NCBI GenBank assembly: GCA_022842205.1
Contig: JALHQA010000004.1
Location: 52,501-116,500 of the forward strand
Origin: Hyphomicrobiales bacterium
GTDB lineage: Bacteria; Pseudomonadota; Alphaproteobacteria; Rhizobiales; Methylopilaceae
Length of the DNA stretch: 64,000 bases
Direction of reading: 5' to 3'
Positions 1 to 64,000 of this stretch are shown in pieces. The translations under genes were made by a program, and so were the position numbers. Numbering within the stretch: position 1 is the first letter of the stretch; each line of letters starts with the position of its first letter. The notes under the pieces were generated by a model that saw only the letters and a list, made by a program, of their open reading frames with translations, had not been told where the DNA came from and did no database searches.

Positions 1-94
1 AGCCACACCCTGCGAAAGACGCCGGTCCGCATATTGCAGATTTATGACAGCCCGTGCTTATAGCCCCAATAAGGGGCAAAAAACGGGCGGACGC

Positions 95-739
95 ATGCTG
101 GGCTGGTTTCGGAACATGATGCCGAAGGAGGAGCGCTTCTTCGAGTTGTTCACGCAGCACGCGCTTCTGGTGGTCGCCGGTGCCGAGGCGCTTCAGGGGC
201 TTCTGAGAGGGGGCGAGCAGGTGCCCCACTATGCGCGGATCATTGTCGAGCGCGAGGACGAAGCCGACGACATAACCCGCGAAGTGATGATCGCGCTGCG
301 CCGCAGCTTCATCACGCCCTTCGACCGCAGCGATATCCAGGGCCTGATCCAGTCGCTCGACGACGCCATCGACCAGATGAAGAAAACGGTGAAGTCGATC
401 GAGCTGTTCGAGCAGGTCGAGTTCGACCCGCGGATGGCGGCGATGGGCGATGCGATCGCCGAGGCCGCGCGCCTGACCGCGCAGTCGGTGGCGCTGCTCG
501 ACCGCGTCGGCGCCAACGCGCAGAAGCTCGGCCAACTGACCGAACAGGTCACCCGAATCGAAGGCCGCTCGGACGATCTCCACGAAGAGGGGCTGAAGGA
601 GCTGTTCCAGAAGCACCGCGACGGCAACGCCATGCCCTATGTCATCGGCGCGGAGATCTGGGGCAATCTCGAGCGCATCATGGACCGGCTTGAAGATGTC
701 GCGAACGAAATCAGCGCCATCGTGGTCGAGAACGTCTGA
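95..739 (+). CDS. DUF47 family (PhoU-like) phosphate transport accessory protein
   Basis: This 214-residue protein belongs to the DUF47/TIGR00153 family, which is PhoU-like, all-helical and cytoplasmic and is thought to control Pit-type phosphate carriers. The sequence opens MLGWFRNMMPKEERFFELF, typical of the family. It continues with amphipathic helices that carry the acidic pattern EREDEADDITREV, a probable metal-binding E/DxxxD signature. The open frame extends 17 codons upstream (ATG at 44), but that extension is not family-like, so I start at 95. It lies 3 bases before the Pit gene, so the two are almost certainly co-transcribed and translationally coupled. Family assignment is firm; the exact regulatory action is inferred from related proteins. 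Confidence 0.9.
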   Translation: MLGWFRNMMPKEERFFELFTQHALLVVAGAEALQGLLRGGEQVPHYARIIVEREDEADDITREVMIALRRSFITPFDRSDIQGLIQSLDDAIDQMKKTVKSIELFEQVEFDPRMAAMGDAIAEAARLTAQSVALLDRVGANAQKLGQLTEQVTRIEGRSDDLHEEGLKELFQKHRDGNAMPYVIGAEIWGNLERIMDRLEDVANEISAIVVENV

Positions 740-742
740 TCC

Positions 743-1753
743 ATGGAGGCGATGATTCTTGCGACGCCGGTTCTGTTCGCGCTGATCGGCGTTGCGCTGC
801 TGTTCGACTTCCTCAATGGCCTGCACGATGCGGCGAACTCGATCGCGACGATCGTGTCGACCCGCGTTCTCAGGCCGCGCTACGCCGTCATGTGGGCGGC
901 GTTCTTCAATTTCATCGCCTTCCTGTTCTTCGGCCTGCATGTCGCCGAGACGCTCGGCAAGGGGATCATCGATCCCAACGTGGTCGATCCGGCCGTCATC
1001 TTCGCGGCGCTGATCGGCGCGATCGCCTGGAACGTCATTACATGGGCGCTCGGCATCCCGTCGAGTTCTTCGCATGCCCTGATCGGCGGACTTGTGGGGG
1101 CGGGCGTCGCCAAGGCCGGAGGCGGCGCCGTGGTCGTCGCCGGGCTCGTGAAGACAACAGCGGCCATCGTGCTGTCGCCGATGACCGGGTTTGTGCTGGC
1201 GCTCCTTCTGGTGCTCGCCGTGTCGTGGACATTCGTCAAGCAGACACCGTTCTTCGCCGACTCGACTTTCCGGGTCCTGCAGTTTGTCTCGGCCTCGCTC
1301 TATTCGCTCGGCCATGGCGGCAACGACGCGCAGAAGACCATGGGCATCATCGCCGTCCTGCTGTTCTCGCAGGGATTGCTCGGTGACGAGTTCTACGTGC
1401 CGTTCTGGGTTGTCATCACCTGCCAGGCGGCGCTCGCTCTCGGAACGCTCTTCGGCGGGTGGAAGATCGTGCATACGATGGGATCGCGCATCACGCGCCT
1501 GACACCGATGCAGGGCTTCTGCGCCGAAACAGGCGGAGCGATGACATTGTTCGGTGCGACCTGGCTCGGCATTCCGGTATCGACGACGCACACGATCACA
1601 GGTGCGATTATCGGTGTCGGCGCCGCGCGCCGTACCTCGGCGGTCAGGTGGGGCGTCGCGCGTCACATCGTGGTGGCGTGGGTTCTGACGCTGCCGGCGA
1701 CAGCCCTCATCTCCGCCGCCACCTATTGGGCGCTGACGGCCCTGATTTCCTAG
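743..1753 (+). CDS. pit: PiT family inorganic phosphate transporter
   Basis: This is a 336-residue integral membrane carrier of the PiT (PF01384) family, which takes up metal-phosphate with protons at low affinity. Two inverted halves each carry the family signature: LNGLHDAANSIA near residue 28 and LGHGGNDAQKTMGI near residue 190. About ten hydrophobic segments are visible. Bacterial Pit of this shorter class is usually 330-340 residues, so it is full length. It follows the DUF47 gene by 3 bases, the standard pit-accessory arrangement. Its stop meets the stop of the convergent EamA gene with a 4-base overlap, so no terminator fits between them. Confidence 0.93.
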   Translation: MEAMILATPVLFALIGVALLFDFLNGLHDAANSIATIVSTRVLRPRYAVMWAAFFNFIAFLFFGLHVAETLGKGIIDPNVVDPAVIFAALIGAIAWNVITWALGIPSSSSHALIGGLVGAGVAKAGGGAVVVAGLVKTTAAIVLSPMTGFVLALLLVLAVSWTFVKQTPFFADSTFRVLQFVSASLYSLGHGGNDAQKTMGIIAVLLFSQGLLGDEFYVPFWVVITCQAALALGTLFGGWKIVHTMGSRITRLTPMQGFCAETGGAMTLFGATWLGIPVSTTHTITGAIIGVGAARRTSAVRWGVARHIVVAWVLTLPATALISAATYWALTALIS

Positions 1754-2670
1754 TCGACGATATCGGCCGTCGGCGGCTTCTTCTCGTGCAGCAAGAGGAA
1801 CAGGCCGGCGGAAATGACCACTGCCGCGCCGGCAAGTGTCCAGGCATCGGGGACGTCCGAGAAGACGAGCCATCCCGTCAGGATCATGAACACCAGCTCG
1901 ACATAGACGAACGGCGCCAGCACGGGCGCCGGCGCGCGCGCATGCGCGAGGATGAGAAGGAAGTGTCCGAAGCCGCCGAGGGCGCCGGTGGCAACATGAA
2001 GCGCCCAGATCCACGCATTGTCCGGCCAATGCCAGACGAACGGCATGATCGGCGCCAGCGCCAGCGCGCCGAACAGGCTGGTGATCGCGATCGATGTGCG
2101 GGCGCTGTCATAGGCCGACACAAACCGTGTCGCGATGGAATAGAATGTCATGCACACAGCGTTTGCGAGCGCGAGCAGATAGGCGAAGTGAAAATCGCCG
2201 AAACCGGGGCGCGTGACGAGCAGGACACCGCCAAGGCCGACGAGAATGACGATCATCGCCTTGCGGCTGACCCATTCGCCGAGAATGGGGCCGGCAAAGG
2301 CCGCGACGAGCAGGGGGACGAGGAACGAGATCGTTACAGCCTGGTCGAGCTGGATGAAGGCAAGCGCCGAGAAATTGAAGACCGTCGTGCCGGCGAGCAG
2401 TATCGAGCGCAGCATCTGGAGGCCAGGCCGTTTGGTCCGCCAGACGCCGGGCACCGTCCAGGGATTAAGAACGATGGCGGCGAGAAGCGCGTGGAACACA
2501 TACCGCAACCAGGCGACTTGCAGCGGGCTCTCATACGCGGACAGATATTTTGCCGTTGTGTCGAGCACGGTAAAGAACGCCATCGCGCCGACCATGAGTG
2601 CGATGGCGACAAGACGCATGCGCCGGGCGGCCTGCGCGCTGTCGGTCAGATGGTCGAGCTGTACGGGCAC
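1750..2670 (-). CDS. EamA/DMT superfamily permease
   Basis: This is a 306-residue, ten-helix transporter of the drug/metabolite superfamily with two EamA domains (about residues 20-150 and 165-295). Visible marks are repeated hydrophobic segments and the conserved LRYVFHALLAAIV and FVYVELVFMILTGWLVFSDVPD stretches. The substrate cannot be read from sequence; relatives export amino acids, purines or metabolites. The start used is a GTG two bases after the stop of the upstream ABC ATPase, suggesting coupling. An in-frame ATG at residue 18 is an alternative. The C-terminus ends in a short basic tail (HEKKPPTADIVD). Confidence 0.85.
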   Translation of the reverse strand: MPVQLDHLTDSAQAARRMRLVAIALMVGAMAFFTVLDTTAKYLSAYESPLQVAWLRYVFHALLAAIVLNPWTVPGVWRTKRPGLQMLRSILLAGTTVFNFSALAFIQLDQAVTISFLVPLLVAAFAGPILGEWVSRKAMIVILVGLGGVLLVTRPGFGDFHFAYLLALANAVCMTFYSIATRFVSAYDSARTSIAITSLFGALALAPIMPFVWHWPDNAWIWALHVATGALGGFGHFLLILAHARAPAPVLAPFVYVELVFMILTGWLVFSDVPDAWTLAGAAVVISAGLFLLLHEKKPPTADIVD

Positions 2671-2672
2671 GA

Positions 2673-3422
2673 TTACGTTTGCAGAGGCAGGGCAGCCCTG
2701 AGGCGCCTGGAAACGTCCTGCGCGTATTCGGCGTAGGCCAAGGTCGTGCGGAAGGTTTCCATGCGAGGATAGGGCTCCGCAATCGCGGTTTCGCCGGCAA
2801 GGCGCCCGGGACGCGGCGTCATGACTGCGATGCGCGACGACAGATACACGGCCTCGAAAACCGAATGGGTGACAAAAACGATCGTCAGCTTCAGGCTTTC
2901 CCGCAGATTCAGCAATTCGTCGTTCAGACGGAACCGTGTGATTTCGTCGAGCGCGGCGAACGGCTCGTCCATCAGGAGGAGCGCGGGACGCGTGACCAGC
3001 GCCCGGGCAATGGCGACGCGCATTTTCATGCCGCCCGAGAGCTGGCTGGGCTTGGCCGCGGCGAACTCCGCCAGCCCGACGAGGTTCAGTACCTCCGTGA
3101 CGCGCTCCTGCGCCTGCGTCTTCGATACCCCGCGCAGCCTGAGCGGCAGCCAGACATTGGCAAAGGCGCTGGCCCAGGGCATCAGAGTCGGCTCCTGAAA
3201 CACATAGCCGGTTTCGGGCGGCCGTCCTGAGGTCCAGACGATCTCGCCCGAACTCGGCGTGTCGAGCCCGGCGATGATCCTGAGCGCGGTCGTCTTGCCG
3301 CAGCCGGACGGGCCGATCAGGCTGACGACCTCTCCGGCGTTAACCGTAAGGTCGAAACCGTCGAGCGCCTCGACGCCGTTGGCGAAGGCTTTGGATACCC
3401 CGGAGAGACGGACAAGCGACAT
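2673..3422 (-). CDS. ABC transporter ATPase, nitrate/sulfonate/taurine (SsuB/TauB) type
   Basis: This is a 249-residue cytoplasmic ABC ATPase. All motifs are present: Walker A GPSGCGKTTALRI, Q-loop YVFQEPTLMPW, signature LSGGMKMRVAIARAL, Walker B LLLMDEPFAALDE and the switch histidine in FVTHSVFEAVYL. The FQEPTLMPW Q-loop and the overall pattern match the nitrate/sulfonate/taurine or HMP-import group. The frame stays open far upstream, antisense to the pcp gene. I start at MSLVRLSGVSKAF because that is where family similarity begins. No permease or binding protein is adjacent; the next gene is an EamA carrier. Its partner subunits must be elsewhere or lost, and the substrate is unknown. Confidence 0.88.
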   Translation of the reverse strand: MSLVRLSGVSKAFANGVEALDGFDLTVNAGEVVSLIGPSGCGKTTALRIIAGLDTPSSGEIVWTSGRPPETGYVFQEPTLMPWASAFANVWLPLRLRGVSKTQAQERVTEVLNLVGLAEFAAAKPSQLSGGMKMRVAIARALVTRPALLLMDEPFAALDEITRFRLNDELLNLRESLKLTIVFVTHSVFEAVYLSSRIAVMTPRPGRLAGETAIAEPYPRMETFRTTLAYAEYAQDVSRRLRAALPLQT

Positions 3423-3512
3423 GGCGCGGGGTGATAGCACGGCAAGCCTGATCAAGCATGAAGCAATCCCCGGCTTGTGCCATCCGGCCGCTCTGCCTAG
3501 GTTGCGCCCGTC

Positions 3513-4169
3513 ATGACCGTCCTGATTACCGGTTTCGGGCCCTTTGACGGCGGCAGCAATGCCTCCGAGGTTCTGGTGCGCGCGGCCGAGGGCCGGCGCG
3601 AGGCGCTCGGCGCGCGCCTGAGGTCCAGGGTCGAAACCCTCGTCCTGCCGGTAGACACGGTGCGCGCGGGCGATCTTCTGGCGGAAGCCGCGGAGCGTGC
3701 CCGGCCGTCCCGGCTTCTGATGACCGGGCAGGCGGCGGGAAGAAACCGCCTCTGCCTTGAAAGAATTGCCACGAACCGCCGCGATTTCCGCGTGCCCGAT
3801 GCGCTCGGCGTCAAACTGAGCGGTGTTCCTGTTCTCGATGCCGGACCCGAGACGCATGTTGCGACGTGGCCGGAACTTGAGGGGACGGCGGCCGCCCTGA
3901 ATGCGGCGGGGATACCGGCGGAGGTATCGGAAGATTGCGGCACGCATCTCTGCAATCAGCTTCTCTACCTCGCGCTGCACGCCGCGCGCGAATCCGGGCA
4001 GTCCTATCTCGCGACGTTCCTGCATGTGCCGCTTCTGCCGGAGCAGGTGATTGCCGGAGAGCCCGCCGCGCAACGCCATCCGAACTGTCCGTACATGCCG
4101 CTCGACATGACTCTGCGCGCACTTGAAATCGTTCTGGAGCGGACAGCCGCGCTGGGAGCTGCCGCATGA
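3513..4169 (+). CDS. pcp: Pyroglutamyl-peptidase I (peptidase C15)
   Basis: This is a 218-residue cytoplasmic cysteine peptidase that removes N-terminal 5-oxoproline from peptides. The catalytic triad can be read directly: Glu83 (CLERIATN), Cys147 (DCGTHLCNQLLY) and His171 (FLHVPLLPEQ). The N-terminal VLITGFGPFDGG motif is diagnostic. Length matches the family (about 215). It is divergent from the ABC ATPase gene and overlaps the following creatininase-like gene by ATGA, so it is the first gene of a three-gene unit. Another cysteine (Cys142) lies near the nucleophile, where many homologues have alanine. Confidence 0.93.
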   Translation: MTVLITGFGPFDGGSNASEVLVRAAEGRREALGARLRSRVETLVLPVDTVRAGDLLAEAAERARPSRLLMTGQAAGRNRLCLERIATNRRDFRVPDALGVKLSGVPVLDAGPETHVATWPELEGTAAALNAAGIPAEVSEDCGTHLCNQLLYLALHAARESGQSYLATFLHVPLLPEQVIAGEPAAQRHPNCPYMPLDMTLRALEIVLERTAALGAAA

Positions 4170-4969
4170 CAAGCCCGAATCCCGTCTGGTCCGAAATGGC
4201 ATGGACCGATTTCCGCGACACCGAGGACTGGATCGCCATCCTTCCCGTCGCGGCGCTGGAGCAGCACGGTCCGCATCTGCCGCTCGGCACCGATACCGAA
4301 ATCATGCTCGGCTATATTTCGCGCGTGATCGCGAACCTGCCGAAGGAGGTGCCCGCCAGCTTCCTGCCGCTGCAGAGCGTCGGCCTTTCACCCGAGCATG
4401 CGGCCTTTCCCGGCACGCTGACGCTGTCGCCCGAAGCCGCGCTCGGTTCGTGGGTCGGCATCGGCGAGAGCGTTGCCGCGACGGGCATCCGCAAGATCGT
4501 TTTTATTTCCTCGCATGGCGGAAACAACGGCCTGCTCGACATTGCGGCCCGCGAAATCCGCGCCCGCCTCGGCATGCTGGCTGTCACGGCCAGCTTCGCG
4601 CGGTTCGGCTATCCGGCCGATGTGTTCTCGGAGGACGAGATCCTGCACGGCGTTCACGGCGGCGAGATCGAGACCAGCCTGATGCTCGCGTTCCGGCCCG
4701 ATCTCGTGCGTAAGGACAGGATCTCGGAGTTTCCGGCGGAAACGCTGCGCATGGAACGCGATTTCAAATGGCTTCGAGCAGCGCGCCCCGCAGGTTTCGG
4801 CTGGCTGGCGCAGGACCTCAATCCCGAGGGAGCGGTGGGCAATGCGGCAGCCGCGACCGCAGAAAAAGGCCGCGCGGCGGCTGACTACGGCGCGCGCGCG
4901 TTCGTCGAGCTTCTGCAGGATGTCGCGGCTTTTCCGATGGAGCGGCTGCGGGCCGGCCCGCTCGGCTGA
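4166..4969 (+). CDS. Creatininase family amidohydrolase
   Basis: This is a 267-residue metal-dependent amidohydrolase of the creatininase/FAPy-deformylase family (PF02633). Expected metal ligands are visible in order: Glu and His in ALEQHGPHLPLGTDTE, Asp in the same block, His in FISSHGGNNGLL and Glu in HGVHGGEIETSL. The family includes creatinine amidohydrolase, ArfB-type formamide hydrolases and MftE, so the substrate is not decided by the motifs. It overlaps pcp by four bases and lies four bases before a DUF985 cupin. The context with a 5-oxoproline peptidase suggests a role in turnover of a small amide, which is inference only. Confidence 0.85.
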   Translation: MTSPNPVWSEMAWTDFRDTEDWIAILPVAALEQHGPHLPLGTDTEIMLGYISRVIANLPKEVPASFLPLQSVGLSPEHAAFPGTLTLSPEAALGSWVGIGESVAATGIRKIVFISSHGGNNGLLDIAAREIRARLGMLAVTASFARFGYPADVFSEDEILHGVHGGEIETSLMLAFRPDLVRKDRISEFPAETLRMERDFKWLRAARPAGFGWLAQDLNPEGAVGNAAAATAEKGRAAADYGARAFVELLQDVAAFPMERLRAGPLG

Positions 4970-4973
4970 CATC

Positions 4974-5405
4974 ATGAAGACAGCCAAGGACATCATCCGG
5001 CTTCTCGGCATGAAACCGCATCCGGAAGGCGGCCATTTCGTCGAGACGTTCCGCGATCCGAAGATCATGGGCGGAAGAGCCGCCTCGACCGCGATCTATT
5101 TTCTGCTGCGGCGCGGCGAGCGTTCTCACTGGCACAAGGTCGATGCGGCTGAAACCTGGCACTTCTACGCCGGCGATCCGCTGAAGCTGCGCCTGTCGCG
5201 CTATGGCGAAGGCGAGGATGTCCGCGTGCTGGGGCCAAATCTCCTGACGGGAGAACGGCCGCAGATCGTCGTGCCGGCAGGCGTATGGCAGGCGGCGGAG
5301 AGCCTCGGCGACTGGACGCTGGTCGGCTGCACCGTCGCGCCGGGATTCCGCTTCGAGGGATTCGAGATGGCGCCGAAAAACTGGGAGCCGCGCCCAGCAC
5401 GCTAG
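4974..5405 (+). CDS. DUF985 cupin-fold protein
   Basis: This is a 143-residue single-domain cupin (PF06172, DUF985). It shows the family opening IIRLLGMKPHPEGGHFVETFRD and the cupin metal-binding stretch SHWHKVDAAETWHFYAGDPL, with His residues able to bind a divalent metal. The closing VGCTVAPGFRFEGFEMA is conserved. I start at the ATG four bases after the preceding stop; an upstream extension of this frame overlaps the previous gene and has no family similarity. The biochemical role of DUF985 proteins is unsettled. It is the last gene of the pcp unit and converges on the lipase-like gene with only 8 bases between. Confidence 0.85.
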   Translation: MKTAKDIIRLLGMKPHPEGGHFVETFRDPKIMGGRAASTAIYFLLRRGERSHWHKVDAAETWHFYAGDPLKLRLSRYGEGEDVRVLGPNLLTGERPQIVVPAGVWQAAESLGDWTLVGCTVAPGFRFEGFEMAPKNWEPRPAR

Positions 5406-5413
5406 TCGGCGCG

Positions 5414-6718
5414 CTAGCCGTCGCGGCCGTTTCGCGGTTCCTTGTCCGAGTCGACGAGATAGAAGCGTTTCTCGATCGGAATATTCGTCCGTACGACCTC
5501 TTTGGTCTTCTCATCCTTCGCGTACGCTTTGCCAGGCGCGCGGATCGAAATCTGTGCGCCGCAATCCGACGGCGCGGGCTTGCCGGCGAAGCGGTCGGCG
5601 ATCCATGCCGCCATCGGTTTGGCCGCAAGGCCGCCCGTTTCTCCGTGTCCACCGCGTACGGGAACAAGGGTCAGGCGCGTGCCGCGGGCACACAGCTTCT
5701 CGGCATAGACCTGTGTCACCGACGGGCGCACGAGATGGTCGGCGGTACCCTGCGCCAGAAACACCGGCACGCCGGCAGGCGTCGGGCCGGGGGAGTTCTT
5801 CGCAAGCAGCGCCTTCCAGCGCGGCCTGGCCGTGACATCGCCCTGCAGGAAGCCTTCGCGTTCGAACGCCTGCTCGGCAAACAACAGCTTGATCGACTGG
5901 CCGAATTCCATATTGCAGCCGCCCGCGATATTCTTTGCGACGAGGCGTACCGGCTTGGCCAGCACGTCGTCGAGCGAAAGCCCGTAGATCTTCGACCATG
6001 CGGCAAGAGCATAGGTCGCGAACACGCGACCGATCGGGTCATCGCCCGACTCGCGGATGAGAGCGCCGAGATCGGTCGGCGGGGCGGCGGCGGCGATGCC
6101 CGCAAGCTTCAGTTCCGGCGCGTATGCTCTGGCCATGTTGCCGGCATAGAGCGCGGCGTGTCCGCCCTGCGAATAGCCCGCCGCGACGAAGGTGTTGCTG
6201 GCATCCGCGTCCGGCAATGCACGCGCGGCACGCGCCATGTCGAGAACCACGCGGCCGGTTGCTTCGCCGATGAGATAGGGATGGGAGCCGCTAACGCCGA
6301 GCCCCGGATAGTCCGTCGCGGCGACGATCATGCCTTTCGCCAGCATGTCCTGCATGCCGTACATATTGGTGTAGAGGCTTGGGTACATCGACCGCGCACA
6401 GCCCTGTGCTATGCCGCTCGTCGCGGGAGCCCAGCTGACAATGGGCCGGCCATTCCTCGGCGCCGCGCCGTTGGGAATGACGACGACGCCCGACACCGCG
6501 ATGGGTTTTCCCGAGCCAGCGGTCGATCGGTAGATCACGCGATAGGCAGCGGAAGCGCCCGGCGGGGCGTTGAACTTTTCGGCACGGATGATCGAGCCCG
6601 GCCGGCCGGCCAGTTCAGCCGCCGCCACGCCATAGAAGCCGTCAGCAGCGCGCGACGGCGCCGTGGCGGGGAGAAGAAGGGCTACAGCCGCAACGGCAGC
6701 AAGAATTCGGTTCCGCAT
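5414..6718 (-). CDS. Secreted alpha/beta hydrolase, secretory lipase (LIP) family
   Basis: This is a 434-residue exported hydrolase. A clear Sec signal peptide (MRNRILAAVAAVALLLPATAPSRA) fixes the start at 6718 rather than the longer frame. The nucleophile elbow GYSQGGHAALYA and upstream oxyanion-type segment ATDYPGLG fit the LIP/secretory lipase group (PF03583), as does VSGVVVIPNG near the N-terminus. A late GHGE (VPVRGGHGETGG) can supply the catalytic histidine. The C-terminal 50 residues are charged and less conserved. The likely role is periplasmic or extracellular ester hydrolysis; the substrate is unknown. It stands alone on this strand. Confidence 0.82.
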   Translation of the reverse strand: MRNRILAAVAAVALLLPATAPSRAADGFYGVAAAELAGRPGSIIRAEKFNAPPGASAAYRVIYRSTAGSGKPIAVSGVVVIPNGAAPRNGRPIVSWAPATSGIAQGCARSMYPSLYTNMYGMQDMLAKGMIVAATDYPGLGVSGSHPYLIGEATGRVVLDMARAARALPDADASNTFVAAGYSQGGHAALYAGNMARAYAPELKLAGIAAAAPPTDLGALIRESGDDPIGRVFATYALAAWSKIYGLSLDDVLAKPVRLVAKNIAGGCNMEFGQSIKLLFAEQAFEREGFLQGDVTARPRWKALLAKNSPGPTPAGVPVFLAQGTADHLVRPSVTQVYAEKLCARGTRLTLVPVRGGHGETGGLAAKPMAAWIADRFAGKPAPSDCGAQISIRAPGKAYAKDEKTKEVVRTNIPIEKRFYLVDSDKEPRNGRDG

Positions 6719-6881
6719 CGCATTCCAACGCACGGCAGGGTCGAGGGTTTCATGGCCACCGTGCCCGCACATCTAAACGCCGGACATTTCAGCACTATGT
6801 CCTTAATGTTTCGCGGTGCTACAAAGCCCTTCCACTATAGGAGAAGCGCTGTCCGCATTGCGGCGCGGTTAAGGTGATGTT

Positions 6882-7025
6882 TTGAACGGACGGATTTTTG
6901 TCATCTTGTTCGCGGGGCTACTGGTGATCCTGACCGCGACCGCGCTCTACACCAATCTCAAGCGGGGACTGCCTTTGCGCGACGGCGCGGGGCAGGCAAC
7001 TCAGGGCTCACCAGCGCCGCAATGA
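6882..7025 (+). CDS. Small single-pass membrane protein (47 residues, TTG start)
   Basis: This short frame uses a TTG start preceded by AAGGTGAT with 8 bases of spacing, a credible ribosome binding site. It reads (M)NGRIFVILFAGLLVILTATALY followed by a basic turn TNLKRGLPLRD and a polar tail. That is one membrane helix with a positively charged inner flank. The last 68 bases are antisense to the 3' end of the HPP/CBS gene. I do not recognise a family. Supporting it are the binding site and the coherent hydrophobic helix; against it are the rare start codon and small size. Confidence 0.45.
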   Translation: MNGRIFVILFAGLLVILTATALYTNLKRGLPLRDGAGQATQGSPAPQ

Positions 7026-8103
7026 GATCCGACTGCGTGACGATACCGATGAGGCGGTTGTCCTCGCCGGTCACCGGCATGTGGTGAAGGCCGCCATCCG
7101 CCATCAGGGGCACGATGTCGGCTATCGGCGTGTCCAGGCGGGCGCTGCGCACCGCACGGGTCATGATCTCGGCGACGCTGCGGTCTTCCTCGTCGGCCAT
7201 CGCGAGATTGAGAAGATCGGTCTGGGTAATAATGCCCGCGACCTGGCCGTCGCCATCGACAACAGGAAGCGCCTTGATGTCGTGTTCGCGGAGCAGCGCA
7301 TAGGCATCGCGCAGGCCCGCGCCCGGCAGCACGGTCACCACATCGCGGGACATGATGGCGCCGCAGGTGATCTCGCTGGAGAGGCGCCTGTAGGCGTTGC
7401 GCTCCGCTTCGCGGACGATGCCGGCGATGTCTTCGGGATTTACGTCGAAGAGCTGGTTGTGCGCGCGGAGCACGGCCTCGATGTCGGCGTCGGTGAGGCC
7501 GACCCTCGAAGTTGGATGAGGGTCCTTCGTGGCGTGGGTGTTCGGCGCGGCGACCGGTTTGTGCGGATAGGAACGGCCGGTGAGGTTGTTGTAGACGACA
7601 GCGGCAACGACCAGAAGCAGCGTATTGACGCCGACCGGCCATAGCACGAATTCGTAGCCGGCCGCATGGACCGCGGGGCCGCCGAGAACGGCGGTCAGAG
7701 CCACGGCGCCGCTCGGCGGATGCACGCAGCGGAAGGTGATCATGAGCGCGATTGCGGCGCCGACGGCGACGGCCGATGCGATGAACAGATCCGGAATCCA
7801 GATCAGCGCGGTGACGCCCACGATGGCGGCGATAAGGTTGCCGCCGATGATCGACCAGGGCTGGGCCAGCGGGCTCGCCGGCACGGCAAACAGCAGGACC
7901 GAGGAAGCGCCCATCGGGGCAATGAGCAGGGGGAGCGCGAAACTGTCGCCCAGCGCGAGCCGCGAGATATAGCCGGTGACGAGAATACCGATCAGTGCGC
8001 CGACGGCCGCGCGCAGCCGCTCGGTCCAGTTGGCGGCTTCCATGGTCGGGGCAAAACGCTTGAAGAAATCGGCAAGCATGGGCGCGGAAACTAGCCTCTG
8101 CAC
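6958..8103 (-). CDS. HPP family membrane protein with tandem CBS domains
   Basis: This is a 381-residue protein with an N-terminal HPP domain (PF04982; about residues 20-175, four helices), carrying the name-giving segment FRCVHPPSGAVALTAVLGG. A C-terminal CBS pair (about residues 245-375) follows, including ITQTDLLNLAM and GIVTQSDLIAALV. HPP proteins are proposed inner-membrane transporters, with nitrite uptake shown for some plastid members, and CBS pairs usually sense adenosine nucleotides. The start may be residue 1 or the ATG at residue 9 (8079). It lies 20 bases downstream of the DUF2066 gene on the same strand. Confidence 0.88.
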   Translation of the reverse strand: MQRLVSAPMLADFFKRFAPTMEAANWTERLRAAVGALIGILVTGYISRLALGDSFALPLLIAPMGASSVLLFAVPASPLAQPWSIIGGNLIAAIVGVTALIWIPDLFIASAVAVGAAIALMITFRCVHPPSGAVALTAVLGGPAVHAAGYEFVLWPVGVNTLLLVVAAVVYNNLTGRSYPHKPVAAPNTHATKDPHPTSRVGLTDADIEAVLRAHNQLFDVNPEDIAGIVREAERNAYRRLSSEITCGAIMSRDVVTVLPGAGLRDAYALLREHDIKALPVVDGDGQVAGIITQTDLLNLAMADEEDRSVAEIMTRAVRSARLDTPIADIVPLMADGGLHHMPVTGEDNRLIGIVTQSDLIAALVSPELPAPRRRAKAVPA

Positions 8104-8123
8104 AAGTTGCAGGCAATTGCTGT

Positions 8124-8885
8124 TTAGAGCGGCTCACCATTTCCCGAGAGGCCCTGAGCGGCGCCTCGAATGGCGGCGCGGAAGGCCTCGTCGAAGGTGG
8201 GGCTCTCGGTTTTCCAGGTCTGGATTCCCGTGCCGGCGGCCACGCTCCACTCCGCCCGCCAGCCCGGCAGAGCCTCATCGAATCGCATGACGCCGGTCAT
8301 GAGCACATCGCCCTTCTGGCCCGGGCCCACGGTCAGCGTGCCGCCGGCAAGATCGGACCGCGCCGGAAGGTGGACCGGCAGGCCATAACGGGCGGCGGCC
8401 ACCATCAGGGCCCGGCTCTGCAGGGCGCCGGGATCGCCGTCTGAGGCGAGCGTGAAGTGCGCCGGCCCGAGTTCGACCGTGATGAAGGCTGTTATGGCCG
8501 GCCGCTCCGGGCCCCACGGCGCGCGGCCCAGTCTGGCGAGCGTGTTGTCGATCTTGTCCGGCACGAACTCGACGGTGAGCTCGAAGGGGCGGTCGCGCGT
8601 GCCCTGCTCGTCCTTCTTGGGAAGCGAGGCCATGAGGTCGCGATAGCTGTAGGCCTGGACAAGCGCGGGATCGAACAGGCGTTCGGCGTCCGCGTCGGAA
8701 AAGAGCGAGCCGTCGCCCGACACTTTCACCAGCACATCGCGGAAGGCCTGCCGCAGCGCGGGCTCGCGTGTTTCGGCGCGCTGGCCGGTGACGAGCGCGC
8801 TGGCGGTGTAAAGGCCATCGACCTTCTCGGCGGCGAAGGCCGGCGAAGCGAAGAGGAAGGGCAACAGGAGCAGGGCGGTGCGCAT
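8124..8885 (-). CDS. DUF2066 domain periplasmic protein
   Basis: This is a 253-residue exported protein with a signal peptide MRTALLLLPFLFASPAFAA. The start at 8885 is chosen for that peptide; the frame stays open 39 codons upstream. The body matches DUF2066 (PF09839): VDGLYTASALVTGQRAETREPALRQAF, then DVLVKVSGD and LFDPALVQAYSYRD. Function is unknown across the family. It precedes the HPP/CBS gene by 20 bases and probably shares its transcript. Confidence 0.8.
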   Translation of the reverse strand: MRTALLLLPFLFASPAFAAEKVDGLYTASALVTGQRAETREPALRQAFRDVLVKVSGDGSLFSDADAERLFDPALVQAYSYRDLMASLPKKDEQGTRDRPFELTVEFVPDKIDNTLARLGRAPWGPERPAITAFITVELGPAHFTLASDGDPGALQSRALMVAAARYGLPVHLPARSDLAGGTLTVGPGQKGDVLMTGVMRFDEALPGWRAEWSVAAGTGIQTWKTESPTFDEAFRAAIRGAAQGLSGNGEPL

Positions 8886-9004
8886 CCCGCCAATGTAGCG
8901 GAGCTGCTGCGGATTTCCCGCGCGGGCGGTGAAGGGCGGGCGGTGAAGGGCTGGCCAAAACCTCTCCGCCTCCCGCGAGGGGAGGAGCCAAAATGCCCGC
9001 AACT

Positions 9005-9032
9005 ACAGGCAAAACCGCGCGGTTTTGCCTGT
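9005..9032. terminator. 28-bp perfect palindrome, possible terminator
   Basis: A perfect dyad with 13-bp arms (acaggcaaaaccg and its complement) and a CG centre lies just past the stop of the small minus-strand membrane ORF. The T-run after the hairpin is weak on both strands, so it may be a terminator aided by Rho or a repeat remnant. Confidence 0.5.
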
Positions 9033-9033
9033 G

Positions 9034-9177
9034 CTACGTCGCCGGGGTGTTCATGGCCTCGGCAACAGGCGCCGCCGGCTGCGGCCCGCCGGCCCAGACG
9101 ACGACGCCGATCTGTACAACAACAAAAAAAACCATGGCCGCTGCGGCCATGAACATGCCCTTCTGGTCCCTCGACAT
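9034..9177 (-). CDS. Small membrane protein (47 residues)
   Basis: This short frame begins at ATG 9177 behind a strong AGGGAGG ribosome binding site eight bases upstream. The protein starts MSRDQKGMFMAAAAMVFFVV, forming one helix up to VVVWAG, followed by a proline/alanine-rich tail (GGPQPAAPVAEAMNTPAT). It ends in front of a 28-bp palindrome. I recognise no family. The binding site, the clean hydrophobic segment and the downstream dyad make it a likely real small gene. The 280 bases upstream of it (9178-9457) are shared with the oppositely transcribed chemoreceptor. Confidence 0.6.
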   Translation of the reverse strand: MSRDQKGMFMAAAAMVFFVVVQIGVVVWAGGPQPAAPVAEAMNTPAT

Positions 9178-9457
9178 GGTGTCACCCTCCCTAATGGCGA
9201 ACCTTCAAGAACCTGGCGTTCCGTCCGCGTCGTCGCGCGGCGGAGATTATGTTTGTGGGAGGATGGTGATGGAGAATCGGCAGCTTGTCACCACAAACAA
9301 GCCCGGCGGCGGTGTGCCACGGCTATGTGTCTGGCGGAACGTATGAATTTCTCTCCGGCGCAAGAATATCAGGAAGATTTTGCTCAGCGTGCGCCGGATT
9401 AACGGCAAAAAAACCATTCCCCGCGACATTCCATTAACCTTGGGGGGACTGCCGCGT

Positions 9458-10870
9458 ATGCATAAAGCGCTCGGATCAAACGTAAAGGCATTGGCGGCCG
9501 TACTGGCCCTTGCAGCCGCAGGAGCGGCCATCTGGTTCTCCGGAATCGACCTCGGGGCGAACGCGGTTTCCCTGGCCCTGTTTGGCCTTGGCGTCGTGCT
9601 GGCCTTTGCCGCATGGCATTTTAGCCGACGCAACAAGCTTTTGACGGCCGCGCTCGACAACATGCCGCAAGGCCTGTGCATGTTCGATGCGTCGGCGCGT
9701 CTGACGTTCTGCAACGCGCGCTTTCTTGAAATGTACAAGCTGACGAGCGACGTGGCGAAGCCAGGCACGCCGTTGCGCGACATTCTCGCGGCGCGCAAGG
9801 CAACCGGCACCTTCGTCGGCGATGTCGACAAATACGCGGCCGAACATGCCGCCGCCATCGCGGCCGGCAAGACCGCGAGCGGCGCAACCGACATGCCCGA
9901 CGGCCGCATCATCGCATCAGCCGACCGCATCATGGACGGCGGCGGCTGGATCGACACGTTCGAGGACATCACCGCGCGCCGCAAGGCGGCGCTCGCCGCC
10001 AGCGCGTCTCAGGATGAACAAAAGCGCAAGGCGATCATCGCCGAAATCATCGGGGATTTCCGCAAGCAGACCGAAGAGCTTCTGAACGCGACGACGCAGA
10101 GCGCCGACGAGATGCGCGCGATGGCGGGTTCGCTGCTCGAGGCTTCGGGCGCAACCTCCGAACGGGTGCAGAGCGCCGCACAGACAGCAAGCGAAGCCTC
10201 GATCAACGTACAGTCAGTCGCCGCAGCGTCCGAGGAAATGGCGATCTCCATCGGCGAGATCAACCGGCGTATCGCGCGTACCAACGAAGTCGTGCGTGGC
10301 ACGACCGGCGAGGCCGAAGGCACGAGCGCCCAGATCAGCAATCTTTCGCAGGTGAGCCAGAAGATCACCGAGATCATCGAGGTCATTCACGGTATCGCTG
10401 AACAGACAAATCTGCTGGCTCTGAACGCGACAATCGAAGCCGCCCGCGCGGGCGAAGCCGGCAAGGGATTTGCGGTCGTGGCCTCGGAGGTGAAATCGCT
10501 GGCGACGCAAACCGCGAAAGCAACCGAGGAAATCGGCCATCAGATCAACGAGGTCCAGTCGTTCACCAACATGGTCGTCGAGGCGATGACGAACATGACG
10601 GGCCGCATGCAGGAGATCAACGAGGACACTGCCTCCGTCGCCGAATCCGTTTCGCAGCAGAACACCGCGACCGGCGAGATTTCCCACAATGTCGGCAGCG
10701 TCGCCGAGGCGAGTCGCGCCATCGCCGACACGCTGGACGATGTGACGCGCGTCGCGCATTCCATGCAGAATTCGGCGCAAACCGTGCTTGACGCTTCCGA
10801 GCAGGTGAATTCGGTGGCGATGCAGCTTCGCAACGCGGTCAAGGATTTCCTCGACAAGGTCGCTGCGTAA
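9458..10870 (+). CDS. Methyl-accepting chemotaxis protein with PAS domain
   Basis: This is a 470-residue chemoreceptor-like signal transducer. The order is a short N-terminus, two adjacent membrane helices (about residues 9-31 and 35-55) with almost no periplasmic loop, a PAS_7-type sensor ([20 protein letters not shown], about 62-165), then a long coiled coil. The conserved MCP hairpin reads [19 protein letters not shown] and [15 protein letters not shown]. It therefore senses something inside the cell or membrane, probably redox or energy state through PAS. I start at the ATG beginning MHKALGSN; a longer frame lacks similarity. No che genes are nearby. Confidence 0.9.
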
Positions 10871-10896
10871 AGACGAATAAGTCGCCGAAAATGAAG

Positions 10897-10918
10897 AAGG
10901 CCGCCCTTGGGCGGCCTT
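10897..10918. terminator. Bidirectional terminator between chemoreceptor and thiC
   Basis: A 10-bp stem (aaggccgccc pairing with gggcggcctt) with a TT loop lies between two convergent genes. Its A/T-flanked position suits termination in both directions. Confidence 0.7.
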
Positions 10919-10925
10919 CCCGGTT

Positions 10926-12815
<1,890 letters not shown>

Positions 12816-12861
12816 TCAGGAGGATTTGCAGGGACTGGGAATCTCACCTCGGCCTGCGTGC

Positions 12862-12959
12862 CCGTCCCTTCGCCGGCATAACCCGGATCAGGTTCAAAGG
12901 GTCACCGCGTTGCCAAGTGGCGGGCGGTATCTCAGTCCCGTATCGGGACCCCCCTCGGT
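12862..12959 (-). promoter_or_regulatory. TPP (THI-element) riboswitch of thiC
   Basis: Read on the minus strand, the leader contains the THI core in order: a G-rich 5' segment, ACTGAGATACC, a variable hairpin, ACCCTTTGAACCTGATC, then GGTTATGCCGGCGAAGGGA. The thiamine-pyrimidine and pyrophosphate helices are both recognisable. About 80 bases separate it from the thiC start, enough for an expression platform that hides the GAGGAGG site. A small hairpin (ctcggc...gccgag type, 12954-12970) sits at its 5' edge. Thiamine pyrophosphate binding should switch thiC off. Confidence 0.93.
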
Positions 12960-13002
12960 TACACGCCGAGTTTTAGAGATAATACGGGGAGGGTCAATCG
13001 TT

Positions 13003-13031
13003 ATCCCGGACGGCCATGGCCGGTCCGGGAT
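13003..13031. terminator. Hairpin between the Bug receptor and thiC leader
   Basis: A 9-bp stem (atcccggac pairing with gtccgggat) encloses a smaller palindrome ggccatggcc. It lies 18 bases past the stop of the Bug-type receptor gene and ahead of the thiC riboswitch. It could end receptor transcription before it reaches thiC, or be a dispersed repeat. There is no strong T-run. Confidence 0.4.
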
Positions 13032-13048
13032 GACGCGTTAGCGGCGGG

Positions 13049-14023
13049 TCAGTCGATCTTCGCGCCGGACGCCTTCACGATCGGCGCCCATTTGGCGAGC
13101 TCGGATTTTACATGTGCGCCGAGCTCTTCCGGCGTCGAGCCGACGACAGTGGCGGAGAACTCGGCGAGCTTGGCCTTCACCGCTGGATCGTTGATCGCCT
13201 TGTTGGCCTCTTCGTTGAGACGTTTGATGGCCTCCGGCGGCGTGCCGGCAGGCGCAAACAGTGCGTTCCACGTATAGGTTTCGTAGCCGGGCAGCGTCTC
13301 GCCCATCGTGGGCATGTCGGGAAAAGCCGGCGCGCGCTCGGGCGAGGTGACGGCAAGGCCCTTCAGCTTGCCGCTCTTGATGTGCTCGGTCGAGGAGGGA
13401 AGATTGTCGAACTGCATCGGCACCTGGCCTGCGATGACATCGATCAATGCCGGGCCCGAGCCCTTGTAGGGCACATGCACGAGTTCGGGGACCCCCGCCA
13501 TCGTCTTGAACAGTTCGCCCGACAGATGCAGAGGCGTGCCGTTGCCGGACGACGCGTACGAATATTTGTCGGGGTCCTTCTTGATGAGGTCGATCAGTTC
13601 CTGAACGGTATTGGCGGGAACGGAGGGATGCACCGTCAATACGTTCGGAACGGTAACGAGCAGCGAGATCGGCGCGAAATCCTTCTCGGCGTCGTAGGGC
13701 ATCTTGGTATAGACGGCCGGGTTCAGCGCGTGCGTCGCGACCGTGGCCATCAGGATCGTGTAACCATCGGGTTCGGCCTTCGCGACATGTGCGGCGCCGA
13801 GATTGCCGCCGGCGCCGCCGCGATTCTCGACGATCACCTGCTGGCCCAGGCCCTCGCTCATCTTCTGGGCGACGAGACGGCCGACCAGATCGGTCGAGCC
13901 GCCGGCGGCGAAGGGGATGACGAGCGTTATAGGCCGCGCCGGAAAGTCCTGCGCTGCGGCAGGGGCGACGAGAGCGGCAAGGGCCGCGAAGGCAGTGGCA
14001 AAAGCAGTACCTGACAGGCGCAT
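13049..14023 (-). CDS. Tripartite tricarboxylate transporter substrate-binding protein (Bug family)
   Basis: This is a 324-residue periplasmic binding protein of the Bug/TctC family (PF03401), with signal peptide MRLSGTAFATAFAALAALVAPAAA. Typical segments are FPARPITLVIPFAAGGSTDLVGR, the ENRGGAGGNLGA loop and YKGSGPALIDVIAGQVPMQFDN. Such receptors bind carboxylates or amides and deliver them to TctAB. No tctA or tctB is nearby, so it is one of the orphan Bug receptors that are numerous in proteobacteria. Its ligand cannot be inferred. It runs towards thiC, divergent from the zinc locus. Confidence 0.92.
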   Translation of the reverse strand: MRLSGTAFATAFAALAALVAPAAAQDFPARPITLVIPFAAGGSTDLVGRLVAQKMSEGLGQQVIVENRGGAGGNLGAAHVAKAEPDGYTILMATVATHALNPAVYTKMPYDAEKDFAPISLLVTVPNVLTVHPSVPANTVQELIDLIKKDPDKYSYASSGNGTPLHLSGELFKTMAGVPELVHVPYKGSGPALIDVIAGQVPMQFDNLPSSTEHIKSGKLKGLAVTSPERAPAFPDMPTMGETLPGYETYTWNALFAPAGTPPEAIKRLNEEANKAINDPAVKAKLAEFSATVVGSTPEELGAHVKSELAKWAPIVKASGAKID

Positions 14024-14116
14024 CTGTTTCCTCCCGATGGCGGCCTTGCCGGCCGCTTCAAGGTGTTAGACTGACAGGCATAATCCCCGACGCAAGTTCG
14101 CTCTTCGGGTAGCCGC

Positions 14117-14146
14117 TTGCGTGAACGATGAATGTTATAATATAAC
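14117..14146 (+). promoter_or_regulatory. Candidate Zur-controlled promoter
   Basis: A -35 like TTGCGT (14117-14122) and a -10 like TATAAC (14141-14146) are separated by 18 bases. They place transcription start at about 14153, the A of the following ATG. The -10 lies inside the Zur-like palindrome, so bound repressor would block polymerase directly. This is inferred from sequence spacing alone. Confidence 0.5.
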
Positions 14147-14148
14147 AT
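14132..14148. promoter_or_regulatory. Zur-box-like palindrome upstream of the zinc uptake genes
   Basis: ATGTTATAATATAACAT is a 17-base dyad perfect around a central base, resembling alphaproteobacterial Zur operators (GTTAT-N-ATAAC type). It sits in front of the small His-rich ORF and znuC. A second copy of the core (ATGTTATAACAT) occurs at the znuA start. Zinc-loaded Zur would repress here. Confidence 0.78.
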
Positions 14149-14152
14149 CCCG

Positions 14153-14311
14153 ATGCATAAGCCTCACAGCCATGGCCACGCTCGGCGCCGAGCACCTGCC
14201 AGCCTGCCGTCGTTGACCCTGATGTCGGCCGGACAGCGCCTGATCGGCGTCGCCGTGCTGCTGGCGGCGCTGTGGACGGCCATATCCTGGGTGCTGAGGG
14301 CCGGCTCATGA
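14153..14311 (+). CDS. Small His-rich N-terminus membrane protein of the zinc locus
   Basis: This 52-residue frame begins MHKPHSHGHARRR, with four histidines in nine residues, followed by a single membrane helix (RLIGVAVLLAALWTAISWVL). Its stop overlaps the znuC start (ATGA), so it is co-translated with the zinc importer. The ATG is only four bases after a Zur-like palindrome, and the predicted transcription start coincides with the ATG, so the message would be leaderless; there is no Shine-Dalgarno sequence. An in-frame ATG at 14222 would give a 29-residue version without the histidines. The N-terminal histidines suggest metal binding. I know of no named family. Confidence 0.6.
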   Translation: MHKPHSHGHARRRAPASLPSLTLMSAGQRLIGVAVLLAALWTAISWVLRAGS

Positions 14312-15048
14312 CGGCCGCAATACGCCTTCAGGACCTCACGCTGGGCTATGACCGGCATCCGGCGGTGCATCATCTTTCCGGCGAAATCGCCGAAGGCAGC
14401 CTGACGGCGCTTGTCGGGCCAAACGGCGGCGGCAAGTCCACCCTGCTGAAGGGCATCACCGGCGTGTTGACCCCGCTTGGAGGGCGGATCGACGTCGAGG
14501 TCGGGCGCGAGAACATCGCCTATCTGCCGCAAAGCGCGGAGATCGACCGGGACTTTCCGCTGTCGGTCTTCGATCTCGTCTCGACCGGGCTGTGGCACGA
14601 GAGCGGCCTGTTCGGCGGTGTCGGACGCACTGGACGCGAGAAGATCAAGAATGCGCTCGCGACCGTGAGCCTCACCGGATTCGAAGACCGGCCTGTCGGT
14701 ACATTGTCGGGCGGCCAGATGCAGCGTGCTCTGTTTGCGCGCCTTCTGCTGCAGGAGGCACGGCTGATCCTGCTGGACGAGCCGTTCACCGCCATTGACG
14801 AGGCGACGGTACGCGACCTGATCGCGCTGATCGAGCGCTGGAACAAGGAAGGCCGCACTGTGCTGACCGTGCTCCATGACATCGATCTCGCGCGCAGGCA
14901 TTTCCCGGAGGCGATCCTTCTGGCGCGCCATTGCATCGCCTGGGGCGAGACGAAGAAGGTGCTGACGCCCGATAATTTTCACCGCGCGAGTCATGTGCGG
15001 GCAGCGCCCGATCCCGCCGCCGATGTCTGCGCGCGCGAGGTGGCGTGA
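14308..15048 (+). CDS. znuC: Zinc ABC transporter ATPase ZnuC
   Basis: This 246-residue ABC ATPase energises zinc import at the inner membrane. Motifs are Walker A GPNGGGKSTLL, Q-loop YLPQSAEIDRDFP, signature LSGGQMQRA, Walker B LILLDEPFTAID and switch histidine in VLHDIDLARRHF. The Q-loop PQ.AEID..FP pattern is typical of metal-type (Zn/Mn) ABC ATPases. The start at 14308 overlaps the small upstream ORF by ATGA; the longer frame is rejected. Its stop and the znuB ATG are separated by one base. Zinc specificity rests on ZnuA's His loop and the Zur-like sites. Confidence 0.93.
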   Translation: MTAAIRLQDLTLGYDRHPAVHHLSGEIAEGSLTALVGPNGGGKSTLLKGITGVLTPLGGRIDVEVGRENIAYLPQSAEIDRDFPLSVFDLVSTGLWHESGLFGGVGRTGREKIKNALATVSLTGFEDRPVGTLSGGQMQRALFARLLLQEARLILLDEPFTAIDEATVRDLIALIERWNKEGRTVLTVLHDIDLARRHFPEAILLARHCIAWGETKKVLTPDNFHRASHVRAAPDPAADVCAREVA

Positions 15049-15049
15049 T

Positions 15050-15916
15050 ATGTACGATCTTTTCATCGGCCCGTTCGTCGAATTCGGCTTCATGCAGCGC
15101 GCGCTGGTCGGCAGCCTCGCGCTTGCGCTCGGCGCCGGACCGGTTGGTGTGTTTCTGATGCTGCGCCGCATGTCGCTGATGGGTGATGCGATGGCGCATG
15201 CCATCCTGCCGGGTGCCGCTCTCGGCTATCTGATAGCCGGGCTGTCCTTGCCCGCCATGACGATCGGCGGTCTTGCCGCGGGTGTTGCGGTTGCGGTGCT
15301 GGCGGGTCTCGTGGCGCGGTTCACGGCGCTGCGTGAGGATGCCTCGCTCGCGGCCTTCTATCTCGTCTCGCTGGCGCTCGGCGTGATGCTGGTGTCTCTG
15401 CGCGGATCGAATGTCGATCTTCTGCATGTGCTGTTCGGCACCGTGCTGGCGCTCGACGACGCGGCGCTGATCCTGATTGCGGGTATTACGAGCCTCACCC
15501 TCATCACGCTGGCATTGATCTACCGCGGGCTCGTGCTGGAATGCATCGACCCGAATTTCCTGCGCTCCGTCTCGCGCATCGGTACGCCGGTGCATCTGAT
15601 CTTTCTTGCGCTGGTCGTGATGAATCTTGTCGGCGGTTTCCAGGCCCTCGGCACTCTGCTGGCCGTCGGCTTGATGATGCTGCCGGCCGCGGGCGCGCGG
15701 CTCTGGACAACGGACATCGCGAAACTGCTCGGCCTCGCGGTGCTTGCCGGCATGGCGTCGGGCTATGCGGGGCTGCTCGTGTCCTACCACGCCGGGGTGC
15801 CGGCAGGCCCTTCGATCATTCTTGCCGCGGGCGTGTTCTATCTGGTGTCGCTGGCGTTCGGCACGGACGGCGGCGTCATCCGGCGGCTCATTCCGACCCG
15901 GCATCTCGAGGCCTGA
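15050..15916 (+). CDS. znuB: Zinc ABC transporter permease ZnuB
   Basis: This is a 288-residue ABC-3 family permease (PF00950) with about eight membrane helices. Conserved segments are MLRRMSLMGDAMAHAILPGAALGYL, which contains the cytoplasmic coupling region, and LVGGFQALGTLLAVGLMMLPAAGARLW. The start MYDLFIGPF lies one base after the znuC stop. A single permease gene means the transporter uses a homodimer, unlike the two-permease manganese system at 31-33 kb. Confidence 0.93.
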   Translation: MYDLFIGPFVEFGFMQRALVGSLALALGAGPVGVFLMLRRMSLMGDAMAHAILPGAALGYLIAGLSLPAMTIGGLAAGVAVAVLAGLVARFTALREDASLAAFYLVSLALGVMLVSLRGSNVDLLHVLFGTVLALDDAALILIAGITSLTLITLALIYRGLVLECIDPNFLRSVSRIGTPVHLIFLALVVMNLVGGFQALGTLLAVGLMMLPAAGARLWTTDIAKLLGLAVLAGMASGYAGLLVSYHAGVPAGPSIILAAGVFYLVSLAFGTDGGVIRRLIPTRHLEA

Positions 15917-15945
15917 CCCGCATCGATACTTCAAGGAGTATGGAC

Positions 15946-16911
15946 ATGATTTCAAGACGCTATGTTATAACATCCATATCGGCGCTGGCGCTGACCTTGG
16001 GCATGGGTGTTGCCGCGCATGCAGACGATCACATCAAGGTCGTGGCGAGTTTCTCGATCCTCGGCGATCTCGTGAAAGAGGTCGGCGGCGGACATATTGA
16101 ACTGACGACTCTGGTCGGGCCCGACGGCGACGCGCATGTCTATTCGCCGTCGCCTGCTGATGCCAAAGCCATGGCGGAAGCCAAGGTGGTGTTCGTGAAC
16201 GGGCTCGGCTTCGAGGGCTGGATAGAGCGCCTCGTCCAGAGCTCGGGCTCCAAGGCGCAACTCGTGACGGTGTCGAAAGGTATCGAGACCATCGCGTTCG
16301 GCGAGGAGGAGGGCCGCGACCGCCACGAGAAAGAAGCCAAGCACGACCACGATCATGCAAAGGCGGCCAAGCACGACCATGGCGACATCGATCCGCATGC
16401 CTGGCAGTCGGTCGGCAATGCGAAAACCTATGTGATGAACATCCGCGACGCGCTCATCGCGGCCGCGCCGGAGGGAAAAGACGCGTTCGAGGCCAATACC
16501 AAGGCCTATCTGGCGAGGCTCGATGCGCTCGACGCGGAGGTGAGAGCAGCGGTGGCGGCGATCCCGGAGAAGAGCCGCACCGTCATCACCTCGCACGATG
16601 CGTTCGGCTATTTCGCCCATGCCTATGGCATCGAGATCGAGGCGCCGCAGGGCATTTCGACAGAGGCGGAACCGACCGCGAAGGATGTTGCGAAGCTCAT
16701 CACCCAGATCAAGGAAGAGGGTGTGAAGGCCATTTTCGTCGAGAACATCACCGACGAGCGCATGATCCGGCGGATCGCCGAAGAGGGCGGGGCCAAGATC
16801 GGCGGGGCGCTCTATTCGGACGCGCTGTCGCAGCCGGACGGGCCGGCGGGGACTTACATTGACATGGTCCGGCACAATATAAGGACCCTCACCGCCGGGC
16901 TTTCGAGCTAG
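15946..16911 (+). CDS. znuA: Zinc ABC transporter substrate-binding protein ZnuA
   Basis: This is a 321-residue periplasmic zinc receptor of cluster A-I. It has a signal peptide ending GVAAHA, then VVASFSILGDLVKEV and a histidine/acid-rich flexible loop (HEKEAKHDHDHAKAAKHDHG, about residues 130-150) that marks zinc rather than manganese members. Later ligand motifs are DPHAWQS and the SHDAFGYFA block. The ATG at 15946 is preferred over 15940 because AAGGAG lies seven bases before it. A Zur-like palindrome covers codons 6-9. It is 29 bases after znuB and 23 before the CobW gene. Confidence 0.95.
   Translation: MISRRYVITSISALALTLGMGVAAHADDHIKVVASFSILGDLVKEVGGGHIELTTLVGPDGDAHVYSPSPADAKAMAEAKVVFVNGLGFEGWIERLVQSSGSKAQLVTVSKGIETIAFGEEEGRDRHEKEAKHDHDHAKAAKHDHGDIDPHAWQSVGNAKTYVMNIRDALIAAAPEGKDAFEANTKAYLARLDALDAEVRAAVAAIPEKSRTVITSHDAFGYFAHAYGIEIEAPQGISTEAEPTAKDVAKLITQIKEEGVKAIFVENITDERMIRRIAEEGGAKIGGALYSDALSQPDGPAGTYIDMVRHNIRTLTAGLSS
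15962..15973. promoter_or_regulatory. Second Zur-like palindrome, inside the 5' end of znuA
   Basis: ATGTTATAACAT is a perfect 12-bp palindrome matching the core of the site at 14132. It begins 16 bases inside the znuA coding region. It could act as a roadblock or as the operator of an internal promoter for znuA and the CobW-family gene. Confidence 0.55.
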
Positions 16912-16934
16912 GCAGAATCCGCTATAGGTCCCCT

Positions 16935-18008
16935 ATGTCCGACAAGATCCCCGTCACCGTGCTCACCGGCTATCTGGGCGCGGGCAAAACCACGCTCCTG
17001 AACCGCATCCTCTCGGAAGAGCACGGCAAGCGCTACGCCGTCATCGTCAACGAATTCGGCGAGATCGGCATCGACAACGAACTCGTCGTCGGCGCGGACG
17101 AGGAAGTGTTCGAGATGAACAACGGCTGCATCTGCTGCACCGTGCGCGGCGATCTGATCCGCATCATCGAAGGACTGATGAAGAGGAAGGGCAAGTTCGA
17201 CGCGATCATTGTCGAGACGACGGGCCTCGCCGATCCCGCCCCCGTGGCGCAGACATTCTTTGTCGACGAAGCGGTGCAGGACAATGCGCGGCTCGATGCC
17301 GTGGTGACGGTGGCCGATGCGAAATGGCTGAAGGACCGGCTGAAGGATGCGCCGGAAGCGAAGAACCAGATCGCGTTCGCCGATGTGATCCTGCTGAACA
17401 AGACCGATCTCGTTTCGAAGGAAGAGGTCGAGGATGTCGAGGCGCGCATCCGCGGTATCAACCCGTATGCACGCGTGATCCGCACCGTGAAGTCGCAGGT
17501 GCCGCTGAGCGAGGTCCTGGATCGCGGCGCGTTCGACCTCGATCGCGTGCTGGAGATCGAGCCGGCGTTCCTTGAGGCCGGTAACGATCATCATCACCAC
17601 GACCATGAATGCGGGCCGGGCTGTACGCACGATCATCATGACCACGATCACGGGCATGACCATCATCACGATCATGGCCATTCGCATGACGGGCTTAAGC
17701 ATTATCACGACGAGCACATGAAGTCGGTCGCCTTCAACATTCCCGGCGATGTCGACCCCGAAAAGTTCATTCCCTGGGTGCAGGACCTCGCGCAATCCGA
17801 CGGCCAGAATTTCCTGCGCTGGAAGGGCATTCTGGCGTTCAAAGGCGAGCCGCGCCGCTATGTGTTCCAGGGCGTGCATATGATCCTGGATGGTGACTTG
17901 CAGCGCGAGTGGAAGCCGGGTGAAAAGCGTGAATCCAGGCTCGTCTTTATCGGCAGGGATCTCGACGAGGCCAAATTGAGGGCCGGCTTCGAGGCGACGG
18001 CGGCGTAG
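16935..18008 (+). CDS. CobW/COG0523 family GTPase, putative zinc metallochaperone
   Basis: This is a 357-residue G3E GTPase. Visible motifs are Walker A GYLGAGKTTLLNRIL, the metal-binding CxCC of the family (NNGCICCTVRGDL), the ETTGLADP block and NKTD (LLNKTDLVSKEEV). A long histidine loop at about residues 215-255, rich in HDH repeats, is followed by the CobW C-terminal domain with FQGVHMILDG. This architecture and its place 23 bases after znuA argue for a ZagA/ZNG-type zinc chaperone rather than cobalamin synthesis. It would deliver zinc to client proteins when zinc is scarce. Confidence 0.9.
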   Translation: MSDKIPVTVLTGYLGAGKTTLLNRILSEEHGKRYAVIVNEFGEIGIDNELVVGADEEVFEMNNGCICCTVRGDLIRIIEGLMKRKGKFDAIIVETTGLADPAPVAQTFFVDEAVQDNARLDAVVTVADAKWLKDRLKDAPEAKNQIAFADVILLNKTDLVSKEEVEDVEARIRGINPYARVIRTVKSQVPLSEVLDRGAFDLDRVLEIEPAFLEAGNDHHHHDHECGPGCTHDHHDHDHGHDHHHDHGHSHDGLKHYHDEHMKSVAFNIPGDVDPEKFIPWVQDLAQSDGQNFLRWKGILAFKGEPRRYVFQGVHMILDGDLQREWKPGEKRESRLVFIGRDLDEAKLRAGFEATAA

Positions 18009-18047
18009 GGGATTGGCGCAAGGTCAATCCTGTTCTAAACCCCCGCA

Positions 18048-19070
18048 ATGTCTTCTCCCGGTCTGACCGACACATCCCTCGCCGACCATATCCGCCCGGT
18101 CGCGGCGGATTCTCATGTTTCCGCCTCGGTCTTTCTCGGCGATGTCGCGGCATTCGCGCTCGGCGACGGAACCGTGATCCTTGCGAACGGCGCGACCACC
18201 TCACGCGTCAATGTGCACCCCGACAGCGCAATCCTCGTCGCGGCCGCCGACGGCACGCATCTCGTAACCGGGGGCGATGACGGGCGCGTGGTGCGCACGA
18301 GTGCGACCGGCGAGACCGAGGAGATCGTTCGCGTCGCGAACGGCGCATGGATCGATGCCGTCGCGACCGGTCCGGACGGCGCGGTGGCGTGGTCGGCCGC
18401 GAAACAGGCTCATGTCAGGGACGGCAAGGGAAATGTATTCACGCTCGACATCGGATCGAGCGGACGCGGCCTTGCCTTCGCGCCGAAGGGATTTCAGCTC
18501 TACATCGCGCGCTATAACGGCGTGACGCAGTGGTTCCCGCGCACGCAAGGCAAGCCGAAGGAAGTGACCTGGAAAGGCTCGCACATCGATGTCACGGCGT
18601 CGGCGGACGGGCGCTTCGTCGTCTCCACCATGCAGGAAAACGAGATGCACGGCTGGCGGCTCGCCGACGGTGCCAACATGCGCATGTCGGGCTATCCGTC
18701 GAAAGTGCGCTCGATGTCGTGGTCGTTCGACGGGAAATGGCTGGCGAGTTCCGGCGCGGACGCCGCGATCGTCTGGCCGTTCATGACCAAGGACGGCCCG
18801 ATGGGCAAGCCGCCACTGGAACTTGGTATCCGGCCGTCGCGCGTCGAACGCGTGGCGTTTCACCCGAAGGCTCCGGTGCTGGCGGTGGGCTACAAGGACG
18901 GCTGCGTGCTGTTCGTGCGCATGGACAGCGACGACGAGCAGATCCTTCAGGCGCGCGCGGCCGGAGACGGTGGCGCGGTCTCGGCGCTGGCTTGGAATGC
19001 GGACGGCATGATGCTGGCATTCGGCACCGACGAGGGCGCCGCCGGCGTATTGACGCTGCCGAAGGTGTGA
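18048..19070 (+). CDS. WD40 repeat protein
   Basis: This is a 340-residue cytoplasmic beta-propeller protein without a signal peptide. WD-like repeats are recognisable, for example ILVAAADGTHLVTGGDDGRVVRTSATGE, MSWSFDGKWLASSGADAAIVWPF and ALAWNADGMMLAFGTDEGAAGVL. WD40 genes are often neighbours of COG0523 GTPases in this order, so it may take part in zinc handling; that link is inference. It follows the CobW gene by 39 bases on the same strand and ends directly against the convergent receiver gene with no gap. Confidence 0.85.
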   Translation: MSSPGLTDTSLADHIRPVAADSHVSASVFLGDVAAFALGDGTVILANGATTSRVNVHPDSAILVAAADGTHLVTGGDDGRVVRTSATGETEEIVRVANGAWIDAVATGPDGAVAWSAAKQAHVRDGKGNVFTLDIGSSGRGLAFAPKGFQLYIARYNGVTQWFPRTQGKPKEVTWKGSHIDVTASADGRFVVSTMQENEMHGWRLADGANMRMSGYPSKVRSMSWSFDGKWLASSGADAAIVWPFMTKDGPMGKPPLELGIRPSRVERVAFHPKAPVLAVGYKDGCVLFVRMDSDDEQILQARAAGDGGAVSALAWNADGMMLAFGTDEGAAGVLTLPKV

Positions 19071-19442
19071 TCAGCCGAGGGCCGCGATCAGCGCCGCCTC
19101 GATGCTTTCCGGGCTGAACGGCTTTTCGATAACCGGGCGCGTGTCGTGCGGCGGCTCGAGTCCGAGCGCGCCATAGCCGGACATGAACACGAACGGGATG
19201 CCGCGCCGGGCCAGAATGTCGGCAACCGGGGTGGACCGGGCGCCACCGAGATTGAGGTCGAGCAGCGCAACGTCGATGTCCGCGGATTCCGCCAGCGGAC
19301 GCGCCTGATCGAGCCGGGCGACCGGGCCGACCACAACACAGCCGAAATCTCCGACTATGTCTTCGACGAGCATGGAAACCAGCATCTCATCTTCGACGAT
19401 GAGAACACGACGTCCGGAGAGGCCTGTATTGTTAACATTCAC
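19071..19442 (-). CDS. Single-domain response regulator receiver protein
   Basis: This is a receiver domain of about 123 residues with no output domain. It contains VLIVEDEMLVSMLVED (acid pocket), the phospho-acceptor Asp in VALLDLNLGG, a switch Ser in FVFMSGYG and Lys in VIEKPFSPESIE. I start at a GTG (MNVNNTGLSGRRVL), preceded by GGAAGG; the frame runs 29 codons further upstream without receiver similarity. Such stand-alone receivers pass phosphate from HWE/HisKA-2 histidine kinases in alphaproteobacteria. No kinase is nearby. Confidence 0.82.
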   Translation of the reverse strand: MNVNNTGLSGRRVLIVEDEMLVSMLVEDIVGDFGCVVVGPVARLDQARPLAESADIDVALLDLNLGGARSTPVADILARRGIPFVFMSGYGALGLEPPHDTRPVIEKPFSPESIEAALIAALG

Positions 19443-19554
19443 CGCGAAAACCTTCCCGAGGGAGGCAAAAACAGGCTTTTCCCTAGCACAGCCCGGCGGG
19501 GGATGGACAGTTCCTGCGCAGAGATGCACGCTCCGGTTGGATCAGGAAATGTCT

Positions 19555-20142
19555 ATGCGCGCTAAAAGCTTCGTGGCCGTCCTTGCGTTCGCCGTTCTGT
19601 CGATCGCACCAGCCGAGGCGGCCGCGATGACATTCAAGCCAGCGGATATCGGCGATTGCCGCATATCCTGCGAACGGGTTCTGATGGCTGAAGGCGACAT
19701 CACGCTGGATTCCGACGTCCTCTTCGAGCGTGCGTTCGAGAAGGCCGGGAACGTCCGCACAGTAATGCTGGACTCGCCGGGCGGCAATGTTGTCGGGGGG
19801 CTCAAGCTTGGATACTCATTTCGCAGGGCGAAGCTCAACGTGAGCGTCGCGCCTGGCGGCGAGTGCTTTTCGGCTTGTGCCTACGCCATGTTGGGAGGCG
19901 TATCCCGCCGTGTGCCGGAGAATGCACGTTTCGGCGTACACGGATTTGTCGATCGACGGTCCAAGGTCTCGGCGCGCGACATGTCCTACGACAAGGACAT
20001 ATACGGTCTGCTCCGGCTGTTCGCCGAGGAAATGGGCGTCAGTCCTTCCCTGATCGTGATGGCGGAAAAGACCCGCAACGAAGATCTGCGCATTCTCAGC
20101 CGCGAGGAGCTGAAAAAGACGCGTGTCGTTACGGGCCGCTGA
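19555..20142 (+). CDS. Periplasmic ClpP-like serine hydrolase fold protein (COG3904)
   Basis: This is a 195-residue exported protein with signal peptide MRAKSFVAVLAFAVLSIAPAEA. The body resembles COG3904 ClpP/crotonase-fold proteins: VMLDSPGGNVVGGLKLGYSFR is the oxyanion segment, and APGGECFSACAYAMLGG carries the likely nucleophile serine. HGFV nearby may hold the histidine. The ATG at 19555 has AGGA at a better distance than the ATG at 19549. The function of these periplasmic proteins is not established. It is divergent from the receiver gene. Confidence 0.75.
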   Translation: MRAKSFVAVLAFAVLSIAPAEAAAMTFKPADIGDCRISCERVLMAEGDITLDSDVLFERAFEKAGNVRTVMLDSPGGNVVGGLKLGYSFRRAKLNVSVAPGGECFSACAYAMLGGVSRRVPENARFGVHGFVDRRSKVSARDMSYDKDIYGLLRLFAEEMGVSPSLIVMAEKTRNEDLRILSREELKKTRVVTGR

Positions 20143-20154
20143 GTCCGTCGCGGG

Positions 20155-21585
20155 TCAGCCGACGAAGAAGTTCCTGAACTGCCAGGGATCGCTTTCGTCG
20201 ATTTCTTCGGGGAAGAGGCCCGGCCGGTTCAGCAGCGGCGTCCAGTCGGTGTAATAACCCTTCACCGGACCGAGATAGGGCAGCTGGATTTCAAGGCAGC
20301 GCGCAAAATCCATTTCCTCCGCCTCGACGATGCCCTCGGTCGGATTCTCCAGCGCCCACACCATGCCGGCGAGAACCGCGGACGTAACCTGAAGACCGGT
20401 CGCGCTCTGATAGGGGGCAAGCTCGCGGGTTTCCTCCAGAGACAGCTGCGAGCCGAACCAGTAGGCGCCCTTCGAGTGCCCGTATAAAAGAACGCCGAGC
20501 TCGTCGATGCCGTCGACAAGTTCGTCCTCGTCGAGAACGTGCAGCGTGTCCTGGACCTTTCCTGCGGCGCCAAACAGCTCATGCCAGGACAGGATGGCGT
20601 CGTCCGCCGGATGATAGGCGTAATGACAGGTCGGTCGATAGACCGGCTTGCCGTCCTCATAGACGGTAAAATAGTCCGCGATCGAGATCGACTCGTTGTG
20701 CGTGACGAGGAAACCGTATTGCGGCCCGAGGGTCGGGCACCATGTGCGTACCTTGGTCGCGGCGCCGGGCTGCATCAGATAGATCGCGGGCGCGCCGGGA
20801 CGATCGTGTTCGCGCGCCGTGTCCGGCTTCCATTTCTCATGCGTGCCCCAGCCCATTTCGGACGGCTGCAGGCCCTCGGAAATGAACCCTTCGACCGACC
20901 ATGTGTTGAGAAAGACGTTCGGCGGCTTGGGGTCCACGGTGCGCTGCGTGTCGCGCTCGGCAATGTGGATGCCCTTGACGCCGATCTGCCGGAGCAGGGC
21001 GGCCCATTCCTCGCGCGTCGTCGGATCGGGTGCGTTGAGATTGAGGTCGCGCGCGACATTCAGGGCCGCCTGCTTGGCGAAGAAGGACACCATGCCGGGG
21101 TTTGCGCCGCAGCAGGAGACGGCGGTCGGCCCGCCGGGGTTCTTCCGTTTCGCGGCGAGCGTCATCTCGCGCAGCGCGTAGTTCGAACGCTCGCTCGGGC
21201 CCTTCTTCTTGTCAAAATAGAAGCCGAGCCAGGGTTCGTTCACGGTATCGATGTACAGACACCCGAGTTCGCGGCAAAGCTCCATGATATCGACCGAGCC
21301 GGTGTCGACCGAGAGATTGACGCAGAAGCCCTGGCCGCCGCCCTTGGTCAGAAGCGGGGTGAGGAGTTCGCGATAGTTTTCCTTGGTGACGTGCTGCTGG
21401 ATCAGTTCCAGCCCGTGCTTGTCGAGGATGTGCTTGTTGTGGTCGCTCGGATCGATCACCGACATGCGCGACTTGTCGTATTTGAAGTGGCGTTCGATCA
21501 GCGGCAGCGTGCCGCGTCCGATCGAGCCGAAGCCGATCATCACGATGGGTCCCATAATCTCACCGTAAACCGGCCAATCCGCCAT
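20155..21585 (-). CDS. hss: Homospermidine synthase
   Basis: This is a 476-residue NAD-dependent enzyme that joins two putrescines (or spermidine plus putrescine) into homospermidine. The N-terminal Rossmann motif is IVMIGFGSIGRGTLPLI, and the saccharopine dehydrogenase-like fold is followed by family blocks such as GGGQGFCVNLSVDTGSVDIM and YIDTVNEPWLGFY. Length matches characterised alphaproteobacterial and Blastochloris enzymes (about 477). Its substrate supply is the ornithine decarboxylase 2 kb away. It ends 12 bases from the convergent ClpP-like gene. Confidence 0.94.
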   Translation of the reverse strand: MADWPVYGEIMGPIVMIGFGSIGRGTLPLIERHFKYDKSRMSVIDPSDHNKHILDKHGLELIQQHVTKENYRELLTPLLTKGGGQGFCVNLSVDTGSVDIMELCRELGCLYIDTVNEPWLGFYFDKKKGPSERSNYALREMTLAAKRKNPGGPTAVSCCGANPGMVSFFAKQAALNVARDLNLNAPDPTTREEWAALLRQIGVKGIHIAERDTQRTVDPKPPNVFLNTWSVEGFISEGLQPSEMGWGTHEKWKPDTAREHDRPGAPAIYLMQPGAATKVRTWCPTLGPQYGFLVTHNESISIADYFTVYEDGKPVYRPTCHYAYHPADDAILSWHELFGAAGKVQDTLHVLDEDELVDGIDELGVLLYGHSKGAYWFGSQLSLEETRELAPYQSATGLQVTSAVLAGMVWALENPTEGIVEAEEMDFARCLEIQLPYLGPVKGYYTDWTPLLNRPGLFPEEIDESDPWQFRNFFVG

Positions 21586-21704
21586 TCTTCAGCACTCCAC
21601 AAGAAGAAAAGATGCCCGCATAGAGCCGCCCAAGAGCGGATAAATCAAGGCGTTAAACGCCGTGTGACATCCGGCTTTAGGCGGTGACGGCATGGCTTGC
21701 CAAT

Positions 21705-21723
21705 ATAGATAACCAGTTATATA
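21705..21723. promoter_or_regulatory. Candidate MarR operator
   Basis: ATAACCAGTTAT (21709-21720) is a perfect dyad with two-base centre, in an AT-rich patch 24 bases before the MarR gene start. MarR proteins usually bind such 16-20 bp dyads over their own promoters, so autoregulation is likely. Confidence 0.5.
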
Positions 21724-21746
21724 AACGGCCGAAGCTTGGAGGCTGC

Positions 21747-22247
21747 ATGACCGAAGATGTCGTCCGTGCGCTTGGCTTTCTGTGTCTCGGCACCCGCATG
21801 AAGCGGATCGGCGAGCGGCTGCAGGCCGGCACCCTCGAACTGATGGGAGAGATGAAGGCCGGTCTCGTGCCGGGCCAGTATCCGCTCCTGGCCTCGATCG
21901 ACCGCCTCGGCCCGCTGACCGTCGGCGAACTCGCAGAGGCTGTGGGCATTACCCAGCCCGGCACGACCAAGGCTGTGAATCAGCTCGCGAAGCTCGGCCT
22001 GATGCGGAGCCTTCCATCCGACCATGACCAGCGCCGCCGGATCGTGACGCTGACGGACAAAGGGCAAAAGCTCGTCGACATATCGAAGCGGGATGTATGG
22101 CCGCAGATCGAACGGGCGGTGGCCGATCTTTGCGCCGGCCTCGAGGGGCCGCTGCTTGAGCAACTTGCGGCCATCGAGGACGGGCTCGTCGAAAAGCCGC
22201 TGTCGCGCCGCGTCGCCCGCACGACTCAGAAGAGGGCGCAAAGATGA
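21747..22247 (+). CDS. MarR family transcriptional regulator
   Basis: This is a 166-residue winged-helix regulator. The recognition core reads GPLTVGELAEAVGITQPGTTKAVNQLAKLGLMRSLPSDHDQRRRIVTLTDKG, a textbook MarR wing (DHDQRRR). The start at 21747 has TTGGAGG upstream; the longer frame lacks support. It overlaps the following GNAT gene by ATGA, forming a MarR-acetyltransferase pair of the kind where the regulator controls the enzyme gene. The effector ligand is unknown. Confidence 0.88.
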   Translation: MTEDVVRALGFLCLGTRMKRIGERLQAGTLELMGEMKAGLVPGQYPLLASIDRLGPLTVGELAEAVGITQPGTTKAVNQLAKLGLMRSLPSDHDQRRRIVTLTDKGQKLVDISKRDVWPQIERAVADLCAGLEGPLLEQLAAIEDGLVEKPLSRRVARTTQKRAQR

Positions 22248-22960
22248 GCCATATTCTCGACCGTCCGATCTGGAGCGCGCTGAACTCGAGCCACGCACAT
22301 CTGGCGGAAGGACAGGGCGGTGCACGGCGTTATCCACCGTCGATCATTCCCTTTGTGCAGTCGGAGAGCGACGATCCCGACAACCTTGCCGCCCTCGCGG
22401 CACTTGCAGCGCCAGGCGATGAGCTGTTCATCGCGCAGGCGACGCCCATCCTCCTGCCGCGTGGCCTGACGGCGGTCCTCGAAGCGCCGGGCGTACAGAT
22501 GATCGCCGATCGAATGATGCCGGAGATCGACGATCCGCGCATAGAGAGACTTGGCGAAGCGGACGCCGCGGACATGCTGGCGCTGGCGCTGCTGACCAAG
22601 CCCGGTCCGTTCACGCTCAGGGCGCAGGCGCTCGGCGAATTCTGGGGCGTGAAGGAGAACGGGCGTCTGATCGCGATGGCCGGCGTGCGCTTCAAGCATC
22701 CCGGTATTCAGGAAATCAGCGGCGTATGCACGCATCCGGATGTGCGGGGACGCGGCCTCGGTAGGCTGATGATGGAATTCATGTGCGGGCGCATCTTCGC
22801 CCGCCGCGAGCAGCCTTATCTGCACACCTTTGCCAGCAATACCGGCGCGATCGCACTCTATGAGAAGCTCGGCTTCCGGCTGAGGAGTCCGATGAATGTC
22901 ACGGCGTTCAGCCGTGTGTCAGCGGGCTCCCCCGAGGTGAGGGATCAGGCCGCGACCTGA
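22244..22960 (+). CDS. GNAT family N-acetyltransferase
   Basis: This is a 238-residue protein whose C-terminal half (about 130-225) is a GNAT fold: IQEISGVCTHPDVRGRGLGRLMMEFM supplies the acetyl-CoA-binding V..D..GRGLGR motif, and NTGAIALYEKLGFRLR is motif B. The N-terminal half is a second, degenerate GNAT-like or FR47-type region. It is translationally coupled to the MarR gene. The acceptor substrate is unknown. Its 3' end overlaps the convergent GNAT gene by 16 bases. Confidence 0.85.
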   Translation: MSHILDRPIWSALNSSHAHLAEGQGGARRYPPSIIPFVQSESDDPDNLAALAALAAPGDELFIAQATPILLPRGLTAVLEAPGVQMIADRMMPEIDDPRIERLGEADAADMLALALLTKPGPFTLRAQALGEFWGVKENGRLIAMAGVRFKHPGIQEISGVCTHPDVRGRGLGRLMMEFMCGRIFARREQPYLHTFASNTGAIALYEKLGFRLRSPMNVTAFSRVSAGSPEVRDQAAT

Positions 22961-23487
22961 AGCGCGGGCTCGATTGCGACAGGTGCCGGAACGAGAAGGC
23001 CCGTTGCACGGAGGACGCCGTGCGCGCCGGAAAGCGCGCCGGGAACGAGTTCATGCGCAAGGAAGCGCGAGCGTTCGTACGGTCCCGGCATGCGTAGTTT
23101 TGCCGTGGGCTCGGCCGAGAAGCCGAAGCGCGCGTAATAGGGCGCGTCACCGACAAGCAGGATCGAGCCGTGGCCGAGATCGGCTGCGCGCGTGACCGCT
23201 TCGCGCATCAGCAGGCTGCCTATGCCGAGCGACTGCGCATTCGTCGATACCGCGAGCGGCCCCAGCAGAAGCGAAACATGGTCGCCAGCGGCGACGTTCC
23301 ACAGGCGCACCGTGCCCACGACCGCGCCCGTCTCGTCCTCGGCAATGAGGGAGAGGCCATGAGCCGGCAGGCGGCCTTCGCGCAGGCGTGCCGAGGTCTT
23401 GCGAAAACGCGCCTCGCCCATCGCTGCATCGAGGAGATCCTCGCGGGCGTCGATGTCCGACAGAACTTCGTTGCGTACATTGATCAT
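22945..23487 (-). CDS. GNAT family N-acetyltransferase (YhbS-like)
   Basis: This is a 180-residue acetyltransferase. Its YhbS-like pattern includes LSLIAEDETGAVVGTVRLW, LGPLAVSTNAQSLGIGSLLMREAV (acetyl-CoA loop) and LVGDAPYYARFGFSAEP. The start MINVRNEV at 23487 has GGAGGG upstream; the open frame extends 92 codons further but has no similarity. It lies 92 bases downstream of the ornithine decarboxylase gene on the same strand, so it may be read through from it. The substrate is unknown. Confidence 0.85.
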   Translation of the reverse strand: MINVRNEVLSDIDAREDLLDAAMGEARFRKTSARLREGRLPAHGLSLIAEDETGAVVGTVRLWNVAAGDHVSLLLGPLAVSTNAQSLGIGSLLMREAVTRAADLGHGSILLVGDAPYYARFGFSAEPTAKLRMPGPYERSRFLAHELVPGALSGAHGVLRATGLLVPAPVAIEPALQVAA

Positions 23488-23579
23488 GGCCGTGCCCTCC
23501 GTGGGCGCAGCCCTCGCACTCTCTCGAGCCGTCCGGGTATTTCGAAAGAACCCGCCCGGCGCCGCCGGGCGGAACGATG

Positions 23580-24713
23580 TCAGATGCAGACCGTGTGCAG
23601 CGGCGGGAAGCCGTTGAACGCGACCGAGGAGTAGGTGGTGGTGTACGCACCCGTCGCTTCGATCAGCACGCGGTCGCCGATCTCTAGGCTGATCGGCAGT
23701 TCGTACGGCACCTTTTCGTACATGACGTCGGCCGAATCGCAGGTCGGTCCGGCGAGCACGCACGGCACGGTCTCGGCGCCGTCGCGCTCGGTCTTGATCG
23801 GATAGCGGATCGCCTCGTCCATCGTCTCGGCGAGACCGCCGAACTTGCCGATGTCGAGATAGACCCAGCGGGCTTCGCTCTCGTCGTTCGACTTCTTCGA
23901 GATCAGGACGACTTCCGATTCGATGACGCCGGCATTGCCGACCATGCCGCGGCCCGGTTCGATGATCGTTTCCGGGATGCGGTTGCCGAAATGCTTGCGC
24001 AGCGCGCCGAAGATCGCCTCGCCATAGCTGCGCACGCCCGGCACCTTCTTGAGGTACCTAGTCGGGAAGCCGCCGCCGAGATTGACCATCGACAGGTGAA
24101 TGCCGCGCTCCGCAAGCGTGCGGAAGATCGTGGCCGCCGACGCGAGCGCGCCGTCCCACATCTTCGGATCACGCTGCTGCGAGCCGACATGGAACGAGAC
24201 GCCGTACGCGATGAGGCCGAGACGGTGTGCGTGCTCGAGCACATCGACCGCCATTTCCGGCACGCAGCCGAACTTGCGCGACAGCGGCCATTCGGCGCCC
24301 GACCCGTCGCAGAGAATACGCGCAAAGACCTTCGCGCCGGGAGCGGCGCGGGCGATCTTCTCGACTTCCTCGACGCAGTCGACGGCGTAGAGATCGACGC
24401 CGAGCTGGCGCGCGGTGGCGATGTCGCGCTCCTTCTTGACCGTGTTGCCGAACGAGATGCGGTCCGCGGTCGCGCCGGCGGCCAGCACCATTCGCATCTC
24501 CTGGACGGAGGCGGTGTCGAAGCACGAGCCGAGCCCGGCCAGAAGCTGCAGCACCTGCGGCTCCGGGTTCGCTTTCACGGCGTAGAACACGCGCGTGTCG
24601 GGCAGGGCCTTCGCGAACGAACGATAGTTGTCGCGCACGACGTCGAGATCGACGACGAGGCGCGGGCCTTCGAACGGGGTCGCGGCGAGATAGTTGCGAA
24701 TGCGATCGGTCAT
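23580..24713 (-). CDS. Ornithine (or lysine/ornithine) decarboxylase, fold type III PLP enzyme
   Basis: This is a 377-residue alanine-racemase-fold decarboxylase of the eukaryote-like ODC group. The PLP lysine is in VFYAVKANPEP, the phosphate-binding glycines in LGGGFPTRY, EPGRGMVGNAG follows, and the catalytic cysteine is in AGPTCDSADVMYE. It converts ornithine to putrescine, the substrate of homospermidine synthase nearby. The ATG at 24713 follows GGGGAA; the frame is open 52 codons further upstream through the leader. Some members also accept lysine. A long structured leader precedes it. Confidence 0.93.
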   Translation of the reverse strand: MTDRIRNYLAATPFEGPRLVVDLDVVRDNYRSFAKALPDTRVFYAVKANPEPQVLQLLAGLGSCFDTASVQEMRMVLAAGATADRISFGNTVKKERDIATARQLGVDLYAVDCVEEVEKIARAAPGAKVFARILCDGSGAEWPLSRKFGCVPEMAVDVLEHAHRLGLIAYGVSFHVGSQQRDPKMWDGALASAATIFRTLAERGIHLSMVNLGGGFPTRYLKKVPGVRSYGEAIFGALRKHFGNRIPETIIEPGRGMVGNAGVIESEVVLISKKSNDESEARWVYLDIGKFGGLAETMDEAIRYPIKTERDGAETVPCVLAGPTCDSADVMYEKVPYELPISLEIGDRVLIEATGAYTTTYSSVAFNGFPPLHTVCI

Positions 24714-25110
24714 CAGGGTTCCCCAAAAACACGCGTTGGCTTTCGCGTTGAGGTCGCCCGTTCCGGACACGCGATGGAGACGCGCCGGGCGGTACTCGTC
24801 AACGCTGCCGGCCCGTACAGACCGGCGGCTCTTGTTCGCGCCGAAGGTGGAGCCGGGCCGTGGCAGCAAAAGCTGCTTCAGGCTCGAAATCCGCCAACGC
24901 TTGGAAGGGAATTCCCGTCCGCACGCCTCGGCAAAGAAGTAGTCTGCCTCTTCAGTGACCCCGACCGTTGGACCGGCCGGGAGAGACCAAAAAAGCCCTC
25001 TACGTCGTTGCTTTAAGCTGCGTCCGCCGGCAGAGCGCCGACTTAAACCCGGTTTGTCTTTCCGGTTACCGGTCTGCCCAGACGGGGCTTCCGTCTAGAC
25101 CGGCACGCAG
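24714..25110 (-). promoter_or_regulatory. Structured leader of ornithine decarboxylase (speF-motif candidate)
   Basis: About 400 bases upstream of the decarboxylase lack an independent gene but hold strong structure. At its 5' end, read on the minus strand, a two-step hairpin spans 25103-25069: outer stem CCGGTCT/AGACCGG and inner stem AGACGG/CCGTCT. Several more GC-rich hairpins follow, including one at 24863-24876. Alphaproteobacterial ornithine decarboxylase genes carry the conserved speF leader RNA, and position and size fit. I cannot align it to the model here. The upstream part to 25233 shows no gene. Confidence 0.5.
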
Positions 25111-25233
25111 CCACAGGCACGTGCGAAATTGGGCAGGCGCGACATAAGCAAAATGCAGCGCCGGTGCAAGTATTAGATTGTGATTATTTCGAGATGGCTG
25201 ACGCCGTTGCGCGAGAGTCACTCGCGCGCCCGC

Positions 25234-25446
25234 TTACTCGGCGGTGCGCGCGTTGCGCTGCGCGGCGCGCCAGAAGCCGACGACGAAATAAAGCGCGAGC
25301 GCGGCGCCGGCCGCCTGGAGCACCCAGGCGCCGATCTCGCCGAGGCCGAACATGCCCGCAAGCGCCCAGCCTCCGGCGACGCCGGCAACGAGGATTTCGA
25401 CGCCGACGAGAACGGTGGCAGAGATGACCGTAAGGGGGTGTTTCAT
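25234..25446 (-). CDS. Small two-helix membrane protein (70 residues)
   Basis: This 70-residue protein has two hydrophobic helices (about residues 7-33 and 39-60) and a charged C-terminus RAAQRNARTAE. No family is recognised. Only a weak ribosome binding site (TAGG) is seen. It is one of three small minus-strand membrane genes in 750 bases. Compositional bias and clean transmembrane segments argue that it is real. Confidence 0.6.
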   Translation of the reverse strand: MKHPLTVISATVLVGVEILVAGVAGGWALAGMFGLGEIGAWVLQAAGAALALYFVVGFWRAAQRNARTAE

Positions 25447-25508
25447 GCTGCGCGGAACCTAGCGGGATTGCGGCCGGGCCTCAACCCTCACGGTCGCCGC
25501 AGCCTTTG

Positions 25509-25670
25509 TCAGCGGGAGCGGCGGCGGGCCGCGGCCCGCACCGGGACAGGCCGCATCTCCGGCTCGCGCGCGGAGCGGACAACCGGTTTGGAGGCCAGAT
25601 AGACCAGCAACGCCAGAAGGCCGGCGCAGATCGCCGGGAAAACAAGAGCCAGGGCGTTGAAAGCCGTCAT
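25509..25670 (-). CDS. Small single-pass membrane protein (53 residues)
   Basis: This 53-residue protein has one helix (FNALALVFPAICAGLLALLVYLA region, residues 3-26) and a very basic tail (RAAARRRSR), so the tail should face the cytoplasm. Its ATG overlaps the stop of the gene upstream (ATGA), indicating coupled translation. No family is recognised. Confidence 0.6.
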   Translation of the reverse strand: MTAFNALALVFPAICAGLLALLVYLASKPVVRSAREPEMRPVPVRAAARRRSR

Positions 25671-25987
25671 TTCTGCGTCCTTTCGAGCAGATGTCTCGCA
25701 AACAAATGTAGTGCGCCGCTGGCTGCGGTGCAAATCACGGTGGCGGCAAGCCAGAGCGGGTCGATGTCGGAGCCGGGCGCCTTTAGGACGGCGAGCGTCG
25801 GGAGCAACGCACCCGAGATGAAAACGCCGATCGCTATGCCGTTGATGTAGTTCGCGGAAAGCTTGGCGCTTTCGGGAATGGCCGGCGGGCGGGCGCTGGT
25901 GTCCTCGACGATCGCGACCGGCATCGGTTTGTTCCGGCCGGACGCGGGCGGTTTGCTTCCCCGGGCCGGTTTCGATGCGCGCGCCAT
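25667..25987 (-). CDS. Small two-helix membrane protein (106 residues)
   Basis: This 106-residue protein begins with a basic, proline-rich N-terminus (MARASKPARGSKPPASGRNK) and then two membrane helices (about residues 48-68 and 75-97). The start at 25987 follows GGAGGGGG, a strong ribosome binding site. It is the first of two overlapping genes; both products are membrane proteins and may act together. No named family is recognised. It is divergent from phnM. Confidence 0.65.
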   Translation of the reverse strand: MARASKPARGSKPPASGRNKPMPVAIVEDTSARPPAIPESAKLSANYINGIAIGVFISGALLPTLAVLKAPGSDIDPLWLAATVICTAASGALHLFARHLLERTQK

Positions 25988-26084
25988 GAATTCCCCCTCC
26001 GGGCACCATAACGGCTGGGGGCTTCCGGGCAACTCACCCAAATTTCACATGCCCGGCGATCCGGACCGGCTATAAAGCGCGCCG

Positions 26085-27221
26085 ATGACAGTCATCCTCA
26101 CCAATGCCCGGCTCGTGACAGAGGACGGGATAATCGACGGCACGATCAGCTATTCCGCGGGCGGCATCAGCGATGTCCAGCCCGGCAGGAGCGACGTGCC
26201 GGGCGCCGAAGATTGCGGCGGCGATTTCGTCACGCCCGGCCTGATCGAGTGCCACACCGACAATCTGGAACGCCATTTCGTGCCGCGGCCCGGCGTGATC
26301 TGGCCGGATGGAAAGGCGGCGGCGCTGGCCCATGACGCTCAGATCATCTCGTCGGGCATCACCACGGTCTATGACGCGATCTGCGTCGGCGGATATGACG
26401 ACGACAAGGACCATCGCCCGAAGATCATGGGCGCGATGATCGACGCGGTGGAGCAGGGGATCGCGACCGGTGTCTTCCGCGCGACGCACCGCATTCACAT
26501 GCGTTGCGAGACGACCGATTCGCGGATGATGAGCTATCTCGAACGGCACGCGGCAACGCCGTCGCTCTCGCTGGCGAGCCTGATGGATCACACGCTCGGC
26601 CAGCGGCAGTGGCGCAATCTCGACCACTACCGCCGCTTCATAAAAGGCGAGGGGCGCAGCGACGCCGAGATCGAAGCGATCATCGCCGAACAGATCGAGA
26701 CCTCAAGCCGCAATGCGAAGCATAATTTCGCCAAGGGTGCCGAATTCCTCCGCGCGCGCGACGTCAGTATCGCAAGCCATGACGACACGACACCGGAGCA
26801 TGTGGCGGATGCGGTCGCGGCGGGCTGCGCGATCTCGGAATTTCCGACCACCATCGAAGCGGCGCGTGCCGCACGCGAGGCCGGGTTGAAGACTGTCGGC
26901 GGCGCGCCGAATGTGGTGCGTGGCGGTTCGCATTCCGGCGGCGTGTCGGTACTCGATCTTGCGAAGAAGGGGCTTCTCGATGTCCTTTCTTCCGACTATG
27001 TGCCGGCGAGCCTTCTGCAGGCGATCCATATTCTGGGCGAGACGGCGATGCCGCTGCACGAAGCAGTGGGACTTGCGGCCTGGCGCGCGGCGGACATGCT
27101 CGGTCTTGCCGATCGCGGACGGCTCAAGCCAGGCGCGCGCGCGGACTTCTTGCGGTTTCGTATCGACGGCAACACGCCTGTCGTGCGCGCCGTGACCGTT
27201 GCCGGCCAGAGGGTGTTCTGA
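26085..27221 (+). CDS. phnM: Alpha-D-ribose 1-methylphosphonate 5-triphosphate diphosphatase PhnM
   Basis: This is a 378-residue amidohydrolase-superfamily enzyme that removes pyrophosphate from the 5-triphosphate intermediate of the C-P lyase pathway. Metal ligands are visible: DFVTPGLIECHTDNLERH (HxD), the later HIHMR and SIASHDDTTPEH, and the amidohydrolase end GRLKPGARADFLRF. Length is normal (about 378). The other C-P lyase genes (phnGHIJKL) are not in the window. Only a DUF1045 gene follows, overlapping by one base. Confidence 0.94.
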   Translation: MTVILTNARLVTEDGIIDGTISYSAGGISDVQPGRSDVPGAEDCGGDFVTPGLIECHTDNLERHFVPRPGVIWPDGKAAALAHDAQIISSGITTVYDAICVGGYDDDKDHRPKIMGAMIDAVEQGIATGVFRATHRIHMRCETTDSRMMSYLERHAATPSLSLASLMDHTLGQRQWRNLDHYRRFIKGEGRSDAEIEAIIAEQIETSSRNAKHNFAKGAEFLRARDVSIASHDDTTPEHVADAVAAGCAISEFPTTIEAARAAREAGLKTVGGAPNVVRGGSHSGGVSVLDLAKKGLLDVLSSDYVPASLLQAIHILGETAMPLHEAVGLAAWRAADMLGLADRGRLKPGARADFLRFRIDGNTPVVRAVTVAGQRVF

Positions 27222-27910
27222 TGGCGCGCTATGCGATCTATGCCGCGCCGGAGCGCGATACGAGACTCTGGCATTTCGGCTGCCGCGTGCTCGGCCGCGA
27301 TGCGGAAACGGGCGAGGATATCGAGCAGATCGTGCCGAAAGGTTTTGCGCCCGAGGAGTGGCGCGAGATCACGGCCTCGCCCCGCCGGTATGGGTTTCAT
27401 GCCACGTTGAAGGCGCCTTTCGTGCTGGCCGACGGGCGTAGCGAGGAAGAGTTGTTCGACGCCGTGCGTACATTCGCGGGGCGTCAGGTACCGGTGGAGA
27501 ATGTGCCGCTCGTGCCGGAGTTTTCCGGCGGTTTTGTTCTGCTGGCACCTCAGCAGCCGGACGCGCGGCTCGACACATTCGCCGAAGCCTCGGTGCAGTA
27601 TTTCGAGCCGTTTCGCGCCCCGCTGACGGCGGAGGACCGCGCGCGGCGGAAAAATCTTACCGAGCGGCAGGCCGGCTATCTCGAACGTTTCGGCTATCCC
27701 TATGTGTTCGAGGATTTTCAGTTTCACCTGACGCTGGCCGGCCCGCTGCCGGAGGACCGCGCCGCCGATGTCCATGCGGCGCTCAGTGCGGCTGCCGAAC
27801 AGGCGCTGAAAGGCGAACCGCTTTCGGTGCGCTCCGTCTGCCTGTTTCGTGAGGCGGGGCATGGCGATCCGGCGCGTCTCGTACTGCGCGCGCCACTCGG
27901 GACGCGCTGA
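27221..27910 (+). CDS. DUF1045 2H phosphoesterase superfamily protein
   Basis: This is a 229-residue protein of DUF1045 (PF06299), a 2H phosphoesterase relative. The two catalytic H-x-T motifs are present: GFHATLKAPFVLADG and QFHLTLAGPLPE. DUF1045 genes are typically linked to phn loci, and a role as a cyclic phosphodiesterase acting on ribose phosphate cyclic intermediates has been suggested, in place of PhnP. Its start shares one base with the phnM stop. Together they look like a detached two-gene piece of a phosphonate operon. Confidence 0.9.
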   Translation: MARYAIYAAPERDTRLWHFGCRVLGRDAETGEDIEQIVPKGFAPEEWREITASPRRYGFHATLKAPFVLADGRSEEELFDAVRTFAGRQVPVENVPLVPEFSGGFVLLAPQQPDARLDTFAEASVQYFEPFRAPLTAEDRARRKNLTERQAGYLERFGYPYVFEDFQFHLTLAGPLPEDRAADVHAALSAAAEQALKGEPLSVRSVCLFREAGHGDPARLVLRAPLGTR

Positions 27911-27951
27911 TGCCTTGTTTCCGCCGCACTAAGCCGTTGTCTGGCCCCGCC

Positions 27952-29622
27952 ATGCTTCGCCATGCCCGTCTTCCGCTGCTTGTTGCCGCCATGACCTTCG
28001 CCGCTCTGCCGGCCGAAGCGCATCCGCATGTCTTCGTAACGGTGAAGAGCACGGTCATCTACGACAATGGCACTCCGAAAGAGGTGCGCCATGTCTGGCG
28101 CTTCGACGACATGTTCTCGGCGTTTGCAATCCAGGGCCTCGATACCGACACCGACGGCGCGCTGTCGCGCGAGGAGTTGCAGGCACTGGCGGAGGTGAAT
28201 GTCACCTCGCTCAAGGAGTTCGACTTCTTCACCTTCGCGCAGGCCGCGGGCGCGGATGTCAAATTCACGGACCCGGTCAATTATTTTCTCGATTATGACG
28301 GCAAGGCGCTGACGCTGCATTTCACGCTGCCGGTCACCTCCGCGCAGAAGGCGGATACGGTGAGGTTCGAGGTCTATGATCCGACCTATTTTGTCGCCTT
28401 CGACCTTGCGGCGGATCAGCCCGCTTCGCTTGAAGGCGCCCCGGACGGCTGCCGTATTGACGTCGAGAGCCCGGACAAGACGACCGAAGAGGCGGCGAAG
28501 CTGACGGAGAACTTCTTCTCCAGTCTCGATCCCGAGGAGGGGTGGGGCAAGCAGTTCGCCAACACCATGATCGTCCGGTGCGGTGCGGATGCGGTGGCCT
28601 ATGCCGAATCGATCAAGCCGCCGCCTCCGGAACCCGAGCCTCCGCCGGCCCCCGATGCCATGGCGCGCGTCGAACAGGCGATCAGCATCGCCGAGAGTGC
28701 ACCGTTGCAGAGTATGCCCGAGGTGAAGAAGGAAGCTTCGCCCCTTGGCGCATTCGGCATCGTCCGGCCTGACGGAACGTATGGGCAGGGATCTTCTGCG
28801 TTTGGCGCCTTTGCATGGATCGCGCAGAAGCAGTCCGAATTCTACAAGAAGATGTCGGACGCGCTCGCCGCTTCAAGGGCGGATGGCTCCGCGTGGCTGT
28901 TGCTGATCGGCCTCAGCTTCGCCTACGGGATTTTTCACGCTGCCGGGCCCGGCCATGGCAAGGCGGTGATCTCGTCCTATCTTCTGGCGACCGGCGAGAC
29001 CCTTAAGCGTGGCATTCTGATCTCATTTGCATCGGCGATGGCACAGGCGGTGACGGCCATCGCGGTCGTCGGTGTATTGGCGGTCGCGATCGGCGCGACG
29101 AGCCGGGCGATGGGCCTTGCGACCTGGTGGATGGAAGCTGCGAGCTATGCGCTGATCGTTCTGCTCGGCCTTGGGCTTCTGTTCCGCCGCAGCCTTATTC
29201 CCGCGCGCGCCAACGCGCATGTGCATGACGAGAACTGCAGCCACAGCCATGGGCCGGACCTGAAAGATCTCGACGGCGAGTTCGGCTGGCGGCGCGCCGG
29301 CGCGGCCGTGCTGGCGGTCGGCCTCAGACCCTGTACGGGAGCTCTGATCGTGCTCGTCTTCGCTCTCGCGCAGGGCCTGATCTGGACCGGCGTGGCGGCA
29401 ACCTTCGCCATGGCCTTCGGGACGGCGGTGACGGTGGCGGCGATTGCGACCTTCGCCGTGCTCGCGAAGAACGCCGCGCTCAAGCTTGCCTCCGGCTCCA
29501 AGCCGCGCGGACGACGGCTGCTGCGCTTCATCGAGGTCGCAGCCGGATTCGCGGTGCTGGCATTTGGCCTCATTCTGCTCGGCGGTCTTCTGTCCGCGGG
29601 AATGCCAGCGGCAACCGTCTAA
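27952..29622 (+). CDS. DUF1007-NicO fusion, metal efflux-type membrane protein
   Basis: This protein of about 556 residues fuses a periplasmic DUF1007 domain to a NicO/RcnA-type permease. After signal peptide MLRHARLPLLVAAMTFAALPAEA comes HPHVFVTVKSTV (DUF1007 start), with an EF-hand-like loop DTDTDGALSREE. A proline-rich linker (about residue 225) leads to six helices carrying the NicO motif HAAGPGHGKAVISSYLL, a His-rich cytoplasmic loop (HVHDENCSHSHGPD) and LRPCTGALIVLVFALAQG. It probably moves Ni, Co or Zn. A start at 27910 overlapping the previous stop is also possible. It lies upstream of the manganese importer. Confidence 0.85.
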   Translation: MLRHARLPLLVAAMTFAALPAEAHPHVFVTVKSTVIYDNGTPKEVRHVWRFDDMFSAFAIQGLDTDTDGALSREELQALAEVNVTSLKEFDFFTFAQAAGADVKFTDPVNYFLDYDGKALTLHFTLPVTSAQKADTVRFEVYDPTYFVAFDLAADQPASLEGAPDGCRIDVESPDKTTEEAAKLTENFFSSLDPEEGWGKQFANTMIVRCGADAVAYAESIKPPPPEPEPPPAPDAMARVEQAISIAESAPLQSMPEVKKEASPLGAFGIVRPDGTYGQGSSAFGAFAWIAQKQSEFYKKMSDALAASRADGSAWLLLIGLSFAYGIFHAAGPGHGKAVISSYLLATGETLKRGILISFASAMAQAVTAIAVVGVLAVAIGATSRAMGLATWWMEAASYALIVLLGLGLLFRRSLIPARANAHVHDENCSHSHGPDLKDLDGEFGWRRAGAAVLAVGLRPCTGALIVLVFALAQGLIWTGVAATFAMAFGTAVTVAAIATFAVLAKNAALKLASGSKPRGRRLLRFIEVAAGFAVLAFGLILLGGLLSAGMPAATV

Positions 29623-29669
29623 CTTATTTGCCATGGCGATTTACTCTGGAGAGGCAGCAGCCCCTGCTC

Positions 29670-29686
29670 TTGCGAATGGATCGCAA
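29670..29686. promoter_or_regulatory. Dyad upstream of the manganese importer, candidate Mur/MntR operator
   Basis: TTGCGAATGGATCGCAA has perfect 6-bp arms and a 5-base centre and lies 46 bases before the mntA start. A related half (TTGCGA...TTGCA) follows at 29697-29718. It is unlike the Zur palindromes of the znu locus, so a different metalloregulator is expected, most plausibly a manganese-sensing Fur-type Mur. The regulator's identity is inferred. Confidence 0.45.
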
Positions 29687-29731
29687 CTATCCTATATTGC
29701 GAGTGGTTCTTAATTGCAGTTGGAGTAGGCC

Positions 29732-30682
29732 ATGACGCGGATGGTGCTTTTTGTTGCGGCAGCGCTGATGCTTGCCGGCACATCCGTGCGTGCCGATCCG
29801 GTTTTGAAGGTCGTCACGACGACGGCCCATATCGCCGATGTCGCCGCTGCGGTTGGCGGCGATCGGGTGACGGTAGAAAGCCTGCTCGGGCCCGGGGTCG
29901 ATCCCCATCTCTACAAACCCACGCGTTCCGACGTCGTGAAACTGTTGAAGGCCGATCTGGTGCTCGCCAGCGGCCTGCATCTTGAAGCCCAGTTCGACCA
30001 CACGTTCGAACAGATTTCGCAAAAGAATCCGGTCGTGAAGATCGGCGATCTTCTGCCGCCCGACCTGCTGATCGCGACGACCGCTTTCAGCGGCCGTTTC
30101 GATCCGCATATCTGGATGGATCCGGCACTATGGGCCGAAGCCGCCGACCGTGTCCGCAATACGCTGATCGAACGCGATCCGGATGGCCGCGCCGCCTATG
30201 AGGAAGGCGCGCGTAAATATCGGGAGGATATCGCGCGCTTTGCCGCCTATGCGTCCAACGCGACGGGGAGCGTTCCCGCAAATGCCCGCATCCTCGTCAC
30301 CGCGCATGACGCGTTCGGCTATTTCGGCCGCGCTTTCGGTTTCGAGGTTCTCGGCATCCAGGGGCTTTCGACCGAAAGCGAGGCGGGACTGAAGAGGATC
30401 GAGGAACTCGTGACGTTTCTCGTCGACAAGAAGATCGGAGCGGTGTTCGTTGAGAGTTCGGTGCCGCAGGCAAATATCCGGGCTCTGGTCGAAGGTGCCC
30501 GCGCGCGCGGCCACGAACTCAAGATCGGCGGTGAACTGTTCTCCGATGCGCTCGGTGCGCCCGGCACCTATGAAGGGACATGGCTGGGTATGATCGACCA
30601 TAACGTCACGACGATTGCCCGCTCCCTGGGCGGCGATGCGCCCGAGCGCGGCTATCAGGGCAAGCTCGGGGCGGGGTCGTGA
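29732..30682 (+). CDS. mntA: Manganese-type ABC transporter substrate-binding protein
   Basis: This is a 316-residue cluster A-I binding protein with signal peptide ending SVRA. Key blocks are VVTTTAHIADVAAAVGGDRV, GPGVDPHLYKPTRSD, FDPHIWMDPALW and the VTAHDAFGYFGRAFG stretch. It lacks the His-rich loop of ZnuA, and with two permease genes downstream it fits MntA/SitA, so manganese (or iron/manganese) is the likely cargo. A ribosome binding site TGGAG precedes it. Its stop overlaps the next start by TGATG. Confidence 0.9.
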   Translation: MTRMVLFVAAALMLAGTSVRADPVLKVVTTTAHIADVAAAVGGDRVTVESLLGPGVDPHLYKPTRSDVVKLLKADLVLASGLHLEAQFDHTFEQISQKNPVVKIGDLLPPDLLIATTAFSGRFDPHIWMDPALWAEAADRVRNTLIERDPDGRAAYEEGARKYREDIARFAAYASNATGSVPANARILVTAHDAFGYFGRAFGFEVLGIQGLSTESEAGLKRIEELVTFLVDKKIGAVFVESSVPQANIRALVEGARARGHELKIGGELFSDALGAPGTYEGTWLGMIDHNVTTIARSLGGDAPERGYQGKLGAGS

Positions 30683-31449
30683 TGCTGCGCGATCCCGCAA
30701 AGACGGCGGCGGGTGTACCTCCGCCTCTGTCCATACGGAATATGACGGTCGCCTATGATCGCAGGGCGGCCGTCGATGATGTCAGCCTCACGATCCGAAA
30801 CGGGCGTCTCGTTGCGGTGGTGGGCCCGAACGGCGCCGGTAAATCCAGCCTGATCCGCGGCGTGCTCGGGCTTGTGTCGGCCTCCGGCACGGCAGAGGCG
30901 TTCGGCCGCCCGGTTGATGCGGTTCGCGACCGGATTGCCTATGTGCCACAACGCGCGGCAGTGGACTGGGATTTTCCGGCGAGCGCGCTCGATGTCGTGA
31001 CGATGGGCCTCTACCGCCGGGCCGGTTGGTTTCGTCCGATCACACGAAGCCACAAGGACAGAGCGCGTGCGGCGCTGGCGGAAGTCGGAATGGCCGATTT
31101 CGCGGCGCGGCCGATCGGTGCCCTGTCCGGCGGCCAGCAGCAGCGCGTGTTCTTCGCGCGTGCGCTGGTCCAGGACGCCGATCTTCTCTTCCTCGACGAG
31201 CCTTTTGCCGGTGTGGACGCCGTGACCGAGCAGATCGTGTTCAGCAAGTTGAAAGCGCTGCGCGACGACGGAAAGACGATCATCGTCGTGCACCACGATC
31301 TCGACACCGTGACCGATCATTTCGACGACGCCGTTCTCCTCAACAAGCGGCTTGTCGCCTCGGGCCCGGTCGATGACGTGCTGACGCCGGACAATCTCGC
31401 CATCGCCTATGGCGGACGTCTTGCGAAGGCGCTGGCGGCGGTGCGCTGA
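30682..31449 (+). CDS. mntB: Manganese-type ABC transporter ATPase
   Basis: This is a 255-residue ABC ATPase with Walker A GPNGAGKSSLIRG, Q-loop YVPQRAAVDWDFP, signature LSGGQQQRVFFARAL, Walker B LLFLDEPFAGVD and VHHDLDTV. The PQR..VDWDFP Q-loop is the one found in manganese/iron SitB-type proteins. A GTG three bases earlier (30679) could also initiate. It overlaps the receptor gene by TGATG and the next gene by one base, so the whole set is one operon. Confidence 0.92.
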   Translation: MLRDPAKTAAGVPPPLSIRNMTVAYDRRAAVDDVSLTIRNGRLVAVVGPNGAGKSSLIRGVLGLVSASGTAEAFGRPVDAVRDRIAYVPQRAAVDWDFPASALDVVTMGLYRRAGWFRPITRSHKDRARAALAEVGMADFAARPIGALSGGQQQRVFFARALVQDADLLFLDEPFAGVDAVTEQIVFSKLKALRDDGKTIIVVHHDLDTVTDHFDDAVLLNKRLVASGPVDDVLTPDNLAIAYGGRLAKALAAVR

Positions 31450-32363
31450 TGCCGCACGAACTTCTTGCGGCCCTGTTTTTCCAGGGCGGATACAACACCG
31501 CGGTCGTCATTATCGGGGCGGCGGCTTTGGGGGCGGCTGGCGGCGCCGTCGGCGTTTTCGCGATGCTGCGCGGACGGGCGCTGGTCGCCGACGCCATTTC
31601 CCACGCCACACTGCCGGGCGTCGCGCTCGGCTTCATGGCGGCCTATTTTCTCGGGTATTCCGGCCGCTCCCTGTTCGTGCTTCTGGGCGGTGCGGCGCTG
31701 TCGGCCGCCGCCGCCGTGTTTTCGATCAACGCGATCCGGCGCCATACGCGTTTGAAGGAAGACGCCGCGGTTGCCAGTGTGCTTGGCGTGTTCTTCGGTC
31801 TCGGCATCGCCCTTCTGTCAATCGTGCAGGGGCTGCCGACAGCGGGACAGGCGGGACTCGATGCGTTCCTTCTCGGATCGACCGCGGGAATAAGGTTGAT
31901 CGACGCCGCCGCTCTTGCGGCGGCCGCGGTCCTGACGCTGCTGTCGCTGGCGCTGGTGTTCAAGGAGCTGCGCGTTGCGGCATTTGATCCTGTGTACGCA
32001 CAGGCGCACGGCCTGCGCCCCGAGCGGGCCGATGCGATCCTGCTCGTTCTGGTCCTGATCGCGGTGGTTCTCGGACTTCGTACCGTGGGCCTCGTTCTGG
32101 CGGTGGCGCTTCTGGTGATCGCGCCGGCCGCCGCACGGTTCTGGAGCGATCGGCTGGGCATAATCGTTCTTGTGGCCGCGGGACTTGGCGCGTCCGGTGC
32201 GTGGCTCGGTGCGTCCCTCTCCGCCGCATTCTCGAATCTTCCGGCCGGCGCGACCATAGTGCTGGTTCTGTTCGTGCTGTTCGTTCTGAGCTTTATTGCT
32301 GGCGCCGCGCGCGGCGTTGTTCCTCGCTACCTGCGGAGAATGAACGGGGCGGTTGCGCCATGA
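31449..32363 (+). CDS. mntC: Manganese-type ABC transporter permease, first subunit
   Basis: This is a 304-residue ABC-3 permease with eight or nine helices. Conserved segments are FAMLRGRALVADAISHATLPGVALGFM and LRTVGLVLAVALLVIAPAAARFW. It is the first of two dissimilar permeases, so the channel is expected to be a heterodimer as in SitCD. Stop and next start overlap by ATGA. Confidence 0.9.
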   Translation: MPHELLAALFFQGGYNTAVVIIGAAALGAAGGAVGVFAMLRGRALVADAISHATLPGVALGFMAAYFLGYSGRSLFVLLGGAALSAAAAVFSINAIRRHTRLKEDAAVASVLGVFFGLGIALLSIVQGLPTAGQAGLDAFLLGSTAGIRLIDAAALAAAAVLTLLSLALVFKELRVAAFDPVYAQAHGLRPERADAILLVLVLIAVVLGLRTVGLVLAVALLVIAPAAARFWSDRLGIIVLVAAGLGASGAWLGASLSAAFSNLPAGATIVLVLFVLFVLSFIAGAARGVVPRYLRRMNGAVAP

Positions 32364-33283
32364 CGTTCCTTGCCATCGACCTTCCGGCTGTTCTCGCGGG
32401 CGCGCTTGCAGCTCTGGTCTGTGCGCTTGTCGGCAATGTCCTCGTGCTGCGCCGGCAGGCACTTCTCGGCGACGCGATCAGCCATGTCGTGCTGCCAGGC
32501 CTCGTCGCCGGATTCTGGATATCGGGAGCGGCGAGCCTTGTCGCCATGCTGAGCGGTGCGCTCATCGCGGCGCTTCTGGCGGTGGCGCTCATCGCGGTGT
32601 TCCGCAATGTCGGGCGGGTGAACGGCGATGCAGCGACCGGCGTCGTCTTTACAGCATTCTTTGCTGCTGGCATCCTGTTCCTGTCCGTCAGCGGCGCCGG
32701 ATCGACGAATTTCGACATTCACACCGTTCTATTCGGCAATCTCGAGGGCAATCTCTGGGTTGCGGCGGAAGGGTGGGGTTCTCTGCTCGATCCTGTTGCA
32801 CTTGTGGAGTTGCCCGACAGCATAGGCCGGCTGGCCGCCGTGCTGGCGATTGTGTTGGCGGCCGGCGCGCTCGCATTCAAGGAAATCCGCCTGGTGGCAT
32901 TCGACCCGATCTATGCGCGCGCCTCCGGCGCGCCGTATCGCCTCGTCGCCGGGGGGATTGTTGTGCTGACGGCGCTCGCAGCGGTCGCCGCCTTCGAGGC
33001 GGTAGGCGCCATTCTGGTCGTCGCCATGTTCGTCTGCCCGGCCGCCACCGCGCGCTGCCTCACCGACCGCTTCGGCACCCAGATCGCACTTTCCGCCGCG
33101 ATCGCGGTAACGGCCGCCGTGGCCGGCTATGTGCTGGCGGCATTCGTGCCGCTTACCCTCGGTTTCGAACGTTCGGTGAATGCGGCTGGAGTGATCGTCG
33201 TCACTGCAGGCCTTCTCCAGCTTGCCGCCATGCTGTTTGGAGCCAAGCGGAAGGGCTATGGGCCGCGTGGAGCGTTCGCCTGA
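32360..33283 (+). CDS. mntD: Manganese-type ABC transporter permease, second subunit
   Basis: This is a 307-residue ABC-3 permease. Typical segments are VLRRQALLGDAISHVVLPGLVAGFW and the later FEAVGAILVVAMFVCPAATARCL. The start MTFLAIDLPAVL at 32360 overlaps the previous gene by ATGA; the longer frame is spurious. It is the last gene of the four-gene importer and is followed 40 bases later by hemH on the same strand. Confidence 0.9.
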   Translation: MTFLAIDLPAVLAGALAALVCALVGNVLVLRRQALLGDAISHVVLPGLVAGFWISGAASLVAMLSGALIAALLAVALIAVFRNVGRVNGDAATGVVFTAFFAAGILFLSVSGAGSTNFDIHTVLFGNLEGNLWVAAEGWGSLLDPVALVELPDSIGRLAAVLAIVLAAGALAFKEIRLVAFDPIYARASGAPYRLVAGGIVVLTALAAVAAFEAVGAILVVAMFVCPAATARCLTDRFGTQIALSAAIAVTAAVAGYVLAAFVPLTLGFERSVNAAGVIVVTAGLLQLAAMLFGAKRKGYGPRGAFA

Positions 33284-33323
33284 CGCATGGCGCGGCCGCC
33301 GGAACCGTTCTAAAACGGCGCCC

Positions 33324-34367
33324 ATGCTGAAGACCGCAACGCACTCCCCACGTCCACCCGATCACCCGCCCGTCAAGAACGGGAAGATCGGCGTGCTGCT
33401 CGTCAATCTCGGTACGCCGGAAGGCACGTCCTACTGGCCGATGCGCGCCTATCTAAAAGAATTCCTGTCGGACACGCGCGTGATCGACACGCCGCGCTGG
33501 AAATGGTGGCCGATCCTGAACCTCATCATCCTTTCCGTCCGGCCGCAGAAGAAGGGCCGGGACTACGAGACGATCTGGAACAGGGAGCGCGACGAAGGCC
33601 CGCTGAAAACCTTCACGCGGTCACAGGCCGACAAGCTGAAGGGTCGCCTCGACGACCTCGGCGACAACATCGTCGTCGACTGGGCCATGCGCTACGGCTT
33701 TCCCTCGATCGCGGATCGTATCGACGCTCTGCAGGCTGACGGCTGCGACCGCCTGGTCGTCATTCCGATGTATCCGCAATATGCAGCGGCGACAACCGCG
33801 ACGGTCGGCGACAAGGTGTTCGAGAAACTGGCGAAGATGCGCTGGCAGCCGGCGTTGCGTATCGCGCCGCCCTGGCACGACGATCCGATCTATATCGGCG
33901 CGCTCGCGGCGTCGATGAAGGCGCATCTCGATAGGCTCGGCTGGACGCCAGATGTCATTCTTGCGTCGTTCCACGGTATCCCGCAGCGCTATTTCGATCT
34001 CGGCGATCCCTATTATTGTCATTGCGCGAAGACAACGCGGCTTCTGCGCGCCGAAATGGGCTTTCCGGATGACAGGCTGCGCATGACCTTCCAGTCGCTA
34101 TTCGGGCCGGAAGAGTGGATAAAGCCCTATACCGACAAGACGGTCGAGGCGCTGGCGCAGAGCGGGGTGAAGAATATGGCTGTCATTACGCCTGGATTTA
34201 CGGCGGACTGCCTTGAGACGATCGAGGAGATCGGCGTCGAGAACGCCGAAATCTTCAAGCATAATGGTGGCGAGAATTTCACCGCGGTTCCCTGCCTCAA
34301 CGACAGCGAGGAGGGCATGGACGTGATCGAGTCCGTGGCACGCCGCGAACTTATGGGCTGGGTCTGA
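33324..34367 (+). CDS. hemH: Ferrochelatase
   Basis: This is a 347-residue enzyme that inserts ferrous iron into protoporphyrin IX, the last step of haem synthesis. Diagnostic regions are KIGVLLVNLGTPEGTSYWPMRAYLKEFLSD, VVIPMYPQYAAATTATV, the catalytic His in LASFHGIPQRYFDLGDPYYCHC, and the acidic VITPGFTADCLETIEEIGVEN. I start at MLKTATHS; the longer frame overlaps mntD. Placement after a manganese importer is suggestive, since Mn and haem status are linked through Irr and Mur in this order. The 3' end overlaps the convergent acyltransferase-like gene by 17 bases. Confidence 0.95.
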   Translation: MLKTATHSPRPPDHPPVKNGKIGVLLVNLGTPEGTSYWPMRAYLKEFLSDTRVIDTPRWKWWPILNLIILSVRPQKKGRDYETIWNRERDEGPLKTFTRSQADKLKGRLDDLGDNIVVDWAMRYGFPSIADRIDALQADGCDRLVVIPMYPQYAAATTATVGDKVFEKLAKMRWQPALRIAPPWHDDPIYIGALAASMKAHLDRLGWTPDVILASFHGIPQRYFDLGDPYYCHCAKTTRLLRAEMGFPDDRLRMTFQSLFGPEEWIKPYTDKTVEALAQSGVKNMAVITPGFTADCLETIEEIGVENAEIFKHNGGENFTAVPCLNDSEEGMDVIESVARRELMGWV

Positions 34368-35358
34368 TCTCGTCCGGCGGCCAGAACATCGAGGCGCGCG
34401 CGAACTGTTCGGGATAGCTGCGCGCAAGCGGCGCGAGAAACTCACCGAGATGACGCAGGGCGTCGTCTCCGGTCGCCGCGTCGGCAAGCAGCGGCGGACC
34501 GATTTCGGTAACGAAACTTCCGTCTTCCTGCTCGAGCGTGACGACCGGCAAAAGTGCCGCGCCGGTTTCGACAGCCAGCGCAATGGGCCTTTTCGCGACC
34601 GTCAGTGTGCCGTGAAGAAAGGGCACCGTGGAGACGGCGCGGGCCTCGGTCCCCATGGTGATGGAGACGGCCTTGTTTTCGCTAAGACGTAGCGCGATCT
34701 CTCCCAGTGCCGTCCGGACATTTCCGCCCGTGATGACGATGCGCCCCGCGAGATTCCCGTTCTCGATCGTGGTACGGATCGGATTGAGAAATTTCCGTCC
34801 GAACGCGGTGTTGGAAAAGCCGTGGCTTGGGCGGCTGAGATGCCAGAGCGCAATGCCCGACCGCTTGAGGGCGATCTTCGTCAGCGCCGGGCCGAAACTT
34901 GTCGGCGCGACCCAGAGGATGGCGCCTTTTCCGGCGACATAGGCAGCGTCGAGATGTGCGCCGCCGCGCAGCAGGGTTGCCGGGGCCGGTCCGCCCGGCC
35001 GGTGCAGGCTGAGCAGCAGAAGGACCTCATCGTAAGTGACGGTGCGCACGACACGGCGGAATGCTTTGGTGTCCGCGATGCCGAATGTGCCGGCAAAGCG
35101 CGCTTCTTCCTTCCGCGCCTTCTCCGACTCCACCCATTCGCTGGCGCGGCTGATCGCACCGGCGATGCCGCGGCGAAGCCGCGCCGGCGCCAGCCAGGAC
35201 ACGGCGCACAGCACGGGCAGCGCGGCCGAAAAGGCGATGTCCTTGGCGGAGATGCGCGGTGTAGTGGCGGCTGAGGGAGCGGAATGGTTCACGGATGCAT
35301 CATACCAAAGTCTGTTTAAGGCATCGTTCTCGCGGGACGGCTTGCGGGAAATGGTCAT
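34351..35358 (-). CDS. Lysophospholipid/lipid A acyltransferase-like protein
   Basis: This 335-residue protein resembles the LPLAT/LpxL-type acyltransferase superfamily only distantly. The layout is right: one N-terminal hydrophobic segment (IAFSAALPVLCAVSWLAPARLRRGI), a basic juxtamembrane stretch and a globular domain with GAILWVAPTSFGPALTKIALKRSG and TMGTEARAVSTVPFLHGTLTVAKRPIALAVETGAALLPVV, the latter close to the LpxL acceptor-site region. The usual HxxxxD motif is not obvious, so activity is doubtful. It is divergent from a flippase gene, 60 bases apart. Confidence 0.55.
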   Translation of the reverse strand: MTISRKPSRENDALNRLWYDASVNHSAPSAATTPRISAKDIAFSAALPVLCAVSWLAPARLRRGIAGAISRASEWVESEKARKEEARFAGTFGIADTKAFRRVVRTVTYDEVLLLLSLHRPGGPAPATLLRGGAHLDAAYVAGKGAILWVAPTSFGPALTKIALKRSGIALWHLSRPSHGFSNTAFGRKFLNPIRTTIENGNLAGRIVITGGNVRTALGEIALRLSENKAVSITMGTEARAVSTVPFLHGTLTVAKRPIALAVETGAALLPVVTLEQEDGSFVTEIGPPLLADAATGDDALRHLGEFLAPLARSYPEQFARASMFWPPDEIRPSP

Positions 35359-35418
35359 TTAACGCTTTTGCATGCATATAGCCGGGCTGACCCGCCGCCG
35401 GGTCCGGAGAGTACCGAC

Positions 35419-36753
35419 GTGTTCACGAAATACCGCATCTTCTCGACTTCCGCGTTGCTTACGCTGACGCGGCTGGCCGGAGCGGGAATCGGATTTCTGA
35501 CGCAGGTCGCACTGGCGCGACTCCTCAGTGCCGAAGAACTCGGCCTGTTCTATTCGGTGACGTCTCTCGCGCCGATCGTCAGCCTCGTCGTTGCTTTGGG
35601 CTACCCCAACATCATGACGCGCTTCATCTCGCGTTATCGCGAGCGCGGCAAGCCGGGCTATGAGGCGGCGTTCATCCGCCGCGCGCGGCGCGACACCTTC
35701 ATCTGGGCGATCCTGAGCGCCACGGTAATCAGCATCGCGGCGCTGCTTATCCCGGGTTTCAGTCTCGATCTGCGCTGGGCCATTGTATTGACGGCGTTGA
35801 CCGTCATTCCCTATTCGTCGGAGCGTGTGCTCGGCACGATCGCCGTCGCTTATCGCCGTTTCGCGCTGGCGCACCTGCCGGGAATGGCGCTGAGGCCGAT
35901 GTTCTTTGCGATGGCGATTGCCGTGGCCTGGCTCGCGGGCATTCCGATGTCGGTTCTGGAACTTGTGTTCCTGACGCTGGTCGCGGTGTCGCTGGCCTGG
36001 GGCGTGCAGTACATCTTGCTGCGCACCACGCTCGCCAAACTTGAAAAGCCCGCCGCAACGCCACGCTTGGTCAAGAGATGGCGCAGGGAAGCCTGGCCGC
36101 TTGTCATGGTCGCTGCTTTCACCGGACTTCTGTCGGAACTCGCGGTGCTGCTGGCGACGCCCTTCATGCAATCGGCGGACGTTGCCGCATTCGGCATCTG
36201 CCTGAAGCTCGCTTTTCTCGTCGGCTTCGCGGTGCAGGCGGCGCATCAGACGATACTGCCCGATCTCGGCGATGCGGCGGCGCGGCGCGAACGCGGCGGC
36301 ATGAGCGCGAAGCTTCTCGCGGCAAGTTTGTTTCCGATCGTCGTGACGGGGCTCGCGGTGATCGCAAGCGTCGCCGCGGGAGAGCTTCTGCTCGGCGTGT
36401 TCGGAGAGGAGTTCAAGGCGGCGAAGACAACGCTCATCATTCTGCTCGTCGCGCAGCTGGTGCGCGCACTGGCCGGGCCGAGCCCACATCTGCTGACGCT
36501 GCGCGGAGCGCAGACGATCAGCGCCGCGATCTGCGGCGCATCGCTTGCCGTGCTGCTCATCGGCAATGCGCTCCTCGCTCCGATGCTGGGCAGCGAGGGA
36601 GCCGCCATATCGCTTCTTGTCACGACAGTCTTCTGGCTCGGCGCCACCGCCATCGCGCTGCATCGTGTCGGCGGCGCGCGATCGGATCTTGCCGGGCTTC
36701 TTCAGCGCCGCCGCGCGCTGGACGAGTCGGTCGCTTCAGAAGCTGCTGAATAA
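35419..36753 (+). CDS. Polysaccharide biosynthesis (Wzx/MATE-like) flippase
   Basis: This 444-residue protein has about twelve to fourteen membrane helices of the MOP superfamily, polysaccharide synthase type. The N-terminus FSTSALLTLTRLAGAGIGFLTQVALARLLSAEELGLFYSVTSLAPIVS is typical of Wzx/MurJ relatives. I use a GTG at 35419 behind CGGAGAG; the ATG at 35368 adds a non-hydrophobic tail. It probably flips lipid-linked glycans across the inner membrane. No glycosyltransferase cluster is adjacent. The stop abuts the putA stop with no gap. Confidence 0.82.
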   Translation: MFTKYRIFSTSALLTLTRLAGAGIGFLTQVALARLLSAEELGLFYSVTSLAPIVSLVVALGYPNIMTRFISRYRERGKPGYEAAFIRRARRDTFIWAILSATVISIAALLIPGFSLDLRWAIVLTALTVIPYSSERVLGTIAVAYRRFALAHLPGMALRPMFFAMAIAVAWLAGIPMSVLELVFLTLVAVSLAWGVQYILLRTTLAKLEKPAATPRLVKRWRREAWPLVMVAAFTGLLSELAVLLATPFMQSADVAAFGICLKLAFLVGFAVQAAHQTILPDLGDAAARRERGGMSAKLLAASLFPIVVTGLAVIASVAAGELLLGVFGEEFKAAKTTLIILLVAQLVRALAGPSPHLLTLRGAQTISAAICGASLAVLLIGNALLAPMLGSEGAAISLLVTTVFWLGATAIALHRVGGARSDLAGLLQRRRALDESVASEAAE

Positions 36754-39700
36754 TCAGAGATTCATCAGATCTGGATCGCCGCCCTGCGCGGCGATGTTGA
36801 TGCTCGTCGTGCGCTCGACGGCATAACGCGTCAGGGAATTCGGTCCGCCGGCCTTCGGCCCCGTGCCGGAGAGCCCTTCGCCGCCGAAGGGCTGCACGCC
36901 GACGATGGCACCGGTCATCGAACGGTTGACGTACATATTTCCGGCTGGAACGAGCGCCGCGATCTCGTCCGCGAAGCGGTCGATGCGGGAATGGACGCCA
37001 AGCGTGAGCCCATAGCGCATGGCCGCGAGCTTTTTCGCCATGGCTTGAAGATTGTCCGGCCGGTAGCGCACGACATGCAGGATCGGGCCGAACACTTCGC
37101 GCTGGAGGAAGTCGGGAGAGGGGATTTCCGCCAGTAAGGGGCCGAAGAACGTCCCGGGTGAGGGCGGTTTCAGCGCGTGCAGCAATATCGCGTCGCGTTC
37201 GATGCGGCGGCGATGTTCGGCGAGCATGTCGCGCGCGTCGGTGTCGATGACCGGGCCTATGTCGGTCGCGGAATCGGCGGGATCGCCGAGCACGAGGCTA
37301 TCCATCGCGCCGATGAGGCCTTCGATAAGGTGATCCGCCGTATCCTCCGGCAGGAACAGGATGCGCAGCGCCGAGCAGCGCTGACCGGCCGAGCCGAAGG
37401 CGGAAAGAATGACGTCGTCGATCACCTGCTCACGCAGCGCGGTCGTATCGACGAACATGGCGTTCAGCCCGCCGGTCTCGGCGATAAAGGGCACGATCGG
37501 TCCGTCGCGGGCGGCGAGCGTGCGGTTGATCGCCCATGCGGTTTCGGTTCCGCCGGTAAAGGCGACGCCGTCAATACCGGAATGGCGGATCAGCGCGTCG
37601 CCTATGCTCACGCCGGGACCGGGCACAAGCGCCAGAAGATCGGCGTCGAGCCCCGCCCGGTGATAGAGCTTCACGGCCTCATAGGCGATCAGGGGCGTCT
37701 GCTCCGCGGGCTTGGCCAGAACCGCATTGCCGGCGGCAAGCGCGGCGGCGATCTGGCCGGTGAAGATCGCGAGCGGGAAATTCCAAGGGCTGATGCACGC
37801 GAAGACGCCGCGTCCGTGCAGCGCGAGCGAATTCCGTTCGCCGGCAGGGCCTGGCAGCGGCTTCAGCACGAACCCGGTTTCGGCAAGCCGTGCATAGTAT
37901 CGGCAGAAATCGGCGGCTTCGCGCACCTCGGATATGCCGTCGGCTAGCGTCTTTCCGCCTTCGCGGGAGAGGATGGCGATGAGGCGTTCGCGGTTGGCTT
38001 CAAGCGCATCGGCCATGGCGCGCAGCGTTTCAGCGCGGGCGGGTCCGCCAACCCGGTGCCACGCTGGTTGCGCGGCGCGGGCACGTTCGACGGCGCGTGC
38101 GATGTCATCGCGTGTCGCATCGGTTGCGGTGCCGATCGGTCTTCCGCTCGACGGTGACAGCGTTTCGCGGCTGTGCTCGCCAGGCAGCGTCTCGCCGCCG
38201 ATGAGGGGAGCGGCGGAAAGCAGAGGAAGATTTGACGATGCCTTTGCCAGCGAGGCGGCTTCTGTCGCGACGGTGAGATCGATGCCCAGCGAATTCCTGC
38301 GTTCGCCGCCATAAAGAAACGGCGGCGGCGGGATCATCGGATGACGGGTGGTGCGGTTCAGCGCGTCGACCGGGTCCTCGACGACTTTCTCGGCGGCGAC
38401 ATTGTCGTCGAGAAACGTATGGACGAAGCTCGTGTTTGCGCCGTTCTCGAGCAGGCGGCGGACGAGATAGGGCAGAAGCTCCTCATGGCCGCCGACCGGC
38501 GCATAGGTGCGCACGGGAATGTCGCCGTAGGCGTCGTGCGCTGCGGCGTAGAGCTCCTGACCCATGCCATGCAGGCGCTGAAACTCGAACACCGTCCCGG
38601 CCTGTCCCGCCATATGGTGGACGGAGACGAGCGTATGGGCGTTGTGAGTCGCGAACTGGGGATAAATGTACGGCGCGGCGGCGATCAGTTTCTGCGCACA
38701 GACAAGGTAGCAGAGATCGGTCGCCGGCTTTGTCGTGAACACCGGATAATCAGGCCGCCCGGCGATCTGAGCGCGCTTGATCTCGCTGTCCCAGTAGGCG
38801 CCCTTGACGAGGCGCACCATCAGCCGCCGGTCGGTTTTCTTTGCCAGCGCCGCGAGGCGGTCGACCACCTCCGGCGCGCGCTTCTGATAGGCCTGCACGG
38901 CAAGGCCAAGGCCGGTCCAGCCCGCCAGTTCGGGTTCTGCCGCAAGACGTTCGAGTATTTTCAACGAGAGTATGAGGCGGTCGGCTTCCTCGGCATCGAG
39001 CGTGAGATTGATGTCGTGTCTCGCCGCGGCGGCGGCGAGGCGCTTCAGACGCGGATAGAGCCCGTCCCAGACCGGCGAGGGCGCACGGGGCGCCTGCGTG
39101 GCCTCGTAGCGCGGCGACAGCGCCGACAGCTTGACGGAGACGCCGTGCCCGGTTTCCGGTGTCTTTCCTTTCGTATGGACGCCGATGGCATCGATGGCCG
39201 CGGCATAGGCCGATGAGTAGCGCTCGGCGTCCGCTTCCGTGCGCGCGCCTTCGCCCAGCATGTCGAACGAGCAAATCAGGTTCTCGTCGCCCGCCCGGGC
39301 GAGCGCTTCATCGATGGTGCGGCCGAGGACGAACTGCTCGCTCATGATGCGGATGGCGCGACCGACCGCGGTGCGGATGACCGGTTCGCTGACGCGACCC
39401 GCAATGCGGCGGAGAAAACCGGTCAGATCGCGCCGGGCGCTTTCGTCGATATCGACGAGTTCGCCGGTCAGCATGAGTCCCCAGGTCGAGGCGTTGACGA
39501 ACAGGCTGTCGGAGCGGCCGAGATGAGATGCCCAGTCGGCGGATGAAATCTTTTCCGCGATAAGCCTGTCGCGGGTGTCGTCGTCGGGCGTGCGGAGCAG
39601 GGCTTCCGCAAGGCACATGAGGACGAGGCCCTCGCGCGTCGCGAGGCTGAATTCCTGTAGAAAGCTTTCGACCATTCCGCCGCGGCCGAAGCGGCGCGCT

Positions 39701-39834
39701 GCGCGGACGAGATCTTCGGCCTCGTGCTCGATGTCGGCACGTTCGAGAGGCGACAGCGGCACAGCCGCGAGCAGCGCGCGGACGGCATCCGCCTCGTCAC
39801 GATATTTGCCGCCGTCGAGGCTGTCCCAATTCAT
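36754..39834 (-). CDS. putA: Bifunctional proline dehydrogenase / P5C dehydrogenase PutA
   Basis: This 1026-residue enzyme oxidises proline to glutamate in two steps with substrate channelling. The FAD-binding proline dehydrogenase domain occupies about residues 150-470 (VSVKLSALSPRYE, KGAYWDSEIKRAQ, YAPVGGHEELLPYLVRRLLENGANTSFVH). The aldehyde dehydrogenase domain occupies about 560-1010 with Glu in FIAETGGLNAMFVD and Cys in SAGQRCSALRILFL. There is no N-terminal ribbon-helix-helix, so it is a non-repressor type A PutA, shorter than the 1320-residue E. coli protein. No putP or putR lies beside it. Confidence 0.96.
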   Translation of the reverse strand: MNWDSLDGGKYRDEADAVRALLAAVPLSPLERADIEHEAEDLVRAARRFGRGGMVESFLQEFSLATREGLVLMCLAEALLRTPDDDTRDRLIAEKISSADWASHLGRSDSLFVNASTWGLMLTGELVDIDESARRDLTGFLRRIAGRVSEPVIRTAVGRAIRIMSEQFVLGRTIDEALARAGDENLICSFDMLGEGARTEADAERYSSAYAAAIDAIGVHTKGKTPETGHGVSVKLSALSPRYEATQAPRAPSPVWDGLYPRLKRLAAAAARHDINLTLDAEEADRLILSLKILERLAAEPELAGWTGLGLAVQAYQKRAPEVVDRLAALAKKTDRRLMVRLVKGAYWDSEIKRAQIAGRPDYPVFTTKPATDLCYLVCAQKLIAAAPYIYPQFATHNAHTLVSVHHMAGQAGTVFEFQRLHGMGQELYAAAHDAYGDIPVRTYAPVGGHEELLPYLVRRLLENGANTSFVHTFLDDNVAAEKVVEDPVDALNRTTRHPMIPPPPFLYGGERRNSLGIDLTVATEAASLAKASSNLPLLSAAPLIGGETLPGEHSRETLSPSSGRPIGTATDATRDDIARAVERARAAQPAWHRVGGPARAETLRAMADALEANRERLIAILSREGGKTLADGISEVREAADFCRYYARLAETGFVLKPLPGPAGERNSLALHGRGVFACISPWNFPLAIFTGQIAAALAAGNAVLAKPAEQTPLIAYEAVKLYHRAGLDADLLALVPGPGVSIGDALIRHSGIDGVAFTGGTETAWAINRTLAARDGPIVPFIAETGGLNAMFVDTTALREQVIDDVILSAFGSAGQRCSALRILFLPEDTADHLIEGLIGAMDSLVLGDPADSATDIGPVIDTDARDMLAEHRRRIERDAILLHALKPPSPGTFFGPLLAEIPSPDFLQREVFGPILHVVRYRPDNLQAMAKKLAAMRYGLTLGVHSRIDRFADEIAALVPAGNMYVNRSMTGAIVGVQPFGGEGLSGTGPKAGGPNSLTRYAVERTTSINIAAQGGDPDLMNL

Positions 39835-39866
39835 GGACGGAGCTTAGCCCACGGACCGCAAACGAA

Positions 39867-39892
39867 AAGCGCCCCGGAGGGCCGGGGCGCTT
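39867..39892 (-). terminator. Rho-independent terminator of hsp20
   Basis: An 11-bp GC-rich stem (aagcgccccgg with ccggggcgctt) closes a short loop. Read on the minus strand it is followed by TTTTCGTTTG. It ends the hsp20 message 18 bases past its stop. Confidence 0.82.
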
Positions 39893-39909
39893 CAACTCAT
39901 GCGAAAAGA

Positions 39910-40368
39910 TTACGCAGCCTTGTTCTCGATCACCTGGGCCTTGCTGCCGCTGGTGCCGATGGTGATGGTGCGGGGCTTCTTGGCCTCCGGCACTTCGCGG
40001 ACGAGATCGATATGCAGCAGGCCATGCTCAAGGCTTGCGCCCTTTACCAGCACATAATCCGCGAGCTGGAAGCGACGCTCGAACGCCCGGGCGGCAATGC
40101 CCTGATGGAGAACCTCGCCCTGCGTCTCGGGCTGTTTCTTCTCGCCCTTGACGGTCAGCGCGTTTTCCTTGACCTCGATGTCGAGGTCGGTGTCGGCAAA
40201 GCCCGCGACCGCGATCGAAATGCGGTAGTCGTTCTCGCCGGTGCGCTCGATGTTATAGGGCGGATAGCCGTTGGCCGGCGCCGTTTCGGCGAACTGGTCA
40301 AGCAGCGAAAAAAGCCGGTCGAAACCGATGGTGGACCGGTAGAGGGGGGTGGGGTCAAAAGCACGCAT
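39910..40368 (-). CDS. Small heat shock protein Hsp20 (IbpA-like)
   Basis: This 152-residue alpha-crystallin chaperone prevents aggregation of unfolded proteins. The alpha-crystallin domain spans about residues 38-130 with YNIERTGENDYRISIAVAGF, the beta-rich ENALTVKGEKK and the closing A-x-x-x-G/V-L motif ASLEHGLLHIDLVREVP. The N-terminus MRAFDPTPLYRSTIGFDRLF matches rhizobial class A sHsps such as HspA. The leader contains a ROSE-like element. It has its own terminator, so it is monocistronic. Confidence 0.94.
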   Translation of the reverse strand: MRAFDPTPLYRSTIGFDRLFSLLDQFAETAPANGYPPYNIERTGENDYRISIAVAGFADTDLDIEVKENALTVKGEKKQPETQGEVLHQGIAARAFERRFQLADYVLVKGASLEHGLLHIDLVREVPEAKKPRTITIGTSGSKAQVIENKAA

Positions 40369-40460
40369 GTCACATCCTCCTTGAAGCGATGCTCATTGAA
40401 GGCCCGCCGCAATGGCCGGGCCGGATTTTCGGTTGCACAGCCCGTCCGGGCCTGTGCATG
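40369..40460 (-). promoter_or_regulatory. ROSE-type RNA thermometer in the hsp20 leader
   Basis: On the minus strand the leader has a GC-rich hairpin (CCGGCCC... with GGGCC) followed by ATCGCT-TCA-AGGAGGAT just before the ATG. The UCGCU sequence facing AGGAGG fits the conserved UYGCU/anti-Shine-Dalgarno arrangement of ROSE elements, which melt on heating and free the ribosome binding site. The 5' boundary is approximate. Confidence 0.72.
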
Positions 40461-40501
40461 TCGAATGTGGTAAGCCCGAATCGGCCCTTCAAGACCTGTC
40501 C

Positions 40502-41464
40502 ATGATCCCGCCTCTCGTCTCGATCCCCGAAAATCCCGCCCCGAAAAACGGAGAGCTTTTCGAACTGGTAACGCGAGACCGCGTGAGTCTGCGGGCCGCC
40601 CGGTTCAAGGCGCCGTCGGACCGGCCCTTCAAGGGAACGGTGTGCCTGTTCCAGGGGCGGGCCGAATTCATCGAGAAATATTTCGAGGTGATCGGCGAGC
40701 TGAACGAACGGGGGTTCACCGTGGCGGCGCTCGACTGGCGCGGGCAGGGTGGCTCACAGCGGCGGCTGAAAAACCGCAGGCGCGGCCATGTCGGCAATTT
40801 CGCCGATTTTCAGAATGACCTCGATGTCTTCATGGAAGATTTCGCGCGGCCGGAGTGCCACCCGCCGTTCTTTGCGCTGGGGCATTCGATGGGCGGCCCC
40901 ATCGTGCTCGAGGGCGCCCGCCGCCGCACGACATGGTGGGACCGCATTGTCCTGACGGCACCGATGATCGGGCTGCCGGGCCTGGCCGCCGATCCGATGA
41001 CGCGTCGCCTGGCGGTTCTTCTGGTCGGGTTCGGCCTTGGCCGCATGTGGGTGCCGGGTGGCGGCGCGGGCGACTACGGCGAGCGCCCGTTCGAGAACAA
41101 TGTGCTGACCAGCGATCCCGCGCGCTATGCGCGAATGACGGCGCTGTGCAAAGCCGCGCAGGACGTGACGATCGGATCGCCGACCATCGGCTGGCTGCGC
41201 GCGGCACACCATGCCATGGAACTGCTGGAAGACCCCGAGCGCGTGGCGCAGATCAGAACGCCGACCCTGTTTGTTGCCGCAGCGAACGACAAGGTGATCG
41301 CCAACCGGCCGATGGAAATCCTGGCAAGCCAGATGCGCACCGCCGATGTGGTGATGTTGCCCACCGCGCGCCACGAAATCCTGCAGGAACGCGACGGCAT
41401 CCGCGACGCTTTCTGGGCGGCGTTCGATGCCTTCGTTCCGGGAAGCCCGACTTTTCCGGACTAG
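40502..41464 (+). CDS. Alpha/beta hydrolase, lysophospholipase (PldB-like)
   Basis: This is a 320-residue cytoplasmic or membrane-associated hydrolase of the serine aminopeptidase S33/PldB group. The nucleophile elbow is FALGHSMGGPIVLEGA, the fold marker ALDWRGQGGSQR, the acid in VAAANDKVIANRP and the histidine in MLPTARHEILQERDGIRD. I start at MIPPLVSIPENPA. The likely substrate is lysophospholipid or monoglyceride. It is divergent from hsp20, and its stop overlaps the convergent hisN stop by four bases. Confidence 0.88.
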   Translation: MIPPLVSIPENPAPKNGELFELVTRDRVSLRAARFKAPSDRPFKGTVCLFQGRAEFIEKYFEVIGELNERGFTVAALDWRGQGGSQRRLKNRRRGHVGNFADFQNDLDVFMEDFARPECHPPFFALGHSMGGPIVLEGARRRTTWWDRIVLTAPMIGLPGLAADPMTRRLAVLLVGFGLGRMWVPGGGAGDYGERPFENNVLTSDPARYARMTALCKAAQDVTIGSPTIGWLRAAHHAMELLEDPERVAQIRTPTLFVAAANDKVIANRPMEILASQMRTADVVMLPTARHEILQERDGIRDAFWAAFDAFVPGSPTFPD

Positions 41465-42246
41465 GCCTTCGCCAGAATCTCCAGCGCTTCCGCATGGACG
41501 CGTTTGTCGCCGGCGGCGACGATGCGGCCTCCCTCGGTTGCCGGCTCGCCCTGCCAATTCGTAACGACGCCTCCGGCACCCTCGATGATCGGGATCAGTG
41601 CCACGATGTCATAGGGTTTGAGGCCGGCTTCGACCACGAGATCGATCTGGCCTCCGGCGACCAGGCAGTAGGCGTAGCAGTCGCCGCCATAGCGAGTCAG
41701 GCGCGCCGTCTGTTCGACGGACTCGAAGGCCTTGAGTTCCCTGCCGGAAAACAGGCGAGGCGAGGTTGCGGACATCACGGCGTCCGCGAGCCGGGAGCAG
41801 GAACGTACCCGCAGTTTGCGGTCGCCGAGCGGCCCGCGATAGCGCGCCGAGCCGCCGTCACCCCAGAACCGCTCCTTGACGAAAGGCTGGCTCATCAGTC
41901 CGTACACCGGCGCGCCCCCCTTCATCAGGCCGATCAGCGTACCCCAGGTCGGAAGCCCTGAAATGAAGCCCCGCGTGCCGTCGATGGGGTCGAGCACCCA
42001 CACATATTCGGCGTCCTTCGCTTCGTCGCCGAACTCCTCCCCGACAATGCCGTGAGAAGGGAATGTGGATTTGATGAGCTGGCGCATCGCTGACTCGCCG
42101 GCGTGATCGGCGGCCGTGACCGGATCGAACGAGCCCTTGCCGCCCTTGTCCTCGATGCCGATGGTGGTGCGGAAAAACGGCATGACGGCTTCGCCCGCAA
42201 CAGTGGCGAGCCGCTCGACGAAGGCTTCGAAATCGACAGCTGTCAT
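41461..42246 (-). CDS. hisN: Histidinol-phosphatase, inositol monophosphatase family
   Basis: This is a 261-residue Mg-dependent phosphatase. IMPase motifs are clear: GIVGEEFGDE, WVLDPIDGTRGFISGLPTWGTLIGL and the late Asp in AGLKPYDIVALIPIIEGAGG. The GTRGF variant after DPID (instead of GTxNF) is characteristic of HisN-type histidinol-phosphatases in actinobacteria and alphaproteobacteria, so histidine synthesis is preferred over inositol phosphate. The long upstream frame is antisense noise. It lies 16 bases after the N-formylglutamate amidohydrolase gene. Confidence 0.87.
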   Translation of the reverse strand: MTAVDFEAFVERLATVAGEAVMPFFRTTIGIEDKGGKGSFDPVTAADHAGESAMRQLIKSTFPSHGIVGEEFGDEAKDAEYVWVLDPIDGTRGFISGLPTWGTLIGLMKGGAPVYGLMSQPFVKERFWGDGGSARYRGPLGDRKLRVRSCSRLADAVMSATSPRLFSGRELKAFESVEQTARLTRYGGDCYAYCLVAGGQIDLVVEAGLKPYDIVALIPIIEGAGGVVTNWQGEPATEGGRIVAAGDKRVHAEALEILAKA

Positions 42247-42262
42247 GTGATCCGGGAACGAT

Positions 42263-43153
42263 TCATTCGGCGGCGGCGCGCCGGACGACAAGGTCGCTTT
42301 GCGCGAACAGGATGATGTGTTCCATGAAGGCACAGAGCTTGCCGGACAGGATGGCGAACCCGGCGGTGCGCTCATGGGTCTTCTCGTCCATATAAAGCGC
42401 GCGGTTGATCTCGATCTGCAGCGCATGGAGCCCGGTGGCCGGCGCGCCGTAATGCTCCGTGATGTAGCCGCCGGCGTAGGGACGGTTGCGGGACACCGAG
42501 AAGCCGAGCCCGCGCAGCGTGACTTCCGCAAGATCGGCGAGCGCCGGACTGCAGGAGGTGCCGTAGCGGTCTCCGAGCACGATGTCGGCGCGCTGGCGTT
42601 CGTCGCGGGCAAGGCCCGAGGAGGGCATCGAGTGGCAGTCGATGAGGACGGCGGCGCCGAACATGGACCGCACGCCGTTCAAAAGACCGCCGAGCGTGGC
42701 ATGATAGGGCTTGTACAGCGTTTCGATGCGGCGGATCGCCTCCTCGACCGGCAGGCGCCGGTCGTAGATTTCCTGGGCGTCGCCGACGACGCGCGCGATC
42801 GTGCCGAGGCCGCCGGCGACGCGCAGCGAGCGCGTATTCGCGTAAGGAGGCAGGCGGCCGTCGAACATGCGCGGATCGAGCTCGTAGGGCTCGCGGTTCA
42901 CATCGAGGAAGGCGCGCGGGAAATGGGCGCGCATCAGGGGGGCGCCGTAATCCACGGACGCCAGGAATAGTTCGTCGACGAAGGCGTCCTCGGAGCGGCG
43001 CAGCGCCAGCGCATCGAGCCGGACGGACGCCAGAAAGTCCGCGGGGTAATGCGCGCCCGAATGCGGCGAATTGAACACGACCGGCGCCGTGATCGACGAA
43101 GGCTCGACGATCTCGAAAGGGGGGCTGAAGCCAAAGTCGTGCGGGGCGGACAT
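42263..43153 (-). CDS. N-formylglutamate amidohydrolase family protein
   Basis: This 296-residue zinc-dependent amidohydrolase belongs to PF05013, which releases formate from N-formylglutamate at the end of histidine degradation. Visible are VVFNSPHSGAHYPADFL, HFPRAFLDVNREPYELDPRMF, LIDCHSMPS and YAGGYITEHYG, which carry the metal and substrate residues. I start at MSAPHDFGF, 28 codons inside the open frame. No hut genes are nearby; its partner on this strand is hisN. It is divergent from cpdR across a 156-base intergenic space. Confidence 0.9.
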   Translation of the reverse strand: MSAPHDFGFSPPFEIVEPSSITAPVVFNSPHSGAHYPADFLASVRLDALALRRSEDAFVDELFLASVDYGAPLMRAHFPRAFLDVNREPYELDPRMFDGRLPPYANTRSLRVAGGLGTIARVVGDAQEIYDRRLPVEEAIRRIETLYKPYHATLGGLLNGVRSMFGAAVLIDCHSMPSSGLARDERQRADIVLGDRYGTSCSPALADLAEVTLRGLGFSVSRNRPYAGGYITEHYGAPATGLHALQIEINRALYMDEKTHERTAGFAILSGKLCAFMEHIILFAQSDLVVRRAAAE

Positions 43154-43309
43154 CTGTCTCGGGTGCTCGAATCCAGAAAGGCTTAGCAGAATGCGCGGCC
43201 GGGCATAATGGTGCCGCGCCTGAAGCGCGCTGTCCATTGCGGCGGTCCGGAAACCGGCTGTTTACCGACCGGCGCGCTTATGGAAGGATTATGCGGGGGT
43301 TGAGTATCC

Positions 43310-43678
43310 ATGACTGACACGAACAAGATCATCCTGGCCGAAGACGATAACGACATGCGCCGTTTTCTCGTGAAGGCGCTGCAGAATGCCGGCTATGAGG
43401 TGGTGTCGTTCGACAACGGCATGTCCGCCTATCACAGGCTGCGGGAAGAGCCGTTCGAACTGCTTCTGACCGATATCGTGATGCCCGAGATGGACGGCAT
43501 CGAGCTGGCGCGCCGTGCCTCGGAGCTCGATCCCGACATCAAGATCATGTTCATCACGGGCTTTGCGGCGGTTGCCCTCAACCCCGACAGCCAGACCCCA
43601 AAGGACGCCAAGGTGCTGTCCAAGCCCTTCCATCTCCGCGACCTTGTGAACGAGGTCCAGAAGATGCTGGCGGCCTGA
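43310..43678 (+). CDS. cpdR: CpdR response regulator (ClpXP adaptor)
   Basis: This is a 122-residue single-domain receiver, almost certainly CpdR. It contains IILAEDDNDMRRFLVKALQN, phospho-Asp in LLLTDIVMPEMDGIELARRA, MFITGFAAVALNPDS and VLSKPFHLRDLVNEV, all close to the Caulobacter and Sinorhizobium proteins as I recall them. Unphosphorylated CpdR primes ClpXP for degradation of cell-cycle proteins; phosphorylation by CckA/ChpT turns it off. It sits just upstream of tRNA-Val. Confidence 0.95.
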   Translation: MTDTNKIILAEDDNDMRRFLVKALQNAGYEVVSFDNGMSAYHRLREEPFELLLTDIVMPEMDGIELARRASELDPDIKIMFITGFAAVALNPDSQTPKDAKVLSKPFHLRDLVNEVQKMLAA

Positions 43679-43752
43679 CCGTTTTCTGACCGGCTTTGGC
43701 TTGCAGGGCGGAAGCCGGGCTTGTATATCCGGCCGTCTCCGCACCGGAAAAT

Positions 43753-43827
43753 GGGCGATTAGCTCAGCGGGAGAGCACTTCCTTGACATGGAAGGGGTCA
43801 CAGGTTCAATCCCTGTATCGCCCACCA
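43753..43827 (+). tRNA. tRNA-Val (GAC anticodon)
   Basis: This is a 75-base tRNA with encoded CCA. The acceptor stem pairs GGGCGAT with ATCGCCC, discriminator A. The D arm contains AGCTCAGCGGGAGAGC, the anticodon loop is TTGACAT (anticodon GAC) on stem CTTCC/GGAAG, and the T arm is CAGGTTCAATCCCTG. No duplicated 3' end is seen downstream, so there is no sign of an integrated element. Confidence 0.96.
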
Positions 43828-43965
43828 TTTTCCGGCCCTTGCAGGGACTTGAGAGCCGATCCGGCTTGACCTCCGGCCAAGGGTTTTCTAACTCGACGCC
43901 GGACGAATTTTCCGGAGAAGAGGCCTCTGAAAAGGCCCCTCCGACGAACCGAAGGGATCAAAGGG

Positions 43966-44307
43966 ATGAACGTAGCCGTGAAGCCGCACCCCGCCGCCGT
44001 GGAATTCCTCGACAAGCTGACCGACCTCATCAAGGCCGGCAAATACAAGGAAGCGTCCGAAGGCTACAAGGCCTTCGAGAAGGAGCATGCGACCGCCGAC
44101 TTCCTGATCCTCGAGGCGCTGCCCTATCGCGTGCAGAACCACCTCCAGCAGAAGATCGGCTCCACCGCGTTCTCGATCTACTCGCTGCGTCACCCGACCT
44201 GGACGACCGAGATCGTCAAGGCGTTCGAGGACCCGGCGAAGTTCGATGCATTCGCGAAGAAGCTGGAAGCCGATGTCGCGGCGTCCAAGCCGGCGCCGAA
44301 GAAATAA
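43966..44307 (+). CDS. Conserved hypothetical protein (113 residues)
   Basis: This is a 113-residue soluble, largely helical protein with no signal peptide. It opens MNVAVKPHPAAVEFLDKLTDLIKAGKYKEA, with a TPR-like helical start, and ends in a Lys/Ala/Pro tail (ASKPAPKK). AAGGGATCAAAGGG precedes the ATG, and a strong terminator follows. I do not recognise a family. Codon use is strongly biased to C/G-ending codons, which suggests good expression. Confidence 0.75.
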   Translation: MNVAVKPHPAAVEFLDKLTDLIKAGKYKEASEGYKAFEKEHATADFLILEALPYRVQNHLQQKIGSTAFSIYSLRHPTWTTEIVKAFEDPAKFDAFAKKLEADVAASKPAPKK

Positions 44308-44334
44308 GATTCGCCGCCTCGTGCGGACATGAAG

Positions 44335-44364
44335 CGGCCGGGCCTTGCGCCCGGCCGTTTTTGT
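44335..44364 (+). terminator. Rho-independent terminator
   Basis: A 9-bp stem (cggccgggc with gcccggccg), 5-base loop and TTTTTGTTT follow the 113-residue hypothetical gene. The next gene converges on it. Confidence 0.88.
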
Positions 44365-44369
44365 TTGCG

Positions 44370-44660
44370 TCAGTCCACGATCTCGATGATCCGGCGCGAG
44401 CCGGGCTCGACGATAACCCTGCGGTCGTTGACCACGGCGTAGCGGTAGGTGCTGGCTGTCGGTACGCCCTCAATGGCATAGACCTCGACATCGGCCGGCA
44501 AGGTTGCGCCGACCGCGATGTCGGTATCGACGCGCACGGAGGAGCGGCCCTCCTTCACGATATATTCGCGCACTTCCGGCCCGATCTGCACTGCGACCTG
44601 GGCCGCGGCGGGCAGCGCGACCGACGCGGCCAACACCGCGCCAAGAATGAGCTTGTTCAT
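44370..44660 (-). CDS. DUF1236 domain periplasmic protein
   Basis: This is a 96-residue exported protein with signal peptide MNKLILGAVLAASVALPAAA. The mature part has the DUF1236 pattern: IGPEVREYIVKEG, VGATLPADVEVYAI and RYAVVNDRRVIVEPGSRRIIEIVD. DUF1236 proteins are small envelope proteins of unknown role, frequent in Hyphomicrobiales. A close paralogue is at 45954. GGGAG precedes the ATG. Confidence 0.82.
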   Translation of the reverse strand: MNKLILGAVLAASVALPAAAQVAVQIGPEVREYIVKEGRSSVRVDTDIAVGATLPADVEVYAIEGVPTASTYRYAVVNDRRVIVEPGSRRIIEIVD

Positions 44661-44725
44661 CTGACGTCTCCCGGTTGCCCGAGCCCCAAATGGGAACGGA
44701 CAAAGGGGAGGGGCAGTTCCGGCTC

Positions 44726-45106
44726 CTACGAAACCGAGCGTACGCCGTGCGTATCGAGCATCTTGCGCGAGTCCTGGAACCAGTCGGCGGCGATCAGCGC
44801 CTCGCCGACCTCACGCTCCAGAAGCTGCAGCGCGGCCTTGACGCGCTCGTAGTTCTCGCCGGCATCGTTCCGCTCGCCGCGCAGAAGCGCGTCGACGGCT
44901 TCCGCCGCGCCGGTCTGCAGGCGGGCAATGGATTCGCGCGACCTGTCGAGGTCGCGCTCGGCGGCCTTGAGATTCTGCGCGAGCTGTTCCTGGATCTTGT
45001 AGGCGACGCGTTCCTTGCGGATCGAGGCCACGGCTTCCTGGATGCGCGAGACTTCCGGGGCGATCTGGCCCGAGAAATCATCGTCGTTACTCCAACTGGT
45101 CAGCAT
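44726..45106 (-). CDS. Small helical/coiled-coil protein (126 residues)
   Basis: This 126-residue cytoplasmic protein is mostly helical and charged: EVSRIQEAVASIRKERVAYKIQEQLAQNLKAAERDLDRSRESIARL contains heptad-like spacing. No domain is recognised. A very good ribosome binding site (AAGGAGG) precedes the ATG. It is placed between a DUF1236 protein and another exported protein on the same strand. Confidence 0.7.
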   Translation of the reverse strand: MLTSWSNDDDFSGQIAPEVSRIQEAVASIRKERVAYKIQEQLAQNLKAAERDLDRSRESIARLQTGAAEAVDALLRGERNDAGENYERVKAALQLLEREVGEALIAADWFQDSRKMLDTHGVRSVS

Positions 45107-45210
45107 CTACCCCTCCTTACAAGCCAGCGAACGCTAGCGCCCGTCACGGCCAAAGCTGAAGCGATTATGTGGTGAAAACGCGGCGGGTCCGGCCCGCCGC
45201 GCGGACGCCC

Positions 45211-45516
45211 TTACGGGAAGACCCGACGATAGCCCGGCTGGCGAAGCCCTTCGCCGCGCAGGCCCCGGACGATGACATTGGTCGTGGTGGCGATGTCGGG
45301 AACGAGAAAGCGCTCGTCGACGACCTGGCGGTTCTGCACCGCCCAGCGCGGCTGGCCTTCGACGACCCGCACGCCGTGCACGACATATTCGCGGCCGGGG
45401 TGGTCGCCTTCCGGCGCCTTCATCAGATAGTCGTTGGCTTCGGCGGCAAGCGCCGGGGCGATGAACGCCGGTGCCGCGCATGCGGCAAGGGCGGCGGCAA
45501 GTATCGGAACTCTCAT
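45211..45516 (-). CDS. Small exported protein of unknown function (101 residues)
   Basis: This protein has a signal peptide MRVPILAAALAACAAPAFIAPALAA and a mature part of about 76 residues beginning EANDYLMKAPEGDHPGREYVVHGVRVVEG. The ATG at 45516 is preferred over 45522 because GGAG lies nine bases before it. I recognise no family. The mature part is rich in V/R and likely beta-structured. Confidence 0.65.
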   Translation of the reverse strand: MRVPILAAALAACAAPAFIAPALAAEANDYLMKAPEGDHPGREYVVHGVRVVEGQPRWAVQNRQVVDERFLVPDIATTTNVIVRGLRGEGLRQPGYRRVFP

Positions 45517-45679
45517 ACGCATTCACTCCGTCGCCGCAGGATTTAATCTAACGCTTCCGGCGGATTTGACGAGTCGGAAACCGCGCGGGCTGCGCGGCGC
45601 GGTTAATCGCCCAATTGTTCTGGACTCCGATCAGGGAAGGTGCGAGCGTTAACCATCGCAACCCACGGAGGAGGTCACC

Positions 45680-45850
45680 GTGGAAGAGCGTTTCCTCAGG
45701 GACGAAGCCTTGCGGCTGCGGCAGGCCGCGCGGCGGGAGAAAAGCCCGTCAATGCGGCGCATGCTGGAAAGCCATGCGGTATTCTACGCGGTCATTGCCA
45801 GCGAGAGCCGCAAGCAGAAACTGGCGGGCAAGCACCGCCCGGTGCGGTAG
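45680..45850 (+). CDS. Small basic helical protein (56 residues, GTG start)
   Basis: This short frame begins with GTG behind GGAGGAGGTCACC, a near-ideal Shine-Dalgarno sequence. It reads (M)EERFLRDEALRLRQAARR and continues as a charged helix ending GKHRPVR. No family is recognised; its amphipathic basic nature would suit binding of nucleic acid or protein. The palindromic repeat at 45855 follows its stop directly. Confidence 0.65.
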   Translation: MEERFLRDEALRLRQAARREKSPSMRRMLESHAVFYAVIASESRKQKLAGKHRPVR

Positions 45851-45854
45851 TTCA

Positions 45855-45950
45855 GCCTCATCCTGAGGAGGCCGAAGGCCGTCTCGAGGATGAGCCGCGA
45901 CGGACCCATGCTTCGAGACGCGGGCTGCGCCCGCTCCTCAGCATGAGGCA
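45855..45950. repeat. Palindromic intergenic repeat, type I
   Basis: The ends are inverted copies: GCCTCATCCTGAGGAG at the left and CTCCTCAGCATGAGGC at the right, with internal complementary pieces (TCTCGAGGATGAG and CTTCGAGACG). Similar elements occur at 50305-50416 and, as a half copy, at 49597. Such elements are common between genes in this order and form RNA hairpins. Confidence 0.85.
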
Positions 45951-45953
45951 GCC

Positions 45954-46247
45954 TCACTCCACGATATGAACGATGCGGCGCGTGCCGGGCTCCACGATGA
46001 CCCTTCGGTCGTCGACCACCGTGTAGCCGTAGTCGACGTCGATCTCGGGATCGTCGATATCGTAAATCTCGACCTCGCCCGGCAGCACCGTGCCGACCTC
46101 GACCGGGCCGTCATAGTCGTAATCGTATTCGACCGCCGGCGCTTCGCGGATGACGTATTCACGCACCTCCGGCTCGATGACGACATATTGCGCGAAGGCG
46201 GGCGTTGCGGCGCCGATCAGCGCGGCGGCAAGGATGTATGTCCGCAT
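45954..46247 (-). CDS. DUF1236 domain periplasmic protein, acidic paralogue
   Basis: This is a 97-residue exported protein with signal peptide MRTYILAAALIGAATPAFA, paralogous to the protein at 44370 (IEPEVREYVIREA, VGTVLPGEVEIYDI, YTVVDDRRVIVEPGTRRIVHIVE). Unlike that copy its central part is strongly acidic and tyrosine-rich (EYDYDYDG, DDPEIDVDYG), which could bind calcium or another cation; that is inference. GAGGGAG precedes the ATG. Confidence 0.82.
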   Translation of the reverse strand: MRTYILAAALIGAATPAFAQYVVIEPEVREYVIREAPAVEYDYDYDGPVEVGTVLPGEVEIYDIDDPEIDVDYGYTVVDDRRVIVEPGTRRIVHIVE

Positions 46248-46410
46248 GGGTCTGTCTCCCTCTCAGATGACGTGATGCGAACGGCCGGGGGATGCGGCGG
46301 TTCCTGCCGCATGCGGGGCATGTTTCGGGCAGTGCCGCTGGATGGACATGATCCGGGAACTTGTGCGCGCCCGGACGGTTTGCCCCTCACGGAAAGGAGG
46401 GAGGATCGAC

Positions 46411-46857
46411 ATGCATTACGGCCGCTTCTTCGCAATGATCGCGACCTCGACGCTCGTCATGTTCGGGCTGATGTACCTCAATGTCTGGGCGCTCGATCAT
46501 GTGTTTTTCAGCCAGACCCGGGCGTGGATGGCGCTGGTGATGGGCGCGGCGATGGCCATCGTGATGCTGGGCTTCATGCTCGGCATGTACAAAAACCGCA
46601 CGCTCAACATCGCGATCTTCGCCGGCGCGGTGCTGGTGTTTGCCGGGGCGCTCTACATGGTCCGCAGCCAGGCGGCGGTCGAGGATGTGTCGTGGATGAA
46701 GGCGATGATCCCGCATCATTCCATCGCGATCCTGACCAGCGAACGCGCGACGCTGAACGATCCGCGCGTGAAGGACCTTTCGGGCCGCATCATCGAGGCG
46801 CAGCGGCGCGAGATCGAGGAAATGAAGGGGCTGATCCGGGAACTCGAGTCCCGGTAA
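46411..46857 (+). CDS. DUF305 domain membrane protein
   Basis: This is a 148-residue protein with three membrane helices (about residues 8-27, 37-57, 63-82) followed by a shortened DUF305 (ferritin-like) motif, WMKAMIPHHSIAILTSERA, and a helical end RRIIEAQRREIEEMKGLIREL (approximately). The MIPHHxxAI motif can bind metal; related proteins are linked to copper handling. AAGGAGGGAGG precedes the ATG at 46411. A terminator follows. Confidence 0.85.
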   Translation: MHYGRFFAMIATSTLVMFGLMYLNVWALDHVFFSQTRAWMALVMGAAMAIVMLGFMLGMYKNRTLNIAIFAGAVLVFAGALYMVRSQAAVEDVSWMKAMIPHHSIAILTSERATLNDPRVKDLSGRIIEAQRREIEEMKGLIRELESR

Positions 46858-46869
46858 GGACATGTTCGA

Positions 46870-46905
46870 GGCCCCGGCAGCGTCGCGCCGCCGGGGCCGG
46901 TGTCT
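46870..46905 (+). terminator. Rho-independent terminator
   Basis: A 9-bp stem (ggccccggc with gccggggcc) and an 11-base loop, followed by a T-rich stretch (gtctttatt), lie after the DUF305 gene and face a convergent gene. Confidence 0.72.
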
Positions 46906-46908
46906 TTA

Positions 46909-47274
46909 TTAAAGGCTCGCGGATATGGTGCGCAGGCACGCATCCGCCACGGACTGGATCGGCTCCGTGCCGCCGGCGGGGGTCGCCCATCCGGCCTTTT
47001 CGACCATGCCCCGCTGCGCGGTGAAATTGGTCGAGCCCTTGATCTCGGCGAGCACGGAGGCCGATTCCGGCTCGTTGGCCCGCGCCACGCAATACGGCGT
47101 CATGACCGCGGCCACCGCGGATGCGGAGGCCTCGTCCGCGTTCCTTTGCGCCGTACCTGCCGTCGTCCACCCGAGCGCGATAAAGCCGATTGCAGCCACC
47201 GCGACAGCCCCCACCGCGGCGCCGATCAGCGCCGTTTTCGTCCCCTCCGGGATGTTCATGATTTTTCCGATCAT
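46909..47274 (-). CDS. Membrane-anchored hypothetical protein (121 residues)
   Basis: This protein has a single N-terminal membrane helix (TKTALIGAAVGAVAVAAIGFIALGW) and a periplasmic helical domain with two cysteines (TPYCVARAN, VADACLRTI) that may form a disulphide. Proteins of this layout recur in alphaproteobacteria without known function. The start could be 47274 (MIGKIMN) or 47259 (MNIPEG); neither has a strong ribosome binding site. Confidence 0.7.
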   Translation of the reverse strand: MIGKIMNIPEGTKTALIGAAVGAVAVAAIGFIALGWTTAGTAQRNADEASASAVAAVMTPYCVARANEPESASVLAEIKGSTNFTAQRGMVEKAGWATPAGGTEPIQSVADACLRTISASL

Positions 47275-47376
47275 TGTTGCGGCGCTGCGTTTTCGTGCGC
47301 CGGCAACCGAGGCTAGCACGCATGGGCCGGAACACCCGTTCTAATCGCGGGGAACACCGTATTGTTACGGCGAGCG

Positions 47377-47589
47377 TCAGCCGGTTTTGGGGAAAACCCA
47401 GCGTTCGAAGGTCTGCGTGCCGGGCCCGAGCTTGAGGGCGCAGCCATATTCCTGGGCGATTTCGCGGATGCGCGCCGCCTGATGGGCGCGCGATCCCGGG
47501 ATCATCTTCTCGATCGCCTCGTCGGGCAGGGTCAGCGCCCAGCCCGGCTGCAGGCGGCACAGAATGATCAGCAGGTCCCGCTCTTCCAA
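47377..47589 (-). CDS. Small hypothetical protein (70 residues, TTG start)
   Basis: This 70-residue soluble protein is read from a TTG preceded by GGGGAG at eight bases. It contains LIILCRLQPGWALTLPDEAIEKMIPGSRAHQAARIREIAQEYGC. I do not recognise a domain. The proline and charge pattern looks protein-like and the frame is compact between flanking intergenic regions. Confidence 0.5.
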   Translation of the reverse strand: MEERDLLIILCRLQPGWALTLPDEAIEKMIPGSRAHQAARIREIAQEYGCALKLGPGTQTFERWVFPKTG

Positions 47590-47754
47590 GGCCAGTCTCC
47601 CCTCGTCCGGGGACGCTATAGCAGAGGAGGGGGCGGCATGGGCAAGCGGCTGGTTGCCTCTGGAAACCCGCCTTGGCGCGCCGGCTCTTTCCCGCAGCCG
47701 GGAGAGGGCGGCGCCTGAGAACGCAGATCGAAAGCGGGGCCTGTGTAACAGACT

Positions 47755-47770
47755 ATAGGAATAAAGTCAA
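47755..47770. repeat. 16-bp motif, first copy
   Basis: ATAGGAATAAAGTCAA is AT-rich in a GC-rich surrounding and is identical to 50252-50267. Both copies are followed by a CTAT (ACTACTAT here, GAACTAT there). It lies in a 227-base intergenic stretch (47590-47816) in which I see no gene. Confidence 0.7.
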
Positions 47771-47816
47771 CTACTATCTTCCCAGTACACGCCACGCCGG
47801 GAAATCCCGCACGAGT

Positions 47817-48167
47817 TCAGAGGTTGACGCCCAGTCTCGGGAGCAGCCACACCGTGAGGGCGTAAAGCGCCATCGTAAGCACGCAGGACAGGATCAGGGC
47901 GGGCCAGAAGCCGACCCCCGCCCTCAGCATTGCCGGAAACGCCAGAAACATCGGAAGCGACGGCAGGACGAACCAGAATGTCGATTGCGCGTGCGCGGCT
48001 ATCCGTTCGACATCCGCCGTATCCCGCCAGAGCCAGATGATGGCGAGGACCGAAACAAGCGGCAGCGACGCGATCAGACCGCCGATGCCCGGCGCGCGCC
48101 GCGCCACTTCGGAGACGATCATGACGATCACGCCGGACAGCGCCGCCTTGATGAGAAGGTAGGTCAT
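47817..48167 (-). CDS. DUF3147 family membrane protein
   Basis: This is a 116-residue integral membrane protein with four helices. SEVARRAPGIGGLIASLPLVSVLAIIWLW is the family-defining segment of DUF3147 (PF11345), and FWFVLPSLPMFLAFPAMLRAGVGFWPAL follows. Function is unknown. It is immediately downstream of, and in line with, the S41-like protease gene. Confidence 0.85.
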   Translation of the reverse strand: MTYLLIKAALSGVIVMIVSEVARRAPGIGGLIASLPLVSVLAIIWLWRDTADVERIAAHAQSTFWFVLPSLPMFLAFPAMLRAGVGFWPALILSCVLTMALYALTVWLLPRLGVNL

Positions 48168-48208
48168 GGCGTCATCGCAATCCGCTGTGCCGCTCGCGCG
48201 CCCCGCAC

Positions 48209-49531
48209 CTAATTGACCCGCCCGGCGATGAACTCGACGACATCCCGGACCGTCTTGCGGTCCTGTCTGGATGCGGGACGATCGGCGATGGCCATCGGGA
48301 TTTCAGGCTGGACGCCGACGCCTTCCCAGAGCTTGCCCTCGGCATCGAGATAGATCTCGTTGGACATGCTGATGACCCAGCCGTTCGGCAGGGTCTTCCA
48401 GAGTTCGTCGGACAGCGAGCCGTCGGTCGTCTGGCCGATATGCGTCACATTCGGCAGCGCGCGCATGGCCAGGGCGAAAACCTCCGCGGCGCTGACCGTG
48501 TCCTTGCCCGTGACCAGCCAGACCGGGCCGGAATAGCGCGGCCCTTTCGCGGGCTGCACCACAATGGCCTGCGGTTTCGCCCCGGCGAAGTCGCCCGCGT
48601 ACTTACTATAGGCGATGACGGGCCTGTCGGTGAACCGGGCGGCGATCCGCCGCGCGTAGCTGTCGCGGCCGCCGTCGTTCATCGACACATCGACGATGAC
48701 GGCCCCGGCCTTTTTCAGCGCGCCGATGGCGCGGTCGAGCGCGGCGTCCAGCTCCGCGTCCTTCATCTCGTACATTGTCGGGATCTGGAGATAGCCGACG
48801 CCGTTCGGGAACAGGCCGTATTTCAGGTCGCCGGCGCGCTTCAGCGCGCGGCCCAGCGCCGCTTCCGCCGCCTTGTGGTTCCACGACCCGCTGACCGGCG
48901 ACGGGCCCGGCGGCTCGCGGCGCGGCCGGTTGTCGGTGGCGAGGATCAGTTCGTCATGGCCGTCGATTTCCGCTTCGACGCGGACATGGCTGTCGCCGAA
49001 CGGAAGCAGCGTTTCCTCCAGTATCGCAAACAGGCGTTCCTCGCCCGTCTTGTCCGTGACTTTGGTGCGCGCCGCCGCCGACAGCTTCGGCCAGTCGACG
49101 CCGCGCTGCTCGAAGAACGCATAGTGCCGGCTGAACATCGCGATCAGCGTCTCGAGCGCGGTGCGGGCGTCGGAGGCGAGGGGAGCGGCGCCGCAAGGGA
49201 CGGGCAGGCGCTCGAGGCGCTCGAACGTATAGACATAATCCGGGTCCTGCTGGCGCAGCTTGAGGACTGAATGGTCGCGCGACAGCGTAACGACATCCTT
49301 CGCCGCGATGCGCGGCGTCTCGCTCGCGGCTTTCGGGATGCAGAAGCCGGGGCCGACATCGAACCGCGCGACTTCGGCATTCTCGACCTTCCAGACCCAG
49401 CCATAGCCCTGCGACCGCCAGATGCCGTCATAGGGCCGCGCGGCGTCCGAATGGGCGGCGAGGGCGGGGGAGGAGACGATGGCGGCCAGCGCGGCGGCGA
49501 AGGTGGCGGCCGGCTTTGGCAGGCGGTTCAT
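48209..49531 (-). CDS. S41-family (C-terminal processing) peptidase-like exported protein
   Basis: This is a 440-residue exported protein with signal peptide MNRLPKPAATFAAALAAIVSSPALA. The N-terminal third is a beta domain. The rest is a tail-specific protease fold: VGYLQIPTMYEM, VIVDVSMNDGGRDSYARRIAARF, the Ser in GKDTVSAAEVFALAMRALP and Lys in SDELWKTLPNGWVIS. No PDZ domain is visible, so it resembles TSPc/interphotoreceptor retinoid-binding-like peptidases rather than CtpA. The start at 49531 is set by the signal peptide. Substrate unknown. Confidence 0.83.
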   Translation of the reverse strand: MNRLPKPAATFAAALAAIVSSPALAAHSDAARPYDGIWRSQGYGWVWKVENAEVARFDVGPGFCIPKAASETPRIAAKDVVTLSRDHSVLKLRQQDPDYVYTFERLERLPVPCGAAPLASDARTALETLIAMFSRHYAFFEQRGVDWPKLSAAARTKVTDKTGEERLFAILEETLLPFGDSHVRVEAEIDGHDELILATDNRPRREPPGPSPVSGSWNHKAAEAALGRALKRAGDLKYGLFPNGVGYLQIPTMYEMKDAELDAALDRAIGALKKAGAVIVDVSMNDGGRDSYARRIAARFTDRPVIAYSKYAGDFAGAKPQAIVVQPAKGPRYSGPVWLVTGKDTVSAAEVFALAMRALPNVTHIGQTTDGSLSDELWKTLPNGWVISMSNEIYLDAEGKLWEGVGVQPEIPMAIADRPASRQDRKTVRDVVEFIAGRVN

Positions 49532-49596
49532 GACGCAATTCTCCCGTTGGACGCCGCGCAATTCGGATGGTAGCCACATGCCCGGCGACTCATGCA

Positions 49597-49765
49597 ACCC
49601 TCATCCTGAGGAGGCGCGTGCGCCCGCCCCTCCCCTTGCGGGAGAGGCCGGCACATCCGCGCAGCGGACGGCCCGGCGAGGGGTTTGAGTATGCTGCGAT
49701 GGACCCCTCATCCCGCTCGCTCGCAAGCTCGCGAGTCGACCTTCTCCCACAAGGGGAGAAGGGGT
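49597..49765. repeat. Composite palindromic repeat (half type I plus paired type II)
   Basis: It begins with a half type I unit (CCTCATCCTGAGGAGG) and continues into a type II unit (CCCTCCCCTTGCGGGAGAGG ... CGAGGGG). After a short spacer it is met by an inverted type II unit ending CTTCTCCCACAAGGGGAGAAGG. The two type II halves form a long hairpin. There is no gene here. Confidence 0.85.
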
Positions 49766-49864
49766 CAGGCGCGCGAAATCGGCCCTCGTCTTTGAAGGCT
49801 CTGCGATCCAACGTCTGCCCTGTCTCCTTTCGCGAACCCGCAAACATGCGGTTCGCGTGGAGGG

Positions 49865-49979
49865 GCGCGCGGGACGCCGGGAGATTGACCGCTCCCTCGG
49901 CGGTTCGGTGAACGTGCAAAAGCACCGAACCAATTGTTCTACTCACCTCGGGGAAGCCGTCTCCCGGCATCCCGCGCGC
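49865..49979 (-). ncRNA. Candidate structured RNA or large imperfect palindrome, rod A
   Basis: Positions 49865-49884 pair with 49960-49979 over 20 positions. On the plus strand one pair is C-A; on the minus strand the same pair is G-U, so the helix is complete only in minus-strand RNA. Inside is a second stem, GGTTCGGTG (49902-49910) with CACCGAACC (49923-49931). The internal sequences between form a large bubble, giving a rod of about 115 bases. No known RNA consensus (RNase P, tmRNA, SRP, 6S) could be matched by eye. Confidence 0.35.
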
Positions 49980-49991
49980 GGTGTGTGAGGC

Positions 49992-50158
49992 TTGCTGCCG
50001 AGGGCCCCTGGAGGACAGTGGCTTGTTCTCCTCCATTGGCGGCCTCATCGACCTGCGTGTCCCGTTGGTACGGGTCCCACGTCAGGTCACCAAGGGAGGC
50101 CTCGCGCCCTCGCAGGAGGGAGCAGGACCATCGGCCTTGGGCCTCCGGCAGGGCTTGC
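49992..50158. ncRNA. Candidate structured RNA, rod B
   Basis: GCTGCCGAGGGCCC (49992-50005) largely pairs with GGGCCTCCGGCAG (50143-50155). Nested inside are GGCCTC with GAGGCC, GACCTG-CGTG with CACG-TCAGGTC, and the apical CCCGT-TGGT-ACGGG. The result is a single long rod with a central open region. It directly follows rod A, and both lie in an intergenic area without a credible ORF. Strand is undetermined. Confidence 0.35.
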
Positions 50159-50251
50159 GAACCCCAACCGGCCACCGCACTCCCGATCCACCCAAACGAC
50201 GCCTCGCGAGAGCGCCCTCCGTGACCGAAAGCACGCGCAGCAGAACACATC

Positions 50252-50267
50252 ATAGGAATAAAGTCAA
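50252..50267. repeat. 16-bp motif, second copy
   Basis: This is identical to 47755-47770 (ATAGGAATAAAGTCAA). Here it lies between the possible structured RNA and a type I repeat. In this copy GGAATA and TATTTCC flank the core as an approximate inverted pair. Confidence 0.7.
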
Positions 50268-50304
50268 GAACTATTTCCAGAGCCAGATGGCGCGGCGACT
50301 CCGG

Positions 50305-50416
50305 TCCTCATCCTGAGGAGCGATGCGCAGCATCGCATCTCGAAGGATGAGCGGCGGCCGCCCGCTCCTGCGGCCCATCCTTCGAGACCGGCCGTCGGCC
50401 CTCCTCAGGATGAGGA
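50305..50416. repeat. Palindromic intergenic repeat, type I
   Basis: It starts TCCTCATCCTGAGGAGCG and ends CTCCTCAGGATGAGGA, a near-perfect terminal inverted repeat. Internal pairs ATCTCGAAGGATGAG and CATCCTTCGAGAC make it a two-level hairpin of 112 bases. Confidence 0.88.
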
Positions 50417-50440
50417 TTGAATGTGCTGCGGAAAGATTCT

Positions 50441-50497
50441 CCTCTCCCCTTGTGGGAGAGGTCGGCACGCCGCGCAGCGGCGGCCGGGCGAGGGGTC
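50441..50497. repeat. Palindromic repeat, type II, abutting the DUF559 start codon
   Basis: The unit runs from CCTCTCCCCTTGTGGGAGAGG to CCGGGCGAGGGG. Its final GAGGGG lies six bases before the ATG at 50501 and reads as a Shine-Dalgarno sequence. Confidence 0.88.
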
Positions 50498-50500
50498 CAC

Positions 50501-50866
50501 ATGCCCGATGCACATCATCGCAAGGTCAGCCGTGTTCAGCGCAGCCGCGCAAAAACCATGCGGCGGGAGCCGACCGACGCGGAAAAGAAGATGTGGCGTC
50601 TGCTTCGCGGCTCCGAATTCGCGCAGCTGAAATTCCGCCGTCAGGAACCCATGGGTCCGTACATACTCGATTTCGTCTGTTTCGCGTCAAAGCTCGTGAT
50701 CGAGGTCGATGGCGGACAGCACGCGGAAAGCCCCCACGATGCGGCACGGGATGCCTGGCTCGCTGCGAACGGTCTGACGATCGTCCGCTACTGGAACCAC
50801 GATGTGCTGACAAACCCGGAGGGGGTGGCAACCGATCTGGCGGCGCGTCTTGGCATCTCGCTGTGA
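50501..50866 (+). CDS. DUF559 (Vsr-like endonuclease fold) protein
   Basis: This is a 121-residue protein with the DUF559 domain: REPTDAEKKMWRLLRGSEFAQLKFRRQEPMGPYILDFVCFASKLVIEVDGGQHA. The D...E-x-D-G-x-Q pattern (ILDFVC, VIEVDGGQH) is that of the PD-(D/E)XK/very-short-patch-repair nuclease fold, so catalytic acids are present. I start at MPDAHHRKVSRV directly after a type II repeat; the longer frame runs through the repeat. Paired type II repeats lie 24 bases downstream. Its cellular role is unknown; domain similarity suggests DNA cleavage or binding. Confidence 0.85.
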   Translation: MPDAHHRKVSRVQRSRAKTMRREPTDAEKKMWRLLRGSEFAQLKFRRQEPMGPYILDFVCFASKLVIEVDGGQHAESPHDAARDAWLAANGLTIVRYWNHDVLTNPEGVATDLAARLGISL

Positions 50867-50889
50867 GTCTTCTCCTCCTTGTGGTTTTT

Positions 50890-51024
50890 CCCCTCTCCCC
50901 TTGTGGGAGAGGTCGGCACGCCGCGCAGCGGCGGCCGGGTGAGGGGTTTCTTTCGCTGCGACAGACCCCTCACCTCGCTCATGGCCTGCCGGCCATGAGT
51001 CGTCCTCTCCCACAAGGGGAGAGG
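50890..51024. repeat. Paired inverted type II repeats
   Basis: A type II unit (CCCTCTCCCCTTGTGGGAG ... GTGAGGGG) is followed after 18 bases by an inverted partner (CCCCTCACCTCGCTCATGG ... CCACAAGGGGAGAGG). The whole forms a hairpin of about 135 bases. Confidence 0.88.
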
Positions 51025-51031
51025 AGGCTCG

Positions 51032-51188
51032 CTGCACGACCGCATGCCGGCCATCGTCGACTCGGACCGCTGGTTCGGCGGCGAGGACGTCTCGGACCTG
51101 CTCGCGTCTTATCCCGCCGGTGAGATGTAGATGTGGCCCGTCAGTACGGCGGTGAACAGGGTGGGGACGGAGGGAGGAGTTGTGGAAG
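51032..51188 (+). pseudogene. SRAP (YedK/HMCES) gene fragment, decayed 3' end, copy 1
   Basis: In frame from 51032 the sequence reads LHDRMPAIVDSDRWFGGEDVS, then DLLASYPAGEM, a TAG at 51128-51130, and MWPVSTAVNRVG. This is the C-terminal region of SOS response-associated peptidase (PF02586), where H-x-R-M-P and PVS-T-x-V-N are conserved. The N-terminal catalytic Cys2 part is absent. A repeat lies directly at each side. The parallel copy at 51336 has GAG where this one has TAG. Confidence 0.75.
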
Positions 51189-51327
51189 CCTTCTCCCCTT
51201 GTGGGAGAAGGCCGACTCGCGGCGGAGCCGCGAGCGGGATGAGGGGTTTTCCTGCGTTGTTACAGACCCCTCACCTCGCTCATGGCCTTGCGGCCATGAG
51301 TCGTCCTCTCCCACAAGGGGAGAGGAG
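51189..51327. repeat. Paired inverted type II repeats
   Basis: This is a second hairpin-forming pair, from CCTTCTCCCCTTGTGGGAGAAGG to CCCACAAGGGGAGAGG. Its right half is nearly identical to the right half of the pair at 50890. It separates two copies of the SRAP fragment. Confidence 0.88.
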
Positions 51328-51335
51328 GTCGCCCG

Positions 51336-51520
51336 CTGCACATGCCGGTCATCGTCGCGGAGAAGGACGGGGACCGCTGGCTCGGCGGCGAGGACGTGTC
51401 GGACCTGCTCGGGCCTTATCCAGCCGGCGGGATGGAGATGTGGCCGGTCAGTACGGCCGTGAACAAGGTCAGGAATGAGAGGGAAGAGTTGTGGGGAGCG
51501 TGGAGTAGCCAAGGAATTTA
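51336..51520 (+). pseudogene. SRAP (YedK/HMCES) gene fragment, decayed 3' end, copy 2
   Basis: In frame from 51336 it reads LHMPVIVAEKDGDRWLGGED, VSDLLGPYPAGGMEMWPVST and AVNKVRNEREELWGAW, ending at TAA 51518-51520. Compared with copy 1 there is a gap in HDRMP and a short insertion (AEKDG), but the frame is open to the natural C-terminus. The N-terminal domain is missing, so it is a remnant. From 51521 to 51606 I see no further feature. Confidence 0.75.
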
Positions 51521-51606
51521 ACCTGGCCCTTAGCTATCCACAAGCACAGGTAGCAATTGGCCCGCCGCACGCGTACCGTGAGGTCTGGACATGACGGGGG
51601 GAGAAG

Positions 51607-53529
51607 ATGCCTTGGAGTGACGGGCTCGATCAAGCGTCGCCAGCTTTTGCAATTGCGGCCTCCGCCAACAACCGAATTCGCGTTTTAGCGGGTCCGGGGG
51701 CAGGGAAATCTTTTGCCATGAAGCGGCGGGTTGCTCGTTTGCTCGAAGCTGACGGAGTCGCGCCCGACTCAGTACTCGCCGTCACTTTTACTAGGGTTGC
51801 TGCGGAAGACTTACATCGCGAGCTTGTGTCACTACAAATTGAAGGCGCCGATGTTCTGGAAGGGCGAACGCTTCATAGCCTCGCGATGAAAATTCTGATG
51901 CGTAACCATGTGATGCAAGCCCTTGGTAGGACGCCGCGGCCATTGAACGTTTTTGAAGTCCAGCCGCTCTTGCAAGACTTAAGCGGCGCGCATGGAAACA
52001 AAACTCAGCGAAAGAGAATGCTCGAAGCTTACGTGGCGGCTTGGGCTCAGGTCCAAAGCCAACAGCCGCAGCCGGCTCAAACCCCTGCGCAGCAAGCGTT
52101 TGCCGCTGATCTCTTGAACTGGCTTCGTTTTCACCAAGCTATGCATATCGGCGAAGTCATACCACAGCTTTATGAGTACCTTCGTTTGAATCCCGGCTGC
52201 GCAGAGCGGGGAGAGTTCTCTCACATTCTGATTGACGAGTATCAGGACCTCAATCGTGTGGAACAGGAGGTCCTTAATCTTCTAGGGAACCAAGGAGCCG
52301 TTTGCATTATTGGCGACGATGACCAATCGATTTACAGTTTTAAGTATGCACATCCCGCAGGAGTGCGCGATTGGGCTGACATCAACGGGGCTGAAAGCCA
52401 TGCAATAGCCGACTGTCGGAGATGTCCGACAACGGTCGTTCGTATGGCCAATGCGCTTATCTCGCGCAATCAAGATCGCCAGCCGCGTCAGATGTCAGAG
52501 CTTCCGCAGAATGGTCCCGGCGATGTCCAAATTCGGCAATACGATACCGCAGAACTGGAAGCGGACGCTGTAGCCCAAAAAATATCGCAACTAGTGCAGG
52601 CAGGCGTAGCGCCAGGCGATATCATTGTTTTGGCTCAGCGGAGAACATTCGGCACTCCAGTTTTCGAGCGCTTAAGAGATCTTGGCGTGCCAACAAAGTC
52701 TTACTATGCGGAAGCCGCGCTCAGCACGCGTGACGCCCAGGAGCGGTTTGCGATGTTGAAGCTATACCTCAATCGTGAGGATCGCGTAGCATTAAGATGG
52801 CTCCTAGGCTGTACGCATAATCAATGGTATTCGAATCCCTATGCGCGAGTTATGGCACACTGCCACGAAACGGGGATGTCGCCTTGGCAGACGCTTGAAG
52901 CAATATCGAGCGGAGATTTGACGATCAGATTTACTACGCCGCTAGTCACAAGGTTCGGTGAGATCGTTGCGGAGCTTGATGTTTTGCAGCAGTCGGCGGA
53001 CGTAGAGGGCTTCGTAAATACGTGGCTACCAACCCCAGCAAATTACGATCTGCTGGCGGATGCAGTATTTCAATGCCAAGAGGGGTGCGGCACTGTCGAA
53101 GAGTTATATGAGGAGCTGTACGCAGCTATTACAGAGCCTGATGTGCCGTTAGAGGTCACCGAAGTTAGAGTGATGAGTTTTCATAAAAGCAAGGGCTTGA
53201 GTTCGCCTTATGTTTTTATCGTGGGGTGTGTGGAGGGGCTTCATCCTTCCCATCCAGATGAAGACTTCACGCCTGCCGAAGCGGCTGCAAAGTTGGAGGA
53301 GGATAGGCGCTTATTCTATGTTGGTATTACGCGTGTAAAAGCCGACCCCCACAATGGGAAGCCGGGTTATCTTGCCATTACTTATCCTCGAACGATGGAA
53401 ACCCGGCATGCAATGAGAAGCCAAATAAGGCCGGTTTCGCGCAGCTTCGGCACTGCGCATCTACAAGCGAGTAGGTTTTTGGGGGAGATGGCACCTGCCG
53501 CTCCGCAGCCACTGGTCGGTCCCCTCTGA
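51607..53529 (+). CDS. UvrD/Rep-family (SF1A) DNA helicase-like protein
   Basis: This is a 640-residue superfamily 1 helicase with all core motifs: Walker A LAGPGAGKSFAMKRR, Ia VTFTRVAAEDL, II ILIDEYQDLNRVEQ, III IIGDDDQSIYSFKYAHP, V VMSFHKSKGLSSPYVFIVG, VI RRLFYVGITRVKAD. It lacks the extra 2B insertion length and C-terminal tail of housekeeping UvrD (about 720-780). Codons are visibly more A/T-rich than in neighbouring genes, and it sits in the repeat-rich segment, so horizontal acquisition is likely. No nuclease partner is adjacent. It may act in repair, plasmid conflict or defence; this is undecided. Confidence 0.88.
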   Translation: MPWSDGLDQASPAFAIAASANNRIRVLAGPGAGKSFAMKRRVARLLEADGVAPDSVLAVTFTRVAAEDLHRELVSLQIEGADVLEGRTLHSLAMKILMRNHVMQALGRTPRPLNVFEVQPLLQDLSGAHGNKTQRKRMLEAYVAAWAQVQSQQPQPAQTPAQQAFAADLLNWLRFHQAMHIGEVIPQLYEYLRLNPGCAERGEFSHILIDEYQDLNRVEQEVLNLLGNQGAVCIIGDDDQSIYSFKYAHPAGVRDWADINGAESHAIADCRRCPTTVVRMANALISRNQDRQPRQMSELPQNGPGDVQIRQYDTAELEADAVAQKISQLVQAGVAPGDIIVLAQRRTFGTPVFERLRDLGVPTKSYYAEAALSTRDAQERFAMLKLYLNREDRVALRWLLGCTHNQWYSNPYARVMAHCHETGMSPWQTLEAISSGDLTIRFTTPLVTRFGEIVAELDVLQQSADVEGFVNTWLPTPANYDLLADAVFQCQEGCGTVEELYEELYAAITEPDVPLEVTEVRVMSFHKSKGLSSPYVFIVGCVEGLHPSHPDEDFTPAEAAAKLEEDRRLFYVGITRVKADPHNGKPGYLAITYPRTMETRHAMRSQIRPVSRSFGTAHLQASRFLGEMAPAAPQPLVGPL

Positions 53530-53952
53530 AAGTCCCCTTGCGTTTCAAAACTGTTCCAGTTAGACCTTCTCCAAAATAGGACAGCATGGCTGTCCATTTG
53601 TTTCCAGGCGATCATGCTCTAGGCTTTACGGTGCCGGTTTCGGGACCGGGCGGGAGAGGTGTCGCCTTCGGCCGTTTGGCCGTTCGGAGGCTCCGGGGTC
53701 AGGGAACACGCTACGGCCAAATCCTTGATCCGCCTCGCGGCTCTGCCGCAAGAGGCTTCTCCGGCAAGGGGAGGCGGGGCTGAAGGCGGCTAACGCGGAC
53801 AAAATTCGAGTGCCCGGGCGGTCGGGTTGGGGCCGCCGGGGCTTATCCTTGGGGAAGGGCGTGGCGCCCGGCCCCTCAACGTGCCTGCGGGAGAGCCGCG
53901 GGACGCCTTCTTCCGGAGGGGGAAGAAGGATAAAGAGTATGGGGACGAGGCC
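53530..53952. other. Intergenic region between helicase and gltB
   Basis: No convincing gene is seen. A hairpin at 53579-53595 (GGACAGC-ATG-GCTGTCC) followed by ATTTGTTT may end the helicase message. Further on, TCGGCCGTTTGGCCG and other GC-rich dyads lie in what is probably the gltB leader. Base composition returns from AT-richer to GC-rich at about 53.6 kb, marking the edge of the acquired segment. Confidence 0.5.
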
Positions 53953-58647
<4,695 letters not shown>

Positions 58648-58652
58648 GGATC

Positions 58653-60074
58653 ATGGGCAAGGTTACGGGCTTCCTGGAAATCGAGCGCCAGGATCGTAAA
58701 TACGCGCCGGCGTCGGATCGCGTGCGGCATTATAACGAGTTCGTCATTCCGCTCGGCGACGAGGGCACGAAGAAGCAGGCCGCGCGCTGCATGGATTGCG
58801 GCATTCCGTACTGTCACAACGGCTGCCCGGTCCATAACCAGATTCCGGACTGGAACGACCTCGTCTATCACGGCGACTGGGAGGAGGCGGCGCGCAACCT
58901 CCATTCGACCAACAACTTTCCGGAATTCACCGGCCGCATCTGCCCGGCGCCCTGCCAGGAAAGCTGTACGCTGAATCTCGACGACGCGCCGGTGACGATC
59001 AAGACGATCGAACAGGCGATCGCCGACAAGGCGTGGGAGAACGGCTGGATCGAGATCCAGTCGCTGCGCGACAAGACCGGCAAGAAGATCGCCGTGGTCG
59101 GTTCCGGGCCGGCGGGGATGGCTGCGGCGCAGCAGCTCGCGCGCGCGGGCCATGACGTGCATCTCTTCGAGAAGAACGCGCGCGCCGGCGGCCTGCTTCG
59201 CTACGGCATTCCGGACTTCAAGATGGAAAAGCATCTTGTCGACCGCCGCGTGAAGCAGATGGAAGCCGAAGGCGTGACCTTCCATTACGGCGTCAATGTC
59301 GGCGTCGATGTGAAAGCGGCCGAGCTCGCGAAGCAATACGACGCGGTGATCCTGTCGGGCGGCTCCGAGAAGCCGCGCGATCTGCCGGTGCCGGGGCGCG
59401 AGCTGGCGGGCGTGCATTTCGCGATGGATTTCCTGACGCAGAACAATCGCCGCGTCTCCGGCGAGAACACCGATATCCAGGACCCGATCCTTGCCACCGG
59501 CAAGCATGTCGTCGTCATCGGCGGCGGCGACACCGGTTCGGACTGCATCGGAACGTCGGTGCGCCACGGCGCGCTGTCGGTCACGCAGCTTGAAATCCTG
59601 CCGCAGCCGCCGGTTCGCGAGAACAAGCTTCTGACCTGGCCGGACTGGCCGCTGAAGCTGCGCACGTCATCTTCGCAGCAGGAAGGCGCCGAGCGCGATT
59701 TCGCTGTATTGACGCAGAGTTTCTCCGGCGAGAACGGCGCGGTCAAGAAGCTGAACTGCGTTCGTGTCGACGAGACGTTCAAACCTGTGCCGGGCACGGA
59801 GTTCGAACTTCCGGCCGATCTCGTTCTTCTTGCGATGGGCTTTATCCACCCCGTTCACGAGGGCATGATCCAGGAACTCGGCGTTTCGCTCGATGCGCGC
59901 GGCAATGTCATCGCCAATACGCATAGCTATGAGACCTCGGTGCCAAACGTGTTCGTCGCGGGCGACATGCGGCGCGGCCAGTCGCTGGTCGTGTGGGCGA
60001 TCCGCGAGGGCCGCCAGTGCGCCGCAAGCGTCGATGCATTCCTGATGGGATCGACGGTTCTGCCGAGGGTCTGA
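58653..60074 (+). CDS. gltD: Glutamate synthase (NADPH) small subunit
   Basis: This is a 473-residue flavoprotein that feeds electrons from NADPH to GltB. Iron-sulphur cysteines are in [22 protein letters not shown] and CPAPCQESC. The FAD Rossmann motif is [20 protein letters not shown], the NADPH motif [21 protein letters not shown], and the closing FAD segment [21 protein letters not shown]. Length is normal. It starts five bases after gltB and is followed by a terminator. Confidence 0.97.
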
Positions 60075-60082
60075 TTTAAGCG

Positions 60083-60115
60083 CGGGCGGAAGGGAACTTC
60101 CGCCCGAAGCTTTTG
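60083..60115 (+). terminator. Rho-independent terminator of gltBD
   Basis: A perfect 10-bp stem (CGGGCGGAAG with CTTCCGCCCG) and GGAA loop, followed by AAGCTTTTGTT, lie after the gltD stop. Confidence 0.85.
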
Positions 60116-60142
60116 TTGGGATCGACAGGGAGGTATGTCCCC

Positions 60143-60346
60143 ATGTCGATCACACCGCCGGAGCCGAGCCCGATTCCCGTTCCGCCGCCGGAGCCTGATG
60201 TGCCGCCACCGCCGCTGGAGGAGCCGGTTCCGATCGAGGAACCGCCGCCGGATTATCCGCCGGACGAGGCGCCCGATCCCAATCCGGACGAGAATGACGA
60301 TCCGCCGGAGCGTATGGACACAGACGCTCGGACTATTCGGCGTTGA
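60143..60346 (+). CDS. Small proline/glutamate-rich protein (67 residues)
   Basis: This 67-residue protein is almost wholly low complexity: MSITPPEPSPIPVPPPEPDV and further PPP/PEEP repeats, closing with an acidic NPDENDDPPERMD. GGGAGG precedes the ATG. Such Pro/Glu-rich proteins are intrinsically disordered. No signal peptide or helix is visible. Function unknown; it may be a spacer or linker protein. Confidence 0.65.
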   Translation: MSITPPEPSPIPVPPPEPDVPPPPLEEPVPIEEPPPDYPPDEAPDPNPDENDDPPERMDTDARTIRR

Positions 60347-60347
60347 G

Positions 60348-61667
60348 CTAGTTCACCCCCGACTGCGGCCAGGCGAAGTCGTCGGCGCGGCCGGGCTTCG
60401 GTGCGATGGCGGCGCCGGTGACGATGGTGCTCTCGTCGGTCTTCGGTTGCGCGGCATCGGGCAGCGGCGCGGTGCCTTCCGCGCCCGCGATGATGCCGGG
60501 ATTGTACTCGGTCTTCTTTTCGCCGCCCGAAAGATCCGGCGGCACCAGGATCGCGCCCGGCGTGCGCGGCGCCTGGCCGAGCATCAGGATGCGGCTGGAG
60601 CCGGGCGTCGTCGGAGCTCCGGGATCGAACGCCGGCAGATCCGCCATGGCATCGCCGGAATCCTTCGGCGTCAGATAGGCGCGCAGTTCAAGCTCGACCG
60701 AATGGCCGATCTTGCGCGCGCCGGCCTTGGTGAAATGCACACCGTCCGCGGTTCTGAGGCGCACGACACGGCCGTCGATGTTCGGGCCTTGCACCGTGAA
60801 TTCCTCGTCCTCGTTGACGAAGCCTTCCCAGACATCGATGAACGTGCCGCCGAGCGCGGCGACGCGCTGGCGCACGAGATCGTTGAGGAAGAGGTTGTCG
60901 GCGGTCGCCTTCTCGTCCTCGACCGGCGGCAGGCCGACCCAGAGCAGCGGGATGTTCTTCTGGCGGAAGGCGAGCGCGATGTCGTCGACCTTGATCGCGT
61001 ATTGATCCATCCACGGCGCGGCGGTTAGGGCCGGTGCCGTGGTCTGGAGTTCGGCGGATTTTTTCTTGGGCTTCTTCGCCGGCGGATCGTCGTATGGACC
61101 AAGGAAAATGACGGCGGCGGCAACGGCGGGATCGCGCGCGAGCACTTCATCGGCGACCTGGCGCCAGGGCTTGTCCGTTTCCTTCAGCAGGCCGACGCGC
61201 GGCCGGATCTCGCGCACGAGGCCGACTTCAGGGCGCTCGGACAGCGCCTCGGCAAGGCCCGGGGCAAGGTTCTCGGCAAGCGAGTCGCCGATCACGGCGA
61301 CGAAGACGGTTTTGGGCACCGCTTTCCTGACCGGTGCCGCGGGCTCCGCCTGTTCGGGTTCGGGCGATCCGAAAATGCCGCGCTCGCGCTCGCGCTCGCG
61401 GCGGGGGCGGCGCGGCTCGTCGTTGTCGACGGGAAGGCCGAACAGCCGTTCGAAGAAACCGCGGCGCTGCGGCCGCGCGGTGCGTTGCTCCGGTACATAC
61501 TGGCGGCGCGGATTGACATCGTCGCCGGTGCCCGGGAGACGGCGCTGCTGCCGGTAGCTCGGCGGTGCATAGCGCGGCTCGAAGAGTTGGGCATGCGCGA
61601 CCGGCGGGGCGGCGAGATCGGCGCCCGCGAGCAGAAGCACAGCCAGAATGAACCCTAGAAACTTCAT
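60348..61667 (-). CDS. DUF459 SGNH-hydrolase family periplasmic protein
   Basis: This is a 439-residue exported protein with signal peptide MKFLGFILAVLLLAGADLAAPPVAHA. A basic, proline-rich and disordered linker occupies about residues 30-115. The SGNH domain (DUF459, PF04311) then shows VAVIGDSLAENLAPGL (Ser), IFLGPYDD (block III position), and TADGVHFTKAGARKIG (Asp-His). The C-terminal 80 residues are again disordered. Relatives may act as O-acetyl esterases on cell-wall polymers, which would fit the neighbouring transglycosylase. The ATG at 61667 is preferred over an upstream GTG. Confidence 0.85.
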   Translation of the reverse strand: MKFLGFILAVLLLAGADLAAPPVAHAQLFEPRYAPPSYRQQRRLPGTGDDVNPRRQYVPEQRTARPQRRGFFERLFGLPVDNDEPRRPRRERERERGIFGSPEPEQAEPAAPVRKAVPKTVFVAVIGDSLAENLAPGLAEALSERPEVGLVREIRPRVGLLKETDKPWRQVADEVLARDPAVAAAVIFLGPYDDPPAKKPKKKSAELQTTAPALTAAPWMDQYAIKVDDIALAFRQKNIPLLWVGLPPVEDEKATADNLFLNDLVRQRVAALGGTFIDVWEGFVNEDEEFTVQGPNIDGRVVRLRTADGVHFTKAGARKIGHSVELELRAYLTPKDSGDAMADLPAFDPGAPTTPGSSRILMLGQAPRTPGAILVPPDLSGGEKKTEYNPGIIAGAEGTAPLPDAAQPKTDESTIVTGAAIAPKPGRADDFAWPQSGVN

Positions 61668-61741
61668 CGCCACCGCACGTTTAAGCCCAGAAACGGCATA
61701 GCCTTGTTGGCGGTGAGGCGCAAATATGGCTGTGGGCGGCG

Positions 61742-62926
61742 TTATCGCGCCGCGCGCAGCCGGTCGAGGACGTCGGGCGTGTAATTGCCGTCGACGGCGG
61801 TGTCGGTGGCCGCCTGGAAGGCGCGGATGGCGTCGCGGGTCTGCGGCCCGAACTTGCCGTCCACGGGGCCTGCCGGATAGCCCTTGGCGTTCAGAAGCTG
61901 TTGAACTTCCTCGCGTTCCTTCTGCGACATGACCTGATCGAGGGGCCAGGGCGTGACCAGCGGCCCGCCGCCGCGGATACGGTCGGCCAGCATGCCGACG
62001 GCGAGCGCGTAATTGTCCGAGTTATTGTAACGCTTGATGACGCGGAAATTGTGCAGCGTCAGGAAGACCGGGCCGGAAGGCCCGCTCGGCATGAGCAGCC
62101 GGCCGGTGTCGCCGGGCCGGGGGAAATTCTGCCCGTTGGCGCGGCGCACGCCGCGCTTCTGCCAGTCGGCGAGAGTCGCGGTTGCGCCCTTTTTCGCGGG
62201 AAAGCCGCGGGGAAGGACGACCTCGTAGCCCCAGGTCTCGCCCGGCCGCCAGCCATGGACCTTGAGGTAATTGGCGGTGGAGGCCAGGGCGTCGGGAATC
62301 GTGGTCCAGATGTCGCGCCGTCCGTCGCCGGTGACATCGACCGCGTAGGCCTTGAAGCTCGACGGCATGAACTGCGTGTGGCCCATGGCGCCGGCCCATG
62401 AGCCGACCATGTTCTCCGGCGTGGTGTGGCCCTTCGCCAGAATGTCGAGCGCGTTCAGCAGCTCCTTGCGGAAATAGTCGGCGCGGTAGCCGTGATAGGC
62501 GAGGGTCGCCAGCGCCTGCAGCACGTTGTGGCCGCCAAGATAGCCGCCGAAATTCGTCTCGTTGCCCCAGACCGACAGGACGATGTTGCGGTCGACGCCG
62601 AAGCTGGCCTCGATATGGCCGAGCACGTGGTCCCACTCCCGCGCCTTGCCGATGCCCTTCTCGACGCGCAGCGCCGAAACGCGGCGCACGATGTACTGGG
62701 CGGAGGTGGATTTGAACTCCGGCTGCTTGCGCGTGAGCTCCATGACTTTCGGGTCGGGCTTCATGCCGGTGAAGGCGGCGTCGAACACGGATTTCGGCAC
62801 GCCGCGCGCCTGCGCCTGCGGCCACAATCCGCGCACAAATCCCTGAAAATCCGCGAGCGCCGGTAGCGGCCAGGCCAAAGCCACCGCCAGGACGGCGCAC
62901 CTGAAAGGCGTCGTTCCGGTCATCAT
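61742..62926 (-). CDS. mltB: Lytic murein transglycosylase, MltB type (GH103) with peptidoglycan-binding domain
   Basis: This is a 394-residue periplasmic enzyme that cleaves peptidoglycan non-hydrolytically. It has a signal peptide ending PLPALA, and the catalytic Glu is in LSVWGNETNFGGYLGGHNVLQALATLAYHG. GAMGHTQFMPSSFKAYAVDVTGDGRRDIW is diagnostic of GH103. The C-terminal peptidoglycan-binding domain (about 335-392) is seen in LLNAKGYPAGPVDGKFGPQTRDAIRAFQAATD. It lies upstream of the DUF459 gene on the same strand, 74 bases apart. Confidence 0.94.
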   Translation of the reverse strand: MMTGTTPFRCAVLAVALAWPLPALADFQGFVRGLWPQAQARGVPKSVFDAAFTGMKPDPKVMELTRKQPEFKSTSAQYIVRRVSALRVEKGIGKAREWDHVLGHIEASFGVDRNIVLSVWGNETNFGGYLGGHNVLQALATLAYHGYRADYFRKELLNALDILAKGHTTPENMVGSWAGAMGHTQFMPSSFKAYAVDVTGDGRRDIWTTIPDALASTANYLKVHGWRPGETWGYEVVLPRGFPAKKGATATLADWQKRGVRRANGQNFPRPGDTGRLLMPSGPSGPVFLTLHNFRVIKRYNNSDNYALAVGMLADRIRGGGPLVTPWPLDQVMSQKEREEVQQLLNAKGYPAGPVDGKFGPQTRDAIRAFQAATDTAVDGNYTPDVLDRLRAAR

Positions 62927-63002
62927 CCAATCCGCTTTTACGCGGTCAGAGGGGACCCGTCATTGGTTAATGAAAAGCTAACGATGACAAATTCGTTCGA
63001 TG

Positions 63003-64000
63003 TCACGCCGCGTTGGTGTGGCGGGCGCGGGCGGCGAGGTGCTCTTCCCAGGCCAGGGCCTGACGCACGATCGTGTCGAGATCGTCATATTGCGGCAGCC
63101 AGCCCAGATTGTGCCGGATGCGGTCGGCCGCGGCGACGATCTTGGCCGGATCGCCGGCGCGGCGGGGCGCGAGCTCGACCGTGAAATCGACGCCCGAAAC
63201 GCGCTTCACGGCGTCGATGACCTCGAGGACCGAGTAGCCGTCGCCGTAGCCGCAATTGACGGTGAGGCTTTCGTTCGTCGCGCGCAGATGGCGCAGCGCC
63301 AGCATATGCGCGCTCGCAAGGTCGGAGACCTGGATGTAATCACGCACGCAGGTGCCGTCGCGCGTCTCGTAGTCCGTACCGAACACATCGAGTCTCGGCC
63401 GGCGGCCGAGCGCCGCCTGGCACGCGACCTTGATGAGATGGGTCGCCTGCGGCGAGGACTGGCCGGCGCGCCCGTTCGGATCGGCGCCCGCGACGTTGAA
63501 ATAGCGCAGCACCGCGTAACGCAGGCCATGCGCCTCGGCGGCATCGCGCAGCATCCACTCGCTCATGAGCTTGGAGCGGCCATAGGGCGAAACCGGATCG
63601 GGCGCGGCGTCTTCCGGCACCGGATTGATCGCCGGATTGCCGTACACGGCGGCCGTCGAGGAGAAGACGAAATGCGGCACCCCGGCGCGCACGGCGGCTT
63701 CGAGCAGGTTGCGTGTCTTGACGGTGTTGGCGAGGTAATAGCCGAGCGGATCGACAACCGAATCCGGCACCACGATCCTGGCGGCGAAATGGACGATGGC
63801 GCCGACCTTGTGCTCGCGCAGCACGCGCTCGACCAGCGGGCCGTCGCCGGCATCGCCCTCGATGAACGGCACCTCGGCCGGAACCGCCCAGCGGAAGCCC
63901 GCCGACAGGTCGTCGATGACGACCGGCTGCTCGCCATTGGCCAGCAGTTCGAGCACCATATGGCTGCCGATATATCCGGCGCCGCCGGTGACCAAAACGC
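63003..64000 (-). CDS. galE: UDP-glucose 4-epimerase, 5' end beyond the window
   Basis: This is a partial gene with 332 codons visible; the first few residues are outside the window because the sequence ends in frame just before VLVTGGAGYIGSHMVLEL. This extended SDR interconverts UDP-glucose and UDP-galactose. The catalytic Tyr-Lys pair is in VSPYGRSKLMSEWML, the Ser/Thr in VFSSTAAVYGNPAI, and the NAD motif GGAGYIG. The substrate-binding LTVNCGYGDGYSVLEVIDAV is typical of GalE. It probably supplies sugars for surface polysaccharide. Confidence 0.94.
   Translation of the reverse strand, partial: VLVTGGAGYIGSHMVLELLANGEQPVVIDDLSAGFRWAVPAEVPFIEGDAGDGPLVERVLREHKVGAIVHFAARIVVPDSVVDPLGYYLANTVKTRNLLEAAVRAGVPHFVFSSTAAVYGNPAINPVPEDAAPDPVSPYGRSKLMSEWMLRDAAEAHGLRYAVLRYFNVAGADPNGRAGQSSPQATHLIKVACQAALGRRPRLDVFGTDYETRDGTCVRDYIQVSDLASAHMLALRHLRATNESLTVNCGYGDGYSVLEVIDAVKRVSGVDFTVELAPRRAGDPAKIVAAADRIRHNLGWLPQYDDLDTIVRQALAWEEHLAARARHTNAA

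Follow-up and report, generated by a model that had tools for sequence, protein, structure and literature searches.

A multicopy, multi-domain element of Hyphomicrobiales with the features of a structured non-coding RNA

Described RNAs and repeats closest to the element

Bacteria have few large structured non-coding RNAs. The three ornate RNAs with solved structures, GOLLD, ROOL and OLE, are reported to form RNA-only assemblies (PMC12286853). The element described here lies on the minus strand, from 50267 to 49768, of a 64,000-nucleotide window (the whole stretch of DNA analysed) from a Hyphomicrobiales bacterium. It resembles these RNAs in size class, in its many domains, in its conserved loops and in the absence of known coding capacity, and by inference a role as scaffold or oligomer is conceivable for it too. 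Unlike them, it is dispersed in many copies per genome, a search pattern built on its hairpin P2b had no match in viral contigs, and their Rfam models did not match it at gathering score or at E ≤ 5 over 49500-50520. The element is nearest to the large ornate RNAs in kind and, judged by the Rfam models, not a member of GOLLD, ROOL or OLE.

Multicopy non-coding elements are also described from Bradyrhizobium, very probably the genus to which the g37 carriers treated below belong. The literature consulted reports small RNAs in two to four copies plus short REPs (PMC5082802, PMC4842269); the copy numbers refer to BjsR5, BjsR6, BjsR7 and BjsR10, and the REP consensus sequences (Br-REP1 and Br-REP2) measure 20 and about 40 nt (PMC5082802). 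An overlap of our element with a BjsR RNA or a Br-REP is not excluded. A published description of the element itself was not found in the open-licence PMC literature. MITEs and REPs are likewise intergenic, multicopy and partly palindromic, whereas no target-site duplication or consistent terminal inverted repeat was found for the element, which carries its own promoter-like block and displays covariation at the RNA level.

The 6S RNA shares with the element a long rod with bulges. The B. japonicum 6S RNA is given as 160 nt (PMC5082802), while the element is about three times longer, multi-domain and multicopy. A likeness to 6S RNA had been remarked on in a preliminary description of the locus; it found no support, since the Rfam searches returned no 6S match. 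At gathering score, Rfam 15 matched neither the element, with the whole window searched, nor its homologues at six other loci. A relaxed search (E 5, 49500-50520) gave four sub-threshold matches, the best being a microRNA model with 28.8 bits against a threshold of 168 bits. Membership of 6S RNA or another Rfam family was rejected on these grounds.

Architecture, covariation and promoter-like block

The preliminary description had reported two adjacent long rods in a gene-free region and proposed an uncharacterised structured RNA. Both rods are real; they are not two neighbours, however, and belong to one larger RNA reaching to about 50267 and 49768. The element starts with the promoter-like block (50239-50267, minus strand), followed by a predicted folded RNA of about 470 nt (49768-50238, minus strand) that was delimited by the alignment of copies from the window's own genus and by the fold of 49785-50245. 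When the own-genus copies were aligned with their flanks, similarity mostly began at TTGAC and ended at TTTCGCGCG, and several copies had in common a short AT-rich stretch just 5' of TTGAC. The 5' end of the RNA is predicted at about 50232-50238, and conservation stops at TTTCGCGCGCC.

All domains are on the minus strand. Hairpin P1 (50179-50232) was recognized in the folds of own-genus copies and at the equal position of the Bradyrhizobium-type consensus. The multibranched domain P2 (49978-50180) is closed by GCGGTG/CACCGC, its Bradyrhizobium-type counterpart by GCGGUGG/CCAUUGC, and it contains the second rod of the preliminary description (rod B), whose nested helices were recovered in the fold of 49980-50158. 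Within P2 lies the hairpin P2b, GGAGGnnAnnAA..CCTCC (50010-50034), which served as search pattern and whose pairs were counted for covariation; it is followed by AGCAAGCC (within 49978-49998), also part of the search motif. Domain P3 (49865-49979) is the first rod (rod A). Its 20-nt arms (49960-49979 and 49865-49884) are 75 nt apart and 95% complementary, with an apical stem at 49902-49931. The 20-position helix claimed for this rod holds: the sole mismatch on the plus strand, C-A, becomes G-U in a minus-strand RNA. Hairpin P4 (49824-49865) follows directly after the rod in the folds and has a counterpart in the Bradyrhizobium-type consensus (80.7% of cells paired). Copy folds further contain the 3' hairpin P6 (49783-49798) and, at the end of the conserved block, the closing strand TTTCGCGCG (within 49768-49798), which is able to pair with GCGCG near 50234-50238. 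This helix, P0, is the least supported; its Bradyrhizobium-type counterpart is paired in 75% of cells.

The P1 hairpin, P2 multibranch, P3 rod and 3' hairpins were common to the individual copy folds, and the closing helix P0 appeared in many. Domain lengths differ among copies, and P3 has an extra arm in some. The domain order of the Bradyrhizobium-type consensus matches, with P1, P2 and P3 followed by small hairpins.

The fold of 49785-50245 on the minus strand had a z-score of -4.42 and was reached by 0 of 100 shuffles. For 49865-50158, none of 200 shuffles reached the real fold (z -4.95 on the plus and -5.76 on the minus strand). Covariation was assessed in three alignments, and in each of them changes on both sides of pairs exceeded the shuffled expectation. 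The alignment of 32 cross-family sequences had changes on both sides in 12 of its 26 pairs (7.7 ± 1.3 after shuffling; 1 of 500 shuffles reached 12), with a covariation score of 0.339 against 0.189 in shuffled and at most 0.089 in slid controls. The number of further pair types in this alignment was unremarkable, being equalled by 41 of 500 shuffles. The 26 own-genus copies had both sides changed in 12 of 32 pairs (5.8 ± 1.1 shuffled; score 0.276 versus 0.141). The third alignment, 28 nearly full-length Bradyrhizobium-type copies with 144 pairs in 20 helices, gave 33 such pairs against 19.7 ± 2.3, with 150 changed cells against 50.9 and a score of 0.159 against 0.106. Slid controls scored far below the real covariation. 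The structures were derived from the very alignments used for counting, and shuffling leaves the relatedness of the sequences in place. Loops were conserved as well as stems.

The region indeed appears free of genes, as had been claimed. Most length differences between copies are out of frame: 306 of 366 indels in the own genus (23 rows) and 340 of 379 in the Bradyrhizobium-type copies (28 rows) were not multiples of three, scored row by row against the first row so that shared indels were counted repeatedly. A protein-coding gene was rejected because the reading frame is not kept between copies. The compensatory changes in its helices fulfil one criterion of a structured non-coding RNA, whose transcription is inferred. 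An uncharacterised structured RNA, as first proposed, remains the best reading, given the absence of an Rfam family and compensatory change above both shuffled and slid controls.

In the promoter-like block of the window copy, the -35 sequence TTGACT (50262-50267) is separated by a 17-nt spacer from a weak -10 region, TCTGCT, at about 50239-50244. Generic promoter and terminator scans found neither a promoter nor a terminator for this copy. The support comes from the comparison of copies: TTGAC was present in 23 of 25 aligned own-genus copies, TGn immediately 5' of the -10 (TG fifteen bases past TTGAC) in all 25, and the form TGnTACAC in eight. The minus strand was assigned to the RNA from the orientation of this block, together with the C-A to G-U change in rod A. 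The 25 copies fall into three spacer types, TTATTCCTA (15 copies), AATATTCCTA (4) and AGGATTATG (6), and most copies of the third type carry a palindrome AATCCTTG..CAAGGATT; on sequence grounds, this suggests paralogues under different control. Of the 30 Bradyrhizobium-type loci (L251-L280), 24 carry a motif like CCCGACGGGCAAAT (up to two mismatches) at a distance of 26-134 nt before the aligned start of the RNA, and in 12 of the 30 it occurs paired, 24 nt apart. A shared operator is possible.

We regard it as probable that the two rods belong, as domains P2 and P3, to a single copy from a dispersed family of highly structured Hyphomicrobiales RNA genes of about 390-560 nt, whose transcription and action in trans are inferred. 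The computations as such establish that the element is multicopy, has homologues across families, has undergone compensatory changes, is non-coding, possesses its own promoter-like block and has homogenised copies at two own-genus sites.

Copies, distribution and concerted evolution

Searching the genome that contains the window (G000) at the DNA level returned 15 matches. They represent 14 distinct places, and five extend over almost the entire query with identities of 88-100%. A model of rod A from 26 own-genus copies (R1) was run on a family set of 18 genomes and located the element at 13 places in G000 and, among its sisters, at 13 in G002 (two of them fragments at contig ends) and 3 in G003. 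It found no match in the sister genome G001 or in the other 14 genomes; a second model, R2, added weak matches within the family. The uneven copy number and the absence from G001 argue against an essential role. RNA pieces were observed at the ends of contigs C6, C7, C9, C11 and C13 of G002, C5, C14 and C36 of G003 and C14 of G000. As the repeat breaks draft assemblies and copies come to lie at contig ends, copy numbers are underestimated.

The region of the window copy differs widely between sister species. Among the window ORFs that were compared with G001 and G003 by tblastn, those adjacent to the RNA or surrounding it (48.2-53.5 kb) had no counterpart in either genome. ORFs at 42-46 kb and from 53.6 kb onwards were matched in both, and in G003 an ORF at 47.4-47.7 kb was matched as well. 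A separate palindromic repeat lies at about 50306-50415, just upstream of the RNA promoter, and has many matching places in the sister genomes; in G001 its matches were present and a copy of the RNA was not found. The window also encodes a DUF559 protein (50417-50866) and a UvrD-type helicase (51607-53529) with a GajB-like PADLOC match (1.1e-47). Rfam matches elsewhere in the window comprise a TPP riboswitch (12848-12965, minus), a tRNA (43753-43824, plus), an ar45 sRNA (24991-25134, minus) and a speF leader (24843-24982, minus).

Presence within the order is wide but patchy. Applied to 397 genomes of the order, R1 identified one carrier outside the genus (G143), whose DNA as query led to two further genomes among 101. 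A degenerate pattern of P2b plus AGCARGCC was run on 84,980 species genomes and retrieved 32 genome stretches, all Hyphomicrobiales by title (Ancylobacter 15, Bosea sp. 117 4, one Lake Erken MAG 4, Rhizobiaceae bacterium CPCC 101076 3, others 6). Homologues occur in Ancylobacter, Bosea, Lutibaculum and a Bradyrhizobium-type genus. R2 matched all 20 named genomes with one to eight matches each (eight in the Lake Erken MAG), as expected since these had been picked by the P2b pattern and many of the sequences had trained R2. In L102, L111, L112, L099 and L128, extra sequence, apparently a hairpin, was seen between P2 and P3.

On the 397 order genomes, R2 gave matches in 28 at E ≤ 1e-3, about half of them weak. 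This tally includes weak matches (E 1.8e-9 to 6e-4) that were not taken as members, namely those in genus g2 (G006, G008-G012, G015, G016) and in G019, G186, G253, G341, G352 and G374. The match in G012 (L143) resembles a reduced member by eye and was found by a third model, R3, with E 1.3e-5. G245 was weak with R2 (3.4e-7), yet was included in the R3 alignment. The training set of R3 consisted of 25 sequences, all from family f35: Bradyrhizobium-type copies and two near relatives, without any own-genus sequence; some of these had first been found with R2. The model nevertheless finds G000 (4.0e-11) and G002 (1.9e-11), and matched 22 of the 397 order genomes, four of them weakly.

The Bradyrhizobium-type genus (g37) is very probably Bradyrhizobium itself. 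With the DNA of a copy from one of its genomes (G386) as query, 33 of its 36 genomes were matched, one of them once and each of the other 32 between 8 and 25 times; these matches are pieces and not always whole copies. One weak match fell outside the genus. G386 alone has the element at no fewer than 13 distinct places.

Outside the order, no match except the own genome was obtained with R2 in 385 genomes of the class or with R3 in 142. R2 is insensitive to Bradyrhizobium-type members: G051 gave none with R2 and 17 matches with the G386 DNA. The class survey with R2 is consequently weak, and R3 on 142 genomes repairs this only partly. Restriction to Hyphomicrobiales is likely, not proved, both searches being insensitive. 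The numbers of copies in a genome and of genomes in a group are minimum values, as only 6-11 candidates were scored per genome in the large searches, 24 in the R3 class search and 142-150 in the R1 family and R2 named-genome searches.

At two sites shared within the own genus, the flanks are 82% identical over the 1.1 kb adjoining the RNA and 74% over 8.3 kb, respectively. The RNAs at these shared sites are 65.1% and 66.9% identical, compared with 85.0-94.0% for the best mates within a genome. Judged from these identities, the copies at the two sites have evolved in concert, most simply by gene conversion. The evidence from three Bradyrhizobium-type pairs, with ten copies per genome compared, was mixed. 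Each pair had at least one genome-mate closer than the shared-site partner, and for G440_L231 the shared-site partner (87.8% identical) exceeded the best mate in G440 (83.2%).

The main rival to a host RNA gene is a non-autonomous mobile element of the selfish kind, which would use its folded RNA to spread itself, for instance by RNA-mediated or trans-mobilised transfer, and not to serve the host. The many copies per genome fit such an element, as do the position of copies in regions variable between species and the patchy presence, with R1 matching 3 of the 18 family-set genomes and missing the sister G001, though R2 adds weak matches in the family. The hallmarks of transposition that were tested point the other way. 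No target-site duplication was detected in 23 own-genus copies, where the shared flank word averaged 4.04 against 3.71 ± 0.41 in shuffled pairs, a mean reached by 23% of 500 shuffles. Nor did these copies have a consistent terminal inverted repeat: without a control, inverted words measured 4-7 nt in 21 copies and 9 in one and were missing from one, the true ends being only inferred. A MITE, as a non-autonomous DNA transposon, was rejected on these two tests. The multicopy transposable palindrome that the preliminary description had named as a refuting outcome is borne out as to copy number and not as to the transposon hallmarks tested. Furthermore, carriage by phages or plasmids was rejected for the window element, which had no match in either. 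The P2b pattern was absent from viral contigs, in a search that did not cover the Bradyrhizobium-type RNA, and the G386 element had one partial plasmid match (29% of the query) on a plasmid of Bradyrhizobium sp. Ash2021. With copies also retained at shared sites between species, we hold a selfish element to be unlikely.

Variable DNA upstream of the RNA genes and proposed roles

A further proposal, compatible with a host RNA, is that these genes mark or create preferred upstream slots for accessory genes, anti-phage genes among them, as tRNA genes do for integrative elements. At all seven assessable shared sites, the upstream DNA was unshared in at least one genome and the downstream DNA was kept. 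Variable DNA lay on the same side of the RNA gene at different sites, which satisfies one criterion for a tRNA-like integration hotspot in a small sample. Six sites are of Bradyrhizobium type (30 loci in three genomes of one genus) and one is an own-genus pair, in which only the downstream side is shared; the pair G000_C1a/G002_C13 was left out because the contig ends at the RNA. Measured from 150 nt outside the aligned RNA, four of the six Bradyrhizobium-type sites have unshared upstream DNA of 0.6-6.4 kb in both genomes. At one other, G440 carries 4.4 kb that is absent from G386 and G422, and the remaining one yielded no shared upstream DNA in the 7 kb compared. On the downstream side, five sites have a common flank that sets in no more than 200 nt from this margin, and at the sixth it sets in at 1.3-2.0 kb. 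The opposite polarity, with upstream DNA kept and downstream DNA unshared, was looked for among the Bradyrhizobium-type sites and not found, except that L253 and L279 share their upstream flanks at a place where the downstream side is cut off by a contig end.

The upstream cargo includes defence genes. One shared site has Gabija in G386 (GajA E 0, GajB 2.9e-284) and ShosA in G440 (2.2e-99). At this RNA site in the two Bradyrhizobium-type genomes, L245:4384-9377 holds GajA and GajB plus a Tle1-like phospholipase, and L246:7392-8294 holds ShosA. In PADLOC searches at E ≤ 1e-30, with ORFs called by a simple script, GajA, ShosA, a DNA methyltransferase and a reverse transcriptase were among the matches of the 104 upstream ORFs (25 of 27 families listed). 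None of 92 downstream ORFs matched, and in ten control stretches of G386 3 of 126 ORFs did, all RtcR-like activators. The reverse transcriptase gene (L264:9369-10847, minus; PADLOC RT 2.1e-61), which lies in cargo upstream of a single Bradyrhizobium-type copy, may be of the ordinary group II intron type.

Several points weaken the slot proposal. The numbers are small, and a single genus, with three genomes, supplied six of the seven sites. Rearrangement is possible for L252/L271 and the own-genus pair, neither of which showed any shared upstream DNA, and at the L253/L261/L279 site the upstream flank is kept in two of three genomes. Much of the upstream DNA is generic metabolism, which makes the link to defence a lead and not a result. 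Far upstream there is no forward copy of the promoter motif: none was found beyond 134 nt in the upstream 7 kb of the 30 loci, and only three reverse matches (up to two mismatches) occurred, at -160, -6683 and -55. On this evidence the slot function is doubtful. More speculative again is a combined proposal, in which the element would be a new class of large multi-domain RNA, concerted across the order, and its genes would be directional slots in the chromosome. Accessory cargo, anti-phage systems such as Gabija and ShosA included, would be exchanged immediately upstream of the RNA promoter with the downstream side left fixed, and the RNA or an RNP would take part in the exchange or protect it. 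A palindromic DNA repeat of REP, BIME or MITE type without RNA function, which the multicopy, intergenic position among local palindromic repeats might bring to mind, is very improbable for an element far longer than REPs and multi-domain, with a promoter-like block aligned in 25 copies, conserved loops as well as stems, compensatory changes and neither target-site duplication nor consistent terminal inverted repeat.

We therefore return to the dispersed RNA gene as the preferred reading. Its RNA would be transcribed from the minus strand, each copy independently, as inferred from the promoter-like blocks. It may be a stable structural RNA that works in trans, most likely by forming the scaffold of an RNP or a homo-oligomer. 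The retention of several copies, made partly uniform by gene conversion, would serve dosage or reflect control by different promoter subtypes.

The element matches no Rfam 15 family, and culturable soil bacteria, very probably Bradyrhizobium among them, carry many copies of it, which makes work on its expression, deletion and structure feasible. At some sites it evolves in concert, as rRNA genes do, and its one-sided association with variable DNA suggests a connection between an RNA gene and the plasticity of genomes that can be put to the test.
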